From Flavihumibacter soli (GTDB lineage: Bacteria > Bacteroidota > Bacteroidia > Sphingobacteriales > Sphingobacteriaceae), in contig NZ_JAAFZB010000092.1 of NCBI RefSeq assembly GCF_010692725.1, forward strand, positions 248,001 to 312,000: a stretch of DNA of 64,000 nucleotides. The letters are read 5' to 3'. The stretch's first letter is position 1. Every line of letters starts with the position of its first letter. The position numbers and the translations under genes were made by a program. A model generated the notes under the pieces. The model was not told the DNA's origin. It worked only from the letters and a program-made list of their open reading frames with translations, and ran no database searches. Of the stretch, positions 1-64,000 are shown piece by piece.

Positions 1-314
1 ATGGCAACGTTTATTGCGCAACCAAGCATGCAGTGGACTCACTGAACAAAGCTATGCGAATTGATCTTCTTCCTTTTGGTGTTAAAGTGACCGGAATTCA
101 TCCGGGAGCAGTGGAAACCGAGTTCTCGGAAGTTAGATTTAAAGGAGATATAGACCGGGCTAAAAAAGTTTACGAAGGTTTTGAACCACTGCATGCGCAG
201 GATATAGCGGAAGCGATCTGGTTTGCGGTTAACCGGCCGGCACATGTCAATATCAATGATATGCTGATCATGCCGACCGCGCAGGCGAATACCACGCACC
301 TGGTTAAGAATTAA
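1..314 (+). CDS. SDR family NAD(P)-dependent oxidoreductase, C-terminal part
   Basis: The gene enters from the left edge; reading from base 3, the frame opens with the SDR active-site motif YCATK (YxxxK), so the true start lies outside the window. The peptide continues with DSLNKAMRIDLLPFG and GIHPGAVETEF, the usual helix and the PG motif after the catalytic lysine in classical short-chain dehydrogenases. About 100 residues are visible. The first ATG in frame (base 33) is internal and should not be used as a start. The substrate cannot be told from this fragment. The TAA stop lies inside a small 7-bp tandem repeat. Confidence 0.88.
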   Translation, partial: GNVYCATKHAVDSLNKAMRIDLLPFGVKVTGIHPGAVETEFSEVRFKGDIDRAKKVYEGFEPLHAQDIAEAIWFAVNRPAHVNINDMLIMPTAQANTTHLVKN

Positions 315-333
315 GAATTAAGAATTACAATTA
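304..333. repeat. TTAAGAA heptamer tandem repeat
   Basis: Three perfect TTAAGAA units run in tandem from 304 to 324 and decay into TTACAAT. The repeat overlaps the stop codon of the SDR gene. It is one of three sequence-unrelated arrays in the window that share a 7-bp period. Confidence 0.7.
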
Positions 334-376
334 CGACTCCTACCTGAAAACGACCGGATTCTAAATAAACCAAAAC

Positions 377-829
377 ATGCTACAAGAAACAATAGATCAG
401 GATATTAAAACAGCTATGCTGGCAAAGGATAATGTTCGCCTTCGCGGACTTCGTGCGATCAAGGCTGCGCTATTAAATGCCAGGACCGAAAAAGGTGCCA
501 GCGAAACACTGACGGAAGATGCGGAAGTTAAGGTTCTGCAGCGTCTCGTAAAGCAGCGAAAAGAGTCGTCTGAGATCTACGAAACTCAAAATCGGCCGGA
601 TCTTCGGCAGATAGAAGTTGAAGAACTGGAGGTTATTGAAGCCTATCTGCCGAAGCAGATGGATCGCGACGCTATTGTGGCGCATGTCCGGGATGCGATC
701 GTTCGTACCGGTGCTGGCAGCTCAAAGGATATGGGCAAAGTTATGGGCCTGGTGAACAAGGAGCTAGCCGGGAAGGCTGATGGTAAAACAATTTCCGAAG
801 TAGTTAAAGAATTACTTGCAGCCCTGTAG
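377..829 (+). CDS. GatB/YqeY domain-containing protein
   Basis: A 150-residue protein of the YqeY family, related to the tail domain of the GatB amidotransferase subunit and thought to bind tRNA or associate with aminoacyl-tRNA metabolism; its exact job is unsettled. Visible hallmarks are the N-terminal LRGLRAIKAALLNARTEKG stretch, the central VKQRKESSEIY segment, and the C-terminal GKVMGLVNKELAGKADG region, which fits the family's conserved MGkvM...l.gkaDg signature. The length is normal for the family. It follows the SDR gene after a 60-base gap and is followed by 120 bases without a gene, so it may be its own unit. Confidence 0.9.
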   Translation: MLQETIDQDIKTAMLAKDNVRLRGLRAIKAALLNARTEKGASETLTEDAEVKVLQRLVKQRKESSEIYETQNRPDLRQIEVEELEVIEAYLPKQMDRDAIVAHVRDAIVRTGAGSSKDMGKVMGLVNKELAGKADGKTISEVVKELLAAL

Positions 830-948
830 GTTAGCGATTAATCAAGTAAAAACTCTTATTTTTATTAGCGTTTAATTAAGTTTTTGTCCTGTATTTACAT
901 TCAGACTTATATCTTAGCAACCAATACACATAATGCTCAAATGATTCT

Positions 949-1710
949 ATGGAATTCGCGATAAAAGAAGAAAAAGGTTTTAAGTATGTTGAAGAGGGTG
1001 AGGGCGAAGTTTTATTATTACTTCATGGGTTGATGGGAGCGCTTAGTAACTGGGAAGATGTAGTGAATGAATTTAAGGGGGAATACAGGGTCATTATTCC
1101 CATGTTGCCATTATATGATTTGCCTTTACTTACCACGGGTGTAAAAAGCCTTGCTAAATTTGTTCATAAGTTCGTTCAGTTCAAGGGATTGAAGAACGTT
1201 GTTGTACTTGGAAATTCTTTGGGCGGTCATGTTGGCCTGATCTATACTCTTGCTCATCCAGAAGAGGTTAAAGCTCTCGTTCTGACGGGGAGTTCCGGGT
1301 TATATGAAAATGCGTTTGGCGGCTCTTTTCCGCGCCGCGAGAGCTATGATTTTATCCGTGAGAAGGTCGAGTTTACATTCTATGATCCGGCTACTGCTTC
1401 GAAAGAGCTTGTTGATGATGTTTTCGCCACTGTAAACGATCGATATAAGGTGATCCGGATCCTGGCAATGGCGAAGTCAGCGATACGCCATAATATGTCG
1501 AAAGAGCTTAATAAAATTACCGTTCCCGTGTGCCTGATCTGGGGTGCTGATGACAAGGTAACACCGCCGGCAGTTGCAAAGGAATTTCATGAAATTTTGC
1601 CAAATTCCGAACTAAACTGGCTCGATAAATGCGGCCATGCTCCAATGATGGAAAGGCCTGAAGAATTTAATATGGTTCTAAGGAAATTTCTGGATCGGAT
1701 TAAAAACTGA
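949..1710 (+). CDS. alpha/beta hydrolase
   Basis: A 253-residue alpha/beta-hydrolase-fold enzyme without signal peptide, so cytosolic. The oxyanion motif LLLHGLMG (about residues 23-30), the nucleophile elbow GNSLGG with Ser near residue 90, the acid in WGADDKVTP and the histidine in CGHAPMMERP are all present, so the triad looks intact. The closest well-known relatives are MhpC/BphD-type C-C bond hydrolases and short-chain esterases, but the substrate is unknown. It is separated from the CBS gene by only 5 bases, and that gene from nadK by 9, so these genes probably form one transcript leading toward the envelope genes downstream. Confidence 0.88.
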   Translation: MEFAIKEEKGFKYVEEGEGEVLLLLHGLMGALSNWEDVVNEFKGEYRVIIPMLPLYDLPLLTTGVKSLAKFVHKFVQFKGLKNVVVLGNSLGGHVGLIYTLAHPEEVKALVLTGSSGLYENAFGGSFPRRESYDFIREKVEFTFYDPATASKELVDDVFATVNDRYKVIRILAMAKSAIRHNMSKELNKITVPVCLIWGADDKVTPPAVAKEFHEILPNSELNWLDKCGHAPMMERPEEFNMVLRKFLDRIKN

Positions 1711-1715
1711 CCACT

Positions 1716-2378
1716 ATGTTAGCACGCGAATTGATATCTGATGCTATCCCGCCTCTAAGAACTTCTGATACTGTCGAGAAGGTTTTAGACAGGATGGCTG
1801 AATTCCGTGTAAACCACCTTCCAATTGTAAATGAAAGTCAAATTCTTGGATTGATCTGTGAGGAAGACCTGATTGAAGTTCAGGATTATCAAACAGAGAT
1901 CGGCGGACTAAACTTAAGCCTGCGCAATTATTCTGTATTTGAAGATCAGCATGTTTACGACCTGATTCGAATGATCCATGAACTGCGGCTGACGGTTATT
2001 CCTGTTTTGGATCATCAGAATAATTACCTCGGCCTGGTATCGCTTGGGTCACTTGTTGAATATTTTGCGACCCTGACCGCAACGAAAGAACCCGGGGGCA
2101 TTATCGTTCTGGAAATTAGTAACCGGGATAATTCCCTGGCGCACGTTGCCCAGATAGTGGAATCAGAAAATGCCCAGATCCTCAGTTCCTATGTTAAATC
2201 ATATCCTGATTCGACAAAGCTGGAACTAACCCTTAAACTAAACCGTAATGAGATATCGACCATTGTAGCATCATTCCTTCGCTATGATTACATTATAAAG
2301 GCTACGTTTAACGATCTGAAAGCTGATGAAAGAACTCAGGATCGATATGATCAACTGATGAACTACCTCGATATCTAA
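1716..2378 (+). CDS. CBS domain-containing protein
   Basis: A 220-residue soluble protein with two N-terminal CBS motifs (about residues 1-60 and 65-125; DAIPPLRTSDTVEKVLDRM and VNHLPIVNESQILGLI belong to the first). CBS pairs bind adenine nucleotides and act as energy sensors. The C-terminal part, about residues 130-215, resembles an ACT-like regulatory fold (IIVLEISNRDNSLAHVAQIV). It lies directly before NAD kinase with a 9-base gap. This order is common in Sphingobacteriaceae, but a functional link to NadK is inference. Confidence 0.88.
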   Translation: MLARELISDAIPPLRTSDTVEKVLDRMAEFRVNHLPIVNESQILGLICEEDLIEVQDYQTEIGGLNLSLRNYSVFEDQHVYDLIRMIHELRLTVIPVLDHQNNYLGLVSLGSLVEYFATLTATKEPGGIIVLEISNRDNSLAHVAQIVESENAQILSSYVKSYPDSTKLELTLKLNRNEISTIVASFLRYDYIIKATFNDLKADERTQDRYDQLMNYLDI

Positions 2379-2387
2379 ATATTTTTC

Positions 2388-3272
2388 ATGAAGATCGCAA
2401 TTTACGGCAGGCAGTTCAACAACTCAGTTCTTCCATATGTACAACAGGTTTTCGATAGCCTGTCGAAATTTGATATTGAGCCTTACGTTTTCGAAAAGTA
2501 CAATCAGTTCATTACCGGAAAAATATTTTTCCCTAAAACGATTCATTTATTTAACGATCATACCGAACTTCTATCAAGCAAGGTTGACGTGATGATAAGC
2601 CTTGGTGGGGACGGAACGATGCTGGATACGGTAGCGATCATTCGGGATTCGCTGATTCCGGTTATCGGGATAAATTTCGGGCGTTTAGGTTTCCTTGCCA
2701 GCATCAATAAGGATGATATCCAGTCTGCTATAAATTCTCTTGTGCATGGGCAATATACTCTTGACGCAAGAAATCTTTTAAGCATTGAATCAGAGCATAA
2801 TTTGTTTGGCGATGTCAACTTTGCGCTAAACGATGTCACGATCCATAAGCGCGATACATCGGCCATGATGATCATACATGCCTACCTGAACGGTGACTTT
2901 TTGAATTCGTATTGGGCCGACGGGTTGATCCTGGCAACACCAACCGGATCGACAGCTTATTCTCTTAGCTGCGGAGGGCCAATTATATTTCCCAGGTCTG
3001 GCAATATTGTTGTTACACCGATAGCGTCGCACAATTTAAATGTACGCCCAATCGTATTGTCTGACGTAAATAAATTATCGTTTGAGATTGAGGGACGCAG
3101 CTCAAAATTTTTGCTAACCTGTGATTCGAGAACCGAAGTCATTGATACGTCTGTTCGGATCACGGTAACAAAGGCCGGTTTTGTTGTAAACCTGGTCCGG
3201 CTGAATAACGAAAGTTATTTAAATACATTAAGAAATAAACTATTGTGGGGAATTGATACAAGGAACTATTGA
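2388..3272 (+). CDS. nadK: NAD kinase
   Basis: Phosphorylates NAD+ to NADP+ in the cytosol. The 294-residue length is typical. The family signature GGDGT (ISLGGDGTMLDT, near residue 70), the following NFGRLGFLA segment, and the glycine-rich LATPTGSTAYSLSCGGP catalytic loop are all visible. The N-terminal MKIAIYGRQFN is the expected first beta strand. It is tightly linked to the CBS gene upstream, and the DUF6089 gene starts 34 bases downstream. Confidence 0.96.
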   Translation: MKIAIYGRQFNNSVLPYVQQVFDSLSKFDIEPYVFEKYNQFITGKIFFPKTIHLFNDHTELLSSKVDVMISLGGDGTMLDTVAIIRDSLIPVIGINFGRLGFLASINKDDIQSAINSLVHGQYTLDARNLLSIESEHNLFGDVNFALNDVTIHKRDTSAMMIIHAYLNGDFLNSYWADGLILATPTGSTAYSLSCGGPIIFPRSGNIVVTPIASHNLNVRPIVLSDVNKLSFEIEGRSSKFLLTCDSRTEVIDTSVRITVTKAGFVVNLVRLNNESYLNTLRNKLLWGIDTRNY

Positions 3273-3306
3273 TAAGCTATTCCCGTAAAACTATTAAAAC
3301 AAAAAA

Positions 3307-4113
3307 ATGCGTCTACCTCTGCTCGTCTTCGTTTTTCTAATGCTTTCTTTGAACATATCGGCACAAACCTGGGAAGTTGGAGGATTCGTGGGAGGTTCCG
3401 GTTATATGGGTGATATTAATCCGGTGCAACCTTATAAGGTTAGCGATATGGCTTTTGGCGGCCAGCTAAAGCGTAATTTTGATGGCTACTGGGCGCTCAA
3501 ACTGAATGCTATGCACGGGAAAATTGCGGCTGATGATGCTAATTCTTCCAATCCTTCTCAAAAAGAACGCAATATTAATTTCTTTTCGCCCATTACCGAA
3601 TTGTCGCTTCAGGTTGAGTTCAATCTCTTCAACTATTTTCCCGGCAGCCTGCCTGGCAATGGTACCCGGCGCGGTACCCCATACTTGTTTACGGGAATCG
3701 GGGGCGTGGTTTTTGATCCCAAGACTAAATACCAGGGGGAGGAATACTTGCTTCATGATTATGTTACGGAAGGTGTTGATCTTTCTGACAGATATAAGAG
3801 AAATGCTATCGCTGTGCCATATGGCGTTGGTTATAAGTATAATGTAGCCGGTAATTGGAACCTGATCAGCGAACTTGGTTACAGAACCGCGTTTTCGGAC
3901 AATTTGGATGATGTTAGCGGTCGATATCCGGACTATCTGATATATCCGCCTTCATTTTATGGACTCGATGGATTGCTTTCAGATCCTTCCGGAACTGAGG
4001 TAAGCGGTCGGGCAGGATTCCAAAGGGGGGATTTCAGAAAGAGAGACACCTATATGTTTCTTGGCATCACCCTGACTTATACATTCGTTTCGCAAAAATG
4101 CCCGATGTTCTGA
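3307..4113 (+). CDS. DUF6089 family outer-membrane beta-barrel protein
   Basis: A 268-residue exported protein. It starts with a Sec signal (MRLPLLVFVFLMLSLNISAQ, cleaved after AQ), and the mature part alternates aromatic and polar residues as in small outer-membrane barrels (WEVGGFVGGSGYMGDINP at its start, FLGITLTYTFVSQKC near the end). The family is found in Bacteroidota, often between nadK and the uppS-bamA block as here. The function is not known; its place beside BamA suggests an envelope or biogenesis role (inference). Confidence 0.85.
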   Translation: MRLPLLVFVFLMLSLNISAQTWEVGGFVGGSGYMGDINPVQPYKVSDMAFGGQLKRNFDGYWALKLNAMHGKIAADDANSSNPSQKERNINFFSPITELSLQVEFNLFNYFPGSLPGNGTRRGTPYLFTGIGGVVFDPKTKYQGEEYLLHDYVTEGVDLSDRYKRNAIAVPYGVGYKYNVAGNWNLISELGYRTAFSDNLDDVSGRYPDYLIYPPSFYGLDGLLSDPSGTEVSGRAGFQRGDFRKRDTYMFLGITLTYTFVSQKCPMF

Positions 4114-4183
4114 TGTGGGCTATATGCTTTCTTGCTTTTAAGTCAAAACTCGCCCTTATAACAAATTAATGCAAAGTAAGTTC

Positions 4184-4191
4184 TACCTTTG
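4184..4191 (+). promoter_or_regulatory. Putative promoter -7 element before uppS
   Basis: TACCTTTG fits the Bacteroidota -7 consensus TAnnTTTG and lies 61 bases before the uppS start, in the first sizeable gap (139 bases) of the envelope block. No clear TTG -33 box is visible at the right spacing, so support is moderate. Confidence 0.45.
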
Positions 4192-4251
4192 CAATTTGCA
4201 ATTCACAAATTCTGCGACATAGTTAAATATTTTTAGGTTGTTAATTTCTTA

Positions 4252-4998
4252 ATGAGTTTACTCGAACAAATTGATATGAGCAGATTGCCGCAGCACGTGG
4301 CGATCATAATGGACGGTAATGGCCGGTGGGCAAAGGAAAAGGGCAAATTGCGGGCTTTCGGGCACCAGAGCGGAGTTCTTTCAGTGCGCGACACTGTCGA
4401 GGGAGCCGTTAAGGCAGGAATCTCTTACATAACCTTGTATGCTTTTTCTACGGAAAATTGGAATCGCCCAAAGCTCGAGGTTTATGCTTTGATGGAACTG
4501 CTTGTTTCGACTATAAACAGGGAAACGAAAAATTTAATGGAAAACGGAGTCCGGCTGAATGCGATAGGTGATCTTCATTCACTCCCTTCCAAATGTTATC
4601 GTCAGCTGCAGGAAACAATACAAAAAACAAGCGTTAACACCAGCTGTACATTAACACTTGCCCTCAGTTATAGTTCACGCTGGGAGATAACACAGGCAGC
4701 ACGTTCACTTGCTTTGGATGTTAGGGACGGTAACTTAAATCCGGAGGATATTAATGAGAGAATCTTTGCGAGCCGTTTAAACACCGCGGATATTCCGGAT
4801 CCTGAACTCATGATCCGTACAAGCGGTGAATACAGGATCAGCAATTACCTGTTATGGCAACTTGCTTATTCGGAATTATACTTCACTCCTAAATTATGGC
4901 CGGACTTCCGGAGAGAGGATTTGTACGAAGCAGTTATAGATTACCAGAAGCGCGAACGCCGGTTTGGCAAAACCAGTGAGCAGTTACAAAGCTTTTAG
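4252..4998 (+). CDS. uppS: Isoprenyl transferase (undecaprenyl diphosphate synthase)
   Basis: Cis-prenyltransferase that extends farnesyl-PP with isopentenyl-PP to undecaprenyl-PP, the lipid carrier for peptidoglycan and O-antigen. The 248 residues carry the family motifs: HVAIIMDGNGRWA (catalytic Asp near residue 20), YAFSTENWNRP, and the C-terminal PDPELMIRTSGEYRISNYL and ELYFTPKLWPDF, which form the IPP site. It lies before bamA with a 139-base gap; this pairing recurs in the phylum. Confidence 0.97.
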   Translation: MSLLEQIDMSRLPQHVAIIMDGNGRWAKEKGKLRAFGHQSGVLSVRDTVEGAVKAGISYITLYAFSTENWNRPKLEVYALMELLVSTINRETKNLMENGVRLNAIGDLHSLPSKCYRQLQETIQKTSVNTSCTLTLALSYSSRWEITQAARSLALDVRDGNLNPEDINERIFASRLNTADIPDPELMIRTSGEYRISNYLLWQLAYSELYFTPKLWPDFRREDLYEAVIDYQKRERRFGKTSEQLQSF

Positions 4999-5136
4999 AT
5001 CTTTAATGTCAGTTCAAATAATTTCAAATTTAATTTGCCGGTGTCAGCCTGTAAATGGCTTTGTACATAACTAATTTTTACTTTTAACACTTTTTAACAA
5101 CTCATTGAGTTATTTTAGCACCGATAAATCCATAAA

Positions 5137-7686
5137 ATGAATCGTTTTTTAATCGTTATATTATTTCTTATTTCTGGTACTTCTGCAATGGCCCAGTTCG
5201 GCCGCACCAACCCATCTTCATCTTTAAAGCCAGCAGGAAACGAAGACATTAGTTACCTAAACCCTAAAGAATATGTTATCGGCAATACGATCGTTAGCGG
5301 AACCCAGTTTTTGGAGAAGGACGTGCTTATTACAATCTCAAAACTTACTAAAGGCGATCGTATAATTGTTCCGGGTGATGCTACATCAAATGCCATAAAG
5401 AATTTATGGGCGCAGGGTTTATTTGATGATGTACAGCTGAATATCACAGAGATAAAAGGTGACTCTATATTTTTCGAGATCGCGGTAGTCGAACGGCCAC
5501 GGCTGACACGTATAGAGCTTAAGGGCTTACGTAAAAGTGAGACTGACGACGTGAAGGAAAAGCTGTCAGACAAGACTGGTAAGGTAGTCAATGAAAACCT
5601 TCTGAAAACTACATCAGATATTATCAAGAAGCATTTTCATGAAAAAGGCTATTTGTATACTGATGTATCGTACAATGAGCGGAAGGATTCAGCGGAAGCC
5701 AATAACGTGATCCTGGCAGTCACGGTCGACAGGAATGAGAAGGTAAAGGTTAACGCCATAGAATTTGATGGCAATAAGGATTTCAAGGATGATCAGCTCA
5801 AGAAATTTCTTAAAAAAACTAAATCGAGAGCTTTCTATAAAGTATTTGGTCCCGGAAAATTTTTACAGGAGAAATACGAGGAGGATAAGCTTTTACTGGT
5901 CTCTAAAATGCACGACCGGGGTTACCGTGATGCGGAGATTTTAAGCGATTCGATAATAAAACATGATGATAATTCTATCGACATAAAACTCAAGCTTTAT
6001 GAAGGTCCAAAGTATTATTTCGGAAATATAAATTGGGCAGGGAATGCCAAGTATTCAACTGATCTGCTTAACAAGCTGCTGGCAATTAAAAAAGGAGAAG
6101 TATTCAGCGAAGAAAAGTTGAACAAGAAGCTGAGCGGTCCGACCGCGACAGGCGAGGACATTAGTTCATTATACCTGAATGACGGTTACCTGACCTTCCA
6201 GGCAGACCCGGTACAAACAAAAGTTTACGGTGATTCCATCGATCTTGAGATTCGCCTTTATGAGGGTCCTCAGTATACCATTAATAAGATCATGCTTAAA
6301 GGTAACGAGGTGACGAATGATAAGGTGGTTATGCGGGAGATACGTACCAAGCCTGGGCAAAAGTTCTCGAAGGAGGCAATTGTACGGAGTACAAGGGAGA
6401 TAGCTCAGCTTGGAAATTTTGACGATCAAAAAACGGATCCCAAGCCGATCAACATCAACCCGAATGACGGAACTGTAGATATTGAGTATAATGTTGTAGA
6501 AAAGCCATCTGACCAGATTGAATTATCCGGTGGTTTTGGGGGCGGCCGTATTGTTGGTACCCTGGGTCTGACGTTTAACAATTTTTCTGCCCGCAACCTG
6601 TTTAACCTGAAAGAGTGGAAACCGCTACCTCGTGGGGATGGCCAGAAATTAAGTATCCGTGGTCAGACCAACGGCAAGTTTTACCAATCCTATAGTTTTT
6701 CTTTTTCCGAGCCCTGGTTAGGCGGAAGAAAGCCGGTTTATTTTGGAATTAGTGCATTTACGTCCCTGCAATCAAACGGATTGAAATCCTCAAATCCGGA
6801 TGTACAGAAGATCCGTCTGAACGGTCTTACGTTTTCATTAGGTCAGCGTTTAAAATGGCCGGATGATTATTTCCAGACCAATACTTCCCTGAATTTTCAA
6901 CAATATAAGCTGAACAATTACAGTGGTTTCTTATTTTCAAACGGTACAGCTTACAACTTTAACGTAACGCAGGAATTCAGCCGGAACTCCTTGGGTGGTT
7001 CACCAATCTATCCAACCTCAGGTTCTAACCTGAAGTTAACTTTGCAGGCAACACCGCCTTATTCTATGTTCAACAACACTAATTACCGTACGGCAACAGA
7101 CCAGGATAAATACCGTTACACGGAATATATTAAATCGAAGTTTGAGTCGCAATGGTTTACAAGTGTGGTTGGAAAGCTGGTTCTGAAGGCGCAGGCTCAG
7201 TTCGGGTTCCTTGGAACTTATAATAGTACTGTGGGCCAGTCACCATTTGAGAGGTTCAAATTGGGTGGTGATGGTATGCAGGGCTTCGACTTTCTTCAGG
7301 GATCTGAGGTTATCGGCATGCGTGGTTATATGAATAACTCTGTTATTCCTGTGGGTTCAAATCCTGCAATTGCACAAGCCTCAGGCAGCCCGATCTTCAA
7401 CAAGTATGTTCTGGAGTTAAGATACCCCGTTTCACTCAGTCAACAGGCGACGGTATTCGTTCTAGGCTTTGCTGAAGGTGGTAATACATGGAACAGCTTT
7501 AAGCAATTTGCACCATTTAATGTTCGCCGTTCTGTAGGTGTCGGTGCAAGAGTTTTTCTTCCTATATTCGGATTGTTAGGTATTGATTACGGTTATGGCT
7601 TTGATGCCATTCCCGGCCTGCCTGATGCCAACAAGGGACAATTCCACTTCAGTATTGCCCAGTCTTTAAGCGGCGGTTTTAATTAA
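5137..7686 (+). CDS. bamA: Outer membrane protein assembly factor BamA
   Basis: Core Omp85 component of the machine that inserts beta-barrel proteins into the outer membrane. The 849-residue precursor starts with a signal peptide (cleavage after MAQ). The N-terminal half, roughly residues 45-470, shows repeated POTRA-like units; the recurring IxLKG or VNAIEFDGN strand followed by a helix occurs about five times. The C-terminal 370 residues form the Omp85 barrel, with an IGMRGY-type loop motif near residue 730 (the family VRGY/F motif) and a terminal aromatic-rich strand GQFHFSIAQ. Two Skp-like chaperones follow after 13 and 46 bases, which fits a shared role in outer-membrane protein delivery. 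Confidence 0.96.
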   Translation: MNRFLIVILFLISGTSAMAQFGRTNPSSSLKPAGNEDISYLNPKEYVIGNTIVSGTQFLEKDVLITISKLTKGDRIIVPGDATSNAIKNLWAQGLFDDVQLNITEIKGDSIFFEIAVVERPRLTRIELKGLRKSETDDVKEKLSDKTGKVVNENLLKTTSDIIKKHFHEKGYLYTDVSYNERKDSAEANNVILAVTVDRNEKVKVNAIEFDGNKDFKDDQLKKFLKKTKSRAFYKVFGPGKFLQEKYEEDKLLLVSKMHDRGYRDAEILSDSIIKHDDNSIDIKLKLYEGPKYYFGNINWAGNAKYSTDLLNKLLAIKKGEVFSEEKLNKKLSGPTATGEDISSLYLNDGYLTFQADPVQTKVYGDSIDLEIRLYEGPQYTINKIMLKGNEVTNDKVVMREIRTKPGQKFSKEAIVRSTREIAQLGNFDDQKTDPKPININPNDGTVDIEYNVVEKPSDQIELSGGFGGGRIVGTLGLTFNNFSARNLFNLKEWKPLPRGDGQKLSIRGQTNGKFYQSYSFSFSEPWLGGRKPVYFGISAFTSLQSNGLKSSNPDVQKIRLNGLTFSLGQRLKWPDDYFQTNTSLNFQQYKLNNYSGFLFSNGTAYNFNVTQEFSRNSLGGSPIYPTSGSNLKLTLQATPPYSMFNNTNYRTATDQDKYRYTEYIKSKFESQWFTSVVGKLVLKAQAQFGFLGTYNSTVGQSPFERFKLGGDGMQGFDFLQGSEVIGMRGYMNNSVIPVGSNPAIAQASGSPIFNKYVLELRYPVSLSQQATVFVLGFAEGGNTWNSFKQFAPFNVRRSVGVGARVFLPIFGLLGIDYGYGFDAIPGLPDANKGQFHFSIAQSLSGGFN

Positions 7687-7699
7687 TTTTTAATTTAGG

Positions 7700-8233
7700 T
7701 TGATGAAGAAATTAATAACAACGTTATTGTTTGCAGTAGTACTGAGCTTCGGAGCTTTTGCGCAGCGTTTTGCATATGTTGACAGTGATTACATTCTCAA
7801 GCACATACCTGAATATAATGCTGCTCAGAAACAGCTTGATGCACTTTCAGGCCAATGGCAAAAAGAAGTGGATGACCGTTTTGCTGAGATTGAGAAGCTA
7901 TATAAGACATACCAGGCTGATCAGGTTCTTCTGACTGAAGAGATGCGTAAGAGACGTGAAGGGGAGATCATAGAAAAAGAAAAAGAAGCCAAAGAGTTTC
8001 AACGAGTAAAGTTTGGTTTTGAGGGAGATTTATTTCAGCAAAGGACCAGACTGGTTAAACCTATTCAGGATAAAGTGTCTAAAGCTGTGCAGGCTGTCGC
8101 TGACGCTCAGCAGCTTGATATGATATTTGATAAAAACAGTGAAATTATGCTATTATACGCTAACCCGCGTTTAGATAAAAGTAACGATGTCGTCACCAGA
8201 CTGGGATATAAGCCCGGGGTATTTGTTAAATAA
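7700..8233 (+). CDS. OmpH/Skp-like periplasmic chaperone (first copy)
   Basis: A 177-residue precursor with a signal peptide ending near AFAQ. The mature protein opens with RFAYVDSDYIL, the conserved OmpH beta strand (FAYVDs.yIl), followed by a long charged helical hairpin (about residues 45-120) that forms the tentacle of the Skp trimer, and ends with DMIFDKNSEIMLLYANP, the returning strands. Skp holds unfolded outer-membrane proteins in the periplasm and passes them to BamA, encoded immediately upstream. Confidence 0.92.
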   Translation: MMKKLITTLLFAVVLSFGAFAQRFAYVDSDYILKHIPEYNAAQKQLDALSGQWQKEVDDRFAEIEKLYKTYQADQVLLTEEMRKRREGEIIEKEKEAKEFQRVKFGFEGDLFQQRTRLVKPIQDKVSKAVQAVADAQQLDMIFDKNSEIMLLYANPRLDKSNDVVTRLGYKPGVFVK

Positions 8234-8279
8234 CAAATTTTTAATATAATCGTACACAGAAAAAAACAAACAAGATAAA

Positions 8280-8837
8280 ATGAAAAGTTTAATGAAAGTA
8301 GCCGTTGTTGCGGTCGGATTGTTATTTGCAGGGAATGCGGTTAATGCCCAGCAAAAACTGGGTCATATTAATTCAGCGGATCTTTTGCAGGCAATGCCAG
8401 AAATGAAAACAGCTGATGCTTCTTTCCAGACATTTGCAAAAGCTAAGCAGTCAACCCTTGAGAAAATGGATGCTGAGCGTCAAAAAAAGATAGGCTTGTA
8501 TACTGAAAAGAGTAAAACTATCAGTGAAGCTAACAAAGAAGTAGTTGGCAAGGAAATACAGGCTCTGGTTATTGAGATCCAGGATATGGAAAAACGTCTT
8601 GGTGAAGCCCAGCAAAAATCAGAAGAAGAGTTACAGGCTAAACGTACGGAGCTTTATCAGCCGGTTTTTAAAAAGGCGGAAGACGCAGTTAAAACGGTAG
8701 CTAAGGAAAAGGGATATGCCTACGTATTTGATATTTCTCAGCCTGGTGTTGTATACTTTGATGGTGGCGATGACATGCTTGCAGCTGTAAAAGCTAAATT
8801 GGGCATCACTGCTGCTGCTCCGGCTCCTAAAAAGTAA
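8280..8837 (+). CDS. OmpH/Skp-like periplasmic chaperone (second copy)
   Basis: A 185-residue paralogue of the upstream gene. It has a signal peptide (cleavage after NAVNAQ), the OmpH opening QKLGHINSADLLQAMPEM, a helical hairpin with heptad-like charged residues (about 50-125), and a returning YAYVFDISQPGVVYFDGGDD strand region. A short Ala/Pro/Lys tail (AAAPAPKK) ends it. Tandem ompH genes behind bamA are usual in Bacteroidota. A strong hairpin terminator follows at once, so this gene closes the bamA operon. Confidence 0.92.
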   Translation: MKSLMKVAVVAVGLLFAGNAVNAQQKLGHINSADLLQAMPEMKTADASFQTFAKAKQSTLEKMDAERQKKIGLYTEKSKTISEANKEVVGKEIQALVIEIQDMEKRLGEAQQKSEEELQAKRTELYQPVFKKAEDAVKTVAKEKGYAYVFDISQPGVVYFDGGDDMLAAVKAKLGITAAAPAPKK

Positions 8838-8858
8838 TTTAATTTAATTGTTAGTGAA

Positions 8859-8889
8859 TGCGAACCTGAATGGGTTCGCATTTTTTTTT
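8859..8889 (+). terminator. Rho-independent terminator of the bamA-skp operon
   Basis: TGCGAACC (8859-8866) pairs exactly with GGTTCGCA (8873-8880) across a 6-base loop and is followed by nine T residues. It starts 22 bases after the second skp stop. Confidence 0.93.
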
Positions 8890-8997
8890 GCGATTAATTC
8901 CCGTTACATTTTTCATTGTTTTGCTTTCATCTTCTGCACATAATCCGGGAATCATAATTTTTAACTTAGAACTGGTAAAAAACATTAATTTAATTAC

Positions 8998-9798
8998 ATG
9001 ACTACTACATATCCGATAGGAATATTTGATTCAGGTATTGGCGGCCTGACTGTTGCCGGTGCAATACATCGTATCCTTCCTGATGAACAACTGGTATACT
9101 TCGGGGATACCGAGCATCTGCCATATGGAGATAAGTCACCGGAGGCTATCAGAAACTACAGCTTAACCATCGGCCGGTTTCTGGTAAGTCAGAATTGCAA
9201 AATGATCGTCATTGCCTGTAATACCGCTTCATCACATGCGTATCAGGCGCTCGTAGATGAAATAGGAGACCAGATTCCTGTAATTAATGTGATTGATCCG
9301 GTCGTGGCGGCTTTGATCAAAGCGGGTAAATACAAGCATATTGGCGTTATCGGTACAAAGTCAACCATCCAGTCCGGTCTGTATGCTAGTAAGATCAGCA
9401 ATATCGATCCTGCTCTAAAAGTTTCCTCTCTTGCCACACCGTTGCTTGCCCCTATGATAGAAGAAGGGTTCTTCGACAATAACATAAGTCATACAGTCAT
9501 TCAATCGTATCTGTCATCGCCCAAACTTAAAGGAATTGATAGCCTGGTGCTCGCCTGCACTCACTATCCGCTGATCAGAAAAGAAATAAGCGAATACTAT
9601 GAAGGGAAAGTCGACATAATTAATTCAGCAGAAATTGTTGCAGAATATGTGAAGACGGAATTGGATCGATCAGGACTTCTTAATTCTTTGCCGGCTAAAG
9701 GACACCGGTTCTACGTTTCAGATTATACCAGATCTTTTGAGAAAAGTACACGATTATTCTTTGGTGAGAAGATAAGTCTTAAGCTGCATCGCCTGTAA
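8998..9798 (+). CDS. murI: Glutamate racemase
   Basis: Interconverts L- and D-glutamate, supplying D-Glu for peptidoglycan, in the cytosol without cofactor. The 266 residues contain the N-terminal IGIFDSGIGGLTV motif, the first catalytic cysteine in VIACNTASS (Cys74) and the second in LVLACTHYPL, both in standard context, plus the YFGDTEHLPYGDKS substrate segment. The length is normal. It lies after the bamA operon terminator, so it has its own promoter or is weakly coupled. Confidence 0.97.
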   Translation: MTTTYPIGIFDSGIGGLTVAGAIHRILPDEQLVYFGDTEHLPYGDKSPEAIRNYSLTIGRFLVSQNCKMIVIACNTASSHAYQALVDEIGDQIPVINVIDPVVAALIKAGKYKHIGVIGTKSTIQSGLYASKISNIDPALKVSSLATPLLAPMIEEGFFDNNISHTVIQSYLSSPKLKGIDSLVLACTHYPLIRKEISEYYEGKVDIINSAEIVAEYVKTELDRSGLLNSLPAKGHRFYVSDYTRSFEKSTRLFFGEKISLKLHRL

Positions 9799-9885
9799 TA
9801 AGCAAGTGGATTGTAAATTATCGTTCATTAGTTCCTCTTTTTAGCCATAAACTCTAAAACGCTATTCTCTTTAACTTTAAAGTTG

Positions 9886-9893
9886 TAATTTTG
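9886..9893 (+). promoter_or_regulatory. Putative -7 promoter element of the purF-like gene
   Basis: TAATTTTG matches TAnnTTTG and lies 17 bases before the start codon, which would leave only a short leader. A small palindrome, AACTTTAAAGTT, sits just upstream (9873-9884) and could be an operator. The -33 box is not convincing. Confidence 0.5.
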
Positions 9894-9910
9894 CCGGCTC
9901 ATAACCAACT

Positions 9911-11812
9911 ATGAGCGAACAAATAAAACACGAGTGCGGTGTGGTTCTGATCCGTCTGTTAAAACCTCTCAGTTATTACCAGGAAAAATATGGAACAGCG
10001 CTCTATGGGCTGAATAAGCTGTATTTATTGATGGAAAAGCAGCATAACCGTGGTCAGGACGGTGCTGGTATTGCTACAATAAAACTCGATGTAAAGCCAG
10101 GTAACCGTTATATCAGCCGTTACCGGGCCACCGGTGCCAAAGCAGTTTCAGAGATTTTCGAATATGTACAGAACAAATTTGCAGATGTTCAGAAAAATAA
10201 TCCTCAGCTCTTACAGGACGCTAATTGGTTAAAGGAGCACATAAGTTTCACAGGTGAAGTGCTGATGGGACATCTGCGATATGGAACTCACGGAAAGAAC
10301 AGTATAGAGAGTTGCCATCCTTTCCTGAGGCAAAATAATTGGATGACCCGTAATCTGGTCATTTCGGGAAATTTCAATATGACCAATGTCGATGAGCTTC
10401 TCGAACAGCTTTTCGAATTAGGGCAGCATCCCAAAGAAAGAGTTGATACCGTCACAGTGCTGGAAAAAATTGGTCACTTCTTAGATACGGAGAACCAGGA
10501 ACTGTTTGATAAATTGAAACTGGAAGGCCTGTCGAATGCGCAGATCAGCCACGAAATTGCTTCCCGTCTGGATGTGGCTACCATCCTGAAACGATCTGCG
10601 AAGACCTGGGACGGCGGTTACACGATAAGCGGTATATTCGGCCATGGTGACGCGTTTGTTATGCGTGATCCAGCCGGCATACGACCAGCATTCTATTACA
10701 TGGATGATGAGATTGTTGTAGTAACTTCTGAGCGTCCTGCAATACAAACTGCTTTCAATGTACCACTTGAAAGCATTCGGGAGATCAAGCCAGGCTATGC
10801 ACTTATCGTGAAAAAGGATGGCAGCATTTCGGAGGAAATGTTCCGTGAGCCGGAGGTACAGAAGTCGTGTTCCTTTGAGCGCATATATTTCTCGCGGGGG
10901 AGTGACGCTTCCATATATAAGGAGCGAAAGAAACTGGGTCACCTCCTCTGTGATCAGCTGCTTAATGCCGTTGATAACGATTTAAAGAATACTGTTTTTT
11001 CATATATTCCCAACACAGCTGAAGTTGCTTTTTATGGCCTGGCCGAGGGTATAAAGAAACATGTCAAAGAGTGTCAGAAGGAAGCACTTTTGAAACGGGA
11101 TGACAAGATCTCTGATACTGAACTTGAGTCTGTACTTGATATGGAGCCAAGGTTCGAAAAGATTGCAATCAAAGATGCTAAACTGCGAACTTTCATTACC
11201 CAGGATGCCGACAGGCAGGATATGGTCGCCCACGTATATGATACTACATATGGCGTTGTAAACCGTGATACAGACACCCTCGTAGTTTTAGACGATTCTA
11301 TCGTGCGGGGCACGACGCTTAAGCAAAGCATTTTAAAAATATTGGACCGCTTGGGTCCTAAACGGATTATTGTTGCGTCATCTGCTCCGCAGATACGTTA
11401 TCCAGATTGTTATGGTATTGATATGTCCCGGATGGGTGAATTTGTAGCTTTTGAAGCTGCAATAGCTTTGCTTAAGGAAAATGGCCTTGAACATGTCATT
11501 AAGGCCACCTACCAGAAGTGCGTGGCTACGCAATATCTTGATAAAGGAGAAGTAGAGAACTATGTGAAGGCAATCTATGAACCTTTTTCCGACCAGCAGA
11601 TTTCAGATAAAATTGCTGAAATCATTACCCCAAAACAGATAAAGGCGAAGGTTGATGTCATCTACCAAACACTTGATCACCTGCATGCGGCATGTCCGAA
11701 CCATTTAGGTGACTGGTATTTTTCAGGCAACTATCCGACCCCTGGAGGCAACAAGGTAGTGAACAGAGCCTTTATGAATTGGGTAGAAGGAAAAAACGAG
11801 CGGGCATACTAA
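9911..11812 (+). CDS. Long PurF-type amidophosphoribosyltransferase
   Basis: A class-II glutamine amidotransferase fused to a phosphoribosyltransferase domain, 633 residues, longer than the ~500 of classical PurF. The Ntn-type Cys lies inside HECGVVLI (residue 9), so a short N-terminal extension would have to be removed or tolerated. Gln-site features QHNRGQDGAGIAT and GHLRYGTHG are present. The PRPP loop VVLDDSIVRGTTLKQSI and the downstream APQIRYPDCYGIDM are intact. This long form is a second PurF-like protein of Bacteroidota besides canonical PurF; whether it makes phosphoribosylamine or acts on another substrate is not certain. An insertion between the two domains and a C-terminal extension of about 80 residues account for the extra length. 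Confidence 0.88.
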   Translation: MSEQIKHECGVVLIRLLKPLSYYQEKYGTALYGLNKLYLLMEKQHNRGQDGAGIATIKLDVKPGNRYISRYRATGAKAVSEIFEYVQNKFADVQKNNPQLLQDANWLKEHISFTGEVLMGHLRYGTHGKNSIESCHPFLRQNNWMTRNLVISGNFNMTNVDELLEQLFELGQHPKERVDTVTVLEKIGHFLDTENQELFDKLKLEGLSNAQISHEIASRLDVATILKRSAKTWDGGYTISGIFGHGDAFVMRDPAGIRPAFYYMDDEIVVVTSERPAIQTAFNVPLESIREIKPGYALIVKKDGSISEEMFREPEVQKSCSFERIYFSRGSDASIYKERKKLGHLLCDQLLNAVDNDLKNTVFSYIPNTAEVAFYGLAEGIKKHVKECQKEALLKRDDKISDTELESVLDMEPRFEKIAIKDAKLRTFITQDADRQDMVAHVYDTTYGVVNRDTDTLVVLDDSIVRGTTLKQSILKILDRLGPKRIIVASSAPQIRYPDCYGIDMSRMGEFVAFEAAIALLKENGLEHVIKATYQKCVATQYLDKGEVENYVKAIYEPFSDQQISDKIAEIITPKQIKAKVDVIYQTLDHLHAACPNHLGDWYFSGNYPTPGGNKVVNRAFMNWVEGKNERAY

Positions 11813-11819
11813 GGCATTC

Positions 11820-11855
11820 AGGGAACAGTTTTTCTATGATCTTTGTTCCTTATTC
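11820..11855. terminator. Possible terminator between convergent purF-like and LysE genes
   Basis: GGAACA (11822-11827) pairs with TGTTCC (11844-11849) with one or two weaker flanking pairs, a 16-base loop and a mixed T-rich run. It sits in the 50-base gap between convergent genes. The stem is short and the loop long, so this is tentative. Confidence 0.35.
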
Positions 11856-11862
11856 TTTGCTC

Positions 11863-12492
11863 CTAAATAAGTGAATGTCCTGATGCCAGGTTGTAGATCA
11901 GTCGTAGTGCAAATATAATGATAAGCACACCGGCGATCTGGTTTAGATGTACGATCGTTTTTTCTTTGATACGGTAGCGAAGCTTATTGGCGTAATACGC
12001 CTTTATAACGTCCATACTAAATTGTGTGATTAAAATAGCGCTATAGAATGGCAGAATATCCTTCGCTTCAAATTCTCCCGCCACAGAGATCACCCCACTG
12101 GTAACACTGACCCAATAGAGTAGAATAGCCGGGTTGAAGATGCACATAAAAAAGCCCTTCAAAAAATATCCGGTATTATGCTTTTTTGAAGTGGTATTCT
12201 CATAATTGATCTTCACCTTTTTAAGGAGGTAATAGATTCCGATTGTTAATAAAATAACACTACCGATAACTCCGATATAAATGCGGTAGGTATTTTCAAG
12301 TGCAAGAAAAGACGAGCCATATACGGTTACTGCCACATAGAAAATATCACTTGTAAGAACTCCCCCTGCGAGCGACATACCTGCGTAAAAGCCTTTTTCA
12401 ATGCTGGTTTTAATGAGTGCAAAAAAAACAGGTCCGGTTAAAAATGAAAGTACTATCCCTAACCCAATTCCTGATATTATTGATTCGAGCAT
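11863..12492 (-). CDS. LysE/RhtB family translocator
   Basis: A 209-residue inner-membrane protein with about six predicted hydrophobic segments. The N-terminal GIGLGIVLSFLTGPVFFALI carries the family's Gx3GxxxSxxxGP signature, and FLKGFFMCIFNPAILLYW (about residues 109-126) is the conserved NPK/NPA loop region. Members export amino acids or related metabolites; the substrate here cannot be told. It diverges from the sugar transporter gene, sharing a 136-base control region that contains a long palindrome. Confidence 0.88.
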   Translation of the reverse strand: MLESIISGIGLGIVLSFLTGPVFFALIKTSIEKGFYAGMSLAGGVLTSDIFYVAVTVYGSSFLALENTYRIYIGVIGSVILLTIGIYYLLKKVKINYENTTSKKHNTGYFLKGFFMCIFNPAILLYWVSVTSGVISVAGEFEAKDILPFYSAILITQFSMDVIKAYYANKLRYRIKEKTIVHLNQIAGVLIIIFALRLIYNLASGHSLI

Positions 12493-12542
12493 AGTTTTTT
12501 AGTCTCTTGAATGCGAATATGCAATTTTAAGCTATAATTCCA

Positions 12543-12584
12543 TTCCGGGATACTAAATAATTAAAAGTTTATTTAGTCTCGGAA
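12543..12584. promoter_or_regulatory. Long palindrome in the divergent LysE / sugar transporter control region
   Basis: TTCCGGGATACTAAATAA (12543-12560) faces TTTATTTAGTCTCGGAA (12568-12584) across a 7-base spacer; the inner ACTAAATAA arm is exact and the outer TTCCG arm pairs after a small mismatch. The site lies upstream of both divergent genes, so an operator is more likely than a terminator. No dedicated regulator gene is adjacent. Confidence 0.55.
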
Positions 12585-12628
12585 TTTTGGTTTATGTTAG
12601 AGAAACTTTAAGCTTAATCAAATTTAAA

Positions 12629-14236
12629 ATGAACCAAAAGGACGAAAAAAATTATGGCTCAGCTCTTTACACACTGATTACAGTGTTTTTTTTCTGGGGC
12701 TTCGTAGCAGCAAGTAATGGTATCTTCATCCCATTCTGTAAAACTCACTTCAATTTAACACAGTTTGAATCGCAGTTAATTGATTTTACGTTCTACGGAG
12801 GCTACTTTATTGGATCGCTGATATTATTCTATGCTTCAAAAATCAGTAAGGTGGATATCCTTAATAAATTGGGGTATAAGAATGGTATCGTCTTCGGACT
12901 GGTTATTTCTGCGGCCGGGGCATTACTGATGGTTCCAGCCATCAATTCAGGTTCCTTTTCATTTATTTTAACCGCATTCTTTTTTATCGCTATAGGTTTT
13001 TCTTTGCAACAGACAGCTGCAAATCCCTTTGCGGTGGCCTTGGGAACTCCCCAAACTGGTGCGAACCGGCTTAACCTGGCGGGGGGAGTTAATAACTTCG
13101 GAACACTATTGGGGCCGATTGTTGTAAGTATCGTCCTTTTCGGAACAGCCAGCAGCGTTGAGCCGGTTGCAGTTGAAATCTCCTCTATAAATACCCTCTA
13201 TTATATACTAGCAGGTTTGTTTATCGGTGTTGCCATATTCTTTTCGATTTCTAACTTGCCAAAAGTTACGAGCGACGAAAAGGTTGAAACCAGCAACAAG
13301 ACCAATATTCCTCTCTTCGTTATTTTCATTGCATTTCTTCTTATCCTGGCGTCTGGTCCGCTGACTGATATGACCGGTTTAAGTAAAAGTGTGTGGGTAT
13401 ATGCTTCATTGGCAATAATTGTATTGACCCTGTTACTCTCTCTAAACTCTGCCGGTAAAGAGGGTAATGGCTGGGGTGCAATGCAGTATCCACAGTTGAT
13501 CTTAGGTATGCTTGCCATCTTTACTTATGTTGGAGTAGAGGTGAGTATCCAAAGTAATATGGGCGCCTTATTGAAGCTTCCTGCGTTCGGTGGCTATAAT
13601 GAATCTGTGATCGCACCATTCATTTCTCTGTATTGGGGAAGTTTGATGATAGGTCGCTGGACTGGTGCCGTGAGTGCATTCAGCTTTAGCAAGAGTACAA
13701 AGAGAATTTTAACGCTTATTGTACCGTTCTTTGCTTTTGCGGTAATACTTTTCTTTAACCACTTGAACGGAACGTCAGTGAGTCAGTTCTATGTCTATGC
13801 GATCTGTGTGGCGATCCTGGTTGCCGGATTCTTCTATAGCCAGGAAAAACCTGCGAAGACGCTGATGACTTTCGGAATTCTGGGAATGATCGCTATGGTC
13901 ATCGGCTTGACCACAACCGGGAGCATTGCCGTTTTCGCTTTTTTAAGCGGTGGTTTATGCTGCTCGATCATGTGGCCTTGTATATTCTCCCTGTCAATTA
14001 CGGGACTTGGAAAATACACCAGCCAGGGTTCATCATTCCTGATTATGATGATTTTGGGCGGAGCCATAATTCCGCCGGTACAAGGTATTTTAGCTGATAC
14101 GAGCGGAATTCACCTGTCATATGTCGTTCCTGTAGTTTGCTTTGCTTACCTCGCTTATTTCGCCTGGAAAGTTAGCAGTGTATTAAGAAAACAGGGTATC
14201 GACGTTAGTAAGATTGAAGCTGAAGGTGCACATTAA
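12629..14236 (+). CDS. Sugar MFS transporter (FucP/GluP type)
   Basis: Major facilitator of the fucose/glucose-galactose permease branch; about twelve membrane segments in 535 residues. The N-terminal [19 protein letters not shown] segment and [12 protein letters not shown] fit the FucP family, as does [16 protein letters not shown] with the conserved asparagine. I place the start at ATG 12629 rather than the in-frame TTG at 12587, because the latter lies right behind the palindrome and gives an unusual N-terminal extension. The stop codon TAA overlaps the next gene's ATG by one base, so the two are translationally coupled. Confidence 0.9.
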
Positions 14237-14694
14237 TGACAGTCAAACCTAGTTTTGATAAGATCTTCATGGATCTAGCCACCGACCTGGCCCAGCGCTC
14301 TCATTGCGTTAAGGCACAGGTCGGTGCTGTTTTAGTCAAGGATACCCGGATAATTTCAATTGGTTATAACGGGCCTCCGGCCGGAACACATAATTGCGAT
14401 GAAGAGTGGCCGGAGACAGGTTGTCCACGGGATTCAAAAAATAGCTGTTCTCTTGCGCTGCACGCGGAAGAGAACGCTATTTTATACGCAGTTAAAAATG
14501 GCGCCAGTCTGGATGGCTCCACCCTTTATATCACACTATCACCATGCCTGCCCTGCGCAAGAATAATTTATTCCTCAGGAGTGAAAAGGGTATTCTATTT
14601 GAACTCTTACGCCGAATATAAAGGTCTTGCCTCAGATGAAGGTGTTGACTTCCTTAATAAATTCGGAGTTGAAGCGAGCAAATTTATAGGCTAA
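14236..14694 (+). CDS. dCMP/cytidine deaminase family protein
   Basis: A 152-residue zinc-dependent deaminase, cytosolic. The zinc site is complete: HAEENAIL (His ligand plus catalytic Glu) and SPCLPCARII (two Cys ligands). The N-terminal VKAQVGAVLVKDTRIISIGYNGPP and the inserted CDEEWPETGCPRDSKNSC segment, with extra cysteines, match the dCMP deaminase / ComEB branch more than the short cytidine deaminases. The likely role is dCMP to dUMP conversion for thymidylate supply. It overlaps the transporter stop by one base; a functional link with sugar uptake is not evident. Confidence 0.88.
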   Translation: MTVKPSFDKIFMDLATDLAQRSHCVKAQVGAVLVKDTRIISIGYNGPPAGTHNCDEEWPETGCPRDSKNSCSLALHAEENAILYAVKNGASLDGSTLYITLSPCLPCARIIYSSGVKRVFYLNSYAEYKGLASDEGVDFLNKFGVEASKFIG

Positions 14695-14705
14695 GCCCGG
14701 TTAAC

Positions 14706-15323
14706 TTAAGGCTTTGCAGTTAACACAGGAGGTAAAGGTTGAGGTACAATATTTTTGATGGGTTTAGTCGATTTTAAGTAGGCGAAAATAGCTTTTAGTT
14801 CCTCGTCAGTCATGTTGTTGTACATCTGCCATGGCATCGGAGGTAATAACGTCCGCTCTGTTTCGACCCCCTTGTGTTTACCTTTTCGTATCGCGGTCAT
14901 AAAATTAGCCTCTTCCCATTCACCGATACCGGTTGCGTCGGAAGTCAGATTTGCGGCGTAGGACACTCCCCATGGGCCGATCCAGGAAGTTAAGGTTTGA
15001 GTGGCTACTACGCCTTTACTCTCCATTTCTTTCCTGTCAATATCGGGAATCGGCATTTGCGATGGGTGTCCGGATAAGGCCAGAGAAAAGTCTATTTCAG
15101 GCCCCTGAGGAGTCATTTTCTTTGGAGAATGACAGTCATGGCAGCCTCCGATAAGTACCAAATGCTCTCCTAATTTTTCCGGAGTTTCGTACCCCGCCGC
15201 AGGCTGAACAACTGCCGAGTCAGTGGAAACTGTTGAACTCTCCCTGGCCTTATTATTACAGCTGTACAAAGCTGTCAAGCCGATGAAGGATAAAACTAAT
15301 GTAAAATAACACGCATTTTTCAT
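14706..15323 (-). CDS. c-type cytochrome lipoprotein
   Basis: A 205-residue exported protein. The N-terminus MKNACYFTLVLSFIGLTALYSC has a lipobox-like LYSC, so it is probably a lipid-anchored periplasmic protein. One heme-binding motif is visible, GGCHDCH (CxxCH), followed by SPKKMTPQGPEID. A downstream Met (PPMPWQMYNNMTDEELKAIFAYLKS) provides a likely axial ligand, and the final helix has the YLKS ending of cytochrome c domains. The electron partner is unknown. It diverges from trxB. Confidence 0.85.
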   Translation of the reverse strand: MKNACYFTLVLSFIGLTALYSCNNKARESSTVSTDSAVVQPAAGYETPEKLGEHLVLIGGCHDCHSPKKMTPQGPEIDFSLALSGHPSQMPIPDIDRKEMESKGVVATQTLTSWIGPWGVSYAANLTSDATGIGEWEEANFMTAIRKGKHKGVETERTLLPPMPWQMYNNMTDEELKAIFAYLKSTKPIKNIVPQPLPPVLTAKP

Positions 15324-15498
15324 TTGATTAAGTTTAAGGGTTTAGTGGGAAATAAACGCCGATATATTTAACGATTGGTATTATTAAATATATTAATAAT
15401 ATAAATTCATTTTCAACAATTTTTGTGTTATGAAAAATTCGATTGTAATATCGTCGGCCTTAAACCAAATAATGTCATACTTTGCTGACATTCGCCCC

Positions 15499-15529
15499 TT
15501 GTCAGCTCATCACTAAAAAGCTAAATTTG
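15499..15529 (+). promoter_or_regulatory. Bacteroidota-type promoter of trxB
   Basis: A TTG at 15499-15501 is followed after 20 bases by TAAATTTG at 15522-15529, matching both boxes and the spacing of the phylum's sigma-A promoter. The start codon is 20 bases further on. This is the clearest promoter in the window. Confidence 0.65.
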
Positions 15530-15549
15530 CGATTCCTAAAAGCAAATTA

Positions 15550-16524
15550 ATGTCACAAGAAACTGAACACGTTCATTGCCTAATTATCGGCTCGGGTCCG
15601 GCGGGATACACCGCGGCTATCTACGCAGCCCGCGCAGACCTCAAACCCGTAATGTATACAGGAATAATTCCCGGCGGTCAATTAACACAAACTACTGACG
15701 TCGATAACTTTCCGGGCTATCCGGAAGGTATTATGGGGCCTGAGATGATGGAAGACCTGAGAAAACAGGCTGAGCGTTTCGGTACTGAAGTTCGCTTCGG
15801 TTACATCACCTCTGTTGATTTCAGTTCAATGCCGAGGAAGGTTGTCGTTGACGAAAATAAGACCGTTACTGCCGATACGGTTATCATCGCTACCGGAGCC
15901 TCTGCAAAATGGCTTGGTTTAGAAAGCGAGCAAAAATATAATGGCTTTGGGGTATCGGCCTGCGCGGTATGCGATGGTTTTTTCTTTAAAGGTCAGGATG
16001 TGGCGATCGTTGGAGCAGGTGATACCGCGGCTGAAGAGGCTACATACCTTGCGAAGCTCTGTAAAACGGTTCATATTCTGGTTAGACGTGACGAATTCCG
16101 GGCTTCAAAAGCAATGCAGCACCGTGTATTAAATACCCCGAATATTGTCATCCATTATAATACAGAAACCAAAGAAATATTAGGTGACGGCAGAAATGTA
16201 ACTGCCATCAGGATACTGGATAACAAGAGTGGTATCGAAAGCGAACTTCCGGTAACCGGATTCTTCGTAGCCATCGGCCATAAGCCAAATACAGATATCT
16301 TTAAGGGTTGGTTAGATATGGATGAGACTGGTTACCTCATCACGCAGCCTGACAGCACAAAAACTAATATAGAAGGTGTGTTCGCCTGTGGGGATGCACA
16401 GGATAAAATTTTCAGACAGGCGGTTACTGCTGCTGGAACGGGTTGCATGGCAGCGTTAGAGGCCGAACGCTATCTTGCTGCAAGGGAACATGAACCTGAA
16501 GTAGCCAAGGATTCGGTGGTATAA
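15550..16524 (+). CDS. trxB: Thioredoxin-disulfide reductase
   Basis: NADPH-dependent flavoprotein that reduces thioredoxin in the cytosol. The 324 residues include the FAD site IIGSGPAGYTAAIYAARA, the redox pair CAVC (Cys138/Cys141) followed by DG, the NADPH-site glycines in VAIVGAGDTAAEEA, and the C-terminal GVFACGDAQDKIFRQAVTAAG. The length is standard. A 30S THX gene follows 79 bases downstream on the same strand and may share the transcript up to the hairpin at 16744. Confidence 0.97.
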   Translation: MSQETEHVHCLIIGSGPAGYTAAIYAARADLKPVMYTGIIPGGQLTQTTDVDNFPGYPEGIMGPEMMEDLRKQAERFGTEVRFGYITSVDFSSMPRKVVVDENKTVTADTVIIATGASAKWLGLESEQKYNGFGVSACAVCDGFFFKGQDVAIVGAGDTAAEEATYLAKLCKTVHILVRRDEFRASKAMQHRVLNTPNIVIHYNTETKEILGDGRNVTAIRILDNKSGIESELPVTGFFVAIGHKPNTDIFKGWLDMDETGYLITQPDSTKTNIEGVFACGDAQDKIFRQAVTAAGTGCMAALEAERYLAAREHEPEVAKDSVV

Positions 16525-16603
16525 GTATACTTCTTTCAGGTATTTGACCTTTGTAAAAACATTCTCCTATGGGGACTGTACTCACTAGATAATTATTTAT
16601 GTT

Positions 16604-16735
16604 ATGGGAAAAGGAGATATCAAAACCAAGCGGGGGAAAATCACCAAGGGTACTTTTGGTAAGTTAAGAAAGCATAAGCTTAAGGAGGTTGAGAAACCGG
16701 AGAAAAGCGATGAAAGCAAAACTCCTGAAAAGTAA
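16604..16735 (+). CDS. 30S ribosomal protein THX
   Basis: A 43-residue basic protein. It opens MGKGDIKTKRGKITKGTFG, matching the GKGDxKoxRGKixxGoxG core of bacterial THX, a small peptide that sits in a cavity at the top of the 30S head in Thermus. The core is about 28 residues; here an acidic/lysine tail (EVEKPEKSDESKTPEK) extends it. The start ATG at 16604 is the only one available. A hairpin terminator begins 8 bases after the stop. The assignment rests on the motif alone. Confidence 0.85.
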   Translation: MGKGDIKTKRGKITKGTFGKLRKHKLKEVEKPEKSDESKTPEK

Positions 16736-16743
16736 AACGATAA

Positions 16744-16774
16744 GGCTGTCCTAAAAATGAGGGCAGTCTTTTTT
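16744..16774 (+). terminator. Terminator behind the THX gene
   Basis: GGCTGTCCT (16744-16752) pairs with AGGGCAGTC (16760-16768), including two G-U pairs, across a 7-base loop; six T residues follow. Confidence 0.85.
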
Positions 16775-16805
16775 ATTTCATTTAAAATTGGAAGCCCCTG
16801 AGACT

Positions 16806-17402
16806 ATGCAATTAAAAACTTCACGAACCCGAATTACCGTGCTTCTTCTCACATCGGTAATGACAATATTGTTTTTGGTCTTTATGTTCTTCTACATAAA
16901 AAAGCAGTTTTTCATTACCCGTATGGAGTTGAACGAAGACATGATGATTGAGAAGATAACGGCGATGGGCAAGCTTCAGCTCGTCAAATATTCAATGAAA
17001 GATGTGCTTGAACAAAAGGAGGTTCGGATGTTTCTGCCGGATAAACGAATTTTATTCGTTGCAGCGGGTGAGGCGACAGGGTGCATTGATCTGACAAAGG
17101 TTAAAAAATCTGATATATTGCGTCACAACGAAGACTCCCTAACAATCATACTGCCGCAACCGGAGATATGTTACGCTAAGATTGATCACCAGCGATCCAA
17201 GGTTTATGACGTTTCAGGTGTTATTTTCCCGAGCGATTCAAAGGATATGGTAGAGGGGATCTATAAATTAGCTGAGCAAAAGATGTTAGAGAATGCCCGT
17301 CAGCAGGATATCCTGGGAAAGACGAAAGAAAATGCAAGGCTGATTTTCAAGCCAATGCTGGAAAACATAACTGGTAGCAAGGTGGGGGTTATTTTCAAAT
17401 GA
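16806..17402 (+). CDS. DUF4230 domain-containing membrane protein
   Basis: A 198-residue protein with one N-terminal membrane helix (about residues 10-35, VLLLTSVMTILFLVFMFFYI) and the rest outside the cytoplasm. The DUF4230 pattern is seen in IEKITAMGKLQLVKYSMKDV, in RILFVAAGEATGCIDLTKV (the family's conserved Gxv.aGiDL-like core) and in the C-terminal AEQKMLENARQQDILGKTKENA helix. Function unknown. I start it at ATG 16806; an in-frame TTG at 16788 would add six residues but lies right after the T-run of the preceding terminator. Confidence 0.8.
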   Translation: MQLKTSRTRITVLLLTSVMTILFLVFMFFYIKKQFFITRMELNEDMMIEKITAMGKLQLVKYSMKDVLEQKEVRMFLPDKRILFVAAGEATGCIDLTKVKKSDILRHNEDSLTIILPQPEICYAKIDHQRSKVYDVSGVIFPSDSKDMVEGIYKLAEQKMLENARQQDILGKTKENARLIFKPMLENITGSKVGVIFK

Positions 17403-17602
17403 TGTGACTACACTGAAGGCTGGGTTTGAGATGATTTTATTTTTTAGATTTGGATGTTCACCATTGGAGCGGGAGATGCGACGGCGATTGCAGGTGAATT
17501 TACACTTGACCTTAAACAGCCAATGGTGTGCTTGTTACGGGATATCTTCATGTTCAAAATGATGGCCGGGTCATTATTTCATTAAAACACAGAAAATAGA
17601 AA

Positions 17603-18244
17603 ATGAGAAATTTAAACTTCCTGACCACCGTACTGATTACGGCATGCTTGTTTGAATCCTGTACATCCTCCGATAAACCGGATGAAATAAAGGAACAGAA
17701 AATTGCGGAAGCAGTTATTGCAGCGCCTTTCAGATTTCATAAGGCAGTTGAGGTGAAACCAGGCCTGACACTTGATGTAGTTAGCTGGGGACGGGGATCA
17801 GAAACTGTAGGAGCATACCTCATCCTGCGATCTGACTCCACCAACCTGAAGTATCGTTCTGTTTCCGGCGAGCTGGACGGAAAGATCGTGGACGTTTGGA
17901 ATATGGATATGGATTCAGACGGCAATCCGGAACTCTACATTCAGGCGCAGGGAGAAGGGGAGGGTTCGCATCTCAATATGTATGTTTACGAATTCTCAGA
18001 GAATGGATCTTCCCAGAGGATTACGTTTCCTAATCTTGGCAACGCAAGCAAACGGGGTTATCAGGGTGGCGACTCACTTTACATAAAGGATGATAAGCTC
18101 ATTCGCGAATTTCCTGTAGTAAATACTGATGAAAAATCAGGATCTAAGACTGTTGAAGCCAGCAAAAAGATATTGGAGTACGGTCTGAGAAATAACAGTT
18201 TTACAGTTGAAGAAGTAGAATCTGAAAAAAATAGAGAGAATTAG
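17603..18244 (+). CDS. Lipoprotein with PliI-like lysozyme-inhibitor fold
   Basis: A 213-residue exported protein; MRNLNFLTTVLITACLFESC has an N-terminal lipobox (FESC), so it is a lipoprotein. The middle and C-terminal region resembles the PliI family (periplasmic inhibitors of invertebrate-type lysozyme): VWNMDMDSDGNPELYI corresponds to the D-x-DGxPE strand, followed by GEGSHLNMYVYEF and GYQGGDSLYIKDDKLIREF, which matches the GYxGxD...LvReFPV signature. If correct, it would shield the envelope from lysozyme. The assignment is by pattern only; the C-terminal EEVESEKNREN tail is not part of the family. It stands alone, convergent to the membrane protein gene at 18258. Confidence 0.6.
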   Translation: MRNLNFLTTVLITACLFESCTSSDKPDEIKEQKIAEAVIAAPFRFHKAVEVKPGLTLDVVSWGRGSETVGAYLILRSDSTNLKYRSVSGELDGKIVDVWNMDMDSDGNPELYIQAQGEGEGSHLNMYVYEFSENGSSQRITFPNLGNASKRGYQGGDSLYIKDDKLIREFPVVNTDEKSGSKTVEASKKILEYGLRNNSFTVEEVESEKNREN

Positions 18245-18257
18245 AATCCGAACAAAA

Positions 18258-18878
18258 TCAGATCTGATTCTCGTTAGGTTCATTTGTTTTGAATTGCTGT
18301 TGAAGTCTCTCAAGGTCTTGTATCATGTCTTCAAGTTTCAGTTCCTCTTTCCGGATGTACCTTTTCATTAAAACGAAATAGCAGAACAAGATCCATCCCA
18401 TTGTAAATACCATTCCGATCACTGTTACCCATAGAGAGGCAAGGAATGCGATTTCTATGAAATAGAATAGGAATCCAAAGCTAAGGAACCAAGTATAAAT
18501 TTTGTATTTACGGGTATTGAGGATATAGCGATCACTGCGATAGCTCTTCAGGTAATCTATATACTCTTCAGGCTTATTAAGTAGTAAGGATTCGTCTTTG
18601 ATTCGGATATAATCCCTTACCTGTATGTATAGATAATACAGACAACAGGAAATCATAATCACCATAGCTAAGTGAGTAGTCCACATCTTAAAGGGACTGC
18701 TTATCCATACATATATCAGCATCGAAATGGCCAGACACATCCCAAACAGCTCAATTAATAATTTATTGGCGAAACCGTTCTTTGTTTTGCGGACCTTTCT
18801 CAATACATCTTCATGACTGACTTTCGGCAGCGCAACCTGGTTATGCCAGATATTCTTCAGTGCTTCAAAATCTTTCAT
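18258..18878 (-). CDS. Membrane protein co-encoded with an ECF sigma factor
   Basis: A 206-residue protein with four hydrophobic segments (about residues 40-60, 68-85, 125-145 and 148-170) and a coiled C-terminal tail rich in Glu, Lys and Gln. Its first 14 bases overlap the end of the sigma factor gene at 18865, so the two are co-translated. That arrangement suggests it may restrain the sigma factor, but no recognised anti-sigma domain (zinc-binding ZAS, FecR-like) is visible. The short cytoplasmic N-terminus (MKDFEALKNIWHNQ) recurs in Bacteroidota proteins of this type. Confidence 0.72.
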   Translation of the reverse strand: MKDFEALKNIWHNQVALPKVSHEDVLRKVRKTKNGFANKLLIELFGMCLAISMLIYVWISSPFKMWTTHLAMVIMISCCLYYLYIQVRDYIRIKDESLLLNKPEEYIDYLKSYRSDRYILNTRKYKIYTWFLSFGFLFYFIEIAFLASLWVTVIGMVFTMGWILFCYFVLMKRYIRKEELKLEDMIQDLERLQQQFKTNEPNENQI

Positions 18879-19359
18879 TCTTGTTATATAGTTCAGTCAA
18901 TTTTTGTTTAATACGGTGGATTTTAACCCGGAGGTTTCCATCGGATATACCCGAAATCTGAGCAATCTCCGGATAGGGAATTTCATCCAGTACCATGGTA
19001 ATGATCAGACGTTCATTTTCTTCGAGCTGGGAAATACATTTATACAGAGAGGCTACCTGCTCATCTTTATCGGAAATCTCCTCACTTTTATTCTCAATGA
19101 TATTGTCCGTCAGCTCGTCCTTTGCCTGTCGCTTTTCAACGCGCAAATATGAAAGGCAGGTATTAACAGCAATTCGATAAATCCAGGTAGATATAAGGGC
19201 TTGATTACGAAACTTATCAAGGTTTTGCCAGACCTTCATGAAAGTTTCCTGCATCAGATCATTCGCCGAGTCATCGTCGCCGGTATAGCCGTAACATAAA
19301 TGATAAATTTTCCTGGAGTTTGCCTGAAAAATTTCTTTAAAAAGCGCTTCTTTATTCAC
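18865..19359 (-). CDS. RNA polymerase ECF sigma-70 factor
   Basis: A 164-residue sigma factor with region 2 (YGYTGDDDSANDLMQETFMK, then VWQNLDKF and TWIYRIAVNTCLSYLR, the -10 recognition part) and region 4 (LDEIPYPEIAQISGI and NLRVKIHRIKQKL, the -35 recognition helix). Regions 1 and 3 are absent, as in extracytoplasmic-function sigmas. It overlaps the downstream membrane-protein gene by 14 bases. Target genes are unknown. Confidence 0.93.
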   Translation of the reverse strand: MNKEALFKEIFQANSRKIYHLCYGYTGDDDSANDLMQETFMKVWQNLDKFRNQALISTWIYRIAVNTCLSYLRVEKRQAKDELTDNIIENKSEEISDKDEQVASLYKCISQLEENERLIITMVLDEIPYPEIAQISGISDGNLRVKIHRIKQKLTELYNKNERF

Positions 19360-19409
19360 CGTGATTGTAATTGATTGGACAGGGCTTCGCTCGTATTGTT
19401 ACAATCCCT

Positions 19410-19928
19410 TTAAATATAGGCGCTTTTACTAAACCACCTGACTTCCCCTGAACTCTGATCTACCAGAGTTTCAAACTCACGACTATAATCAAACTGCAGA
19501 TCTTCATGCAGTTTCGGTAATGCCGACTTGATCTTGTCAAGCTGCCTGGTAAAAATTGCTTGTAAAGGTTTGTGAGAAGTGCGCGTATCTGCGTATTTGA
19601 TAAAGTTTGAACAGAACCAAAGCAGCAGCTCCAGCTCAACCTGCTTTGAAGCCGTATACTTCGCATGTCTGTTCATAAGCCTGAGTATCTTTCTTAGTAT
19701 CTTGCTGCTTTGATAGTAATGCCGCGGCAGGCTTTTGAACTCCTCTTCCAGATACGATTTGACCTGCTCTGAATATGCAAGCGGATCACTTGCATCATAT
19801 AACAGGTAATTAAGCAGTTCCTTATTGTCCTTTTTATACTTAGCAAGTCGCAGACATATATCTGCCAACTGCTGAACCGGGAGACCGCTTAGTTCCTTCT
19901 TTATGACGTTTAACTTTTGTGTCTTCAT
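19410..19928 (-). CDS. Conserved hypothetical protein
   Basis: A 172-residue soluble protein without signal peptide or membrane segment. It is mostly helical and basic (KKELSGLPVQQLADICLRLAK at the N-terminus, SSKILRKILRLMNRHAKYTAS in the middle). I recognise no named family. It lies upstream of the sigma factor gene on the same strand with a 50-base gap and diverges from the dicarboxylate symporter. The clear start, helix-periodic sequence and uninterrupted frame support it as real. Confidence 0.65.
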   Translation of the reverse strand: MKTQKLNVIKKELSGLPVQQLADICLRLAKYKKDNKELLNYLLYDASDPLAYSEQVKSYLEEEFKSLPRHYYQSSKILRKILRLMNRHAKYTASKQVELELLLWFCSNFIKYADTRTSHKPLQAIFTRQLDKIKSALPKLHEDLQFDYSREFETLVDQSSGEVRWFSKSAYI

Positions 19929-19995
19929 CAGTTCATGGGCATTTGCACAGCAAATCTAAATAATTACTTTTGTTGGATACACAAAACAGTATTAC

Positions 19996-21411
19996 ATGAA
20001 GTTTAAACACCTTGGGTTAGTTGTTTTCTTACCCATCACTATTTCTGCACTTCTAACTTTCCTTTCTCATTACAATATTTTGGCCGTTCCTGATGTAGCC
20101 TTAATGTTTTCAAGATGGCTGGCTATCGCAGGTTTGTTCCTTTACGGATTAAAGAAGAAATCACTTACCGCCTGGATTCTAATTTCGATGGTAGTAGGAG
20201 CGGAGATAGGTCATGATTATCCGGAGATCGGCATGAAGCTTCAGGTGTTAAGTAAAGTCTTCCTGAAAATGATAAAAACCATTGTGGCACCTCTTCTTTT
20301 TGCCACGCTGGTTTATGGTATTGCAGGTCATTCCGATCTCAAACAGGTAGGCCGGATGGGCTGGAAGTCGATCCTCTATTTCGAGGTAGTCACAACTCTG
20401 GCGCTGTTTATCGGACTTGCAGCAATTAATATTTCTCAGGCAGGCGTGGGTATAAAACTTCCTCCCGGCTCTCATGAGGAATTACCGGCGGTTGCACCCC
20501 AGTCTCTTAATGATATTATTCTGCATATTTTTCCTGAAAACGTAGCTAAATCAATTGCCGAGGGACAGGTTCTGCAGATTGTTGTGTTCAGTATTATTTT
20601 TGGTATTGCGCTTGCCATGGTACGTGAAGATAAGCGTCAGCCTATGCTTAAGTTCACTGAAAGTCTATCAGAAGTGATGTTTAAGTTTACGAACATCGTC
20701 ATGTACTTTGCGCCCATAGGGGTAGGTGCCGCTATTGCTTATACCGTTGGTCATATGGGACTAGGGATACTCGTTAACCTGATCCAGCTGTTAATGACCC
20801 TCTATGTCGCTTTATTCGTGTTCCTGGTTGGCGTATTACTACCGATAGCTTTGCTCGTAGGCGTGCCCATCAAAAAATTCCTGCAGGCGATTGCCGAACC
20901 GGTGTCTATTGCCTTTGCAACCACCAGTTCCGAGGCTGCTTTGCCACGCGCAATGGAAGCAATGGAAAGACTTGGCGCACCGCGTAAAATTGTGGCGTTT
21001 GTTATGCCTACAGGTTACAGTTTCAACCTTGACGGTACGACACTATACCTGTCACTTGCTGCGATCTTCGTTGCACAGGCAGCCGGTATGCCCCTCACGT
21101 TCGGTCAGCAACTGCTTATAGTATTCACATTAATGTTAACGAGTAAAGGAGTTGCAGGTGTTCCACGCGCATCACTTGTGATCTTACTCGGAACCGCTTC
21201 TTCTTTCGGAATGCCTGTCTGGCCGATCTTTATTATCCTTGGAATTGATGAATTGATGGATATGGCCCGCACATCAGTGAATGTTATCGGCAATTGCCTG
21301 GCAACCATCGTTATTGCTAAATGGGAAGGGGAATTTAATCCTCCGGCCGAATTGGCAATTGCTGATGAAAACCGCATCCATAAGCTGGAAGAGGTTGTCG
21401 AGAAACTTTAA
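19996..21411 (+). CDS. Dicarboxylate/amino acid:cation symporter (DAACS)
   Basis: A 471-residue inner-membrane secondary transporter of the GltP/DctA family that moves C4-dicarboxylates, glutamate or aspartate with Na+ or H+. Diagnostic pieces are the serine-rich hairpin FATTSSEAALPRAMEAMERLG, the NMDGT-like motif in YSFNLDGTTLYLSLAAIF, and KGVAGVPRASLVIL (hairpin 2). The N-terminus is about 60 residues longer than in GltPh, with two extra hydrophobic segments before the usual first helix. No close co-transcribed neighbour. Confidence 0.93.
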   Translation: MKFKHLGLVVFLPITISALLTFLSHYNILAVPDVALMFSRWLAIAGLFLYGLKKKSLTAWILISMVVGAEIGHDYPEIGMKLQVLSKVFLKMIKTIVAPLLFATLVYGIAGHSDLKQVGRMGWKSILYFEVVTTLALFIGLAAINISQAGVGIKLPPGSHEELPAVAPQSLNDIILHIFPENVAKSIAEGQVLQIVVFSIIFGIALAMVREDKRQPMLKFTESLSEVMFKFTNIVMYFAPIGVGAAIAYTVGHMGLGILVNLIQLLMTLYVALFVFLVGVLLPIALLVGVPIKKFLQAIAEPVSIAFATTSSEAALPRAMEAMERLGAPRKIVAFVMPTGYSFNLDGTTLYLSLAAIFVAQAAGMPLTFGQQLLIVFTLMLTSKGVAGVPRASLVILLGTASSFGMPVWPIFIILGIDELMDMARTSVNVIGNCLATIVIAKWEGEFNPPAELAIADENRIHKLEEVVEKL

Positions 21412-21472
21412 TCATACTTTATTTGCATCTTTTTAAATTGTGAGTCTTATCCTTTAATACCTATTAGAAACC

Positions 21473-21976
21473 ATGAGCGACAGAACCAAAAAGATTTTCT
21501 TAGCCATTTGTATAATCACCCCTTTTTTATTTTACTGTGTTTACTATTACAGTATCATGGTAAAGAACGCTCCGTATCGTTTTTCTGACTTTGAGTCCAT
21601 CACCTTAAAATACGGTATGGGTGATAGTCTTGTCAACCAGTATGACTCCAAAACCGGGATATACCAATACCTTAATAGTAATGATTCACTCATAACCACT
21701 AAGGTTAAGCTGAAGAAGGACGAATTGCTTTACCTGCACAGGAAAGCCGCTGAAAATGGGTTCTGGAACTTTCCTGAAGTGCTGGAAAATAAATCCGCTA
21801 AAAAGGAAAAAATTCACTCACCGCATTATTACATTGAGTATAAGTATAAGGAGAAAGGCAAACATGTACTATATGACGCTGCCTACACGGACAACCCAAA
21901 GTTAGGTGATGCTGCAAAACAGTTGACTAAGGAGATCCGGAGTATGATCAGTGACGCTGAGGACCGGCAGAATTAA
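21473..21976 (+). CDS. Hypothetical protein with N-terminal membrane anchor
   Basis: A 167-residue protein with one hydrophobic segment (about residues 8-27, FLAICIITPFLFYCVYYYS) and a polar outer domain with alternating Lys/Tyr-rich strands (ELLYLHRKAAENGFWNFPEVL, HYYIEYKYKEKGKHVLYDA). No family recognised; the layout resembles small extracytoplasmic domains that measure slopes of ligands, but I cannot name one. It is convergent with a cytochrome gene at 21994. Confidence 0.6.
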   Translation: MSDRTKKIFLAICIITPFLFYCVYYYSIMVKNAPYRFSDFESITLKYGMGDSLVNQYDSKTGIYQYLNSNDSLITTKVKLKKDELLYLHRKAAENGFWNFPEVLENKSAKKEKIHSPHYYIEYKYKEKGKHVLYDAAYTDNPKLGDAAKQLTKEIRSMISDAEDRQN

Positions 21977-21993
21977 ATCAGAGATGCAAATCT

Positions 21994-22407
21994 TTAGCCG
22001 GCAGGTTTAATCTCCGGCTTCGTGTTACCGCGATGACATGTCTTGCATTGAACCTGTACCATTGCTTCTCCATTGGACTTCCTGAAGTATTTCTTATTGA
22101 TCCGCTCTGTCATTTGGATCATCTTACGGGCCATATCCTTTTCAGGTTTGGCATCGCTGGCGAAATCAAGCTTCCGCGGGTTAACATCCTGGGAGGCATG
22201 GCAATGTCCGCATTTAACTCCTAGAGCATCCTTAAAACCATCCATGATCTTCTCCAGTTCCTCATGGGAAATGTTTTTTGGTAAAACTTTCAGATTATTA
22301 CCTCTGGGAGCAGGATCGTTCTGTTTTACGGATATCGCAAAAGACGATATTACAAAGACGAGTCCAATGTAGCCGATTGTGATGAGCAGTCTTCTGTTCA
22401 GTGGCAT
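21994..22407 (-). CDS. Diheme c-type cytochrome (reaction-centre cytochrome-like)
   Basis: A 137-residue protein with an N-terminal membrane anchor or signal (LITIGYIGLVFVISSFAI). Two CxxCH motifs are present, VKCGHCH and VQCKTCHRG, about 50 residues apart with AKPEKDMARKMIQMTERIN between. This spacing and the MxxM helix match the CytoC_RC-type domain, which in Bacteroidota occurs as a small stand-alone electron carrier, without any photosynthesis. It presumably acts in the periplasm. Confidence 0.85.
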   Translation of the reverse strand: MPLNRRLLITIGYIGLVFVISSFAISVKQNDPAPRGNNLKVLPKNISHEELEKIMDGFKDALGVKCGHCHASQDVNPRKLDFASDAKPEKDMARKMIQMTERINKKYFRKSNGEAMVQVQCKTCHRGNTKPEIKPAG

Positions 22408-22583
22408 ATTTAAAAGATTAATTATTCAATATAATCTATTTCCCTTGAAAGTGTTTTGACCTCTTTGTACAAATTATTATCACACTTTCCCATCCTCTTG
22501 TAATATTTGAAAATTTCTAACGTCTAAATCACTATTATTAAGAAAAAATAATCGTGATGTTAACATTATGTTATTAATTGGAA

Positions 22584-22591
22584 TATCTTTG
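22584..22591 (+). promoter_or_regulatory. Putative -7 promoter element of the PAP2 gene
   Basis: TATCTTTG fits TAnnTTTG. Because transcription would start a few bases downstream, the coding start must be the ATG at 22617, not the in-frame TTG at 22578. Confidence 0.5.
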
Positions 22592-22616
22592 CCGCTCTTT
22601 TGGTATCAAAATATTA

Positions 22617-23282
22617 ATGAAGAAAAAAATTAGAAAAGAAAGTTCATTGCTGGTGAGCATTTGGGGTGAAGCATGGCAATTGCCCCTATTCAAACATAAA
22701 CTCCTTTTAGGACTCGGGATCTTTATCTCTTTGCTTAACGTCTTTCCAATTTTTTACCAATATATCGAACAACGAAATGGTATGATGAATCACGATGTGT
22801 TCCTGCACATGATTCCTGCTATCGACGTCTCAATACCCATATTCATCATTACCTGGTTTATGGCCATCCTGATGATTCTTAAAGCGATTAAGAATCCTTC
22901 TGTGTTTATAACCTTCTTATATGGTTTTATCATCCTGAATATTGCCCGGTTTATTTCGATTTCACTGATACCGTTTAATCCGCCGCATGATCTGATACCA
23001 ATATCCGATCCTATTGCCAATATCTTTTACGGCGATACATACGTGACCAAAGACCTGTTTTTCTCAGGACATACCGCAACACAGTTTCTGTGTTTTTTAT
23101 GCCTTAAGAAACGAATTGATAGGATTCTAGGTATTATAGCAACTGTGCTGATGGGATTTCTTGTTCTTGTGCAGCATGTTCACTATACGATCGATGTGAT
23201 AAGTGCCCCTGTGTTTGCTTACTTGTGCTACTGGCTGGCCTCGAAAGTGCACGCGGCAGAAGAAAAGCTTAGCCTGGATTAA
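22617..23282 (+). CDS. PAP2-like phosphatase / sphingomyelin synthase-related membrane protein
   Basis: A 221-residue inner-membrane protein with about six hydrophobic segments. The C-terminal half carries the two active-site motifs of the PAP2_C family: FFSGHTATQFLC (motif with catalytic His) and VHYTIDVISAPVFAYL (second His plus Asp). This branch includes sphingomyelin synthases and bacterial lipid phosphatases or phosphotransferases; sphingolipids do occur in this phylum, so a lipid head-group role is plausible (inference). It stands alone; the stop is 3 bases from that of the convergent mnmD gene. Confidence 0.8.
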   Translation: MKKKIRKESSLLVSIWGEAWQLPLFKHKLLLGLGIFISLLNVFPIFYQYIEQRNGMMNHDVFLHMIPAIDVSIPIFIITWFMAILMILKAIKNPSVFITFLYGFIILNIARFISISLIPFNPPHDLIPISDPIANIFYGDTYVTKDLFFSGHTATQFLCFLCLKKRIDRILGIIATVLMGFLVLVQHVHYTIDVISAPVFAYLCYWLASKVHAAEEKLSLD

Positions 23283-23284
23283 TC

Positions 23285-23959
23285 TTACCGTTTTACAGCC
23301 CTAAGCATTTCTCTTTTTCCTGGTGCGCCGGGTGCTTTTTCTATACTGAATCCAAGTGCTTTCATACTTCTTTTCAAATTGCCCGTAATGGCATAAGTTA
23401 CAAAGACGCCTCCGGGATTGATGAATGAACACACATGTGACAATGACTCATGTGTCCACATCTCGGGTTGATGGACAGCAGCAAATGCATCAAAATAGAT
23501 CACATCAAACTTCCGATTACTGCTAAAGTCCATAAGTTTGCAATGCGCCACTTTGAGGCTGCAATACTCACTTATGCTGACAGGGCTGTTTAAGGAATTC
23601 TCATATTTTGCCAGGAAGGCACGCCACGTGTCATCTGAAACATATTTTTCATAAGCTGTTTCAGAGATCATGGTGAGAGGGAGTGGATTAGCTTCAATTC
23701 CCACATAATTCACATTGACCCTGCTGCTCCGGCAATAATCCGCTGTCAGTAAGAAATTAAGCCCCGTACCAAATCCAACTTCCAAAACGGAAGCATTGGG
23801 AGATGTGTTTTCTTCCAAGAAGTAAGCTAGTCCGGACTGGAGGAAAACGTGCTGACTCTCCTGCAAAGCCCCATGCCGTGAATGATAAAATTCGCCTACC
23901 TCTGCATTGAAAATTGTCTGAGACCCATCGGCGGTTGTTGAGAAAGTTAGGTTAGGCAT
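23285..23959 (-). CDS. mnmD: tRNA U34 methyltransferase, MnmD-like
   Basis: S-adenosylmethionine-dependent methyltransferase domain that completes 5-methylaminomethyl-2-thiouridine at the tRNA wobble position. The conserved opening TADGSQTIFNAEVGEFYHSR with HGALQESQHVFL and the SAM-site EVGFGTGLNFLL are all present, followed by YVGIEANPLPL and the catalytic DVIYFDAFA. No FAD domain (MnmC2) is attached, as in other stand-alone MnmD proteins. I prefer the start at 23959 (224 residues); an earlier ATG at 24004 would add 15 residues with no conservation I recognise. Confidence 0.87.
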   Translation of the reverse strand: MPNLTFSTTADGSQTIFNAEVGEFYHSRHGALQESQHVFLQSGLAYFLEENTSPNASVLEVGFGTGLNFLLTADYCRSSRVNVNYVGIEANPLPLTMISETAYEKYVSDDTWRAFLAKYENSLNSPVSISEYCSLKVAHCKLMDFSSNRKFDVIYFDAFAAVHQPEMWTHESLSHVCSFINPGGVFVTYAITGNLKRSMKALGFSIEKAPGAPGKREMLRAVKR

Positions 23960-24026
23960 AGAGGAAGGGTAATGATTAGGCAATATTAGAGGGCGGAACA
24001 GCATTGTTCAGACTGCCCTGCACTTT

Positions 24027-24524
24027 TTAGTAAACAATTGCGCCGCGTTCTATCCAGCGGCTCCATTTCTTATTATAACCATGAATTTCAGATGTCTGGA
24101 CGCCACTAGACTGGTACACCGGATTTCCCTGATTTACCCACTCAAAGATGCTTCCGTATAAGTTATATACATTCTGATATCCCGCCTTCAATAATTTCTC
24201 TGCGATCTTTTCACTTCGGAAGCCTACCGAACAATAGACAACAACTCTTGCATCGTATGGGATATCATAAACATGACGCATATCAAACCAAAAGTAACCG
24301 ACAGACCGGGCATTTTTAAGATGACTTACACTGTATTCTTCCGCTTCGCGCGCATCCAGTATATATAGGTTATGTTTATCAAGGGCCTTAAATTCCTCAA
24401 CTGAAATTAACGGCACCGTATGCCTGTAACCTTTGTCCAGCACCGCTTTAAACTCAGGGTTATGGATCTGGGCAAAAACACCCGTGGGCATAAAAAAGAG
24501 CAAAAGGATAAAAAGCCTCCGCAT
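24027..24524 (-). CDS. Exported single-domain rhodanese
   Basis: A 165-residue protein with a signal peptide (MRRLFILLLFFMPTGVFAQ) and one rhodanese domain (about residues 40-130). The catalytic loop CSVGFRSEKIA contains the active cysteine with the usual R and S. Sulfurtransferase or phosphatase-like function in the periplasm is likely. It starts 7 bases after the stop of the MBL-rhodanese gene on the same strand, so the two form an operon pairing a cytosolic persulfide-handling enzyme with an exported rhodanese. Confidence 0.87.
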   Translation of the reverse strand: MRRLFILLLFFMPTGVFAQIHNPEFKAVLDKGYRHTVPLISVEEFKALDKHNLYILDAREAEEYSVSHLKNARSVGYFWFDMRHVYDIPYDARVVVYCSVGFRSEKIAEKLLKAGYQNVYNLYGSIFEWVNQGNPVYQSSGVQTSEIHGYNKKWSRWIERGAIVY

Positions 24525-24530
24525 AAAGCT

Positions 24531-25877
24531 CTAAATAGTCTTCTTTGGATAGTGTGTGATTGCATCACTCATATCTAAAACAGGCACTTCTGAAATATGT
24601 TGTGCAATAATACTTGAACCTGCGGCAGAACGATATCCGCCGGCACAATGAACTACCACAGCTTTATCTTTCGGAATCTCATCATATCTCTCCCTTAGCT
24701 GATGAAGGGGTATATTGATCGCATTATCAAATATCTTATGTGATCTTACCTCAGAGGTATTGCGGATATCAACGATGGTATAATTCGACTTATTTTTATC
24801 AAAATCCTCGAGATCAATAGCGGGGGAGATCTCCGGAAGATGTCCGTCAGGGATCACTGCGGCCCGGATCTGTCTTTCATATCCAATCTTGGCTGTTTTA
24901 CGGATTATTGTTTCAAGTGCAGCTTTATCACCGGCAATCAGGTAGAACGATTCATCCGGAGAGACAACTGATCCGAGCCAGGTTTCAAACTTACTACCAT
25001 CCTGCAGATTAATTGAATTCTTCAGATGACCAGCTTTGTATTTCTTTTCTTTACGTGTGTCAATGATCAGGACATTTTCCTCCGGTACAAAGTCTCCATG
25101 AATGCGGGGAATCGCCTTCAAACTATCTTCGAGGTGCTCCGCCCCCTTTTTATTCAGCATGACATTGTAGCCAAAATATTTTGGAACGAATGGCTGATCT
25201 TTGATGAGCATATCAACGAACATTGTTTCGCTCATTGATTGCAATGCATAATTTTCACGAAGTTCTTTACCTATCGTACTATTCAATTCCGGACTCAGGT
25301 TTTTTCCGCAAAGTGAGCCTGGACCATGCGCAGGATAAACAATCACGTCTTCCGGTAAAGTCATTAGTTTTTCACGCGTGCTATGATACATTTCCCGGGC
25401 AAGCTGTTCTTTTTTTGCAACAATGTTTCCGGCACTTTCTCTTAGATCCGGGCGACCCACATCGCCTACAAAAAGGGTGTCCCCAGTAAAAATAGCGTGC
25501 TCTGAGCCATCCTCGTCTATCACAAGAATACAGATGCTGTCGGGAGAATGTCCCGGAGTGTTAATAGCCTGAAGCTTTATTTTTCCGACCTTCAAAATAT
25601 CACCTTCATCAAAAGTTGAATGCTCATAATCCGCGGCGAGCAGCTTACTCACGTAAATAGAAGCGCCGGTCTTCTGGTGAATTTCGAGATGAGAACTTAC
25701 AAAATCAGCATGGGGATGGGTTTCTATGACGCCGATAATCTTTCCATCATGCTTATCAGCGAATTCATAATAAGGCTGAGGATCGCGGGCAGGATCAATA
25801 AGTACTATTTCATTTTCGCTGATTATAGCGTATGAGCCATGCGCCAGCCCCTTATCATAGAATTGTTCGATGAGCAT
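24531..25877 (-). CDS. MBL-fold hydrolase with two rhodanese domains
   Basis: A 448-residue cytosolic protein. The N-terminal metallo-beta-lactamase fold (about residues 1-230) has THPHADFVSSH, NTPGHSPDS and GDTLFVGDVGRPD, as in persulfide dioxygenase / ETHE1-type enzymes. Two rhodanese domains follow: the first (about 260-345) has no cysteine in its catalytic loop (IAGDKAALE), while the second (about 355-448) has CAGGYRSAA with an active cysteine. A glutathione-like persulfide oxidation role is known for related fusions; here it is inference. Confidence 0.9.
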   Translation of the reverse strand: MLIEQFYDKGLAHGSYAIISENEIVLIDPARDPQPYYEFADKHDGKIIGVIETHPHADFVSSHLEIHQKTGASIYVSKLLAADYEHSTFDEGDILKVGKIKLQAINTPGHSPDSICILVIDEDGSEHAIFTGDTLFVGDVGRPDLRESAGNIVAKKEQLAREMYHSTREKLMTLPEDVIVYPAHGPGSLCGKNLSPELNSTIGKELRENYALQSMSETMFVDMLIKDQPFVPKYFGYNVMLNKKGAEHLEDSLKAIPRIHGDFVPEENVLIIDTRKEKKYKAGHLKNSINLQDGSKFETWLGSVVSPDESFYLIAGDKAALETIIRKTAKIGYERQIRAAVIPDGHLPEISPAIDLEDFDKNKSNYTIVDIRNTSEVRSHKIFDNAINIPLHQLRERYDEIPKDKAVVVHCAGGYRSAAGSSIIAQHISEVPVLDMSDAITHYPKKTI

Positions 25878-25977
25878 ATTACCCTTGTTTTTTTTGAGCC
25901 GTAAATATACTAACGTGAATTAAGTTTTATATTGATATTTGTCACTCTGCCATTCAACTTACAAATCACTGTTATTT

Positions 25978-26316
25978 ATGGACCTGGAAACCATCCGTAC
26001 CTTATGTTTAAAATTACCCCACACTACCGAAGGTATTAAGTGGGAGAACGATCTTTGTTTTATGCTGGCTACCAAAATGTATTGTGTAACAGGACTTAAT
26101 GAACCCTTTAGTTGCTCCTTCAAATGTTCTGATGAAGATTTCGGGAAACTGATTGAAATACCCGGCATCATACCGGCCCCTTACATGGCCCGCAATAAAT
26201 GGGTAAATATCCAGGAGCCGACTGCGTTAAGTGATGACGAGTGGGAATATTATATCGAGAACTCCTACCGGCTCATAAAAAGCAAGCTCCCCAAAAAGGT
26301 TCAGCAAACCCTTTAG
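25978..26316 (+). CDS. MmcQ/YjbR family DNA-binding protein
   Basis: A 112-residue protein of the YjbR/MmcQ fold (double-wing DNA-binding-like). MDLETIRTLCLKLPHTTEG, then WENDLCFMLATKMYC and the C-terminal YIENSYRLIKSKLPKK, follow the family. The start at ATG 25978 is taken from the usual MdlEtiR opening; an earlier ATG at 25939 would add 13 residues. Function in the cell is unknown. It ends before a bidirectional terminator shared with the M13 peptidase. Confidence 0.87.
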   Translation: MDLETIRTLCLKLPHTTEGIKWENDLCFMLATKMYCVTGLNEPFSCSFKCSDEDFGKLIEIPGIIPAPYMARNKWVNIQEPTALSDDEWEYYIENSYRLIKSKLPKKVQQTL

Positions 26317-26331
26317 ATATTGTTGCGGCGC

Positions 26332-26373
26332 AAAAAAAAAGTCCGGCAAGCAAGAGCTTCCGGACTTTTTTTT
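26332..26373. terminator. Bidirectional terminator between YjbR-like and M13 peptidase genes
   Basis: GTCCGG (26341-26346) plus AAGC pairs with GCTTCCGGAC with one bulged C and a 4-base loop; an A-run (26332-26340) and a T-run (26366-26373) flank it, so it can end transcription from both sides. Confidence 0.9.
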
Positions 26374-26385
26374 AAGGGTTGCTGA

Positions 26386-28434
26386 TTACCAGATCCTTAT
26401 CCGGTCTTCCGGTTTTTTATAAAGTTTGTCACCTGGCTGCACATTGAATGCTTTGTACCAGGCGTCCATATTCACTGGTGCACCAATAGTACGGTATGGC
26501 CCCGGAGAGTGAGGATCGGTAAGGATCAGTTGTGCCGCGGTCTCATTTAAGATATTACCGCGCCATACCTGTGCCCAAGAAAGAAAAAAGCGCTGATCAG
26601 CGGTAAAGCCATCTATCTTTTCATTCGACTGGCCTTGCTTAGTCATCTTAAATGCCTCATATGCCGCATTTAAACCACCCAGATCCCCGATGTTTTCTCC
26701 CATTGTAAGTTGCCCGTTCACATGCAGCGTATCGAGTACAGTGTAGTCGTCGAACTGCTTCTTTAAGGCAAGAGTTTTCTCTTTAAACTTGGCGCGATCC
26801 TCATCCGTCCACCAGTTTCTCAAAGTCCCATCTTTATCATACTGGCTGCCGGAATCATCAAACCCGTGAGAGATTTCGTGCCCGATTACCGCACCGATCC
26901 CACCATAATTCACTGCATCATCCGCCTTCGGATCGAAGAAGGGGAACTGTAAAATTCCTGCAGGGAAGACGATCTCGTTCATTACCGGGTTATAATATGC
27001 GTTGACAGTAGGAGGGGTCATTCCCCAGCGGGTACGGTCAACAGGTTTGCCTAACTGGTTCACCATTTCATTATAGTTCCATACGCCGGCGTTCCGAAGA
27101 TTCTGGAAGAAGGAAGCACGGCTAATCTCAAGACCTTCATAGGTTTTCCAATTATCCGGGTAACCAATCTTTGGCTTAAAAGCGTGCAGTTTGTCAAGTG
27201 CTTTCTGTTTGGTCGCCGGCGTCATCCAGTCCAGATTCTTTATCCTGATCTCGTATGCTTTAATCAGGTTAGAGACAAGTTCCTGCATACGTTCTTTTGC
27301 TTCCGGCTTAAAGTAGTTTTTCACATACAATTGACCGAGTAATTCACCCAGGGTGCCATCTGTCAGCGACGACATCCGTTGCCACCTTGGGGTTTGTACT
27401 TTCTGACCACTTAATGCCTTTGTGAATTCGAAATTCGCGTCAACAAAAGATGAACTTAAATAGGGAGCCGAACTTTTCAGCACATTCCACTGAAGGTACG
27501 TTTTCCAGTCAGCAACCGGTGTGCTGCTCAACAGGCCACTAAGTTTGGTAAAGAATGCCGGCGAGTTTACAAGTACTGTATCCTGTCCCGTTACCTTCAT
27601 ATCAGCCATCAAAGATTTCCAGTCAACGGCAGGGGTTGTCTTACTGAATTCAGCAACCGAAAATTTATTATATGTTTTCTGTGGGTCGCGCATTTCAACG
27701 CGGCTCATCTGAGCTTCAGCAAGCGACTTCTCGAGGCTGATAATTGTTGCAGCATTTTTTTCTGCCGTTTCCGCAGATACCCCGCTTAACGTAAAAAGCT
27801 TTACGATGTAGGCTTTATACGCTTCACGGATGCCCTGGCTGCGGCTGTCATTTTTAAGATAATAATCCCGGTCAGGCAAAGTAGTGCCACCCTGAGATAG
27901 CTGTGGTACCATGTTCTCTACATTCTTACGATCCTGTCCTACAAAAAATCCGAACAAAGGTGAGCCAATACCAGCTGTGCGCATGTAAGCAGCCTGCTTC
28001 AGTACGTCGCCGGTGGTTTTAACCAGATTGATTTTCTCCAGGTCGCCTTTAATAGGCGTGGCGCCTGCCTTCTCAATAGAAAGGCTGTCCATGCCCGCAG
28101 CATAGAAGTCGCCGACGCGTTTTTCAATTGAACCCGGTGCTGCTTTTTTATTAGCAGCAGCTGTGGTTACCAGAGTTTTTACAGCGTTAATATTAAAATC
28201 GCGAAGCTTGTTAAAACTGCCCCATCGTGTTTCCTTGGCGGGAACAGGATTGTTTTTAATCCAGGTTCCGCTGGCATAGTTATAAAAGTCATCGCCCGGC
28301 TTATGGGTGACGTCCATGTCACTTTTGTTAAGGAATGGGACCTTAACAGGTGCTGGTGCTGAGTGCTGAGCGGATGCTTCGACTGAGGCCAAGGCAGCCA
28401 CCCCAAGCAATAAAAGTTTGGAGGTTTTATTCAT
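26386..28434 (-). CDS. M13 family metallopeptidase (neprilysin/PepO-like)
   Basis: A 682-residue exported zinc peptidase. The signal peptide ends near ASAQ, followed by a mature domain with YASGTWIKNNPVPA near the start. Zinc-binding HEISH lies in GAVIGHEISHGFDD, and the third ligand is in ENIGDLGGL; NAYYNPVMNEIVFPAG is the substrate-binding segment. The C-terminal YRTIGAPVNMDAWYKAF and the terminal RIW fit the family (C-terminal W). It probably degrades peptides in the periplasm or at the surface. Confidence 0.95.
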   Translation of the reverse strand: MNKTSKLLLLGVAALASVEASAQHSAPAPVKVPFLNKSDMDVTHKPGDDFYNYASGTWIKNNPVPAKETRWGSFNKLRDFNINAVKTLVTTAAANKKAAPGSIEKRVGDFYAAGMDSLSIEKAGATPIKGDLEKINLVKTTGDVLKQAAYMRTAGIGSPLFGFFVGQDRKNVENMVPQLSQGGTTLPDRDYYLKNDSRSQGIREAYKAYIVKLFTLSGVSAETAEKNAATIISLEKSLAEAQMSRVEMRDPQKTYNKFSVAEFSKTTPAVDWKSLMADMKVTGQDTVLVNSPAFFTKLSGLLSSTPVADWKTYLQWNVLKSSAPYLSSSFVDANFEFTKALSGQKVQTPRWQRMSSLTDGTLGELLGQLYVKNYFKPEAKERMQELVSNLIKAYEIRIKNLDWMTPATKQKALDKLHAFKPKIGYPDNWKTYEGLEISRASFFQNLRNAGVWNYNEMVNQLGKPVDRTRWGMTPPTVNAYYNPVMNEIVFPAGILQFPFFDPKADDAVNYGGIGAVIGHEISHGFDDSGSQYDKDGTLRNWWTDEDRAKFKEKTLALKKQFDDYTVLDTLHVNGQLTMGENIGDLGGLNAAYEAFKMTKQGQSNEKIDGFTADQRFFLSWAQVWRGNILNETAAQLILTDPHSPGPYRTIGAPVNMDAWYKAFNVQPGDKLYKKPEDRIRIW

Positions 28435-28778
28435 AATGTATCGTGAGATTTCTTTAAAACTTTGAATTTAAGTTTTACTAATCAGAAATGAAAATGTGGT
28501 TTAAGGCAAACCTACTTATTGAACCAGTAGAGGATCCGGTTTAATTTGAAATAACAGAACAAAAAAATAAGAATTTTCCAGCTGGAGATGTTTTTCATGG
28601 TTTCGTCTACCGTTTGACAGTATTAACTGATAATCGATAAAAATATTGTTAAAGCATATATTGAGGCATTGTAAATTTTATCGTTTCAATTTCTTCCAAT
28701 CTATTCTGGCATTCTAATCTCCAGCCTTCCGTCCTTCGTGTCTTCCACCATAAAGATTTCTCATTCGGCGAAAAACCG

Positions 28779-28786
28779 TATTTTTG
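28779..28786 (+). promoter_or_regulatory. Putative -7 promoter element of valS
   Basis: TATTTTTG matches TAnnTTTG, 29 bases before ATG 28816. It supports that start and excludes the in-frame GTG at 28738. Confidence 0.5.
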
Positions 28787-28815
28787 AGCCTTTAAAAAAT
28801 ATCCAGGCCGAATAT

Positions 28816-31557
28816 ATGAGCATAGCGAAGACTTATAGTCCAAAAGAAACAGAAGATAAATGGTATAAATACTGGTTAGAAAAGGAATTTTTCCGTTCAA
28901 TTCCCGATGAACGCGAACCTTATACCATCGTTATTCCTCCGCCAAATGTCACGGGAGTGCTTCATATGGGCCATATGCTGAATAATACAATCCAGGATGT
29001 GCTGATCAGGCGGGCCAGAATGCAGGGGAAAAATGCATGCTGGGTGCCGGGAACTGACCATGCATCTATAGCAACGGAGGCTAAGGTTGTTGCCATGCTG
29101 AAAGAACAGGGCATTGATAAGAAAGAGCTTAGCCGGGAGGCTTTTTTAAGTTATGCTTATGAGTGGAAAGATAAATATGGCGGCATAATTCTCAAGCAGC
29201 TCGAGAAACTCGGTGCCTCATGCGACTGGCACCGTACCCGTTTTACGATGGAGGCCGACCTGTCTGAAGCCGTTATAGACACGTTTATTCACCTGTACAA
29301 AAAGGGACTTATCTATCGGGGTGTCCGGATGGTCAACTGGGATCCGCAGGGTAAAACCGCGGTGTCCGATGAAGAAGTAATCCGCAGGGAGGTGAACCAG
29401 AAGCTCTATTACATACGTTATGAGATCAAAGCTGACAGCGGCGAACTTAAAGCCGAAGAAAAGGTAAAAGGTATTCAGCTTGCTCAGGACAGGCAATCAC
29501 CCTCGGTAGCTACTTCCGGTTACCTGACTGTGGCGACCACCCGCCCCGAAACTATCATGGCTGATGCAGCGATCTGTATAAATCCGAATGATGAGCGTTA
29601 TCAACACCTCAAAGGTAAGAAGGTCTTTATTCCGCTTATAAACCGTGAAATCCCGGTCATTGAGGATGAATACGTCGATGTGGAATTCGGGACAGGATGC
29701 CTTAAGGTAACTCCAGCACACGATCTGAATGATTATGCGCTGGGTGTTAAACATAACCTGCCCGTAATTGATATTCTTAATAATGACGGCACCCTGAATG
29801 AGCTTGCGGTAATACTTGTCGGAGAAGACCGCTTTATCGCTCGTAAGAAGGTTGCCAAAATGCTCGAGGAAGTCGGTCATCTGGAGAAGGTGGAAGATTA
29901 TAAATCACAAATAGGATTTTCCGAGCGCACTGATGCAGCTATTGAGCCCAGACTATCTCTGCAGTGGTTTTGCAAGATGGACGAAATGGCGAAACCAGCG
30001 CTTGAATACGTACTCACCGGAGAAATTAAGCTGATCCCGGAAAAGTTCATTAACACATACCGCCACTGGATGGAGAATGTGAAGGACTGGTGTATCAGCA
30101 GGCAGTTATGGTGGGGACAGCAAATACCCGCCTGGTACTTCCAGCATGAAGCTCCGGTTATTGCCAAAACAAAGGCGGAGGCTCTCGAAGAACTTATTAA
30201 CCGGGATGAAAACCGCCGGAAGATGTCAGAAAATGGAAAAGCGGGCTTCAGAAAACAAGCCTCTGAATTTATCCGTCAGGATGAGGATGTGCTTGATACC
30301 TGGTTCTCTTCATGGCTGTGGCCTATGTCGGTATTCGATGGTTTTAAGGATCCCAATAACGCAGATATAAATTATTATTACCCGACTAACGACCTTGTTA
30401 CAGCTCCTGAGATCCTTTTCTTTTGGGTAGCACGAATGATCATGGCGGGTCATGAATTCAAGGGACAGGCACCATTTAAAAATGTCTATTTAACCGGAAT
30501 AGTTCGCGATAAGATCGGCCGGAAGATGTCTAAATCACTTGGTAATTCGCCTGATCCGATTCAGCTGATAGAAAAATATGGTGCCGATGGTGTCAGGGTT
30601 GGTATGCTCTTGTGCTCGCCCGCAGGCAATGACCTGATGTTTGACGAAAGTTACTGTGAGCAGGGACGAAATTTTGCAAATAAGATCTGGAATGCCTTCC
30701 GGCTGGTGAACGGATGGGAAATTGATCAGAGTCTGCCGAATCCCAATGAGATGGCAATTAACTGGTTTGAATCAGAATTTAGCCGTGCGCTTGCCGATAT
30801 TGAAAGCAACTACAAGCAGTACCGTCTTTCGGAAGCCCTGATGGGTATTTATAAGCTGGTATGGGATGACTATTGTTCCTGGTATCTCGAGATGGTTAAA
30901 CCAGCCTACCAGCAGCCTGTTGACCCCGCGACCCATGCTGCCACACTTAATTTTTTTGAAAGGATATTGAAACTGCTTCATCCTTTCATGCCATTCATCA
31001 CCGAAGAGCTGTGGCATGAAGAAGTTTTTGGCCCGCGTGGTGAAATGGATTGCTGCATCGTCGCAGAATATCCGGCACCAGGTACTGTTGATCAGCAAAG
31101 CCTGAAAGCTATGGAGATCGTCAAGCAGGTCATTTCCGAAGTGAGGAATGTGCGCAACAGCAAGCAAATATCCCCGAAGGAAGCCCTGCCACTTCAGATT
31201 AAAGCCAATTCATCGACAGACTTTAAGGCTTATTTGCCAATGATAGGGAAGCTGGCAAATATCAGTGAATTTGGGTTTACGGAAGAGAAGGTGCCCGGTG
31301 CGGCAGTCTTCATGACAGGAACGGATGAATTCTTTATTCCTTTAGCCGACAACATCGACGTTGATGCCGAACGCGATCGACTTCAGAAAGAGATTGAGTA
31401 TCTTAAAGGATTTCTTAGGTCTGTAGAGGCCAAGTTGTCGAATGAACGATTTGTTCAGAATGCCAAAGCCGAGGTTGTTGATAACGAACGCCGTAAGCAG
31501 GAAGATGCCTGCTCTAAAATCAGGATACTTGAAGAAAGCCTTGAAGCTCTGGCCTGA
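28816..31557 (+). CDS. valS: Valine-tRNA ligase
   Basis: Class-I aminoacyl-tRNA synthetase charging tRNA-Val, 913 residues from ATG 28816. The HIGH-like motif is in PPPNVTGVLHMGHMLNN, the KMSKS motif in GRKMSKSLGNSPDP, and the CP1 editing domain with TVATTRPETIMAD lies between. The C-terminal coiled-coil arm (DAERDRLQKEIEYLKGFLRS) is intact. The frame is open 78 bases upstream, but the promoter element and the family-typical opening MSIAKTYSPKETEDKWYKYW favour the later start. A strong terminator follows. Confidence 0.97.
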   Translation: MSIAKTYSPKETEDKWYKYWLEKEFFRSIPDEREPYTIVIPPPNVTGVLHMGHMLNNTIQDVLIRRARMQGKNACWVPGTDHASIATEAKVVAMLKEQGIDKKELSREAFLSYAYEWKDKYGGIILKQLEKLGASCDWHRTRFTMEADLSEAVIDTFIHLYKKGLIYRGVRMVNWDPQGKTAVSDEEVIRREVNQKLYYIRYEIKADSGELKAEEKVKGIQLAQDRQSPSVATSGYLTVATTRPETIMADAAICINPNDERYQHLKGKKVFIPLINREIPVIEDEYVDVEFGTGCLKVTPAHDLNDYALGVKHNLPVIDILNNDGTLNELAVILVGEDRFIARKKVAKMLEEVGHLEKVEDYKSQIGFSERTDAAIEPRLSLQWFCKMDEMAKPALEYVLTGEIKLIPEKFINTYRHWMENVKDWCISRQLWWGQQIPAWYFQHEAPVIAKTKAEALEELINRDENRRKMSENGKAGFRKQASEFIRQDEDVLDTWFSSWLWPMSVFDGFKDPNNADINYYYPTNDLVTAPEILFFWVARMIMAGHEFKGQAPFKNVYLTGIVRDKIGRKMSKSLGNSPDPIQLIEKYGADGVRVGMLLCSPAGNDLMFDESYCEQGRNFANKIWNAFRLVNGWEIDQSLPNPNEMAINWFESEFSRALADIESNYKQYRLSEALMGIYKLVWDDYCSWYLEMVKPAYQQPVDPATHAATLNFFERILKLLHPFMPFITEELWHEEVFGPRGEMDCCIVAEYPAPGTVDQQSLKAMEIVKQVISEVRNVRNSKQISPKEALPLQIKANSSTDFKAYLPMIGKLANISEFGFTEEKVPGAAVFMTGTDEFFIPLADNIDVDAERDRLQKEIEYLKGFLRSVEAKLSNERFVQNAKAEVVDNERRKQEDACSKIRILEESLEALA

Positions 31558-31578
31558 TAAACCAATCCATTAACTTCA

Positions 31579-31607
31579 AAGCCGGCCTCGTTGCCGGCTT
31601 TTTTATT
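31579..31607 (+). terminator. Rho-independent terminator of valS
   Basis: AAGCCGGC (31579-31586) pairs with GCCGGCTT (31593-31600), 6-base loop, T-run continuing to about 31604. Confidence 0.93.
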
Positions 31608-31722
31608 TTTATGGTGAAATGCAAAATCCTGGCAGGCAAATCTTTAAAACAATTTTCCCCCTTCTTTACTTTTAGTTGAAGAATCCGCGGTAAGGAATTG
31701 TTCACCCTTTAAACTTAAAGTT

Positions 31723-31926
31723 ATGTCAATAATTAAAGTAATTGAAGTAATGTCAAATTCAACTCAGAGTTGGGAAGATGCGACCCAGCAGGCAGTGACA
31801 GAGGCTTCCAAAACGCTTAAAAACATACGCTCTGTTTATATAAAAGAACAAACTGCGCAGGTGTCCGATAACCGGGTTACAGAGTACAGGATTACAGCAA
31901 AGATCACTTTTGAGATCGTTCATTAA
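31723..31926 (+). CDS. Dodecin family protein
   Basis: A 67-residue flavin-binding protein that assembles into dodecamers and stores or buffers riboflavin/FMN. MSIIKVIEVMSNSTQSWEDA and the following AVTEASKTLKNIRSVYIKEQ match the family strand-helix-strand plan, ending ITFEIVH. The length is typical. It leads a small same-strand group with the BON and LysM genes (gaps of 50 and 7 bases). Confidence 0.93.
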   Translation: MSIIKVIEVMSNSTQSWEDATQQAVTEASKTLKNIRSVYIKEQTAQVSDNRVTEYRITAKITFEIVH

Positions 31927-31976
31927 GAGTAGCCCGTTTTGCAAGCACTTATTACTTAATAAATAAATCATATTTC

Positions 31977-32462
31977 ATGAAGTTATTATTTCTCAGAAAG
32001 AACCTGATGGTGGCAATGCTGGCCGTCAGCACCCTGCTGTTTGCCTGTAAAGCCAGCGACTCGAAGATCCAGGAAGCCGCTCAGGCTAAGACAACTGCTA
32101 TCGACCCCGGTGTTACCGTGGCCGTAAATGAGGGTGTGGCTACCTTAACAGGCCAGGTTGATGATCAAACCACCCAGGACGCCCTCGCAAATGCTGTAAA
32201 AGACGTTAAGGGAGTGAAGTCGGTTGTCAATAACACGACAGTCGCTTCCCCGGATGTTCAGGTAAATCCCGATGACCAGATCAGGGCAGCCATAGAAGAG
32301 AACTTCCTGGAAGCCGGCGTCAGGGGAGTTGACTTTACTGTGGCTTCAGGGGTTGTGACCCTGACCGGCGAAGTCAGCAGGAATGACCTGACTAAGGTAA
32401 TGCAGGCAGCTAATGAGGCTAAACCGAAAAAAATAAATAACCAGTTAAAAATCACTAATTAA
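31977..32462 (+). CDS. BON domain-containing lipoprotein
   Basis: A 161-residue exported protein. LAVSTLLFACKASDS is a lipobox (FAC), so it is probably lipid-anchored. Two BON domains follow (about residues 46-98: VAVNEGVATLTGQVDDQ and the VKGVKSVVN return; about 102-160: FTVASGVVTLTGEVSR). BON proteins such as OsmY protect the envelope during osmotic stress. The stop is 7 bases before the LysM gene. Confidence 0.9.
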   Translation: MKLLFLRKNLMVAMLAVSTLLFACKASDSKIQEAAQAKTTAIDPGVTVAVNEGVATLTGQVDDQTTQDALANAVKDVKGVKSVVNNTTVASPDVQVNPDDQIRAAIEENFLEAGVRGVDFTVASGVVTLTGEVSRNDLTKVMQAANEAKPKKINNQLKITN

Positions 32463-32469
32463 GATCAGT

Positions 32470-32847
32470 ATGGCAATCCGGGAAAAATATAGTGAAGTTA
32501 TCAAACTGGCGGAGTCCAGCGGTGTTTCAGACCTCAAGGTCAATGAACAAAACAATGTATTGTATGTAAGCGGTACAGCTTCGTCTGATGAAGCAAAGCA
32601 GAAGATCTGGGCGGCTTATGAAAGGATCGACCCGGATATGCGATCGGGCGACATGGTACTTGATATTAAAGTTAGCGAGACGCCGGGTCAGCAAACCTAT
32701 ACCGTGAAATCAGGTGACAGCCTGAGCAAGATAGCCGGCAACTATAGCGGCATTACCTGGCAGCAGATATTTGAGGCAAACAAAGACACGATCAGTGATC
32801 CGGACCTGATCCAGCCGGGACAGGTTTTGAAAATACCCTCGAAATAA
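32470..32847 (+). CDS. BON-LysM protein (Kbp/YgaU-like)
   Basis: A 125-residue protein without signal peptide. The N-terminal BON domain (about residues 10-70, NNVLYVSGTASSDEAK) and the C-terminal LysM domain (about 76-124, YTVKSGDSLSKIAGNYSG...QPGQVLKIPSK) have the order of E. coli Kbp, a cytosolic K+-binding protein; E. coli Kbp is 149 residues. A link to K+ or osmotic stress fits its BON neighbour, but is inference. Confidence 0.88.
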   Translation: MAIREKYSEVIKLAESSGVSDLKVNEQNNVLYVSGTASSDEAKQKIWAAYERIDPDMRSGDMVLDIKVSETPGQQTYTVKSGDSLSKIAGNYSGITWQQIFEANKDTISDPDLIQPGQVLKIPSK

Positions 32848-32854
32848 CCAGCAA

Positions 32855-32887
32855 TAAAAAAGTCCCGGCGTGAACCGGGACTTTTTT
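32855..32887. terminator. Bidirectional terminator, LysM gene / PH-like gene
   Basis: AGTCCCGG (32861-32868) pairs with CCGGGACT (32875-32882) with a 6-base loop, an A-run before and a T-run after. Confidence 0.92.
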
Positions 32888-32888
32888 A

Positions 32889-33341
32889 TTAGTATGCATT
32901 ATGTCCGTCCGGCCGTGCCATACGCCTGATCATCTCTTTAATCTCCCAGCGAGTCTGTTCCTGTCGGATCAGTCCCAGGTTCAGCGAGTGAACACGCTCG
33001 CTTGTGTGGATATTCAATTCGTTAAACCGGGTAGTTATCTTAGTGATCTCCAATGAAGGAATGGAAATGATCTCACCCTCCTCAGGACTAAAATACTCCA
33101 GTGTGTTATCATGGATATTAACAAAAGGAACTTTAAACCTTTTATTGATCTGCGTAGCCAAAGCTATCAAAAACACGATCCCCAGTACAAGATTTACAAG
33201 GCTTAACTGAGGCATGGTAATGTTAAACGCAACGCCTAATGTGTTTAGAAAAAGTAATGACAAAAAAATCGTTGAATACATCAATAACCTTGCATCATTT
33301 GAATCAGAGCGATAATGCGTAATGTGAAGTTGATAAGTCAT
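32889..33341 (-). CDS. Small membrane protein with PH-like cytosolic domain
   Basis: A 150-residue protein with two N-terminal hydrophobic segments (about residues 18-38 and 45-68) followed by a strand-rich domain (VPFVNIHDNTLEYFSPEEG, IPSLEITKITTRFNELNIHT). The plan resembles bacterial PH-domain/YdbT-like or YcxB-like membrane proteins, but no specific family is recognised. It is convergent to the LysM gene. Confidence 0.6.
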   Translation of the reverse strand: MTYQLHITHYRSDSNDARLLMYSTIFLSLLFLNTLGVAFNITMPQLSLVNLVLGIVFLIALATQINKRFKVPFVNIHDNTLEYFSPEEGEIISIPSLEITKITTRFNELNIHTSERVHSLNLGLIRQEQTRWEIKEMIRRMARPDGHNAY

Positions 33342-33431
33342 GTGATTTAATTAATTATTTCACATCTATTACGTAAAGAATATCAAAAGGTTATGGTGTA
33401 TTACGAAAATTAATCATAATGTAAATTTTTA

Positions 33432-33887
33432 TCATGGCTTGTAGGTGGGGATCTCACTTAGAAAGCTGTAATTGCCTTTTTCCAGATCAATCTGGCAGCA
33501 GAAATGTTCCAGGCCATTGCTTACAACGAGAATTTTTACCCGGTGCACAAAATTATAGCGCGCCACCTGGTCAAATGTTTCCTGACTGATCTTCACAGAA
33601 GGCGCCTTGCATTCTACCAGCATTAGTTTTTCACCTTCAGCATTGAAAAGGAGGATATCGGAACGTTTCTGTAAAGAATTCAGTTTTAGCCCACCTTCCA
33701 GCTTGATCAATGTACGCGGATATTTCTTCTCCTCAATTAAAAACTTAACAATGTGTTGTCGAACCCATTCTTCCGGAGTAAGAAGGAGAAAACGCTTTCT
33801 TAGCTCATCAAAAATATAGGTCTTGCCAGCCTCTTGTTTAAGCTTGAAGGGATAAGCAGGGAAGTTCAATGGGACCGGGTGAAACAT
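33432..33887 (-). CDS. Stand-alone HsdR N-terminal-type nuclease-fold protein
   Basis: A 151-residue protein with the core of the PD-(D/E)xK fold seen at the N-terminus of type I restriction HsdR subunits: RSDILLF supplies the Asp, LMLVECKAP the ExK pair, and KLEGGLKL an upstream acidic residue. There is no helicase, no modification or specificity gene nearby, so it is not part of a visible restriction system. Such single-domain proteins are common in Bacteroidota, divergently placed from holA as here. The upstream region is a tandem-repeat array. Confidence 0.85.
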   Translation of the reverse strand: MFHPVPLNFPAYPFKLKQEAGKTYIFDELRKRFLLLTPEEWVRQHIVKFLIEEKKYPRTLIKLEGGLKLNSLQKRSDILLFNAEGEKLMLVECKAPSVKISQETFDQVARYNFVHRVKILVVSNGLEHFCCQIDLEKGNYSFLSEIPTYKP

Positions 33888-33895
33888 TTTAATGT

Positions 33896-33982
33896 GCTAG
33901 TGGGATAATATGCTAATGGGATAATATGCTAATGTGGTAATATGATAATATGCTAATGGGATATATGCTAATGTGATAATAT
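33896..33982. repeat. 16-bp tandem array, left side of the holA control region
   Basis: Six units of GCTAATGGGATAATAT and close variants (some GTGGTAAT or GTGATAAT; one unit shortened to 8 bases) run head to tail. It starts just before the divergent nuclease-fold gene's start codon. Confidence 0.8.
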
Positions 33983-34110
33983 GCGAAGTTAATGATGGGC
34001 GAATTTGCTAAAATCAATTTGTTAATTGGCAATTGCTATTAGGAATTAAATTGCTGATTTGCCAATTCAGGATAGTCGGCAGGGTTAATAGCCGGGTATG
34101 AAATTCAGCC

Positions 34111-34156
34111 ATTACCACATTAGCACATTTACATATTAGCACATTTACTAATTTCC
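34111..34156. repeat. Inverted, related array, right side of the holA control region
   Basis: ATTACCACATTAGC (34111-34124) is the exact inverse complement of a left-array stretch (33928-33941). Two further ATTAGCACATTTAC-type 16-bp units follow before holA. Confidence 0.75.
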
Positions 34157-34193
34157 CTATCTGCTAATTTACCTGTAATTTGCAGCCTTCATA

Positions 34194-35225
34194 ATGAATA
34201 TAAACGAACTGGTCAGGGACCTGAAGAACCGCAATTTTAAGCCTTTATACCTTTTGCAGGGCGAGGAATCTTACTATATTGATAAGATTAGCAATTATAT
34301 TGAAGAAAATGTCCTCACTGACGCAGAGCGGGGCTTCAATCAAACTGTTTTTTACGGGAAGGACACGGATGTAATGACCGTACTGAACGCGGCCAAGCGA
34401 TTCCCTATGATGAGCGAATACCAGGTGATCCTGGTGAAGGAAGCACAGGAAATGAAGTGGGGTAAAGAGGGGGAAGATTCGAAGAAATCAATGGATCCTT
34501 TCCTAAGCTATCTCGAGAACCCCCTCAGAAGCACTATACTTGTTTTCTGCTATAAGCATGGGAAGTTCGACAAGCGTAAAAAGACCTATAAGGCCATCGA
34601 TAAGAACGGCATTGTATTTGAATCCGCAGAGATCTATGCGGATAAGGTGCCTGCCTGGGTAGAGGACTATGTAAAGGAAAAGGCCTACCGCATCAATGCC
34701 CGGGCCTCCGCTATGATCGGCGAATACCTGGGAAATGACCTTTCGAAAGTGGCCAACGAGCTGGATAAGCTGATGTTGAATGTTTCTGCAGGTGCGGAGA
34801 TCACCGCCGAGCTGGTACAGGATAATATTGGAATAAGCAAGGAGTATAATGTTTTTGAACTTCAGTCAGCCCTGGCCCGGCGCGACGCCTTCAAGGTAAA
34901 TCAGATCATCAGCTATTTTGCCTCAAACCCAAAGTCTAACCCCATGCCCCTGGTTCTGGGTGCCTTGAATACCTATTTTACAAAGGTTCTCAAATACCAT
35001 TACGCTGCAGATAAGTCACAGTATGCGCTTGCGCGCGAACTAGGTGTAAGCCCGTACTTTGTCAAGGACTATGAAATAGCCGGTAAGAATTACGACAAGA
35101 TGAAAACCTTCCGGGTGATCAGCTACCTTCGGGAATGTGACCTTCGGTCGAAGGGAGTTGATTCAACAGGTAATACGGACGACGGGGAATTAATGAAGGA
35201 ATTGATGTTTAAGATTATACACTAG
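34194..35225 (+). CDS. holA: DNA polymerase III subunit delta
   Basis: The clamp-loader wrench subunit that opens the beta clamp, 343 residues. The N-terminal MNINELVRDLKNRNFKPLYL with LLQGEESYYID is the modified Walker A region of delta, followed by NAAKRFPMMSEYQVILVKEA (clamp-interacting segment) and the helical C-terminal collar (LGVSPYFVKDYEIAGKNYD). The length fits. The repeat array downstream begins in its stop codon. Confidence 0.9.
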   Translation: MNINELVRDLKNRNFKPLYLLQGEESYYIDKISNYIEENVLTDAERGFNQTVFYGKDTDVMTVLNAAKRFPMMSEYQVILVKEAQEMKWGKEGEDSKKSMDPFLSYLENPLRSTILVFCYKHGKFDKRKKTYKAIDKNGIVFESAEIYADKVPAWVEDYVKEKAYRINARASAMIGEYLGNDLSKVANELDKLMLNVSAGAEITAELVQDNIGISKEYNVFELQSALARRDAFKVNQIISYFASNPKSNPMPLVLGALNTYFTKVLKYHYAADKSQYALARELGVSPYFVKDYEIAGKNYDKMKTFRVISYLRECDLRSKGVDSTGNTDDGELMKELMFKIIH

Positions 35226-35405
35226 GTATCAGGTAGGAGGTATCAGGGTAACAGGTATCAGGTAACAGGTAAGAGGTAACAGGTAACAGGTATCAGGTAT
35301 CAGGTAAGAGGTATCAGGTATTAGGTAGGAGGTATCAGGTAAGAGGTATCAGGTAAGAGGTATCAGGTATCAGGTAGGTATTAGGTAAGATGTATCAGGT
35401 ATAGG
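35224..35405. repeat. AGGTATC-type heptamer tandem array
   Basis: About 25 contiguous 7-bp units of consensus AGGTATC / AGGTAAS / AGGTAGG. Units vary at positions 6-7, and a few are one base longer or shorter. The array begins within the holA stop codon. No spacers, so not CRISPR. Confidence 0.93.
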
Positions 35406-35438
35406 CTTTTAGCTTTTTCCTTTCAGCTTTTAGCTTTC
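35404..35438. repeat. AGCTTTT heptamer repeat
   Basis: Five 7-bp units (AGCTTTT, TCCTTTC, AGCTTTC variants) directly follow the AGGTATC array, ending 22 bases before the next gene. Confidence 0.7.
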
Positions 35439-35459
35439 ATTCATTTAAATATTAAACTC

Positions 35460-36122
35460 ATGCACATTGTAAAGATCCTGAAGGCCGAGTATATCAGTCA
35501 CGATGTCAAACGCTTTGTTGTAGAGAAGCCTGTGGGATATACTTTCATTCCCGGACAGGCAAACGAGGTTTCCATTAACACTCCCGACCTGAAGGATGAA
35601 AAGCGCCCTTTTACATTCACCAGCCTGAATGAATGGGATTACCTGGAGTTCATCATCAAGATCTATCGCGATCACCCCGGCGTTACACATGCACTTGGTC
35701 AGTTCAATGCAGGTGATGAACTGATCATACGGGAACCTTGGGTTCCCATTCAATACAATTCAGCCGGGGTTTTTATCGCAGACGGAGCCGGTGTCACGCC
35801 TTTCATCGCAGTCTTACGCGACCGGCACAAGAGGGGGCAGATCCCGGGGAACTCACTTATTTTTTTGGTAAAAGGTTCAGATGACGTTATACTGGAAAAC
35901 GAATTCCGGGCAATGCTGGGCGATGACTTCCATACTATTTTTACGAGGGAGAATGTGATGGGCTACCGGGAACGTCAGATCGATAAGCCCTATCTCCTGG
36001 AAACAGTAAAGGATTTCAGCCAGCATTTTTATATATGCGGCCCGGATAAATTTGTAACGGATATTACAGTTATCCTCAAAGAACTGGGCGCTGAATCCGA
36101 CTCGCTAGTATTCGACCGATAG
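35460..36122 (+). CDS. FNR-like flavodoxin reductase domain protein
   Basis: A 220-residue cytosolic flavoprotein. The N-terminal FAD-binding barrel (about residues 1-95) has the RPFTFTS motif (RxxxxxS), and the NAD(P) domain has ADGAGVTPFIAVLRD and the terminal FYICGPDKFVTDI with CGP; VFDR ends the chain. It is shorter than plant-type FNRs and has no extra ferredoxin or globin domain. The electron acceptor is not known. The heptamer arrays form its entire upstream region. Confidence 0.85.
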   Translation: MHIVKILKAEYISHDVKRFVVEKPVGYTFIPGQANEVSINTPDLKDEKRPFTFTSLNEWDYLEFIIKIYRDHPGVTHALGQFNAGDELIIREPWVPIQYNSAGVFIADGAGVTPFIAVLRDRHKRGQIPGNSLIFLVKGSDDVILENEFRAMLGDDFHTIFTRENVMGYRERQIDKPYLLETVKDFSQHFYICGPDKFVTDITVILKELGAESDSLVFDR

Positions 36123-36174
36123 CAGCGATTTCAAAATTTTTCTAACCATTTTTCAAAGCACGTGTTATGCGTCT

Positions 36175-36462
36175 ATGAAAAATCCAATATTCTTGCTTGC
36201 CAAAGATCCTGAGAATGAATGCCGGGATCTGATATTTCATCGCGACGGAACCCTAAGGATCAAAGTAATTTGTATTGACAACGGGGAGTATCAGCCAGAC
36301 CCGGGGGAATTGCAGTTATACGCAAATAACCAGGGTGAAAAACTACTTTTCGAAACTATCGATTACCAGCCCGACGATCCTGCACTCGTCATTGAAGCTA
36401 TACAGTGGTATGCCAGGTATATCGGCAACCCGGAAATGGAGATTGAAGCGGAGCTTAGCTAA
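36175..36462 (+). CDS. Small hypothetical protein
   Basis: A 95-residue acidic protein without signal or membrane segment. FLLAKDPENECRDLIFHRDG and ALVIEAIQWYARYIGNPEME hint at a compact strand-helix fold. No family recognised. It lies 52 bases after the reductase on the same strand and is followed by AT-rich repeats of the CAATTGGCCAATTAG kind. Confidence 0.5.
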   Translation: MKNPIFLLAKDPENECRDLIFHRDGTLRIKVICIDNGEYQPDPGELQLYANNQGEKLLFETIDYQPDDPALVIEAIQWYARYIGNPEMEIEAELS

Positions 36463-36587
36463 TTTGTCAATTGGCCAATTAGTTAATTCGGCAAGGGGCT
36501 AATTTGAGCTAAGGTTTCCGGCAATGATTATTGTTCTGAGTAAGAGTTTCATATATTAGTGAAAATCTATTTCTTAAAACAATCAAC

Positions 36588-38651
36588 TTGCTGAAAAAAC
36601 TTCTACTGCCCGTATTACTATTTACAGGTTCAATGTCTTTTGCCCAGATTCCTGAACAGATTGAAAACCAGTATGCCTTCTCGAAGCTATATGGCTACTT
36701 AAAGTATTTTTATCCGGGTGATGAAGCCGCCCGCATCAACTGGGATAACTTTGCAATTTACGGAGCCCAAAAAACGGATGCCTGTAAAACGAGCGCGGAG
36801 TTGAAAGACAGCCTCCGGGCACTGATCTATCCGTTGATGCCCGGTGTTAAGATCCTTGCTTATTCTGAGCAGTCAGCCAAAATGCTCACCGGAAGCGGGA
36901 CTGGTCATTTATGGCTGCGTATAGATAAGAAAGATAAATCTGTCGGATTCTTTAATAATATGGCAGATAATCCAATTTCAACAACACAATGGACAGTTTT
37001 CTCGATGAAGGGCATGATAGACGGTGAGGCGGCTGAAATATGTCTGGGCGCTTTTTTGCAAAATAACGGCTCGTTCGCCTTTGATGAATTAAGTCTTAAA
37101 GTAGAAGAGGAGGCAGGAACATACCGTGAGGTTTATCATGAGAACTTTGAAACGGAAAGCAAAGATAAGGCACCTGCAACACTGGTTCCCGGAATCGGAC
37201 GGGGGGCAAGCACTGTTAGTCAGTATTCCTTCAGTATTGTGGAAGAGAATTTAAATCGATTTGTTTCCATAAGCCGTGTGGCAGGCAAAGCATTAACCAA
37301 GCAACACAAGGAACTTTTCGAAACCTATCCCCAGGTGGGCGAGTATATCGAAAAAGATCTTGGTAGCGGACTAAGGGTAATAATACCCCTTGCGCTATAC
37401 GGTACACTGACCAATACTTTTCCTGGGGTGACTGATACGCTCCGCGCATCCGGGCTTATCAAACAGATCAATAGTGCCCCGCCATCGATACTGACAGCGG
37501 ATCACCTTTACACCCGTATCGGAAACATCATCAATACCTGGAACGTCTTCCAGCATTTTTATCCCTATTTTGATATTGCTAAAACTAGCTGGGACCAGGA
37601 TTTGAAGCAAGCAATCAGCGAAGCATATGGCAATAGGAACGCCGTTGACTTCAGTAAAACCCTTAAAAAGCTTACAGCGAAAGCGAAGGACGGTCACGTT
37701 TGGGTTAGTTTCCGCGACCCTGACACATATATGCCGCCGGTAGCATGGCAATGGGTCGAAGGGCAGTTAGTGATCACCTCCATTCTTGACAAAGCTTTGG
37801 AGGTCGAAGTTGGCAGCGTGGTTACCAAGATCGATGGCCGGGACCCTAAAGCCTACTTTCAGGATGAAAACCAGTATATCTCGGCGGCTACCAAAGGTTT
37901 GCTCGCTTACCGGGCACAAACTGAATCGCTTGTGGGTGGCAAAGACTCCAAGCTGATCTTAACAGTGACAAGCCGTAGTAACCAGGTCGAAAATCTGGAA
38001 CTAAGAAGAAACCTTACAAAGCAAGCATACAGTTCTTTGCTTCCAAAACAGGATACTATTAAAACCATCAGTCCGGGGATCACCTATATCAGCATCAGCA
38101 ATGCTTCAATGAAAGATATTGATCAGGCTATGCCCGCCTTACAAAACAGCAAAGCTATAATATGTGATTTGAGGGGCTACCCGAAAGACAATACCGGCCT
38201 GATCAACTATTTAATGACCAGCAAGGATACATCTGATCGCTGGATGCAGATACCCCGGATCATATATCCCGACCAGGAGAAGATCAGTGGTTACCAGTTT
38301 GAGAGATGGCCTGTGAAACCGGGGAAAGTTCACCTGAATGCAAAAATATTCTTCCTGACCGATGGCCGGGCGATTAGCTATGCCGAAAGTTACATGAGTT
38401 TTATCGAGCACTACAAGCTGGCAACTATCATCGGACAGCCAACGGCAGGGACAAATGGTAATGTGAACCGGCTTAACCTTCCAGGTGGTTTTTCAATCAG
38501 TTTCACAGGCATGAAGGTACTTAAACACGATGGCTCGGCGCTGCATGGAGTTGGTATCCTGCCCGATATTTATGTTGAACAAACAGTGAAGGGAATTAGG
38601 GAAAACAGGGACGAAATATTAGAACGTGCCATCTTTGAGGCATCAAAATAG
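36588..38651 (+). CDS. S41 family peptidase (tricorn-core-like)
   Basis: A 687-residue exported serine peptidase. The only start that keeps a full signal peptide is TTG at 36588 (MLKKLLLPVLLFTGSMSFAQ); the next ATG would cut it in half, so TTG is preferred. The catalytic domain is C-terminal (about residues 480-670): FFLTDGRAISYAESYMSFI has the nucleophile region and IIGQPTAGTNGNVNRLNLPG the following loop, ending with GVGILPDIYVEQT, typical for tail-specific proteases. The long N-terminal part holds two beta-rich regions but no clear named domain. Confidence 0.87.
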   Translation: MLKKLLLPVLLFTGSMSFAQIPEQIENQYAFSKLYGYLKYFYPGDEAARINWDNFAIYGAQKTDACKTSAELKDSLRALIYPLMPGVKILAYSEQSAKMLTGSGTGHLWLRIDKKDKSVGFFNNMADNPISTTQWTVFSMKGMIDGEAAEICLGAFLQNNGSFAFDELSLKVEEEAGTYREVYHENFETESKDKAPATLVPGIGRGASTVSQYSFSIVEENLNRFVSISRVAGKALTKQHKELFETYPQVGEYIEKDLGSGLRVIIPLALYGTLTNTFPGVTDTLRASGLIKQINSAPPSILTADHLYTRIGNIINTWNVFQHFYPYFDIAKTSWDQDLKQAISEAYGNRNAVDFSKTLKKLTAKAKDGHVWVSFRDPDTYMPPVAWQWVEGQLVITSILDKALEVEVGSVVTKIDGRDPKAYFQDENQYISAATKGLLAYRAQTESLVGGKDSKLILTVTSRSNQVENLELRRNLTKQAYSSLLPKQDTIKTISPGITYISISNASMKDIDQAMPALQNSKAIICDLRGYPKDNTGLINYLMTSKDTSDRWMQIPRIIYPDQEKISGYQFERWPVKPGKVHLNAKIFFLTDGRAISYAESYMSFIEHYKLATIIGQPTAGTNGNVNRLNLPGGFSISFTGMKVLKHDGSALHGVGILPDIYVEQTVKGIRENRDEILERAIFEASK

Positions 38652-38678
38652 TGTCAGGATTTTATTTTACTGGCAGTG

Positions 38679-38708
38679 AAAGCGGGCTTAACAGACCCGC
38701 TTTTTTTA
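38679..38708 (+). terminator. Terminator of the S41 peptidase gene
   Basis: AGCGGG (38681-38686) pairs with CCCGCT (38696-38701), extended by two A-T pairs, with a T-run after. Confidence 0.88.
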
Positions 38709-38748
38709 TGTTTGCATCTCAGACCGGGAATTCGAAGGTTGCATTATT

Positions 38749-39207
38749 ATGGAGATTGAGATCATAGACTACCAGCTCTCTTACAAAGAGGATTTTAAGC
38801 AGCTGAATATCGAGTGGATCTCACGCTATTTTGTGCTTGAAGAACCCGACCTGGAGCAGCTTGAAGATCCCGAAGCAAGTGTCCTGTCTAAGGGGGGTAA
38901 GATCTACCTTGCCCGGTTGGGAGAGGAGATCATCGGAACCATAACATTAAAAAAACATTCAGATACCATTTTTGAATTATCTAAAATGGCCGTATCACCG
39001 GCTCACCAAGGCAGGGGAGCCGGACGACTCCTGGCAGAACATTTAATAAAGGAAGCACGGGCATTGGGCTGTAAAATGCTTTTCCTGGAATCAAACCAGA
39101 AACTTCTGCCGGCACTTACCCTCTACAAGAAACTTGGCTTTATCGAAGTTCCCGTAGGCAGTTCGCCCTACTCAAGGGCCGATTACCGGGGCGAAATGCA
39201 TTTCTAA
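38749..39207 (+). CDS. GNAT family N-acetyltransferase
   Basis: A 152-residue acetyl-CoA-dependent acyltransferase. The binding loop HQGRGAGRLL (Q/RxxGxG/A) sits after the MAVSPAHQG strand; FELSKMAVSPA and LFLESNQKLLPALTLYKKLGF are the motif-B and helix parts. Substrate unknown. It stands alone after the peptidase terminator. Confidence 0.9.
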   Translation: MEIEIIDYQLSYKEDFKQLNIEWISRYFVLEEPDLEQLEDPEASVLSKGGKIYLARLGEEIIGTITLKKHSDTIFELSKMAVSPAHQGRGAGRLLAEHLIKEARALGCKMLFLESNQKLLPALTLYKKLGFIEVPVGSSPYSRADYRGEMHF

Positions 39208-39560
39208 AGTTCACCAGACTCCGCTAAGGGATTTTTCTCAGCGTTTATCCGTGATCCAGGCAAACTGAACCGATCTCTATCCTGTCGCTAAGTTTCTGTT
39301 AAAAGGGATGTCTTAAAAATGGAATGATCGAAGATCCGATAATTCCGGACCGACTAACGGTTACAGCAGAAAAAATGATATGATAAGTTAATAGTTTATT
39401 CACAATGAGTTTTTTTTTGAAGTTTATCTTGCAGTATGGATAGACTAAAATTACTCGTCATGAAAAATTTGAAGTTCATACTAATTGAAATAAGTATACG
39501 CTTATTTATTCATCGTATTTCGTTTCTTTCCTCGCCATTGAAATTTATAAGGACCACCGA
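39208..39560. other. Intergenic region with one small hairpin
   Basis: No coding sequence supported. A perfect inverted repeat AAATAAG(tatacg)CTTATTT at 39488-39507 lies 53 bases before the phosphoesterase gene and could be an operator or a leader hairpin; nothing else stands out. Confidence 0.5.
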
Positions 39561-40415
39561 ATGACGGAAGGTAAGCGGCGTAAGCTGGATATATTGGTCT
39601 TATCAGATATCCATTTGGGAACATACGGCTGTCATGCAAGGGAACTCCTCTGTTATCTGAAAAGTGTGAAGCCCAGAACTGTTATTCTAAATGGGGATAT
39701 TATCGATATCTGGCAATTCAGCAAAAGTTACTGGCCGCAAAGCCATATGAAAATTGTCAAGCAGCTGATGAGCTGGATGAGCAAGGGAGTAAAGATTTAT
39801 TACGTGACCGGGAATCATGATGAAATGCTCCGAAAATTTCAGGGCTTTAAAATGGCATCTTTTACAATTGTAAATAAAGTAGTTCTTGACCTTGATGGGG
39901 GTAAGAAAGCCTGGTTTTTTCACGGGGATGTTTTTGACGTCACCATGCAGCATAGTAAGTGGCTGGCCAGGCTTGGCGCGGTTGGATACGACGGTCTTAT
40001 TCTGATCAACCGCTTTACGAACTTTATTCTGGAGAAGATTTTCGACAAGGGTAAATTATCTTTTTCTAAACGGATAAAGAATAGTGTTAAGAGCGCAGTA
40101 AAATTTATAAACAACTTCGAACAGACGGCGGCCGATATCGGTATCAGTAACCAATATGATTATGTAATCTGCGGTCACATTCATCAACCCGAGATAAGAG
40201 AAATCAGTAATAGTCAGGGAAGGATCCTGTACTTAAACAGCGGTGACTGGATTGAAAACCTGAGCGCACTCGAATATATCAATCAGGAATGGACTCTTTA
40301 TAAATACGATCAGGACGAAATGAAGCACATGATTGTTCATGAGTATGATGAAGACTTGGATAATAAAAAATTATTCGAGATGATGGTTGCTGAATTTGAT
40401 CTGATGCAACATTGA
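39561..40415 (+). CDS. LpxH-like UDP-2,3-diacylglucosamine pyrophosphatase family protein
   Basis: A 284-residue calcineurin-like metallophosphoesterase. The metal-site motifs are all present: SDIHLGT, NGDIIDIWQF, VTGNHDE, FHGD and GHIHQPEI. The family contains LpxH, which hydrolyses UDP-2,3-diacylglucosamine in lipid A synthesis, and other lipid phosphoesterases; this version is longer than E. coli LpxH (240). It stands 37 bases before a glycosyltransferase and a GH1 gene, which suggests envelope lipid or glycolipid work; the exact substrate is open. Confidence 0.82.
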   Translation: MTEGKRRKLDILVLSDIHLGTYGCHARELLCYLKSVKPRTVILNGDIIDIWQFSKSYWPQSHMKIVKQLMSWMSKGVKIYYVTGNHDEMLRKFQGFKMASFTIVNKVVLDLDGGKKAWFFHGDVFDVTMQHSKWLARLGAVGYDGLILINRFTNFILEKIFDKGKLSFSKRIKNSVKSAVKFINNFEQTAADIGISNQYDYVICGHIHQPEIREISNSQGRILYLNSGDWIENLSALEYINQEWTLYKYDQDEMKHMIVHEYDEDLDNKKLFEMMVAEFDLMQH

Positions 40416-40452
40416 TTTTTCTATGAATTTTTAATTATTCCATTATAAGGCT

Positions 40453-41496
40453 ATGAAAATATTATATGCAATACAGGGTACCGGAAACGGTCATATAAGC
40501 AGGGCACGTGACATTATCCCGCTGCTAAAGGAAAAAGGCGAGCTGGATATTTTAGTCAGCGGTATTCAGGCAGATATGGACCTTCCTTACCCTGTAAAGT
40601 ACCGGTTCAACGGACTGAGTTTTATCTTCGGAAAAAGCGGGGGTGTCGATCTGCTGGCTACTCTTCGCAAAAGCCGCTTTACGAAACTAATGCGAGAGAT
40701 CAATAGTCTGCCGGTAGAGGAATATGATCTGATCATTAATGACTTTGAACCTGTAAGTGCCTGGGCTTGCAGACTGAAAAATAAAGTATGTATAGGTCTG
40801 AGCCATCAATCAGCAGTGATCAACCCGGGCAGCCCAAAACCGGTGAACCAGGATACCTTAGGTAAAACTATCTTATCTAATTATGCGCCTGTCAGCTATT
40901 CTTATGGCTTTCATTTCCAGGCCTATGCAGAACGGATAAATACGCCAGTGATCAGGAGCCAGATTCGGGAAACCACACCGAAAAACAAAAATTATTACAC
41001 AGTTTACCTGCCTGCATATGACGATAAGCGCATTATCAAAACCCTGGGCATGATCCGGGAAGTAGAATGGCAGGTATTCAGTAAACACACCCGCAAAGCT
41101 TACACCGTGGAAAATATAGCTATCAGGCCGGTGACCAACGAGGAATTTATCACGAGCCTGATTAATTGCACCGGCATCCTTTGCGGGGCCGGTTTTGAAA
41201 CACCGGCGGAAGCCTTATTTTTAAAAAAGAAACTCATGGTCATCCCGATGAAAGGGCAATACGAGCAGCAATGTAATGCTGCAGCCCTGGCCGAAATGGA
41301 TGTGGACGTTATCAAGAGTCTGAAGAAAAAGAACATAGATAAAATAAAAAGGTGGACAGAATCTCAGAAGTATGTGCAGGTACATTACCCTGATATTACT
41401 GGAAAAGTAGTGGATGATATCATTGAGAATCATAAATCTATCAGACCCAAAGGTTCTTCGATTATTCATGAATTATCGGTGCTGCCGGCTCGCTAG
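40453..41496 (+). CDS. Glycosyltransferase family protein (MJ1255-like)
   Basis: A 347-residue protein of the GT-B-like 'MJ1255/VC2487' kind. It opens with MKILYAIQGTGNGHISRARD, the conserved GxGNGHxSRA loop, and carries CGAGFETPAEALFLKKKLM (nucleotide-sugar-binding part) and PMKGQYEQQCNAAALAEM later, as in MurG-like sites. The substrate is unknown. It lies between the phosphoesterase (37 bases upstream) and the GH1 gene (start 37 bases after its stop), all same strand. Confidence 0.85.
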   Translation: MKILYAIQGTGNGHISRARDIIPLLKEKGELDILVSGIQADMDLPYPVKYRFNGLSFIFGKSGGVDLLATLRKSRFTKLMREINSLPVEEYDLIINDFEPVSAWACRLKNKVCIGLSHQSAVINPGSPKPVNQDTLGKTILSNYAPVSYSYGFHFQAYAERINTPVIRSQIRETTPKNKNYYTVYLPAYDDKRIIKTLGMIREVEWQVFSKHTRKAYTVENIAIRPVTNEEFITSLINCTGILCGAGFETPAEALFLKKKLMVIPMKGQYEQQCNAAALAEMDVDVIKSLKKKNIDKIKRWTESQKYVQVHYPDITGKVVDDIIENHKSIRPKGSSIIHELSVLPAR

Positions 41497-41533
41497 ATGC
41501 CGACGAACCTCAATTTTACTCGGCGGGTACATT

Positions 41534-42904
41534 ATGCAATTTACAAAAGAAGACTTTGGTCAGGAGTTCAAATGGGGGGTTTCAACCGCTGCTTACCAGA
41601 TCGAGGGATCTCATGATGTGGATGGGAAGGGTTTTTCTATCTGGGATACCTTTTCAAATAAGCTGAAAAGGATTGCGGGTAACCAAAACGGTAATATCAG
41701 CTGCGATCATTATAACCGGTACACCGGCGATATCACGTTAATATACAAGTTAAGTATACCAAATTACCGGTTCTCTGTTTCCTGGAGCCGCATTCTGCCA
41801 CAGGGTACCGGAGCGGTCAACCAGAGCGGAATAGATTTTTACAACCGAAAGATCGATCTGTGTCTTGAACTGGGGATCGAACCCTGGATCACGCTATATC
41901 ACTGGGACCTGCCGGAGGCCTTGCAGCAAAAGGGGGGCTGGACCAACAGGGAGGTCGTTACCTGGTTCAGTAATTTTACTGCATGTTGCGCTGAGCATTT
42001 TGGCGACCGGGTAAAGCACTGGATTATCCTGAATGAGCCAATGGTATTTACCGGTGCCGGGTACTTTTTAGGAGTACATGCACCGGGTAAGAAAGGTTTG
42101 TCGAATTTTCTTGCAGCAGCTCATCATGCTGCCTTATGCCAGGCAGAGGGTGGACGTATAGTCAGGGAGCTAGTATACGATTCTAAAGTAGGTACCACTT
42201 TTTCGTATTCACACATAGATCCATTCAGCCAGGATGAAAAAGATATAAGGGCCGCAAAGAAAGTAGATGCTCTTTTGAACCGGATGTTTCTGGAACCACT
42301 TCTGGGTATGGGCTATCCGATCGGGGACCTAAAGATACTAAAACGGATAGAGAAATTTATGCTTCCCGGTGATGCGGAAATGCTTGCTTTTGATATGGAT
42401 TTCATAGGACTTCAAAACTATACCCGCGAGATAGTAAAACACTCTTTCTTCACACCCTTTGTAAAAGCACGGATCGTAAAAGCTGATCAGCGCGATGTTG
42501 AGCGAACGGTGATGAACTGGGAGGTTTATCCGCCCTCTATTTACAACGCTCTGAAAAGATTTAATAGTTACCCGGCAGTAAAAGAAATTATCGTGACTGA
42601 GAATGGCGCCGCATTTCAGGACCTCATTGTGGCAGGCGAAGTTCGGGATACACAAAGAATTAAATTTCTACATGATCACATAGAACAGGTTTTATTGGCG
42701 AAAAAGGAGGGGGTCAGAGTAATGGGTTATTTCGTATGGACATTGTTGGACAATTTTGAATGGGCAGAAGGTTTTTATCCCCGTTTTGGTTTGGTACACG
42801 TCGATTTTGAAACGCAAAAAAGAGTAGTGAAGGCATCCGGAATTTGGTACAGAGACTTTATTCGTTGCAAAGGGAGAGAGGATATTATTGATCATAAACT
42901 ATGA
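41534..42904 (+). CDS. Glycoside hydrolase family 1 beta-glucosidase-like
   Basis: A 456-residue TIM-barrel glycosidase without signal peptide, so cytosolic. The acid/base residue lies in IILNEPM (Glu168) and the nucleophile in VTENGAA (Glu356); WGVSTAAYQIEG and NEP context are typical. I start it at ATG 41534, because the open frame upstream overlaps the preceding gene and adds a Cys/Arg-rich stretch with no family match. Its neighbours are a phosphoesterase and a glycosyltransferase rather than an oligosaccharide importer. Confidence 0.92.
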   Translation: MQFTKEDFGQEFKWGVSTAAYQIEGSHDVDGKGFSIWDTFSNKLKRIAGNQNGNISCDHYNRYTGDITLIYKLSIPNYRFSVSWSRILPQGTGAVNQSGIDFYNRKIDLCLELGIEPWITLYHWDLPEALQQKGGWTNREVVTWFSNFTACCAEHFGDRVKHWIILNEPMVFTGAGYFLGVHAPGKKGLSNFLAAAHHAALCQAEGGRIVRELVYDSKVGTTFSYSHIDPFSQDEKDIRAAKKVDALLNRMFLEPLLGMGYPIGDLKILKRIEKFMLPGDAEMLAFDMDFIGLQNYTREIVKHSFFTPFVKARIVKADQRDVERTVMNWEVYPPSIYNALKRFNSYPAVKEIIVTENGAAFQDLIVAGEVRDTQRIKFLHDHIEQVLLAKKEGVRVMGYFVWTLLDNFEWAEGFYPRFGLVHVDFETQKRVVKASGIWYRDFIRCKGREDIIDHKL

Positions 42905-42974
42905 TGCAGGACCATAGTGAGAACGCCGATCCTGCCGCCGTTGACCGCTTTCTTATGCTTGATAAATCGTTTGG

Positions 42975-45548
42975 TCAAACGGAAATTGACTTTAGATATC
43001 TTGATCTATTTATAAACTTCACTAACTCAATAAGAATAACACACACGAAAGTGACAATTGCAATCAATACCATAATATTCCAGCCTAAAGATGTTGTTTT
43101 AAAAACTGTATTTAAAAACGCACCGTACAGAATTACTAATTGAAGTGTAATGGTAAGGATTATTGCACCCCACATGCGCCGGTTAGCAAATATGTCGGAA
43201 GAAAATATAGAATGAAATGCGGAGCGGGCAGATAGTGCATTTCCCAGTTGTACAAAACACAATGTGGTAAATACGGCAGTTTGTTGGGTCTTTAACTCGT
43301 ATCCCTTGTTAAAGCACCACCATTGAATAAAGAGTGCCCCCAGGGTCATGATAATGCCGGTAACTATTATTCGCGGAATTAAGCCGCCTGCAAACAAATT
43401 TTCTTTTGGCGGACGCGGCGGACGGTTCATAATATCCTTTTCTGCAGGTTCTGCTACAAGGGCTAATCCAGGCAGCCCATCGGTTACCAAATTAATCCAG
43501 AGAATGTGTATAGGGAGCAACGGAACAGAAAACCCAAGAATGGGAGCAAACAAGATTACGAGGATTTCGCCGAGGTTGCAGGAAAGGACATACACGATGA
43601 ACTTTTTGATGTTCTCAAATATGCGTCTGCCTTCACGAACGGCTTTTACAATGGTGGCGAAATTATCATCCAGCAAAATCATATCAGATGCTTCTTTCGA
43701 TACATCGGTTCCCGTTATACCCATAGCAATACCTATATCTGCCTGTTTAAGTGATGGTGCATCATTTACGCCATCGCCAGTCATTGCTACAAACTCGCCG
43801 TTGGTTTGTAAAGCTTTTACAATATTTAATTTCTGCCCAGGCGATACACGGGCATATACCGCAATGTGTTTTGTTTCGCTGGTAAATTCTTCTTCGGTCA
43901 GCTTCTCTAAATCCGCACCTGTCTTTACTTCCTTTGAACCTTCTTCTGCCATTCCCAAACGTTCGGCAATGGCAGTGGCGGTAAGTGGCTGGTCTCCGGT
44001 AATCATTACCGTTTTTATACCTGCCGTTTTACATTCTTTAATGGCTTCTATCACTTCTTTACGTGGAGGGTCAATCAATGCGGTCATACCCAAAAAAATA
44101 AGTCCATTCTCTTCCTCTGCAGTGATTTTCCCAGGGTCTTGATCAAAAATTTTATAAGCGAAAAACAAAACTCGTAAGCCGGCTGCCGCCCACTCGCGAT
44201 TTTGCTCAAGCCACTCATCCGTCTGCTCTTTATGTTTTTGAGATAAAACTTCCAGCATTTTTACAGGAGCGCCTTTTACAAATAAAATCCATTTGCTGCC
44301 GTCCTTATGCAAAGTGCCCATCCGCATACGCACCGAATCGAATGGCAGTTTTTCTAACAGCGGGAACTTTTTATCAGCTTCTTCTTTTGTTTTGCCTTGT
44401 TTTATTGCATACTTCACCAATGCTGTTTCTGTAGAATCGCCTAATAATTCTTCATCGGCGGAAAACCTGACCTCATTGTTCAGAATCATCGCATAATTCA
44501 AAAGTTCTTCATGGGCCACCGACGCCTGTATTTTTTCAACGGTCATTATATTCTGGGTAAGTGTGCCGGTTTTATCGCTACATATATAAGTAACGGAGCC
44601 TAACGTTTCTACCGCCGGAAGCTTTCTCATCAATGCATTTTGCTTTACCATTCGGCGGGCTCCCTGGGCAAGAGCAATAGTAATTACAGCAGGCAACGCT
44701 TCAGGCAACGCAGCAACAGCCAGCGATAAAGCAGTAAGAAACACAGCAAACGGAGCTTCGCCGCGTGCCAAGCCGAATAAAAAAACCAGCGCACAAATAA
44801 TAATAACAATAACCGCTAACTGCTTACTGAAAACCGTCAATCTTTTTTGAAGCGGCGTTTTTTGAGAAGCCACTTCCATCATGCCGGCAATTTTACCGAT
44901 TTCGGTTTTCATGCCAATGGAAGTTACAACTGCTTTAGCAGAACCGTTACTAACAATCGTTCCTTTAAAAACCATATTAAGCTGGTCGCCGGGCACTATA
45001 TTATATTCTTTGATTGGCTCTGCATTTTTTTGTATTGAATGACTTTCGCCGGTAAGCGAAGCTTCATCTGTTTTAAATGAACTAACTTCAATTAACCTTG
45101 CATCGGCAGGAACAATATCACCGGCTTCCAATAAAATTAAATCGCCGGGTACTAGCTGACTTGCTTCAATTCTTGCAGGATTATTATCGCGCAGAACCGT
45201 TGCAAATTGTGCCGACATTTTTTGCAACATTCTTACTGACTGCTCTGCATTATATTCCTGTGAGTAACCCATCCATGAATTACCAAGAATAATTGCAAGA
45301 ATAACATAAGCATCCGTATGCTCCCCAACTATAAATGAAATAACAGTAGCAACAATCAATATCAATATCATTACATCAGTAAACTGTGAAATAAGAATCG
45401 ATAGCCTGCTTTTTCGTTTGGCTTCCTGTAAAGAATTTTCTCCAAATTCTTTTTGAAGGTTTGGGACCAATTCATTATTTAAACCCGAAGCGGAGGTTTT
45501 GAGTGTGCTTAAAACTTCTTCTTTAGTGAGTTGAAACCATGCTTGCAT
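42975..45548 (-). CDS. Calcium-type P-type ATPase (P2A/PMCA-like)
   Basis: An 857-residue cation pump. The N-terminal cation-ATPase domain, ASLTGES (actuator TGES), SDKTGTLTQN with phosphorylated Asp, and the hinge MTGDGVNDAPSLKQADIGIAMG are intact. Membrane segment M4 reads AALPEALPAVITIAL, where calcium pumps usually have PEGLP; M5-M6 and four C-terminal helices follow. The likely function is Ca2+ (or Mn2+) export coupled to ATP. It is convergent with the GH1 gene; transcription starts near 45550. Confidence 0.9.
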   Translation of the reverse strand: MQAWFQLTKEEVLSTLKTSASGLNNELVPNLQKEFGENSLQEAKRKSRLSILISQFTDVMILILIVATVISFIVGEHTDAYVILAIILGNSWMGYSQEYNAEQSVRMLQKMSAQFATVLRDNNPARIEASQLVPGDLILLEAGDIVPADARLIEVSSFKTDEASLTGESHSIQKNAEPIKEYNIVPGDQLNMVFKGTIVSNGSAKAVVTSIGMKTEIGKIAGMMEVASQKTPLQKRLTVFSKQLAVIVIIICALVFLFGLARGEAPFAVFLTALSLAVAALPEALPAVITIALAQGARRMVKQNALMRKLPAVETLGSVTYICSDKTGTLTQNIMTVEKIQASVAHEELLNYAMILNNEVRFSADEELLGDSTETALVKYAIKQGKTKEEADKKFPLLEKLPFDSVRMRMGTLHKDGSKWILFVKGAPVKMLEVLSQKHKEQTDEWLEQNREWAAAGLRVLFFAYKIFDQDPGKITAEEENGLIFLGMTALIDPPRKEVIEAIKECKTAGIKTVMITGDQPLTATAIAERLGMAEEGSKEVKTGADLEKLTEEEFTSETKHIAVYARVSPGQKLNIVKALQTNGEFVAMTGDGVNDAPSLKQADIGIAMGITGTDVSKEASDMILLDDNFATIVKAVREGRRIFENIKKFIVYVLSCNLGEILVILFAPILGFSVPLLPIHILWINLVTDGLPGLALVAEPAEKDIMNRPPRPPKENLFAGGLIPRIIVTGIIMTLGALFIQWWCFNKGYELKTQQTAVFTTLCFVQLGNALSARSAFHSIFSSDIFANRRMWGAIILTITLQLVILYGAFLNTVFKTTSLGWNIMVLIAIVTFVCVILIELVKFINRSRYLKSISV

Positions 45549-45845
45549 GACAAACGGGTTGAATTGCGAAATAATCGAGGTTTGGTAATAATACCCTATA
45601 TCCTTTATCTTTTACCTTCGTCTCTAAAACACTTCAAATTAATGAATTCAAACGTTAAAACGTTCTGTCATACAAGGATGCAGGGGTTGAGTTTTAATTA
45701 GACGCAAAACTAAAAAAGCCTCTTCAGATATCAGAGAGCTTTGTACTTCCAGGGGATACAGCTTCCAAAATAAGGTCTCTCCTTCAGGCCTGCAACTCAA
45801 CTATTATTTGCGAAATGGTTATTTTAACTGTAAGTTCCATTACCA

Positions 45846-45933
45846 GGATTTAGTAATGGAAAGAGAAGCAGTAGCTGTGTTTTCGGATTAAATCCATTAC
45901 CATGAGCACGTTATCCGATGGCAATCAACCAAA
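45846..45933 (+). pseudogene. Degraded esterase fragment, partial copy of the gene at 47675
   Basis: The first 37 bases match 48013-48049 in 33 positions, and the end (GCAATCAACCAAA) again matches 48089-48101. The translation gives DLVMEREAVAVFSD, a stop, then ARYPMAINQ in a different frame, against DLVVESGAVAVFPD...ARYPTAINQ in the intact gene. One net base deletion and a stop show it is dead. The rest of the 45549-46050 gap holds nothing else I can support. Confidence 0.8.
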
Positions 45934-46050
45934 CATCTGACAAACAGAAAAATAAACAAAACTAAAAAGTAGTTGGCAAAAGTTGGGGTGAAATGTTTCT
46001 TCAATTGATCAAAGGTTTTATAGAGTAAATTTCAAAGCAAATCATAGGCT

Positions 46051-47058
46051 ATGCATACAGGGAAATCGTATAAACTCTCGGAATTTCTTTTTTGGACCAG
46101 AAGAAACTTGTTGTTACCATTTATAGTGGGAATTATTTCGACAGTTTTTTATCTACTGCTGGATTTTAAGTGGATAATGATCCCCTGGACTGTTGTTGCT
46201 TTACTGGGTACTGCAACGGCATTTATAGTTGGTTTTAAAAACCTGCAAACCTACAATCGTACATGGGAAGCCAGGCAAATTTGGGGCGCAGCCATGAGTG
46301 CTAGCCGGTCATGGTCACTTGTTTGCCGGGATTTTCTGGATAATGCAGATGCATCCAGGGAACTTATTTACCGCCATTTGGCCTGGCTGACTGCTTTGCG
46401 GTATCAATTGAGGGCCTCAAGAGAATGGGAATCGGTAAGCAAATCATACAACAGGGAATATAATCAGTTTTATTCAGTGCCGGAGATAGAAATATCATTA
46501 GAACAGGAGTTGCAAAAGTATATTTCCCCGCAGGAAATTAAACATGTTTTATCAACTAAAAACAGGGCAACACAATTAATCAGTTTGCAAAGTGCTGCTT
46601 TGAAAAAGCTCCTTAAAGATGGATCGATTGATTTTTTTAGATTTTTGGAAATGCAGAAAGCATTAAGGGATCTTTCTGATCTCCAGGGTAAAAGCGAAAG
46701 AATTAAAAATTTTCCATATCCCAGGCAATATGCTACAATCAACGCCTTATTTGTGAAACTTTTTTGTCTTCTCCTTCCTTTTGGCATGCTGGGAGAATTC
46801 GATAAACTTAATGAAGGAATGAAAGGCTTTATGCAAGGGCAAATGGTGTGGCTGGTTATACCATTCAGTATTTTAATATCCTGGGTCTATACCTCATTGG
46901 AACAGGTAGGGGAAAGCACAGAAAATCCATTTGAAGGTAGTGCCAATGATATTCCAATATCACAAATGAGTCGAGGCGCAGAAATAGATATTAGAGAAAT
47001 GCTTGGAGAAACAGATTTGCCCCCTGCTTTGGAGCCTAAAAATAATATAATCTTATAG
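46051..47058 (+). CDS. Bestrophin family ion channel
   Basis: A 335-residue membrane protein of the bestrophin / YneE family, pentameric anion or cation channels. The pattern WTRRNLLLPFIVGIISTVFYLLL, NLQTYNRTWEARQIWGA (conserved NxxxxRxWEaR) and the PFSILISWVYTSLEQVGESTENPFEG ending, whose ENPFe motif marks the family, are visible. Four membrane segments are expected. It lies between the dead esterase fragment and its intact copy. Confidence 0.9.
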   Translation: MHTGKSYKLSEFLFWTRRNLLLPFIVGIISTVFYLLLDFKWIMIPWTVVALLGTATAFIVGFKNLQTYNRTWEARQIWGAAMSASRSWSLVCRDFLDNADASRELIYRHLAWLTALRYQLRASREWESVSKSYNREYNQFYSVPEIEISLEQELQKYISPQEIKHVLSTKNRATQLISLQSAALKKLLKDGSIDFFRFLEMQKALRDLSDLQGKSERIKNFPYPRQYATINALFVKLFCLLLPFGMLGEFDKLNEGMKGFMQGQMVWLVIPFSILISWVYTSLEQVGESTENPFEGSANDIPISQMSRGAEIDIREMLGETDLPPALEPKNNIIL

Positions 47059-47674
47059 ATCAGGCATAACGCCTATAATTCTGAAAAGCCTGATTCACCC
47101 TATCAGCTTGAAAGCATGTTGCCATGGTGCGTTTGCGGGAGGTGATGCAAGGCGGGGGCGATGAATTGTTTGGAGTTGCAATCTGGCAAACGAAGAAATG
47201 AAAACCAAATACTCCAATTGCCTGTTTGTCCTTATACTCCCTTCCAGTAGGATCTCCGGGTATCAAAGGTTTTAAGATTTAATTCGAGCCTGATACCTGT
47301 TTTAAGAACGGCAGCTAAACGATAAATTTCAGAACGCATTTAATGAAAAATGCCCGAAAGGATGGAAACGGAAAGAGAAGTAAATCCAAAAGAGCTCTGG
47401 ACAAAGAGTATATTTGATACGCTTCAACAGAAATCTATTCTTTTGGCTGGTTTTCATTGCAGCCTGGCGACGAAGGCCTCTCCCAATATAGACATCATTG
47501 GATTTCATCTCTTATTTAGCACGCATTTTCCACCTTACTATCCTGTTTTCAATCCTCTTTTAGATTCTCAACACCAGTGCCTGTTACTGGATGTATCGGA
47601 TTTATTAGATCAGATAGTCGGAATAAGGATGAAATGAAAAGTATTGACTCAGTTAAAATCAAAACACTTTAGTT
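47059..47674. other. Intergenic region without a supported gene
   Basis: A 95-codon open frame (47350-47637, + strand; MPERMETEREVNPKELW) is present but has no recognisable family, an odd composition and no clear ribosome site, so I do not call it. No strong hairpin found. Confidence 0.4.
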
Positions 47675-48661
47675 ATGGCACAATCTCAAACAACGGTAAA
47701 GGCAGAAAACGATCCCCGGATCTTTGCACAGGTAAGAGATTTCCTAAAGGCGCTTAATTCCGGAAATGGGAAGCCAATAGAGCAACTCACTCCCGCAGAT
47801 GCTCGATTAGTATTAGTCGATGCGCAAAAATCGGTCAGTGTAGACTACTCGGGAATAGAAGAATCACAACGAACAATAATCCAGGATGACCAGACAGTAG
47901 AAATACATATCACCAAACCGGTGGAAGTCAGAAGTAACGCTCCTGTCTTCATATTTATCCACGGTGGAGGATGGGTCTTGGGCGATTATCCGACGCATAG
48001 AAGGTTAGTAAGGGATTTGGTAGTGGAAAGCGGAGCAGTAGCTGTGTTTCCCGACTATACCCCGTCACCGGAGGCCCGGTACCCTACGGCAATCAACCAA
48101 ATATATGCTGCAACCAAATGGGTATCCGTTCATGGTAATGAAATAGGGGTCAACGGTAAAAACCTTGCGATAGTTGGTAATAGTGTTGGTGGAAATATGG
48201 CGGCATCAGTGGCATTGATGGCAAAAGAAAAAGGCGGCCCTCAAATAAAACATCAGGTGTTGTTGTGGCCGGTAACAGATGCAAATTTTGAAACAACATC
48301 CTATAACGAGTTGGGTGAAGGAAGGTTTCTTACAAAGAACATGATGATCTGGTTTTGGGATAATTATCTGCCAGATATAGAAAAGAGGAAAGAGATTTAT
48401 GCCTCTCCATTGCAATCAACTTTAGACCAACTAAAAGGTCTGCCTCCGGCATTGATCCAAACAGCTGAAAATGATGTTCTGCGCGATGAGGGCGAGGCCT
48501 ATGCCAGTAAATTAGACGAGGCCGGAGTACCTGTTGCGTTGACCAGGCATAAAGGGTTGATTCATGATTATGGCTTGTTAAATCCTTTAGCCGAGGTTCC
48601 AGCTGTAAAGATTGCACTCCTGCATGCTGCAGCGAGCATCAAAAATTCACTTAAAGATTGA
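47675..48661 (+). CDS. Alpha/beta hydrolase, hormone-sensitive-lipase type esterase
   Basis: A 328-residue enzyme. The HSL oxyanion motif is HGGGWVLGDY, the nucleophile elbow GNSVGGN, the Asp in AENDVLRDEG and the His in LIHDYG, so the triad is complete. Short- to medium-chain carboxylester hydrolysis is the family activity. No signal peptide. It is the parent of the dead fragment at 45846. This and the hydrolases at 49226, 51167 and 51998 form an esterase-rich block. Confidence 0.9.
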   Translation: MAQSQTTVKAENDPRIFAQVRDFLKALNSGNGKPIEQLTPADARLVLVDAQKSVSVDYSGIEESQRTIIQDDQTVEIHITKPVEVRSNAPVFIFIHGGGWVLGDYPTHRRLVRDLVVESGAVAVFPDYTPSPEARYPTAINQIYAATKWVSVHGNEIGVNGKNLAIVGNSVGGNMAASVALMAKEKGGPQIKHQVLLWPVTDANFETTSYNELGEGRFLTKNMMIWFWDNYLPDIEKRKEIYASPLQSTLDQLKGLPPALIQTAENDVLRDEGEAYASKLDEAGVPVALTRHKGLIHDYGLLNPLAEVPAVKIALLHAAASIKNSLKD

Positions 48662-48906
48662 TGTATCGCCGAAAGGCGTAGCAATCATATATGATGATAC
48701 CGGCATAAGCTTTCCCCTAACACAACGAGGCCAACAAATGAAGTGCTATCCTGAATGTTCCAGAAAATTATAAGTTGTGAAAGAATCATGATTATGAAAG
48801 CCTGTCCGAATGGTTTGGCCGGTTGTCATTACCGAAAAAACTTAGCGAAGCGAATCTTTAGTGCCTTAGAAACAACAAAACCAAACAAAAAATCAAGTAT
48901 ACACAA

Positions 48907-49170
48907 ATGAAACCAACAGATTTAAATACATACAACTCTGGCGCAGAGTTGAGTGGCCAATCACTCGTTCCGGTTGGTAATTCGATTATTGGTAAGACGA
49001 AATATAAAGACTGGTTAGATACCCTGTATAGGAAGAACTCGTCCCTGCCTCACTGGGAAAAATTTACGGAAATTAAGAATCCCCATACAAGTGATGGAGA
49101 CGAATTTCTGGATGATTCTATCAGGACGAAAGTGCAGCCATTCGGCAATGATCGAATGAGAGAAAAATGA
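48907..49170 (+). CDS. Small hypothetical protein
   Basis: An 87-residue polar protein, MKPTDLNTYNSGAELSGQSL to GNDRMREK, no signal or membrane segment, no known family. It starts after a 245-base gap and ends 55 bases before the next hydrolase on the same strand; codon use looks ordinary. It could be a leader gene of that hydrolase unit. Existence not certain. Confidence 0.45.
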   Translation: MKPTDLNTYNSGAELSGQSLVPVGNSIIGKTKYKDWLDTLYRKNSSLPHWEKFTEIKNPHTSDGDEFLDDSIRTKVQPFGNDRMREK

Positions 49171-49225
49171 AGGTCGGGGCATTACCGACTAGCAGTTCAA
49201 CATTTTTTACCAAAATATAACGGTT

Positions 49226-49981
49226 ATGGATACCATCAAACAACCCCAAACTGCAGAATCCCAATCCGGATCCCAGGGAATAAAAAACGTCGTTCTAGTG
49301 CATGGTGCTTTTGCCGATGGTTCGAGTTGGGAAAAGGTTATTCGTCTGTTACTGAATGGCGGGCTTAATGTCACTGCCGTCCAAAATCCGCTCACTTCAT
49401 TAGAAGACGATGTTGCTGCTGCCAAACGGGCCATTGCTTTAATGGACGGTCCTGTATTGCTTGTTGGTCACTCATGGGCTGGTATGGTGATCAGCGAGGC
49501 TGGGAACGATCCAAAAGTAGCCGGACTGTTATACGTTTGTGCATTGGTTCCTGATAATGACCAAACAGTAGAGGACGTAACAAAGCCGTTTCCTCCGGCC
49601 CCCGGCAATTTCGAATTCAGACAAGACAGTTCAGGCTTTTTGTCGCTATCCTTTAAAGGGATGACTGAGCATTTCGCCCTGGACCTTCCACCTGAGGATA
49701 GGAAGGTATTGTTTGCCACCCAGGTCCCATGGGCAGCGATATCCACCACCCAAAAAGTATCCAACCCTGCCTGGAAGACAAAGCCTTCATGGTACATTGT
49801 TGGCACAAATGACCTGATCATCAATCCGGAATTGCAAAGGACTGTAGCCAGGATGATAAATGCGACTACGATCGAGCTCAATTCAGGCCACATACCGATG
49901 GTATCGGACCCGGACAAAGTTGCGACTTTCATCATCAGAGCGGCTGAAAAGTTATCACCAATGAGTACTGCAGCATCCTAG
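49226..49981 (+). CDS. Alpha/beta hydrolase (RsbQ/salicylate-esterase-like)
   Basis: A 251-residue cytosolic hydrolase. VLVHGAFADGSSWEKV is the oxyanion region, VGHSWAGMVI the nucleophile elbow (Ser in GHSWAG), LIINPELQRT and LNSGHIPMVSDPDKV carry the Asp/His region. It resembles EstC-like or methyl-ketone/salicylate-type esterases (the HGAFADGSSW lineage). It is a homologue of the gene at 51998, from which it differs clearly in composition. Confidence 0.88.
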   Translation: MDTIKQPQTAESQSGSQGIKNVVLVHGAFADGSSWEKVIRLLLNGGLNVTAVQNPLTSLEDDVAAAKRAIALMDGPVLLVGHSWAGMVISEAGNDPKVAGLLYVCALVPDNDQTVEDVTKPFPPAPGNFEFRQDSSGFLSLSFKGMTEHFALDLPPEDRKVLFATQVPWAAISTTQKVSNPAWKTKPSWYIVGTNDLIINPELQRTVARMINATTIELNSGHIPMVSDPDKVATFIIRAAEKLSPMSTAAS

Positions 49982-50065
49982 ACAATATCATTTGAAAACA
50001 CTGGCATTACATCTGGAGCTGTACCATTGTTCAGCAACCTGACAGGGAGTGTTCCGCCATTTTAT

Positions 50066-50821
50066 TTATGATTTTTTTGGCTGATTAACATACCATTTTT
50101 CAAAACCTATTTTACCAATTCGTGCCTTATTACCGGGAACAAGCATTTCATCTTTCAACTCGACACCGAAATAACGTGCGTGCACGTCCGCAGTAACTTT
50201 GCGGGGATCATTATTCCTGGTCAGATACTTCTGAACAAGGTCGGAAAGACTTAACTTATCAGGACCAGCGATTTCTACTGTACCATTGATTGGCGCAGCG
50301 ACCGAAACATTTGCCATCGCTTCAGCCACATCTGCTGAAGCTATAGGCTGGATATGCGCAGGGGATAACCTAACGACATTTCCTTCAGTTGCAGCGTCAG
50401 CAATTCCACCCAGAAATTCAAAAAACTGAGTAGAGTGTACAATCGAATAAGGAATGCCGGAGGCTTCTATCAGGTTCTCCTGTGCCTGTTTTGCGCGAAA
50501 ATAGCCACTTTCCTGCAAGCGGTCAGTTCCAACGACGGATAAGGCAACATGATGCTCAACACCTGCAATTTTTTCAGCTGCTAACAAATTGCGGCTTGAG
50601 GTTTCAAAGAATTCCAAAACGGCTTTGTCTTCAAATGACGGCGAGTTTGATACATCAACAACAACTCTCGCACCGTTAAGTACTTCTGCCAATCCTTCAC
50701 CAGTGATCGTATTTACGCCACTTGCAGGTGATGCCGCAATTATTTCATGTCCAAGTTGGCTAAGTTTGTGTACGAGCTGCGCTCCGATTAGCCCACTTCC
50801 GCCAATAACTACAATTTTCAT
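50066..50821 (-). CDS. NmrA-like / NAD(P)-binding SDR-type protein
   Basis: A 251-residue atypical short-chain dehydrogenase. The Rossmann start MKIVVIGGSGLIGAQLVHKL is intact (GxxGxxG), but there is no YxxxK pair in the usual place; ALSVVGTDRLQESGYFRAKQ has a YFRAK that may serve. The pattern and length fit NmrA/HSCARG-type NADP sensors or reductases. It is divergent from the hydrolase at 51167. Function not known. Confidence 0.85.
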   Translation of the reverse strand: MKIVVIGGSGLIGAQLVHKLSQLGHEIIAASPASGVNTITGEGLAEVLNGARVVVDVSNSPSFEDKAVLEFFETSSRNLLAAEKIAGVEHHVALSVVGTDRLQESGYFRAKQAQENLIEASGIPYSIVHSTQFFEFLGGIADAATEGNVVRLSPAHIQPIASADVAEAMANVSVAAPINGTVEIAGPDKLSLSDLVQKYLTRNNDPRKVTADVHARYFGVELKDEMLVPGNKARIGKIGFEKWYVNQPKKS

Positions 50822-51166
50822 AATTTAATTTTTTGATGACCTAATCCAGACGCTCTTATTTTCTTGCAGACATATATCATTATGAAGATTTAAGAAATAA
50901 TATTTGATTGAAAAAGAACAGTTGTCGTAATTTTATATCCTATTAAAATATCTACTTTACCTGTTGTCCCCTTTCTCTGACCACTCCAGATCTGTAACAG
51001 AAACCTTTTAGGTTTAAAAGCCGACTACCTCCAGGAATTGAGACAATCAAATATCAGTAACAAGAGAACTCTAAATAAGGTTTCCTTCTGCAGGTCATTG
51101 ATCCCTAAACAAGTGTGCAAGACTGCAACAAGACATAGACTACATAACAATTTAAAAAATAATGTT
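50822..51166. other. Intergenic region upstream of NmrA-like and hydrolase genes
   Basis: AT-rich control region between divergent genes. The reading frame of the hydrolase extends up to 51038, but this part has no family similarity and is probably leader. No clear promoter or hairpin recognised. Confidence 0.4.
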
Positions 51167-51937
51167 ATGGCAAAATCAAAAACCATCGTGCTTATTCACG
51201 GAAATTTTGTGAATAACACCAGTTGGACAGAATGGAAACACTACTATGAACAAAAGGGTTATCAGGTTTATACACCTGCAAACCCCGGACACGAGGGTAA
51301 CCCTGCTGAGCTAAGAGCAAAGGTTCATCCTGACCTTGTTAAAACGGGGTTTATCGATGTTGTGAATAACGTCGATAAATTAATAAACGCCTTACCTGAA
51401 AAGCCATTAATTATTGGTCATTCAATGGGAGGAATGGCAACGTTGAAATTGGTAGAAATGGGAAAAGCGGCAGCTGGCGTAAGCATTGACGGTGCACCAC
51501 CGAAAAATGTTTTTCCGCCGTTTCAAACACTTAAAACGGTGCTGCCATCCTTTGGATTTTTTTCATTTAATAAGTATTTTATGGGTAGTCGCAAATGGTT
51601 CGATTATGCATTTTTCAATACGATGCCTGATGCAGAGAAAGAAACGGCATTTGAAAAAATTGCTGTACCAGAAAGTTATAAAGTCAGTCGTGAATTGGTT
51701 TTAAATTCTTTTTCAAATCTAGATTTTAATAAACCTCACGAGCCAATTTTGTTTGTTGGTGGAGGTAACGATCATATTTTTCCACCGAGTCTTACACAAA
51801 CAATAGCTGGGAGGTATAAGGATGCAAATAGTCGGGTTAAAATAAAAATATTTAAAGGCAAAAGTCATTTTATTTGCGGCGAGCCGGGTTGGGAGGAAGT
51901 AGCCGATTATATCTTAAATTGGTATGAAAATCTATAA
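51167..51937 (+). CDS. Alpha/beta hydrolase
   Basis: A 256-residue cytosolic hydrolase, start at ATG 51167 (MAKSKTIVLIHGNFVNNTSW). Oxyanion region HGNFVNN, nucleophile GHSMGGM, acid in GGGNDHIFPP and His in KSHFICGEPGW are in order. It is closer to the EstC/YndB-like hydrolases than to the HSL gene at 47675. A second open start at 51038 is not supported. It is followed after 60 bases by another hydrolase. Confidence 0.87.
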   Translation: MAKSKTIVLIHGNFVNNTSWTEWKHYYEQKGYQVYTPANPGHEGNPAELRAKVHPDLVKTGFIDVVNNVDKLINALPEKPLIIGHSMGGMATLKLVEMGKAAAGVSIDGAPPKNVFPPFQTLKTVLPSFGFFSFNKYFMGSRKWFDYAFFNTMPDAEKETAFEKIAVPESYKVSRELVLNSFSNLDFNKPHEPILFVGGGNDHIFPPSLTQTIAGRYKDANSRVKIKIFKGKSHFICGEPGWEEVADYILNWYENL

Positions 51938-51997
51938 TACCCTGTCGGTTCCTTTACACCCTCGAATATTAATTCATTTTTTAAAGGAGAAAAGATC

Positions 51998-52723
51998 ATG
52001 GCAAAAATAGCAGATGGTGCTACAAAGAATGTGGTTCTCGTTCATGGCGGTTTTGTTGACGGCTCTGGCTGGGAAGACGTATACAAAATACTGAAGAGTG
52101 ATGGCTACAATGTAAGCGTTGTTCAGAATCCAACGATATCGCTACGCGGCGATGTCGCTGCGACCCGCGCAGTGCTCGATGCGCAGGATGAACCTGCGGT
52201 TTTGGTAGGTCATTCATATGGGGGCGTTGTTATTACCGAAGCCGGCAATCATCCAAATGTCGACATACTCGTATACATTACGGCTTTCGCTCCGGATGCA
52301 GGGGAATCAGTAGGGACGCTGATCGCAAATCCGCCGCCCGGTGCGCCTGTGCCGCCTATCCTGCCACCAGTCGACGGCTTTCTCATGCTGGATAAATCAA
52401 GGTTTGCCGAATCATTCGCCGGCGATGTAACGCCAGAAAAGGCGGAGTTCATGGCGAACTCCCAGGTGCCCTGGGGACTGGACGCTCTCAATGGAGCAAT
52501 TAGCTCGCCTGCGTGGAAAACCAAGCCGAGTTGGTACCTGGTCGTTACCGGGGACAAGATGATTCCGCTCCCTGCACAGCAATTTATGTCGCAGCGCGCC
52601 GGTTCGACTGTTATTGAAGTCGGGGGAAGCCACGCCATCTACGTTTCTCAACCGCAGGCTGTTGCTGATATTATCGAAAAAGCTGCAACCAGGAATTCAA
52701 AAGCCGAAAAGCAAACGTCCTGA
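51998..52723 (+). CDS. Alpha/beta hydrolase, probably acquired from a GC-rich donor
   Basis: A 241-residue hydrolase, homologous to the 49226 product (KNVVLVHGGFVDGSGWEDV; nucleophile in VGHSYGG; PAWKTKPSWYLVVTGDKMIP; His in GGSHAIYVSQP). Unlike most genes here it has a strong Shine-Dalgarno sequence (AAAGGAG, 51983-51989, 8 bases from ATG) and a visibly GC-richer codon use, with many GCG and CCG codons. These two facts point to recent transfer from a proteobacterium-like donor. Substrate unknown. Confidence 0.9.
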   Translation: MAKIADGATKNVVLVHGGFVDGSGWEDVYKILKSDGYNVSVVQNPTISLRGDVAATRAVLDAQDEPAVLVGHSYGGVVITEAGNHPNVDILVYITAFAPDAGESVGTLIANPPPGAPVPPILPPVDGFLMLDKSRFAESFAGDVTPEKAEFMANSQVPWGLDALNGAISSPAWKTKPSWYLVVTGDKMIPLPAQQFMSQRAGSTVIEVGGSHAIYVSQPQAVADIIEKAATRNSKAEKQTS

Positions 52724-52925
52724 CAATTCCTGGCTGGCGTGGATTGACAGCTTGACAGAATGCGCAATCACGGCCTGGAACAAGCGGACTTTTACAAAGA
52801 AATCCGCAGGACGTTTTAGAATCCTGCGAAAAGTTGATGAACTATCTGCACATCGGCAATAGGACAGAGCCCGAAGGTTAGTTTGTTAACGGTATTCAGC
52901 AATAGTTTAAATTAATCATCCCGAT

Positions 52926-53189
52926 ATGAATCCTTGCAAGCATATTGAAGAAATTAGCGAATTGAAAATTTCGAATCTGTTTAGCTGTGAAGAATGTATA
53001 AAAGCCGGCAAAACGTGGGTACATCTTCGCACCTGTCAGACATGTGGAAAAACGCTATGTTGTGATAGTTCCCCGAATCGACACATGACCAGTCATTATC
53101 ATGAAACAGGGCATCCTGTAATTATTTCTGCTGAGCCTGGCGAGAAGTGGTTCTGGTGTTATGCTGATGAAGTGCTTTGGCCATACTAA
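52926..53189 (+). CDS. UBP-type zinc finger protein
   Basis: An 87-residue protein made of one zf-UBP-like domain: CKHIEE at the N-terminus, FSCEECIKAGKTWVHLRTCQ, CGKTLCCDSSPNRHMTSHYH and HPVI with the final metal ligands. In eukaryotes this domain binds the C-terminus of ubiquitin; the role of bacterial one-domain versions is not known. It is alone, after a 200-base gap in which no gene is supported. Confidence 0.85.
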   Translation: MNPCKHIEEISELKISNLFSCEECIKAGKTWVHLRTCQTCGKTLCCDSSPNRHMTSHYHETGHPVIISAEPGEKWFWCYADEVLWPY

Positions 53190-53411
53190 CGATTTCCTTG
53201 TATAGCCCAGAATAAGCTTAAAAAATCGGAGTCAAGGGAAAACAAAACATAAAACTGCCTGGACAAGCTTTTTTGATTCGTTTACTGACTACAAGAATAT
53301 ATTTGAAATTGTAACATCACGACTGTAATTTTTTAAGGCTATTCCATTTGTTCTGACAAAAGACTTGAAGGCAGGGGGATTTGGACGGCCACAATAGCAA
53401 TTGACAAAGTA

Positions 53412-53643
53412 ATGGAATGGCGTATTTATCTTGATACCCAAGAAAACAGAATACTCTTAGGGATATCTCGACTTCAGCCCGGCCGGTCACAAGGAGCTAT
53501 TAGTGAAGTTGGTAACAAGCGTAGTTCAAGCATTACATAAGGTGGATGAGTGCTTATTCGTTATACCTGACGATGAAATGAATCGTTTACATCAACATCC
53601 TGCATTCTTAAGCAAAAAATGTGTTGTTTTGAGCATCCAATAA
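53412..53643 (+). pseudogene. Possible frameshifted small gene
   Basis: ATG 53412 opens MEWRIYLDTQENRILLGIS; a protein-like frame of about 56 codons continues in another frame from 53470 (DFSPAGHKELLVKLVTSVVQ) to a stop at 53641. The two parts read as one protein only with a frameshift around 53440-53470. No family recognised. Otherwise the 53190-53718 gap holds nothing I can support. Confidence 0.3.
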
Positions 53644-53718
53644 GTACTTAATTTTTAATATCAGGCAACACTTAGGTATGTTGAAGTTTTTGAAAATTAC
53701 AACGGGAATTCATCCATC

Positions 53719-55713
53719 ATGACAGCAAATCATTCAAAGGCTTCTCTCGCGGGTCTGTTAATCGCATTAGGAATTATATTCGGAGATATCGGTACTTCGC
53801 CACTTTATGTACTCAATGCAATAATCAAAGGAAAAACCATTACCGAAGAGCTTATTTTAGGTTCCCTGTCTTTAATAATCTGGACACTTACGCTGCAAAC
53901 AACAGTTAAGTATGTCATCCTAACACTTCAGGCCGACAATAAGGGTGAGGGCGGAATATTTTCGCTGTATGCACTAATCAGGCGGTTCAGAGGTAAATGG
54001 CTTGTTTTTCCGGCAATGATAGGTGGTGCCGCGCTATTAGCCGATGGAATGATCACACCAGCGATCTCCGTTACATCTGCAATAGAAGGGCTCAAACATG
54101 TTCCTTTTGTTTCTGATATTAGCCAGAACACCATCGTGTATATTGTCATCGCGATCCTGACAGTACTTTTCTTTTTACAGCAATTCGGTACGGCCCTGAT
54201 CGGACGTTTTTTTGGGCCGATGATGTCGATCTGGTTTATTATGCTGGCAGTATTAGGTCTGATGCATATTTCGGATGATCTGAGCGTTTTCAAGGCGTTC
54301 AATCCCTATTACGGTATCAGGATGCTCATCGAATATCCTAAAGGCTTTTACATTTTAGGCGGTGTTTTCCTTTGTACCACCGGGGCCGAAGCCTTATATT
54401 CTGACCTTGGCCATTGCGGCAAATGGAATATTCGATACTCATGGATTTTTGTTAAGAGTTGCCTGATCCTGAATTACCTGGGGCAGGGTGCGTGGTTGTT
54501 GAGTCATTACTCCGGGAAGCTAATTTCGAATGAGATGATCGAGTCGGGATTCAATCCCTTCTACTCGGTTATGCCCGGATGGTTCCTTTACATGGGGATC
54601 CTGATTGCGACGGCTGCTACCATAATCGCCAGCCAGGCATTGATATCCGGTTCCTTTACGTTGATCAGTGAAGCCATGAGGCTGAATGTATGGCCCAAAA
54701 TGAGAATGAATTACCCAACCGAAGCACGGGGCCAGGTCTACATCCCGGCAATAAACCTTCTGCTTTTCGTTGGTTGCATAGGCGTTGTATTATACTTTGG
54801 AAAGGCTTCGAATATGGAGGCTGCTTATGGCCTGGCTATCACATTATGTATGATAGCAACCTCGATCCTCTTTGCTAATTACCTGATCATCAGACGCAAA
54901 AAGCCCCTGCTGATCTACATTTACCTGGCGGTATATTTTAGTATAGAATTGAGTTTCCTGGTGGCAAATATGGACAAATTCTCGCATGGCGGTTACATCA
55001 CACTGCTTATCGGCGGTATCCTGTTCCTCGTCATGTACAATTGGTTTAAGTCCCGGAAGATCAAGAACCGCTACGTCGAATTTGTCGAACTGGGCCACTA
55101 CATACCGAAACTAAAAGAATTAAGTAACGATGTCACGATACCGAAATATGCGACCCACCTGGTTTATCTCACCAGTGCAGATAATCCGAAGGAGATAGAG
55201 CACAAGATCATGTACTCACTTTTATACAGGAAACCAAAACGGGCCGACATTTATTGGTTTATTCATGTCGATACCGTAGATGATCCTTACACTTGTGAAT
55301 TTACGGTTGACAATATCGTTCCGAATGATGTGGTACGAGTTGAATTCAAGCTTGGGTTTCGTGTGCAGCCAAGGATTAACCTGCTGTTCCGTAAGGTTGT
55401 TGAAAACATGGTAGTTAATGATGAAGTGGATATTACAAGCCGGTATCAAAGCCTAGAAAGGAGTAACGCAACCGGCGATTTCACCTTTGTCGTGATGGAG
55501 AAATTTTTGAGCCAGGAAAATGTATTGAACTTTTGGGACCGCTTTATCATGCAAATGCATTTCTTTATTAAGCATTATAGTCTTTCTGAAGCGAAAGCAT
55601 TTGGTCTTGACACAAGCAACGTCGTGGTCGAAAAATTCCCTCTTATCGTATCTCCGCCACCTAACTTAAATTTGATCAGGGTTGATAAACAGAGCCGGGC
55701 ACATGCTCATTAA
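53719..55713 (+). CDS. kup: KUP/HAK/KT family potassium transporter
   Basis: A 664-residue K+ uptake transporter, H+-coupled. GIIFGDIGTSPLYVLNAI is the N-terminal family signature, followed by DNKGEGGIFSLYALI and twelve membrane segments up to about residue 440. The C-terminal cytosolic domain ends HYSLSEAKAFGLD with VVEKFPLIV. Length is slightly above E. coli Kup (622). No clear operon partner. Confidence 0.95.
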   Translation: MTANHSKASLAGLLIALGIIFGDIGTSPLYVLNAIIKGKTITEELILGSLSLIIWTLTLQTTVKYVILTLQADNKGEGGIFSLYALIRRFRGKWLVFPAMIGGAALLADGMITPAISVTSAIEGLKHVPFVSDISQNTIVYIVIAILTVLFFLQQFGTALIGRFFGPMMSIWFIMLAVLGLMHISDDLSVFKAFNPYYGIRMLIEYPKGFYILGGVFLCTTGAEALYSDLGHCGKWNIRYSWIFVKSCLILNYLGQGAWLLSHYSGKLISNEMIESGFNPFYSVMPGWFLYMGILIATAATIIASQALISGSFTLISEAMRLNVWPKMRMNYPTEARGQVYIPAINLLLFVGCIGVVLYFGKASNMEAAYGLAITLCMIATSILFANYLIIRRKKPLLIYIYLAVYFSIELSFLVANMDKFSHGGYITLLIGGILFLVMYNWFKSRKIKNRYVEFVELGHYIPKLKELSNDVTIPKYATHLVYLTSADNPKEIEHKIMYSLLYRKPKRADIYWFIHVDTVDDPYTCEFTVDNIVPNDVVRVEFKLGFRVQPRINLLFRKVVENMVVNDEVDITSRYQSLERSNATGDFTFVVMEKFLSQENVLNFWDRFIMQMHFFIKHYSLSEAKAFGLDTSNVVVEKFPLIVSPPPNLNLIRVDKQSRAHAH

Positions 55714-56384
55714 TCCCATCGATCATTGAAAGTGCCTTGGGAGAGGGAAGTCGGTGGCTTCGTTTTACCCGCTTCTCAAACTTAGACTTTGCAACCAATT
55801 ACACCACTTATAAGTGTAGGTTCAATCATGTAAAAATCAGAATCCAAACTGAATCAGTGCTTTCTAAGTACAAACAAACTGTCTTTGATGATGTTTTTGT
55901 TGCCGTCCTGCATAAATGTATCATAATACTTACTTCATATTTCGGTAATATCATTGACGTAGATTCGTTAAAGAGGTTGATGAGAGTAAAATCGACTGAA
56001 CCTATCTTATATCTATCGAATTATGATCGAATATGTCAAAATGATTCTATTGAAGGTGAGCTTCGATAAAATGATCTTCCAGAAAGAGCTGATAAAGGCT
56101 TTAAATGTTGTAAAGCGCGAGGAATTAGGTGGTTTCAGGCAATGGTGCTATGAGGAGTTTTCCGGTATTCATCTGCAGGTGCTTAATTTTGTATTCCATG
56201 AAGACTGGGAGTGGCCGTCAAATAAAACAAACTGGAGGACATTTGGTTGATCGAGCCCGCTGTCCGATAATCAATTACTTGCTTAACCACATTCTTACGA
56301 TAAAAAAGGGGAGAAGAGCAATTTTTCCGGGGCGTAAGGTTTGTTCAAAATCGTTTGCTGAGCTGCCATGCTTACTGATTTAAA
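55714..56384. other. Intergenic region with one doubtful small ORF
   Basis: Overlapping open frames exist. The most protein-like is 56041-56250 (+), which after an initial stretch reads VSFDKMIFQKELIKALNVVK and ends VFHEDWEWPSNKTNWRTFG; the helix and Trp/Cys pattern look real, but I cannot name a family and the start (ATG 56041 or GTG 56056) is unclear. The frame 55737-56069 looks spurious. Confidence 0.4.
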
Positions 56385-59300
56385 TTAGCTAAAGTCCAGT
56401 ACCCGGGAATACAGATCGCCGGTCGCAGTATCAGTCATTCTGTATCTACTGATCTTGTTGTAGAGATCATCCGGGTCGAATGGTTTCGTTATATAATCAT
56501 TCATTCCTGACTTTAAGACCTTATCTTTAACTTCTTCGGAGGCCGATGCCGTCAGCGCAATGATTGGTAGCTCGTGGTAATAGATTTCCTTCAGGTTTCG
56601 GATAGCTGCCGTTGCTTCCAGGCCGTCCATCTCGGGCATATGCAAGTCCATTAAAACAAGGTCAAATTCTTCCTCCTGAACCATTTGTAAGGCTATTAAC
56701 CCATTTTCGGCTATATGACATTCAATGTCCCATTGTTGTAGAAAACGCTGGGCCACCATGACGTTGATCTTGTTATCTTCCGCAATTAATACCCGGGTGC
56801 CTTTCAGTGATCTGGAGGTACGAATTGACCTGACGGATGATTTAAAAGCGGGTTTAATACTTTTTCCCGTTCTTAGCCTGAATGAAAAAGTACTGCCTTC
56901 ATCCTGTACGCTCTGCAGGGTGATCTCTCCGCCCTGTAATTCAACCAGGCGTTTACATATAGAAAGACCGAGCCCGGTTCCGCCATATTTACGGGTTGTA
57001 TCTGAACTAGCCTGGGTAAAGCTGTCGAAGATCGTTGCCTGTTTATCTTTAGGAATGCCTATACCCGTATCTGATACCTGGAAGAGGATAGTCGTATTCT
57101 CCCTATCCTGACTTTCGACACTGGCGCTGATGGTAACTGTGCCTGTTTCTGTAAATTTTACGGCATTGCCGGCAAGGTTGATCAGGATCTGTCCCAGGCG
57201 AACCGGATCGCCCGCAACCATCTCGGGAATCATCGGATCAATCACTGTCTTTAAGCCGATGTTTTTGTCCTTTGCTTTTTCTATCAGCAGACCCTGCACG
57301 TTAATTATTATTTCCTTTAAATTGTAATCAACCTTTTCGAATTCAATCTTGCCCGATTCAATCTTACTGAAGTCAAGTATATCATTGATTAAGGCAAGGA
57401 GGTTATCGCTGGAATACTTGAGCATATTCAAAAACTCCAGTTGATCCTCTCTTGCGTTTTGCAATAGAAGGGTCGTAAAGCCCATCACGGCATTCATGGG
57501 CGTCCGGATTTCATGGCTCATAATAGACAGGAAATCACTTTTTGCGACCGCCGCTTGCTCAGCAATATTTTTTGACCTGGTCAGTTCTTTCTCTGCACGT
57601 TTACTTTCGGTAATATCAATCAGCATGTTAACCGCGCCCTGCATCTTTCCCTCCGAATCGTAAAGTGGAAACGGGTGCGACATAACAATCTTCTTGTCAC
57701 CTGATGGCTGCTCGATAACGAGCTGCCGGTCACGAACCGGCTTACCTGTTCTGATGGTTTCTTCCATCGGCGAACTCTCCAGCGCGACCTGGCTTCCATC
57801 AATATCGTAAATTTTCCAGGATCCACACCACCGGTCTTTGTTTATAACGGGTTCGCGTCCCCAGAGGGCTGCCGCTGCCTTGTTATAGACCAGGATATAG
57901 CCCTGCGTATCGCAGGCGTAAACCGCTCCCGGCATTTCTTCCATTAACTGACGATAGCGTTTTTCACTTTCCTCCACTTTTCGTCGGGCAATGACCTGTT
58001 CAGTTACATCATTCGCAAAGATGAAAACACCGATAACTTCGCCGGCGACGTTTCTATAAGGCTGGTAAACAAAGTCGAAATAAAGCTCCTGCCGGATGCC
58101 TGAGTCGCTGGTGATATCCGCACGAACTTCACTACCTGAACACAATTTGCCGGTGGTATAGACGGTGTTTAGACGATCATAGAATCCCTGCGATTCCAGT
58201 CCCGGGAAAACCTCTCTGACACTATAGCCGATCATTTCCTGTTTGCCGGTCATTTTATGATAAAAGTCATTAGCCTCTTTAAAGACATGATCCGGGCCCT
58301 CCACTACAGCGATACAGGATGGGGCCTGCTGGAACAAACTTTCAAACCGTTGCTTTTCAATACGTATGGCTTTCTCAAATAGTTCCTGTTGAGAGCCGTC
58401 CCTTGCTATGCAGTATGTAAGCTGCTCAGTCTCGGACCATGCGGCTGACCAGATGATGGGCACAGTAGTACCATCTTTTCGGTAGTATCTGTTTGTAAAA
58501 TTAGTTACGGGAGCCCCTGCAATGATATTTGCTGAAGTTTGAAGGGTATACTCCCGGTCATCTTCGACTACCAGGTCGATAAACAAACGGCCGCTAAGTT
58601 CTTCCGGCTCATAACCCCATATGGATTTACAGGCCTTGTTTACAGTGACAAACCGGCCTTCCTGGTCTATGGTGCAGATCACATCAATAGACGTATCCAA
58701 AATCGTCTGATTTTCATGGGTGATCTTTTTAGTATTGGTAATATCGACGATCTGTTTAAGGAAATAGCCGGAATGATCTATGCTGCTCTTAATTATCGAT
58801 ACTGTCAACAGAACCCAGACCGGATAGCCCTGCTTATGGTAATAGCGTTGTTCTATACTGTAGGAATTGATCTTTCCAGCGAGGATCTGTTCATTGTTAG
58901 TTAAGTATTGCTGCAGATCATCCGTGTGAGTAATTTCCTGGAATTTCAGATCTCGTATTTCCGCTTCGCTGTATCCCAGCATCGTGCACAAGTTAGCATT
59001 AACTTCTATCCACTCACCCTTAAGTGAAATAAGGGCCTGCCCGACACCGGAAAAGTTAAACGAGTTTGAAAATTTCTTCTCGCTGATGCGCAAATTGTTT
59101 TCGGCACGGTTCTTCTGTTTAAGGGTTTTATTAATAAAATAATAAAGGGAAATAATGATCGCTATTCCAAAGATCATGGAAATGGAAGTCAGTGTGAAGG
59201 TCCAGAATCCAGCCTCCGAGTTGTTCGACTGCCGGGAGGCAAGCAAAGTTCTTTCGAGTTGCCGCATCTCGTCCAGGCTTTCCCGGATCCTATCCCTATA

Positions 59301-59735
59301 GTCGGGGTTAAGTTTATATTTGTCGACCAGTTTAACAGATTCGTCCCCGCCGATCTTTCTTTCGAGGCTGAAGAGCTCTTCGGTCCGAAGCCGGGAATAT
59401 TTCAGAACGGTATCCAGCAGCGGCTGGTGATTGGGGTTGTCTTTTACTAGTTCTTTTAAAGCCAGGAGGTCCACCTCAATGGATTGTATAGGCTTGGCAA
59501 GCTTCCGGCGTCCTTCCCGGTTTTCGGTAATAATGTAAGTGTAATATTCCTCAACGGAAGCAAGTGAACCGGTGATCAGGTTTGTTTTTCTTAAGACCAG
59601 TTGACTGTGATCAGTCCACTGGTGAGAAGATTTTAATTTTTGAAGAGACTGAAGGGAAATAAAGCTTAGTATCAAAACCAGTACTAAGGTTGCAATCAGG
59701 GCCAGCTTCACTTTTCCAACAAAGGAGATATGCAT
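56385..59735 (-). CDS. Hybrid sensor histidine kinase / response regulator with PAS repeats
   Basis: A 1116-residue membrane-bound signalling protein. Order: N-terminal membrane helix (about 9-28), a roughly 150-residue helical sensor, second membrane helix (about 180-202), four PAS domains (about 220-335, 345-460, 470-590, 595-710), HisKA with FLSIMSHEIRTPMNAV (His741), HATPase_c with LINLAGNAVKFTE, DTGIGIP and GGTGLGLSI, then a receiver domain (VLIAEDNKIN; phospho-Asp1030 in MDLHMPEMDG; Lys in ITKPF). No DNA-binding output or Hpt domain is attached; a separate phosphotransfer protein would be required. No neighbouring regulator. Confidence 0.95.
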   Translation of the reverse strand: MHISFVGKVKLALIATLVLVLILSFISLQSLQKLKSSHQWTDHSQLVLRKTNLITGSLASVEEYYTYIITENREGRRKLAKPIQSIEVDLLALKELVKDNPNHQPLLDTVLKYSRLRTEELFSLERKIGGDESVKLVDKYKLNPDYRDRIRESLDEMRQLERTLLASRQSNNSEAGFWTFTLTSISMIFGIAIIISLYYFINKTLKQKNRAENNLRISEKKFSNSFNFSGVGQALISLKGEWIEVNANLCTMLGYSEAEIRDLKFQEITHTDDLQQYLTNNEQILAGKINSYSIEQRYYHKQGYPVWVLLTVSIIKSSIDHSGYFLKQIVDITNTKKITHENQTILDTSIDVICTIDQEGRFVTVNKACKSIWGYEPEELSGRLFIDLVVEDDREYTLQTSANIIAGAPVTNFTNRYYRKDGTTVPIIWSAAWSETEQLTYCIARDGSQQELFEKAIRIEKQRFESLFQQAPSCIAVVEGPDHVFKEANDFYHKMTGKQEMIGYSVREVFPGLESQGFYDRLNTVYTTGKLCSGSEVRADITSDSGIRQELYFDFVYQPYRNVAGEVIGVFIFANDVTEQVIARRKVEESEKRYRQLMEEMPGAVYACDTQGYILVYNKAAAALWGREPVINKDRWCGSWKIYDIDGSQVALESSPMEETIRTGKPVRDRQLVIEQPSGDKKIVMSHPFPLYDSEGKMQGAVNMLIDITESKRAEKELTRSKNIAEQAAVAKSDFLSIMSHEIRTPMNAVMGFTTLLLQNAREDQLEFLNMLKYSSDNLLALINDILDFSKIESGKIEFEKVDYNLKEIIINVQGLLIEKAKDKNIGLKTVIDPMIPEMVAGDPVRLGQILINLAGNAVKFTETGTVTISASVESQDRENTTILFQVSDTGIGIPKDKQATIFDSFTQASSDTTRKYGGTGLGLSICKRLVELQGGEITLQSVQDEGSTFSFRLRTGKSIKPAFKSSVRSIRTSRSLKGTRVLIAEDNKINVMVAQRFLQQWDIECHIAENGLIALQMVQEEEFDLVLMDLHMPEMDGLEATAAIRNLKEIYYHELPIIALTASASEEVKDKVLKSGMNDYITKPFDPDDLYNKISRYRMTDTATGDLYSRVLDFS

Positions 59736-59892
59736 ATTCGTTTCGTAGGCGAAATACCGTATACGTGTTTTATACGGTTATGTTCCGAAAAAACACCTAA
59801 TTAAAGTTCAATCATCTGCTTAGATCCCGGACCATAAAGCATCGATTCAAACATTTGGCCCGGAAGGGTTTGAACGTCAGGTTCCTGCATTG

Positions 59893-60003
59893 CTAGTGCC
59901 GGATCGTCGCCACAATCTCCGCCGGCATAAATCCCCCCGCATTGATCGGTCCAGCGATGTTCCAATTCCGTATGGATACTACCACCACCACGGTGTCAGG
60001 CAG
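59893..60003 (-). pseudogene. Truncated copy of the C-terminus of the gene at 60506
   Basis: About 36 codons read LPDTVVVVVSIRNWN...GGFMPAEIVATIRH with its own TAG stop at 59893-59895. They match the C-terminus LPGSVAVVAVSVRYWN...AGFMPAQIIATIRQ of the intact protein in about 23 of 36 positions. The match ends at about 60003, seven bases from the stop codon of the DUF5990 gene. No start exists, so it is a gene remnant. Confidence 0.82.
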
Positions 60004-60009
60004 TTTTAT

Positions 60010-60453
60010 TTACAAATTTTGAATTAAATGCCAGCCAGAGAAAGGTTTTACTGTTGCACAATTCGGTCCTCCGTCTCTACCTGTTCCTGGAACTCTTGTT
60101 TCCAGAATAAAAGAGAAATCATTCAATAGAACTTGGGTCGTTTCATATGAAATATCTCTCAATGGAATTTTCAATCGACGACTCCAGGCTGAATCTAGCT
60201 GACCCGCGCAAGTTCCGATGTCAACGTAAATGAAGCGTTCATTTAAAGGTCCTTGAACATACGGCCCTGTAAAATTGGGTTGGGAGGTTTTGCTTTCTTT
60301 TATTGAAATTTTAAATTCAAAGCGTAGGTCATTACTATTGGATCTTTGCTTTTGGATTGTTTCATATTGATTTCCACTGCCTTTTTGAATTGCAAAGTCA
60401 ACACCTGTTGGAGGACTTTCCAGAATAATTCTTATAGGTAATTCCTGATTCAT
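60010..60453 (-). CDS. DUF5990 family protein
   Basis: A 147-residue protein of the DUF5990 family: LPIRIILESPPTGVDFAIQK, GSGNQYETIQKQRS, PYVQGPLNERFIYVDIGTCA and the closing VPGTGRDGGPNCATVKPF are all typical. Function unknown. It lies between an intact unknown gene (60506) and a truncated copy of that gene's 3' end (59893), all on the minus strand. Confidence 0.9.
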   Translation of the reverse strand: MNQELPIRIILESPPTGVDFAIQKGSGNQYETIQKQRSNSNDLRFEFKISIKESKTSQPNFTGPYVQGPLNERFIYVDIGTCAGQLDSAWSRRLKIPLRDISYETTQVLLNDFSFILETRVPGTGRDGGPNCATVKPFSGWHLIQNL

Positions 60454-60505
60454 CTTATGTAATGATACGTAAATTTTAGAATTCCAGTCAATTGCCAGGT
60501 TCTAA

Positions 60506-61207
60506 TTAGATTGTATTTTGCCGAATCGTAGCAATTATCTGGGCCGGCATAAAGCCCGCCGCACTGATCGGTCTAATGTTGTTCCAATACCGTACGGATA
60601 CCGCAACGACCGCCACGCTGCCAGGTAAATACTCGCTTTGGAGAACTGCATTCAGAGCTGCTTGCAAGCCATCGGTATAAGGTATCTCTAATCCTTCCGA
60701 AGAGGCTGCGGATAGCTGGCCCTTGTCCGGATGAAAGCTTATTGCCATGAACCTGATCTCCGCTTTGGTCGTCCCCGGCGGCGCAGCTATTGCATCAACC
60801 GGGTTGATTGCCGGGATACTGAAACGAATATTTCCGTCAGACTGTCCGGAGACCACCAAAGGAAAAAGCAGGCACTGATTTAATGCCGAATCTGCTGCGA
60901 ATTGAAACCCGGCCAGGGGATTGTTCTGCGGATCAATGACTGTTTTAGCATCTGCATCCGCAAGGAAGCGGCTCACTGCTACCGTCAGGCGGTTCTGCAT
61001 ATTCTTATCCCTGGGGTTCCGGATGATCGGTGCCAATAAGGTGCGCAGATTCTTCGCCAGTGAGGCTGCTTTTCCGAACGCCGATGCAGACTTGATAGAA
61101 TTAGCCGCTTGCCGGGGTACCGTACGGATCAGGTAATCTCCCAGACGTTCATAATAGATGATATCCTCTATACGTCCGATATATGTTGTGTTTAATTGTA
61201 TTGCCAT
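60506..61207 (-). CDS. Hypothetical protein, parent of the 59893 fragment
   Basis: A 233-residue protein starting at the ATG complementary to 61205-61207 (MAIQLNTTYIGRIEDIIYYE); the frame is open to 61255 but upstream codons are not conserved-looking. FGKAASLAKNLRTLLAPIIR is a helical region, and TVIDPQNNPLAGFQF and RFMAISFHPDKGQLSAASSE form a beta-rich C-terminal half. No family recognised, no signal peptide. Its 3' end is duplicated beyond the DUF5990 gene. It is transcribed away from the cassette-like region to the right. Confidence 0.7.
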   Translation of the reverse strand: MAIQLNTTYIGRIEDIIYYERLGDYLIRTVPRQAANSIKSASAFGKAASLAKNLRTLLAPIIRNPRDKNMQNRLTVAVSRFLADADAKTVIDPQNNPLAGFQFAADSALNQCLLFPLVVSGQSDGNIRFSIPAINPVDAIAAPPGTTKAEIRFMAISFHPDKGQLSAASSEGLEIPYTDGLQAALNAVLQSEYLPGSVAVVAVSVRYWNNIRPISAAGFMPAQIIATIRQNTI

Positions 61208-61587
61208 TTTGTAAACTTTATTCCTTAAAGTTAAAAAATTCGTAAAAAGATTCAAAAGAAGGACCTGGTTTAAATGTTTCCAGGTGTCAAGATAGAAGTT
61301 GGGAGGCTGCGGTCAGGTAGGGGTCTTCCAGTGGTTAGGCCACCAAATTGGTGGCCTGACTTTAACCTGAGTACTTCCTGACCTAACCGAGTTTCTGCGT
61401 TAGGCGGGCTGACGTGTAAACTTGAAGCTTTGTGCGTCTATTTAAGTTCAGTGCTGGGAAACAGTTTGTGCACCGCGACCGGGCCGAACGCAAAGCCGAA
61501 GCCGTCGGCTGCAATTTTTGAGTATGTCCCGACAAGGGCTAAGTCAGACTTGGTAAAAAATGAGTATCTTAAAATCAAAGCTTTGCC
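61208..61587. other. Intergenic region with long hairpin and GTTAGGC motifs
   Basis: A near-perfect palindrome AGGCCACCAA-a-TTGGTGGCCT lies at 61337-61357. Motifs GTTAGGC (61334 and 61399) and ACCTAAC (61381) surround it; they look like integron core sites but do not form an attC of normal size. Other overlapping inverted repeats (GGTCAGG/CCTGACC) are present. No gene supported. Confidence 0.5.
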
Positions 61588-62334
61588 ATGTCCACAAAAT
61601 GCCTAAACTGCGGCAATTCAGTTAATATGAATTTTTGCCCTTATTGCGGACAAAAAAAAGAGGTAGGAAAACTTACCTGGCATTCACTTGTTCTTGAGAT
61701 TTTTCATTTTTTTAGTCATATAGAAAAAGGATTTCTAAATACTTCATACCAGATAATAATTCGCCCAGGCAAAGTAATTAGCGAATATCTTGAAGGGAAA
61801 CGCAAAAAATATTTTAAGCCCTTAAGTCTTTACCTTATTTGGTTTTCTGTTCACCTGATAACATTTAATCTGCTCATCCAATGGATGCATTATGAAAATC
61901 ATCGTACAACTAATTTTTTATTCGCCGGAGGAGATGTAGGGACTTTTATTGTACGACACAATAATATTTTTGGACTTCTATTATTACCGATACTGTCATT
62001 ATTAATCTGGTTAATTGTTTCTAAGCCTTGGATGAATTACCTGGAAAGTTTTATACTTGGAATTTATGCATTTGCCGCATTTGAAATACTTATTGTTTTC
62101 CAGATTCTTATTACGGGGCTTTTATTCAGAACAAACTTTTTGACGGACGGGTTTTTGATTCAAATCCAGGTAGTAAGCCTTGCATGGAGCTTTTTTTGCT
62201 TTCTGACTTTTTTTAAATCGAAAAAAATAAAATTTCTCATCCCGCGCATTTTACTTGGCCTCGTCCTTGGAATTATAGTATACCAAAAGATAACCGTACT
62301 TATCGCAAATTTGATACTGAAAATATTTTACTGA
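61588..62334 (+). CDS. DUF3667 domain-containing membrane protein
   Basis: A 248-residue protein. The N-terminal zinc-ribbon-like CLNCGNSVNMNFCPYCGQKK and the following HFFSHIEKGFLNTSYQIIIRPGKVIS, which matches the 'fl.T...ll.rPg' part, fit DUF3667. Four to five hydrophobic segments follow (about residues 80-100, 125-145, 150-180, 190-205, 215-240). Function unknown. It lies left of the cassette region; whether it is itself on a cassette is uncertain. Confidence 0.87.
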   Translation: MSTKCLNCGNSVNMNFCPYCGQKKEVGKLTWHSLVLEIFHFFSHIEKGFLNTSYQIIIRPGKVISEYLEGKRKKYFKPLSLYLIWFSVHLITFNLLIQWMHYENHRTTNFLFAGGDVGTFIVRHNNIFGLLLLPILSLLIWLIVSKPWMNYLESFILGIYAFAAFEILIVFQILITGLLFRTNFLTDGFLIQIQVVSLAWSFFCFLTFFKSKKIKFLIPRILLGLVLGIIVYQKITVLIANLILKIFY

Positions 62335-62504
62335 TTTCAGATGCAAACTGCAGCCTACCGACTTGTTTCTCCTTAATATGTTTAGAAAAATCTTTTTCTC
62401 CACCGCTGCAGCCCAAAAACCAGCCTGATCTATACCGTGTCAGCGTACGAACCTTGAAGACAACCTTCCTTTTATGATTTGGAATTGCAGACCTTTAAAA
62501 ATAT

Positions 62505-62618
62505 ATTTAAAAAATATACGGCGTAAATATTAATGCGATTTATGCGTATATCCCGCCATTTTAAGGTGGATATATGTATAAAATGGAGATTCATGCGCGT
62601 ATATAAACAAGTTAGCGG
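62505..62618. repeat. AT-rich hairpin region, possible attC site
   Basis: A complex inverted repeat (TATATCCC..GGATATA around a 7-base loop, outer arms ATATACGGCG / CGCGTATAT) ends at GTTAGCGG (62611-62618), which begins the next gene cassette. The 5' base reads ATTTAAA rather than the expected RYYYAAC, so this site is only suggestive. Confidence 0.4.
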
Positions 62619-62651
62619 TAATTGGTCGGGTGGTATATAGACTCAATCTAA

Positions 62652-63095
62652 ATGTGGAATAGACAAATCATATTTCTATCACTCGTTGCCTTGACGATCG
62701 GATGGGTTCTTTGGAGACGGGGAAAACATTTGCTTAAGAAATGGAAGAAGTCAGAAGCGATGGTGGTCAGTAACAAGTACACGCCAAACGAATTTGCATT
62801 ATTCGAATCAATTGACCCCGTGCGCGATGAGACGGGAACCTATCACGCAGTAGTTGAATTCAAGACTGACAAGGGCCAGACAATAAAAAAGCAACTGGAC
62901 ATTGGAGGAAACCCACCAAGGCCAGTTGGACAGAGAATGTTAGTAATCTATGATCCGAATAACCCGCTAAACTTTCTAACCGATCATCGGACAAAGCTTG
63001 AAATTATTCCAAGAATCTTGGTGGCACTTGGACTGATAGGACTGTTAGTGAGTATCGCGGACCTTTTTGGAGTAATTTCAATAATTTCCGACTAA
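62652..63095 (+). CDS. DUF3592 domain-containing membrane protein, cassette-borne
   Basis: A 147-residue protein: an N-terminal membrane helix (about residues 5-22), an extracytoplasmic DUF3592 strand region (AMVVSNKYTPNEFALFESID, GTYHAVVEFKTDKGQTIKKQ, PVGQRMLVIYDPNNPLNFL with the PxG...V.YdPxnP motif) and a C-terminal membrane helix (about 120-142). Function unknown. It fills the interval between GTTAGCGG at 62611 and the attC-like site at 63276, whose 5' base CCGCTAAC is the exact inverse complement of that opening, so it is most likely an integron cassette gene. Confidence 0.88.
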   Translation: MWNRQIIFLSLVALTIGWVLWRRGKHLLKKWKKSEAMVVSNKYTPNEFALFESIDPVRDETGTYHAVVEFKTDKGQTIKKQLDIGGNPPRPVGQRMLVIYDPNNPLNFLTDHRTKLEIIPRILVALGLIGLLVSIADLFGVISIISD

Positions 63096-63275
63096 CCAAA
63101 CTAGGCTATCACAAGCTATAAGTCATGGCGCACGGTTAGTATTTAATTTGATTGTTTGGGTGTGCCGCCACACTCAAGGATATGGACAAGGATGAAACCT
63201 ATGGATTAATGAGTTTTTAAATAGTACCTTCCTCAAACTATACATTTCCGACCTATTGGGTAAAAAGCAACTCCC

Positions 63276-63404
63276 GCTAACAACGGCTTAAAGCTATAGC
63301 GGTCACTGCTATTTGAAACCACCTGCTTTCTAACTATTTTAGTGCCAAACGCCTGGCGAAGTGCAACTAATTCGCTACAACTTAAAGCCATAAACGTTAT
63401 ATGC
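63276..63404. repeat. attC-like recombination site 1
   Basis: The 5' part CCGCTAACAACGGCTTAAAG and the 3' part AAAGCCATAAACGTTATATG fold together: GGCTT/AAAGCC and the outer TAAC/GTTA pair, and 14 of 17 positions of the main stem pair after the spacer. Size about 129 bases, within the known attC range. It separates the DUF3592 and DUF5412-like genes; the crossover triplet GTT lies at 63396-63398, three bases before the next start codon. Confidence 0.85.
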
Positions 63405-63811
63405 TAACTTACAAACGACTCATCTATGCATTTACCGCCTTCCTGCTAACATTGGTTTTAAGTAGCTGCTTTCAACTTTTTGATGCGGGGAAAAATACAA
63501 TCATAAAGTCGGCTTCTAATGACTCAAAAAACAAAAAAGCTGTATTGTTTTTAAAGTCAGGCAATGCAACCACAGGTGAGTCGCTACAGGTTTCTATATT
63601 AAACTACAATCAGGACTTAAACGAAACAGAAAATGGGAATGTATTAATTACAGGCTCTGACCATGGTAACTTAACTCTAGATACTGGTGCAGTAGAACTG
63701 ATCTGGTTATCCAAGGACTCATTGCTGATTAAATACAATAGAAGTTTGAGGACTTTTACTAAACTTAGTGGAGCAAACGACATAAAAATCAGATATCTAG
63801 AGGAGGACTAA
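63401..63811 (+). CDS. DUF5412-like lipoprotein, cassette-borne
   Basis: A 136-residue exported protein. LTLVLSSCFQL has a lipobox (SSC), and the mature part shows KAVLFLKSGNATTGESLQVS and the terminal NDIKIRYLEED, as in DUF5412-type proteins. Function unknown. Its ATG is embedded in the 3' end of attC 1 (GTTATATGC), so translation begins almost at the cassette boundary, a common trait of cassette genes. The next attC starts 14 bases after its stop. Confidence 0.87.
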   Translation: MLTYKRLIYAFTAFLLTLVLSSCFQLFDAGKNTIIKSASNDSKNKKAVLFLKSGNATTGESLQVSILNYNQDLNETENGNVLITGSDHGNLTLDTGAVELIWLSKDSLLIKYNRSLRTFTKLSGANDIKIRYLEED

Positions 63812-63824
63812 TAGAAAAGTCAGC

Positions 63825-63958
63825 ATATAACAAAGGCTTTGCAAAAATGGCGAGTGAAGTGGTTTAGGTTATTTTTCTGCTTTTAATTTAAGTTTGTGCT
63901 ATGCGACAATGAAGTGCTTTCTATTCGCCATCTTCGCAAAGCCCTAAACGTTACAGGG
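63825..63958. repeat. attC-like recombination site 2
   Basis: GCATATAACAAAGGCTTTGC on the left pairs with GCAAAGCCCTAAACGTTA on the right; of 19 core stem positions (GGCTTTGC...ATGGCGA) 17 match. The first 9 bases of the left arm (GCATATAAC, 63823-63831) are the exact inverse complement of GTTATATGC at the start of the same cassette. The 3' triplet GTT is at 63950-63952; the next cassette begins GTTACAGGGC and leaves the window. Confidence 0.88.
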
Positions 63959-64000
63959 CATTTTAAAACACGATAAAACAACAACATACGATACAAAAAA

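Follow-up and report, generated by a model that had tools for sequence, protein, structure and literature searches.

At the right edge of the window, by which we mean the whole 64,000-nucleotide stretch analysed (G000:C92:248001-312000), a leader and an attI-like site are followed by two gene cassettes and the start of a third, each cassette being closed by an attC-like site (Table 1). The array that begins here holds seven clear attC-like sites and a weak eighth, and extends about 5 kb past the window, with five of the clear sites and the weak one following the two in the window on the same contig. An Imm63-like immunity protein and a cupin protein are among the products of the array genes, most of which have no family. 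Upstream of the array, before the DUF3667 gene, a weak match to our covariance model of the site (R1, see below) is found at 61380-61509 (25.5 bits; E=0.049 genome-wide, 0.0027 in another R1 run), perhaps a relict attC of an older cassette.

Table 1. Coordinates of the leader, recombination sites, cassettes and genes within the window (a slash marks the junction)
Feature	Position	Strand	Remarks
Leader	62466-62610	+	Part recurs at two other cassette loci; inverted repeat TATATCC...GGATATA (62547-62574)
attI-like site, array entry point	62600-62614	+	TATATAAACAA/GTTA; 9 of 11 motif letters; coincides with cassette boundary 62611
Cassette 1	62611-63395	+	From GTTAGCGG (at 62611) to the G/TT junction of attC-like site 1; GTTAGCGG mirrors CCGCTAAC (63274-63281)
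Cassette 1 gene	62652-63095	+	147 aa, DUF3592-like membrane protein; PF12158 E=7e-5, just under Pfam cut-off
attC-like site 1	63274-63401	+	R1 match 112 bits, E=3.7e-23; seed of R1 model
Cassette 2	63396-63949	+	GTTATATGC (at 63396) mirrors GCATATAAC (63823-63831)
Cassette 2 gene	63401-63811	+	136 aa, probable lipoprotein; lipobox-like LSSC; without Pfam family
attC-like site 2	63824-63955	+	R1 match 128 bits, E=4.5e-27; seed of R1 model
Cassette 3 start	63950-64000	+	Gene (169 aa, Imm63-like) starts 1 base past the window; array continues to about C92:316900

Mirrored cassette borders and a common hairpin

The first bases of each cassette mirror the left arm of its own attC. Besides the two pairs in the window, this is seen past its edge for GTTACAGGGC with GCCCTATAAC, GTTAGCAGAA with TTCTGCTAAC, GTTAAGCGTA with TACGCCTAAC, GTTGTGTGC with GCACACAAC and GTTATAGCC with GGCTATAAC. 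The preliminary description of this DNA, whose coordinates and letters for both cassettes were all found correct on recheck, had considered such mirroring unlikely to arise by chance, and the numbers bear this out: when cassette starts were compared with the left arms of their own attC in 63 cassettes from many loci and genomes, mirror positions 5-10 agreed in 317 of 378 cases, against 146 ± 9 with permuted cassette starts, and none of 5000 permutations reached as high a value. Its suggestion that the two units belong to a cassette array is likewise supported by the further cassettes in the next 5 kb, which were detected by the covariance model built here.

This model, R1, rests on 10 aligned sites of the window's genome and comprises 130 positions with 17 pairs. 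RNAalifold, run on a plain MAFFT alignment in which the arms had slipped, predicted no pairs, and a structure set by hand was used instead and tested against controls with the partners slid by 1-3 columns. In the hand-set structure 83.5% of the cells pair, versus 25-45% in the controls, and both sides are altered in 8 of the 17 pairs; the sites have in common a hairpin of about 131 bp, kept by compensatory changes. Within the window's genome, R1 recognizes 12 strong sites at five places, namely C92 (seven), C93 (two), C94, C84 and C86. Ten of these are seeds of the model, while the sites on C86 and C84, as well as those of relatives, are independent of the seeds. No match at E<=0.01 was obtained in a control set of 16 non-Bacteroidota genomes, and in the class 1 integron regions examined R1 matches the attC of blaVEB and none of the sites of neighbouring cassettes; R1 is therefore taken to describe a subtype of attC. 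A scan against Rfam gave no match. The features that define an attC, that is, inverted R boxes, a hairpin with a central spacer and a junction at GTT, are all present.

In classical integrons attC is read as a folded bottom strand, and the same is likely, but not settled, for the attC-like site, the strand choice being an inference. When the sites of circular cassettes are folded with DNA parameters, stability is greater for the bottom strand in 57 of 62 (by a mean of 3.8 kcal/mol; p=7e-11), a preference that random pieces do not reproduce (21 of 62). At mirror position 11, moreover, an A is found in 83 of 88 cassette starts, opposite a C in 76 of 93 left arms, a combination that gives a C.A mismatch on the top strand and a G.T wobble on the bottom strand. 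This wobble and the stability of the circular form fit bottom-strand folding. The mismatch types in the stem of the inner arms, taken as a strand test, lend it no support, with 77 G.T and 33 A.C on the top strand. For single hairpins in their array context the energy z-scores were unremarkable, and only the circular form and the alignment were informative.

A linked recombinase and its attI-like site

A search of the window's genome (96 contigs) with the IntI profile TIGR02249 returned only XerC/D-like genes, which miss the IntI-specific part of the profile, together with one weak hit, and no IntI. A profile of the cassette-linked recombinase presented below gave no match at E<=1e-50 in the same genome, so that the absence of an integrase, remarked upon earlier for the window only, holds for all of its contigs. 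As to a recombinase remnant upstream of the genome's own leaders, the best tblastn match (E=0.009) lies inside the DUF3667 gene and was judged to be due to chance. Of 151 family genomes, a single one has a match above the IntI cut-off and 90 carry R1 sites, and it was the sub-threshold TIGR02249 matches adjoining R1 sites in many of these genomes that led to the linked recombinase family.

The linked recombinases have Phage_integrase and SAM-like domains, and most of them find their best NCBIfam match in NF040815 (XerA type). Against TIGR02249 they score 191-224 bits, under the curated cut-off of 265, compared with 346 bits for a true IntI (L145), and the member at locus L129 reaches 195 and 189 bits against XerC and XerD, where the cut-offs are 330 and 335. 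In its full-length model the recombinase resembles both the Vibrio integron integrase (2a3v) and XerA (5hxy). Measured from the K-box to HxxRH, the linked recombinases have 58-65 residues, versus 95-100 in IntI and 64-66 in XerC/D, and the IntI-specific patch III insert is absent both by length and by alignment. A published classification regards this insert as essential for integron function, and as not fully conserved in an integron-like group (PMC8138268). An IntI with patch III beside the array, as a classical integron would have, is thus missing from the window's genome and is not provided by the linked recombinases of its relatives. In most copies there are about 65 extra N-terminal residues, present as several repeats in some, with the pattern W(S/D)xxxKxWxxP. 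This domain may be HARP-like, on weak scores only: the HARP profile (PF07443) matches 4 of 26 recombinases, at best with E=6e-6, and in Foldseek the SMARCAL1 HARP domain (4o66) ranks second and third, but with E=0.44; in a VIA-align fold search the best row had Z 4.7 and no HARP chain was among those listed. Any HARP function is inferred.

In a tree of 111 recombinases the linked genes of Bacteroidota fall into one group (SH-aLRT 90, and 78 after thinning of the set), with the exception of one gene that lies beside a linked copy, and IntI forms a clade of its own (support 100). Since a common clade of IntI and the linked recombinases is not rejected (p-AU 0.24), a single origin of cassette recombination remains possible. 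With XerA, XerC and XerD (NF040815, TIGR02224 and TIGR02225) the linked recombinases share the core domains and the lack of the IntI insert; they differ in forming their own Bacteroidota clade, in the mostly present extra N-terminal domain and in being tied to cassette arrays.

The recombinase regions first collected (L129-L148) had mostly been chosen for nearby sites, and the linkage test was therefore redone with R1 on all 67 recombinase genes of the 151 family genomes (E<=1e-75), covering about 6 kb per side where the contig allowed. R1 sites lie within about 6 kb of 48 of the 67 genes; at 31 loci the array is downstream on the same strand and at 17 it is divergent, the layout of classical integrons. 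All 56 family genomes with the recombinase also carry sites (p=6e-18), and among 395 genomes of the phylum the recombinase occurs in 113, sites in 158 and both in 93 (p=1e-27), neither value being corrected for kinship; 74 and 94 of 171 genera are involved, and 65 of the 158 site-bearing genomes have no recombinase match. Two subgroups (L141-L143 and L313-L337), one of 357-360 aa with the N-terminal extension and the other of 279 aa without it, are divergent from the array, as in classical integrons. Many draft contigs stop within a cassette array or at its start (L280-L283, L302-L306, L311-L313), so short-read assemblies probably under-report such elements.

Between gene and array, 3' of the recombinase stop codon and mostly within 60-280 bases of it, lies the attI-like motif CATATATACAA/GTTA or a variant, which scores at least 9/11 in 20 of 37 regions behind the recombinase, where 0.05 would be expected from shuffled sequence. 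By analogy with this motif, the head of the array in the window qualifies as an attI. Its leader of about 140 bp has blastn matches at C93:293623-293733 (E=2e-13) and C84:20200-20234 (E=6e-4), both just upstream of a first cassette. As far as sequence can tell, then, the window carries the entry site of the linked-recombinase system without its recombinase. At L133 (1342-1760) a hairpin repeat and the attI-like segment (CGTATACGCAAGTTGCGTGTATTTACGAGTTA twice) are both present in tandem copies behind the recombinase, and at L229, L131, L134, L137 and L148 a hairpin with arms of about 10 bases stands between the recombinase stop codon and the attI-like site, just before the latter; it could serve the recombinase gene as a terminator or belong to the attI-like site.

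These data bear on whether the array is an ordinary CALIN, that is, a set of classical-integron cassettes whose IntI was lost or acts in trans, with the neighbouring Xer-type recombinases as mere bystanders. Taken alone, the window array satisfies the definition (at least two attC less than 4 kb apart and no IntI), and the preliminary description, which had raised this possibility, was right in that at least two attC-like sites are present without an integrase gene; beyond that, the array is not a bare attC cluster, because it begins at its own attI-like site, one belonging to a non-IntI system. The attC layout of the sites and the presence of blaVEB with an R1-type attC in class 1 integrons would agree with a CALIN, as would the relative G029, which has two true IntI genes (L145 3256-4212 and L146 4551-5504). 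However, the 10-kb regions around these two genes contain no R1-type site, a true IntI is far too rare in the family when set against the sites, and the latter are strictly linked and oriented to a non-IntI recombinase, which the attI-like motif also adjoins. We consider an ordinary CALIN unlikely, if still worth keeping in mind. G029 additionally carries a linked non-IntI recombinase with its array.

It might also be argued that the recombinase does no more than resolve or invert the DNA of a plasmid or ICE that hosts it, and that gene and cassettes gather at the same hotspots, some recombinase copies being on plasmids and contigs often ending near arrays; yet a hotspot leaves unexplained why all of the sites (105 of 105) point away from the gene and why the first cassette has a common attI-like junction, and we give this reading very little weight. 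Hardly any more can be said for movement of the cassettes by the host XerC/XerD, as with pdif modules, slightly the less credible of the two. The linked recombinases are indeed Xer-like and the window's genome has XerC/D-like genes, but hairpins of attC layout and such length are not short dif-like sites, the linked recombinases form their own clade, and XerC/D control loci are unlinked to sites (0 of 12); a thirteenth control, L348, showed two weak R1 matches, and its genome has a recombinase-linked array about 13 kb away from this locus. Finally, a repeat family or terminator hairpins lying between genes by chance, for which the similar-sized hairpins at array ends could speak, is refuted by the permutation test of the mirror rule, a rule that, as no repeat would, couples every site with the beginning of the gene unit it belongs to, and by exact cassette borders common to different contexts, and deserves virtually no credence.

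Resistance genes as cassettes

When plasmids were searched by tblastn with the recombinase, truncated copies of it came to light immediately upstream of two resistance genes, tet(X3) in Acinetobacter and blaVEB-3 in Klebsiella and Aeromonas. On plasmids of Empedobacter falsenii and Bacteroides fragilis, tet(X) forms a cassette whose R1-type attC is complete (E=4e-9 and 2e-8), the Empedobacter cassette starting with GTTATGTGCC and its attC having GGCACATAAC as left arm; on pHH1107 the attC following tet(X3) is truncated. The latter plasmid connects the system to the xerD-tet(X3)-res-orf1-ISVsa3 module of Acinetobacter plasmids (PMC7494873), since its TnpF is a truncated member of the linked recombinases, and the TnpF fragment lies directly upstream of an attI-like leader and tet(X3). 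That report, in contrast, gives the gene order only and mentions neither cassettes nor integrons, and the direct alignment in this 2020 study on the origin of tet(X) gave no shared context (PMC7494873). Judging from the sequences, the shared part of the tet(X) contexts is the cassette itself.

The attC of blaVEB is 133 bp long and of R1 type (E=1e-5). Four settings have the left border of the blaVEB cassette at the identical G of GTTAGCGG; what precedes it there is the cmlA5 attC, the attI1 sequence of a class 1 integron, a Bacteroidota-type attI (Aliarcobacter) or the recombinase (Klebsiella). In the three settings compared, the left flanks are 18-33% identical, whereas the right 900 bases are at least 99.7% identical, and within GTTA the G at which blaVEB joins the Bacteroidota-type leader is also the one used at attI1. 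From these identical borders we conclude that one and the same cassette, cut at the same point, is present in class 1 integrons and in the linked-recombinase system. Part of the pattern can be put down to IntI working in trans, since IntI1 moves blaVEB cassettes as well.

A proposed integron-like gene-capture system in Bacteroidota

The array, its boundaries, the hairpin, the attI-like motif, the linkage with its orientation and the shared cassettes are what the sequences themselves offer, and on them rests our proposal, which we hold with considerable confidence, that an integron-like gene-capture system with a non-IntI recombinase is widespread in Bacteroidota and that the window array belongs to it. 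A Xer-type, non-IntI tyrosine recombinase would excise cassettes as circles at attC-like hairpins, probably used as the folded bottom strand, and would insert them within GTTA at the attI-like site beside its own gene. Both the catalysis and the insertion point are inferred. In the window's genome, attI-like sites and cassettes remain at several places and no recombinase gene is found, and for this reason we suppose that its arrays were built by a recombinase since lost, or fed by one acting in trans; the loss, too, is an inference.

The proposed system would work like an integron and, by its recombinase, is not a classical one, with recombination activity inferred rather than shown. It has in common with the classical integron (IntI, attI, attC; TIGR02249) promoter-poor, one-gene cassettes in one orientation, attC-like hairpins with RYYYAAC/GTTRRRY ends and a junction at GTT, an attI-like entry site beside a tyrosine recombinase gene, a bottom strand that folds best, and the blaVEB cassette, which both systems use. 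It differs in that the linked recombinase is without patch III, often has the N-terminal HARP-like domain and is mostly co-oriented with the array, in that the R-box pairing of R1-type sites reaches about 12 bases with a fixed wobble, in its own attI-like consensus, and in that the remaining attC sites in the class 1 arrays examined are not recognized by R1. We also lean, with less assurance, towards the broader view of a second integron lineage, Bacteroidota-wide, in which recombinases lacking patch III would recombine folded attC hairpins, perhaps with the HARP-like domain reading the hairpin, and which would be the source of the tet(X) and blaVEB cassettes in Proteobacteria. In the open-access literature, to which our search was restricted, we found neither these cassettes described nor tet(X) recognized as one; the system is apparently undescribed, and priority cannot be claimed, since most subscription papers and all bioRxiv preprints were outside the search.

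Integrons have been reported to be rare in Bacteroidota, the complete one in Salinibacter ruber being the find within Bacteroidetes proper in one survey (PMC9024848), a rarity with which the sites in 158 of 395 genomes of the phylum contrast; integron tools based on IntI would list such loci as CALINs at best. If the linked recombinase does move these sites, cassette capture can do without the IntI insert, one of the rules of integron biology can be put to the test, and a hidden gene-exchange network is exposed. In cassette form, tet(X) and blaVEB are able to move among plasmids, class 1 integrons and Bacteroidota platforms, which provides a concrete route by which a large gene-capture system may feed genes into pathogens.
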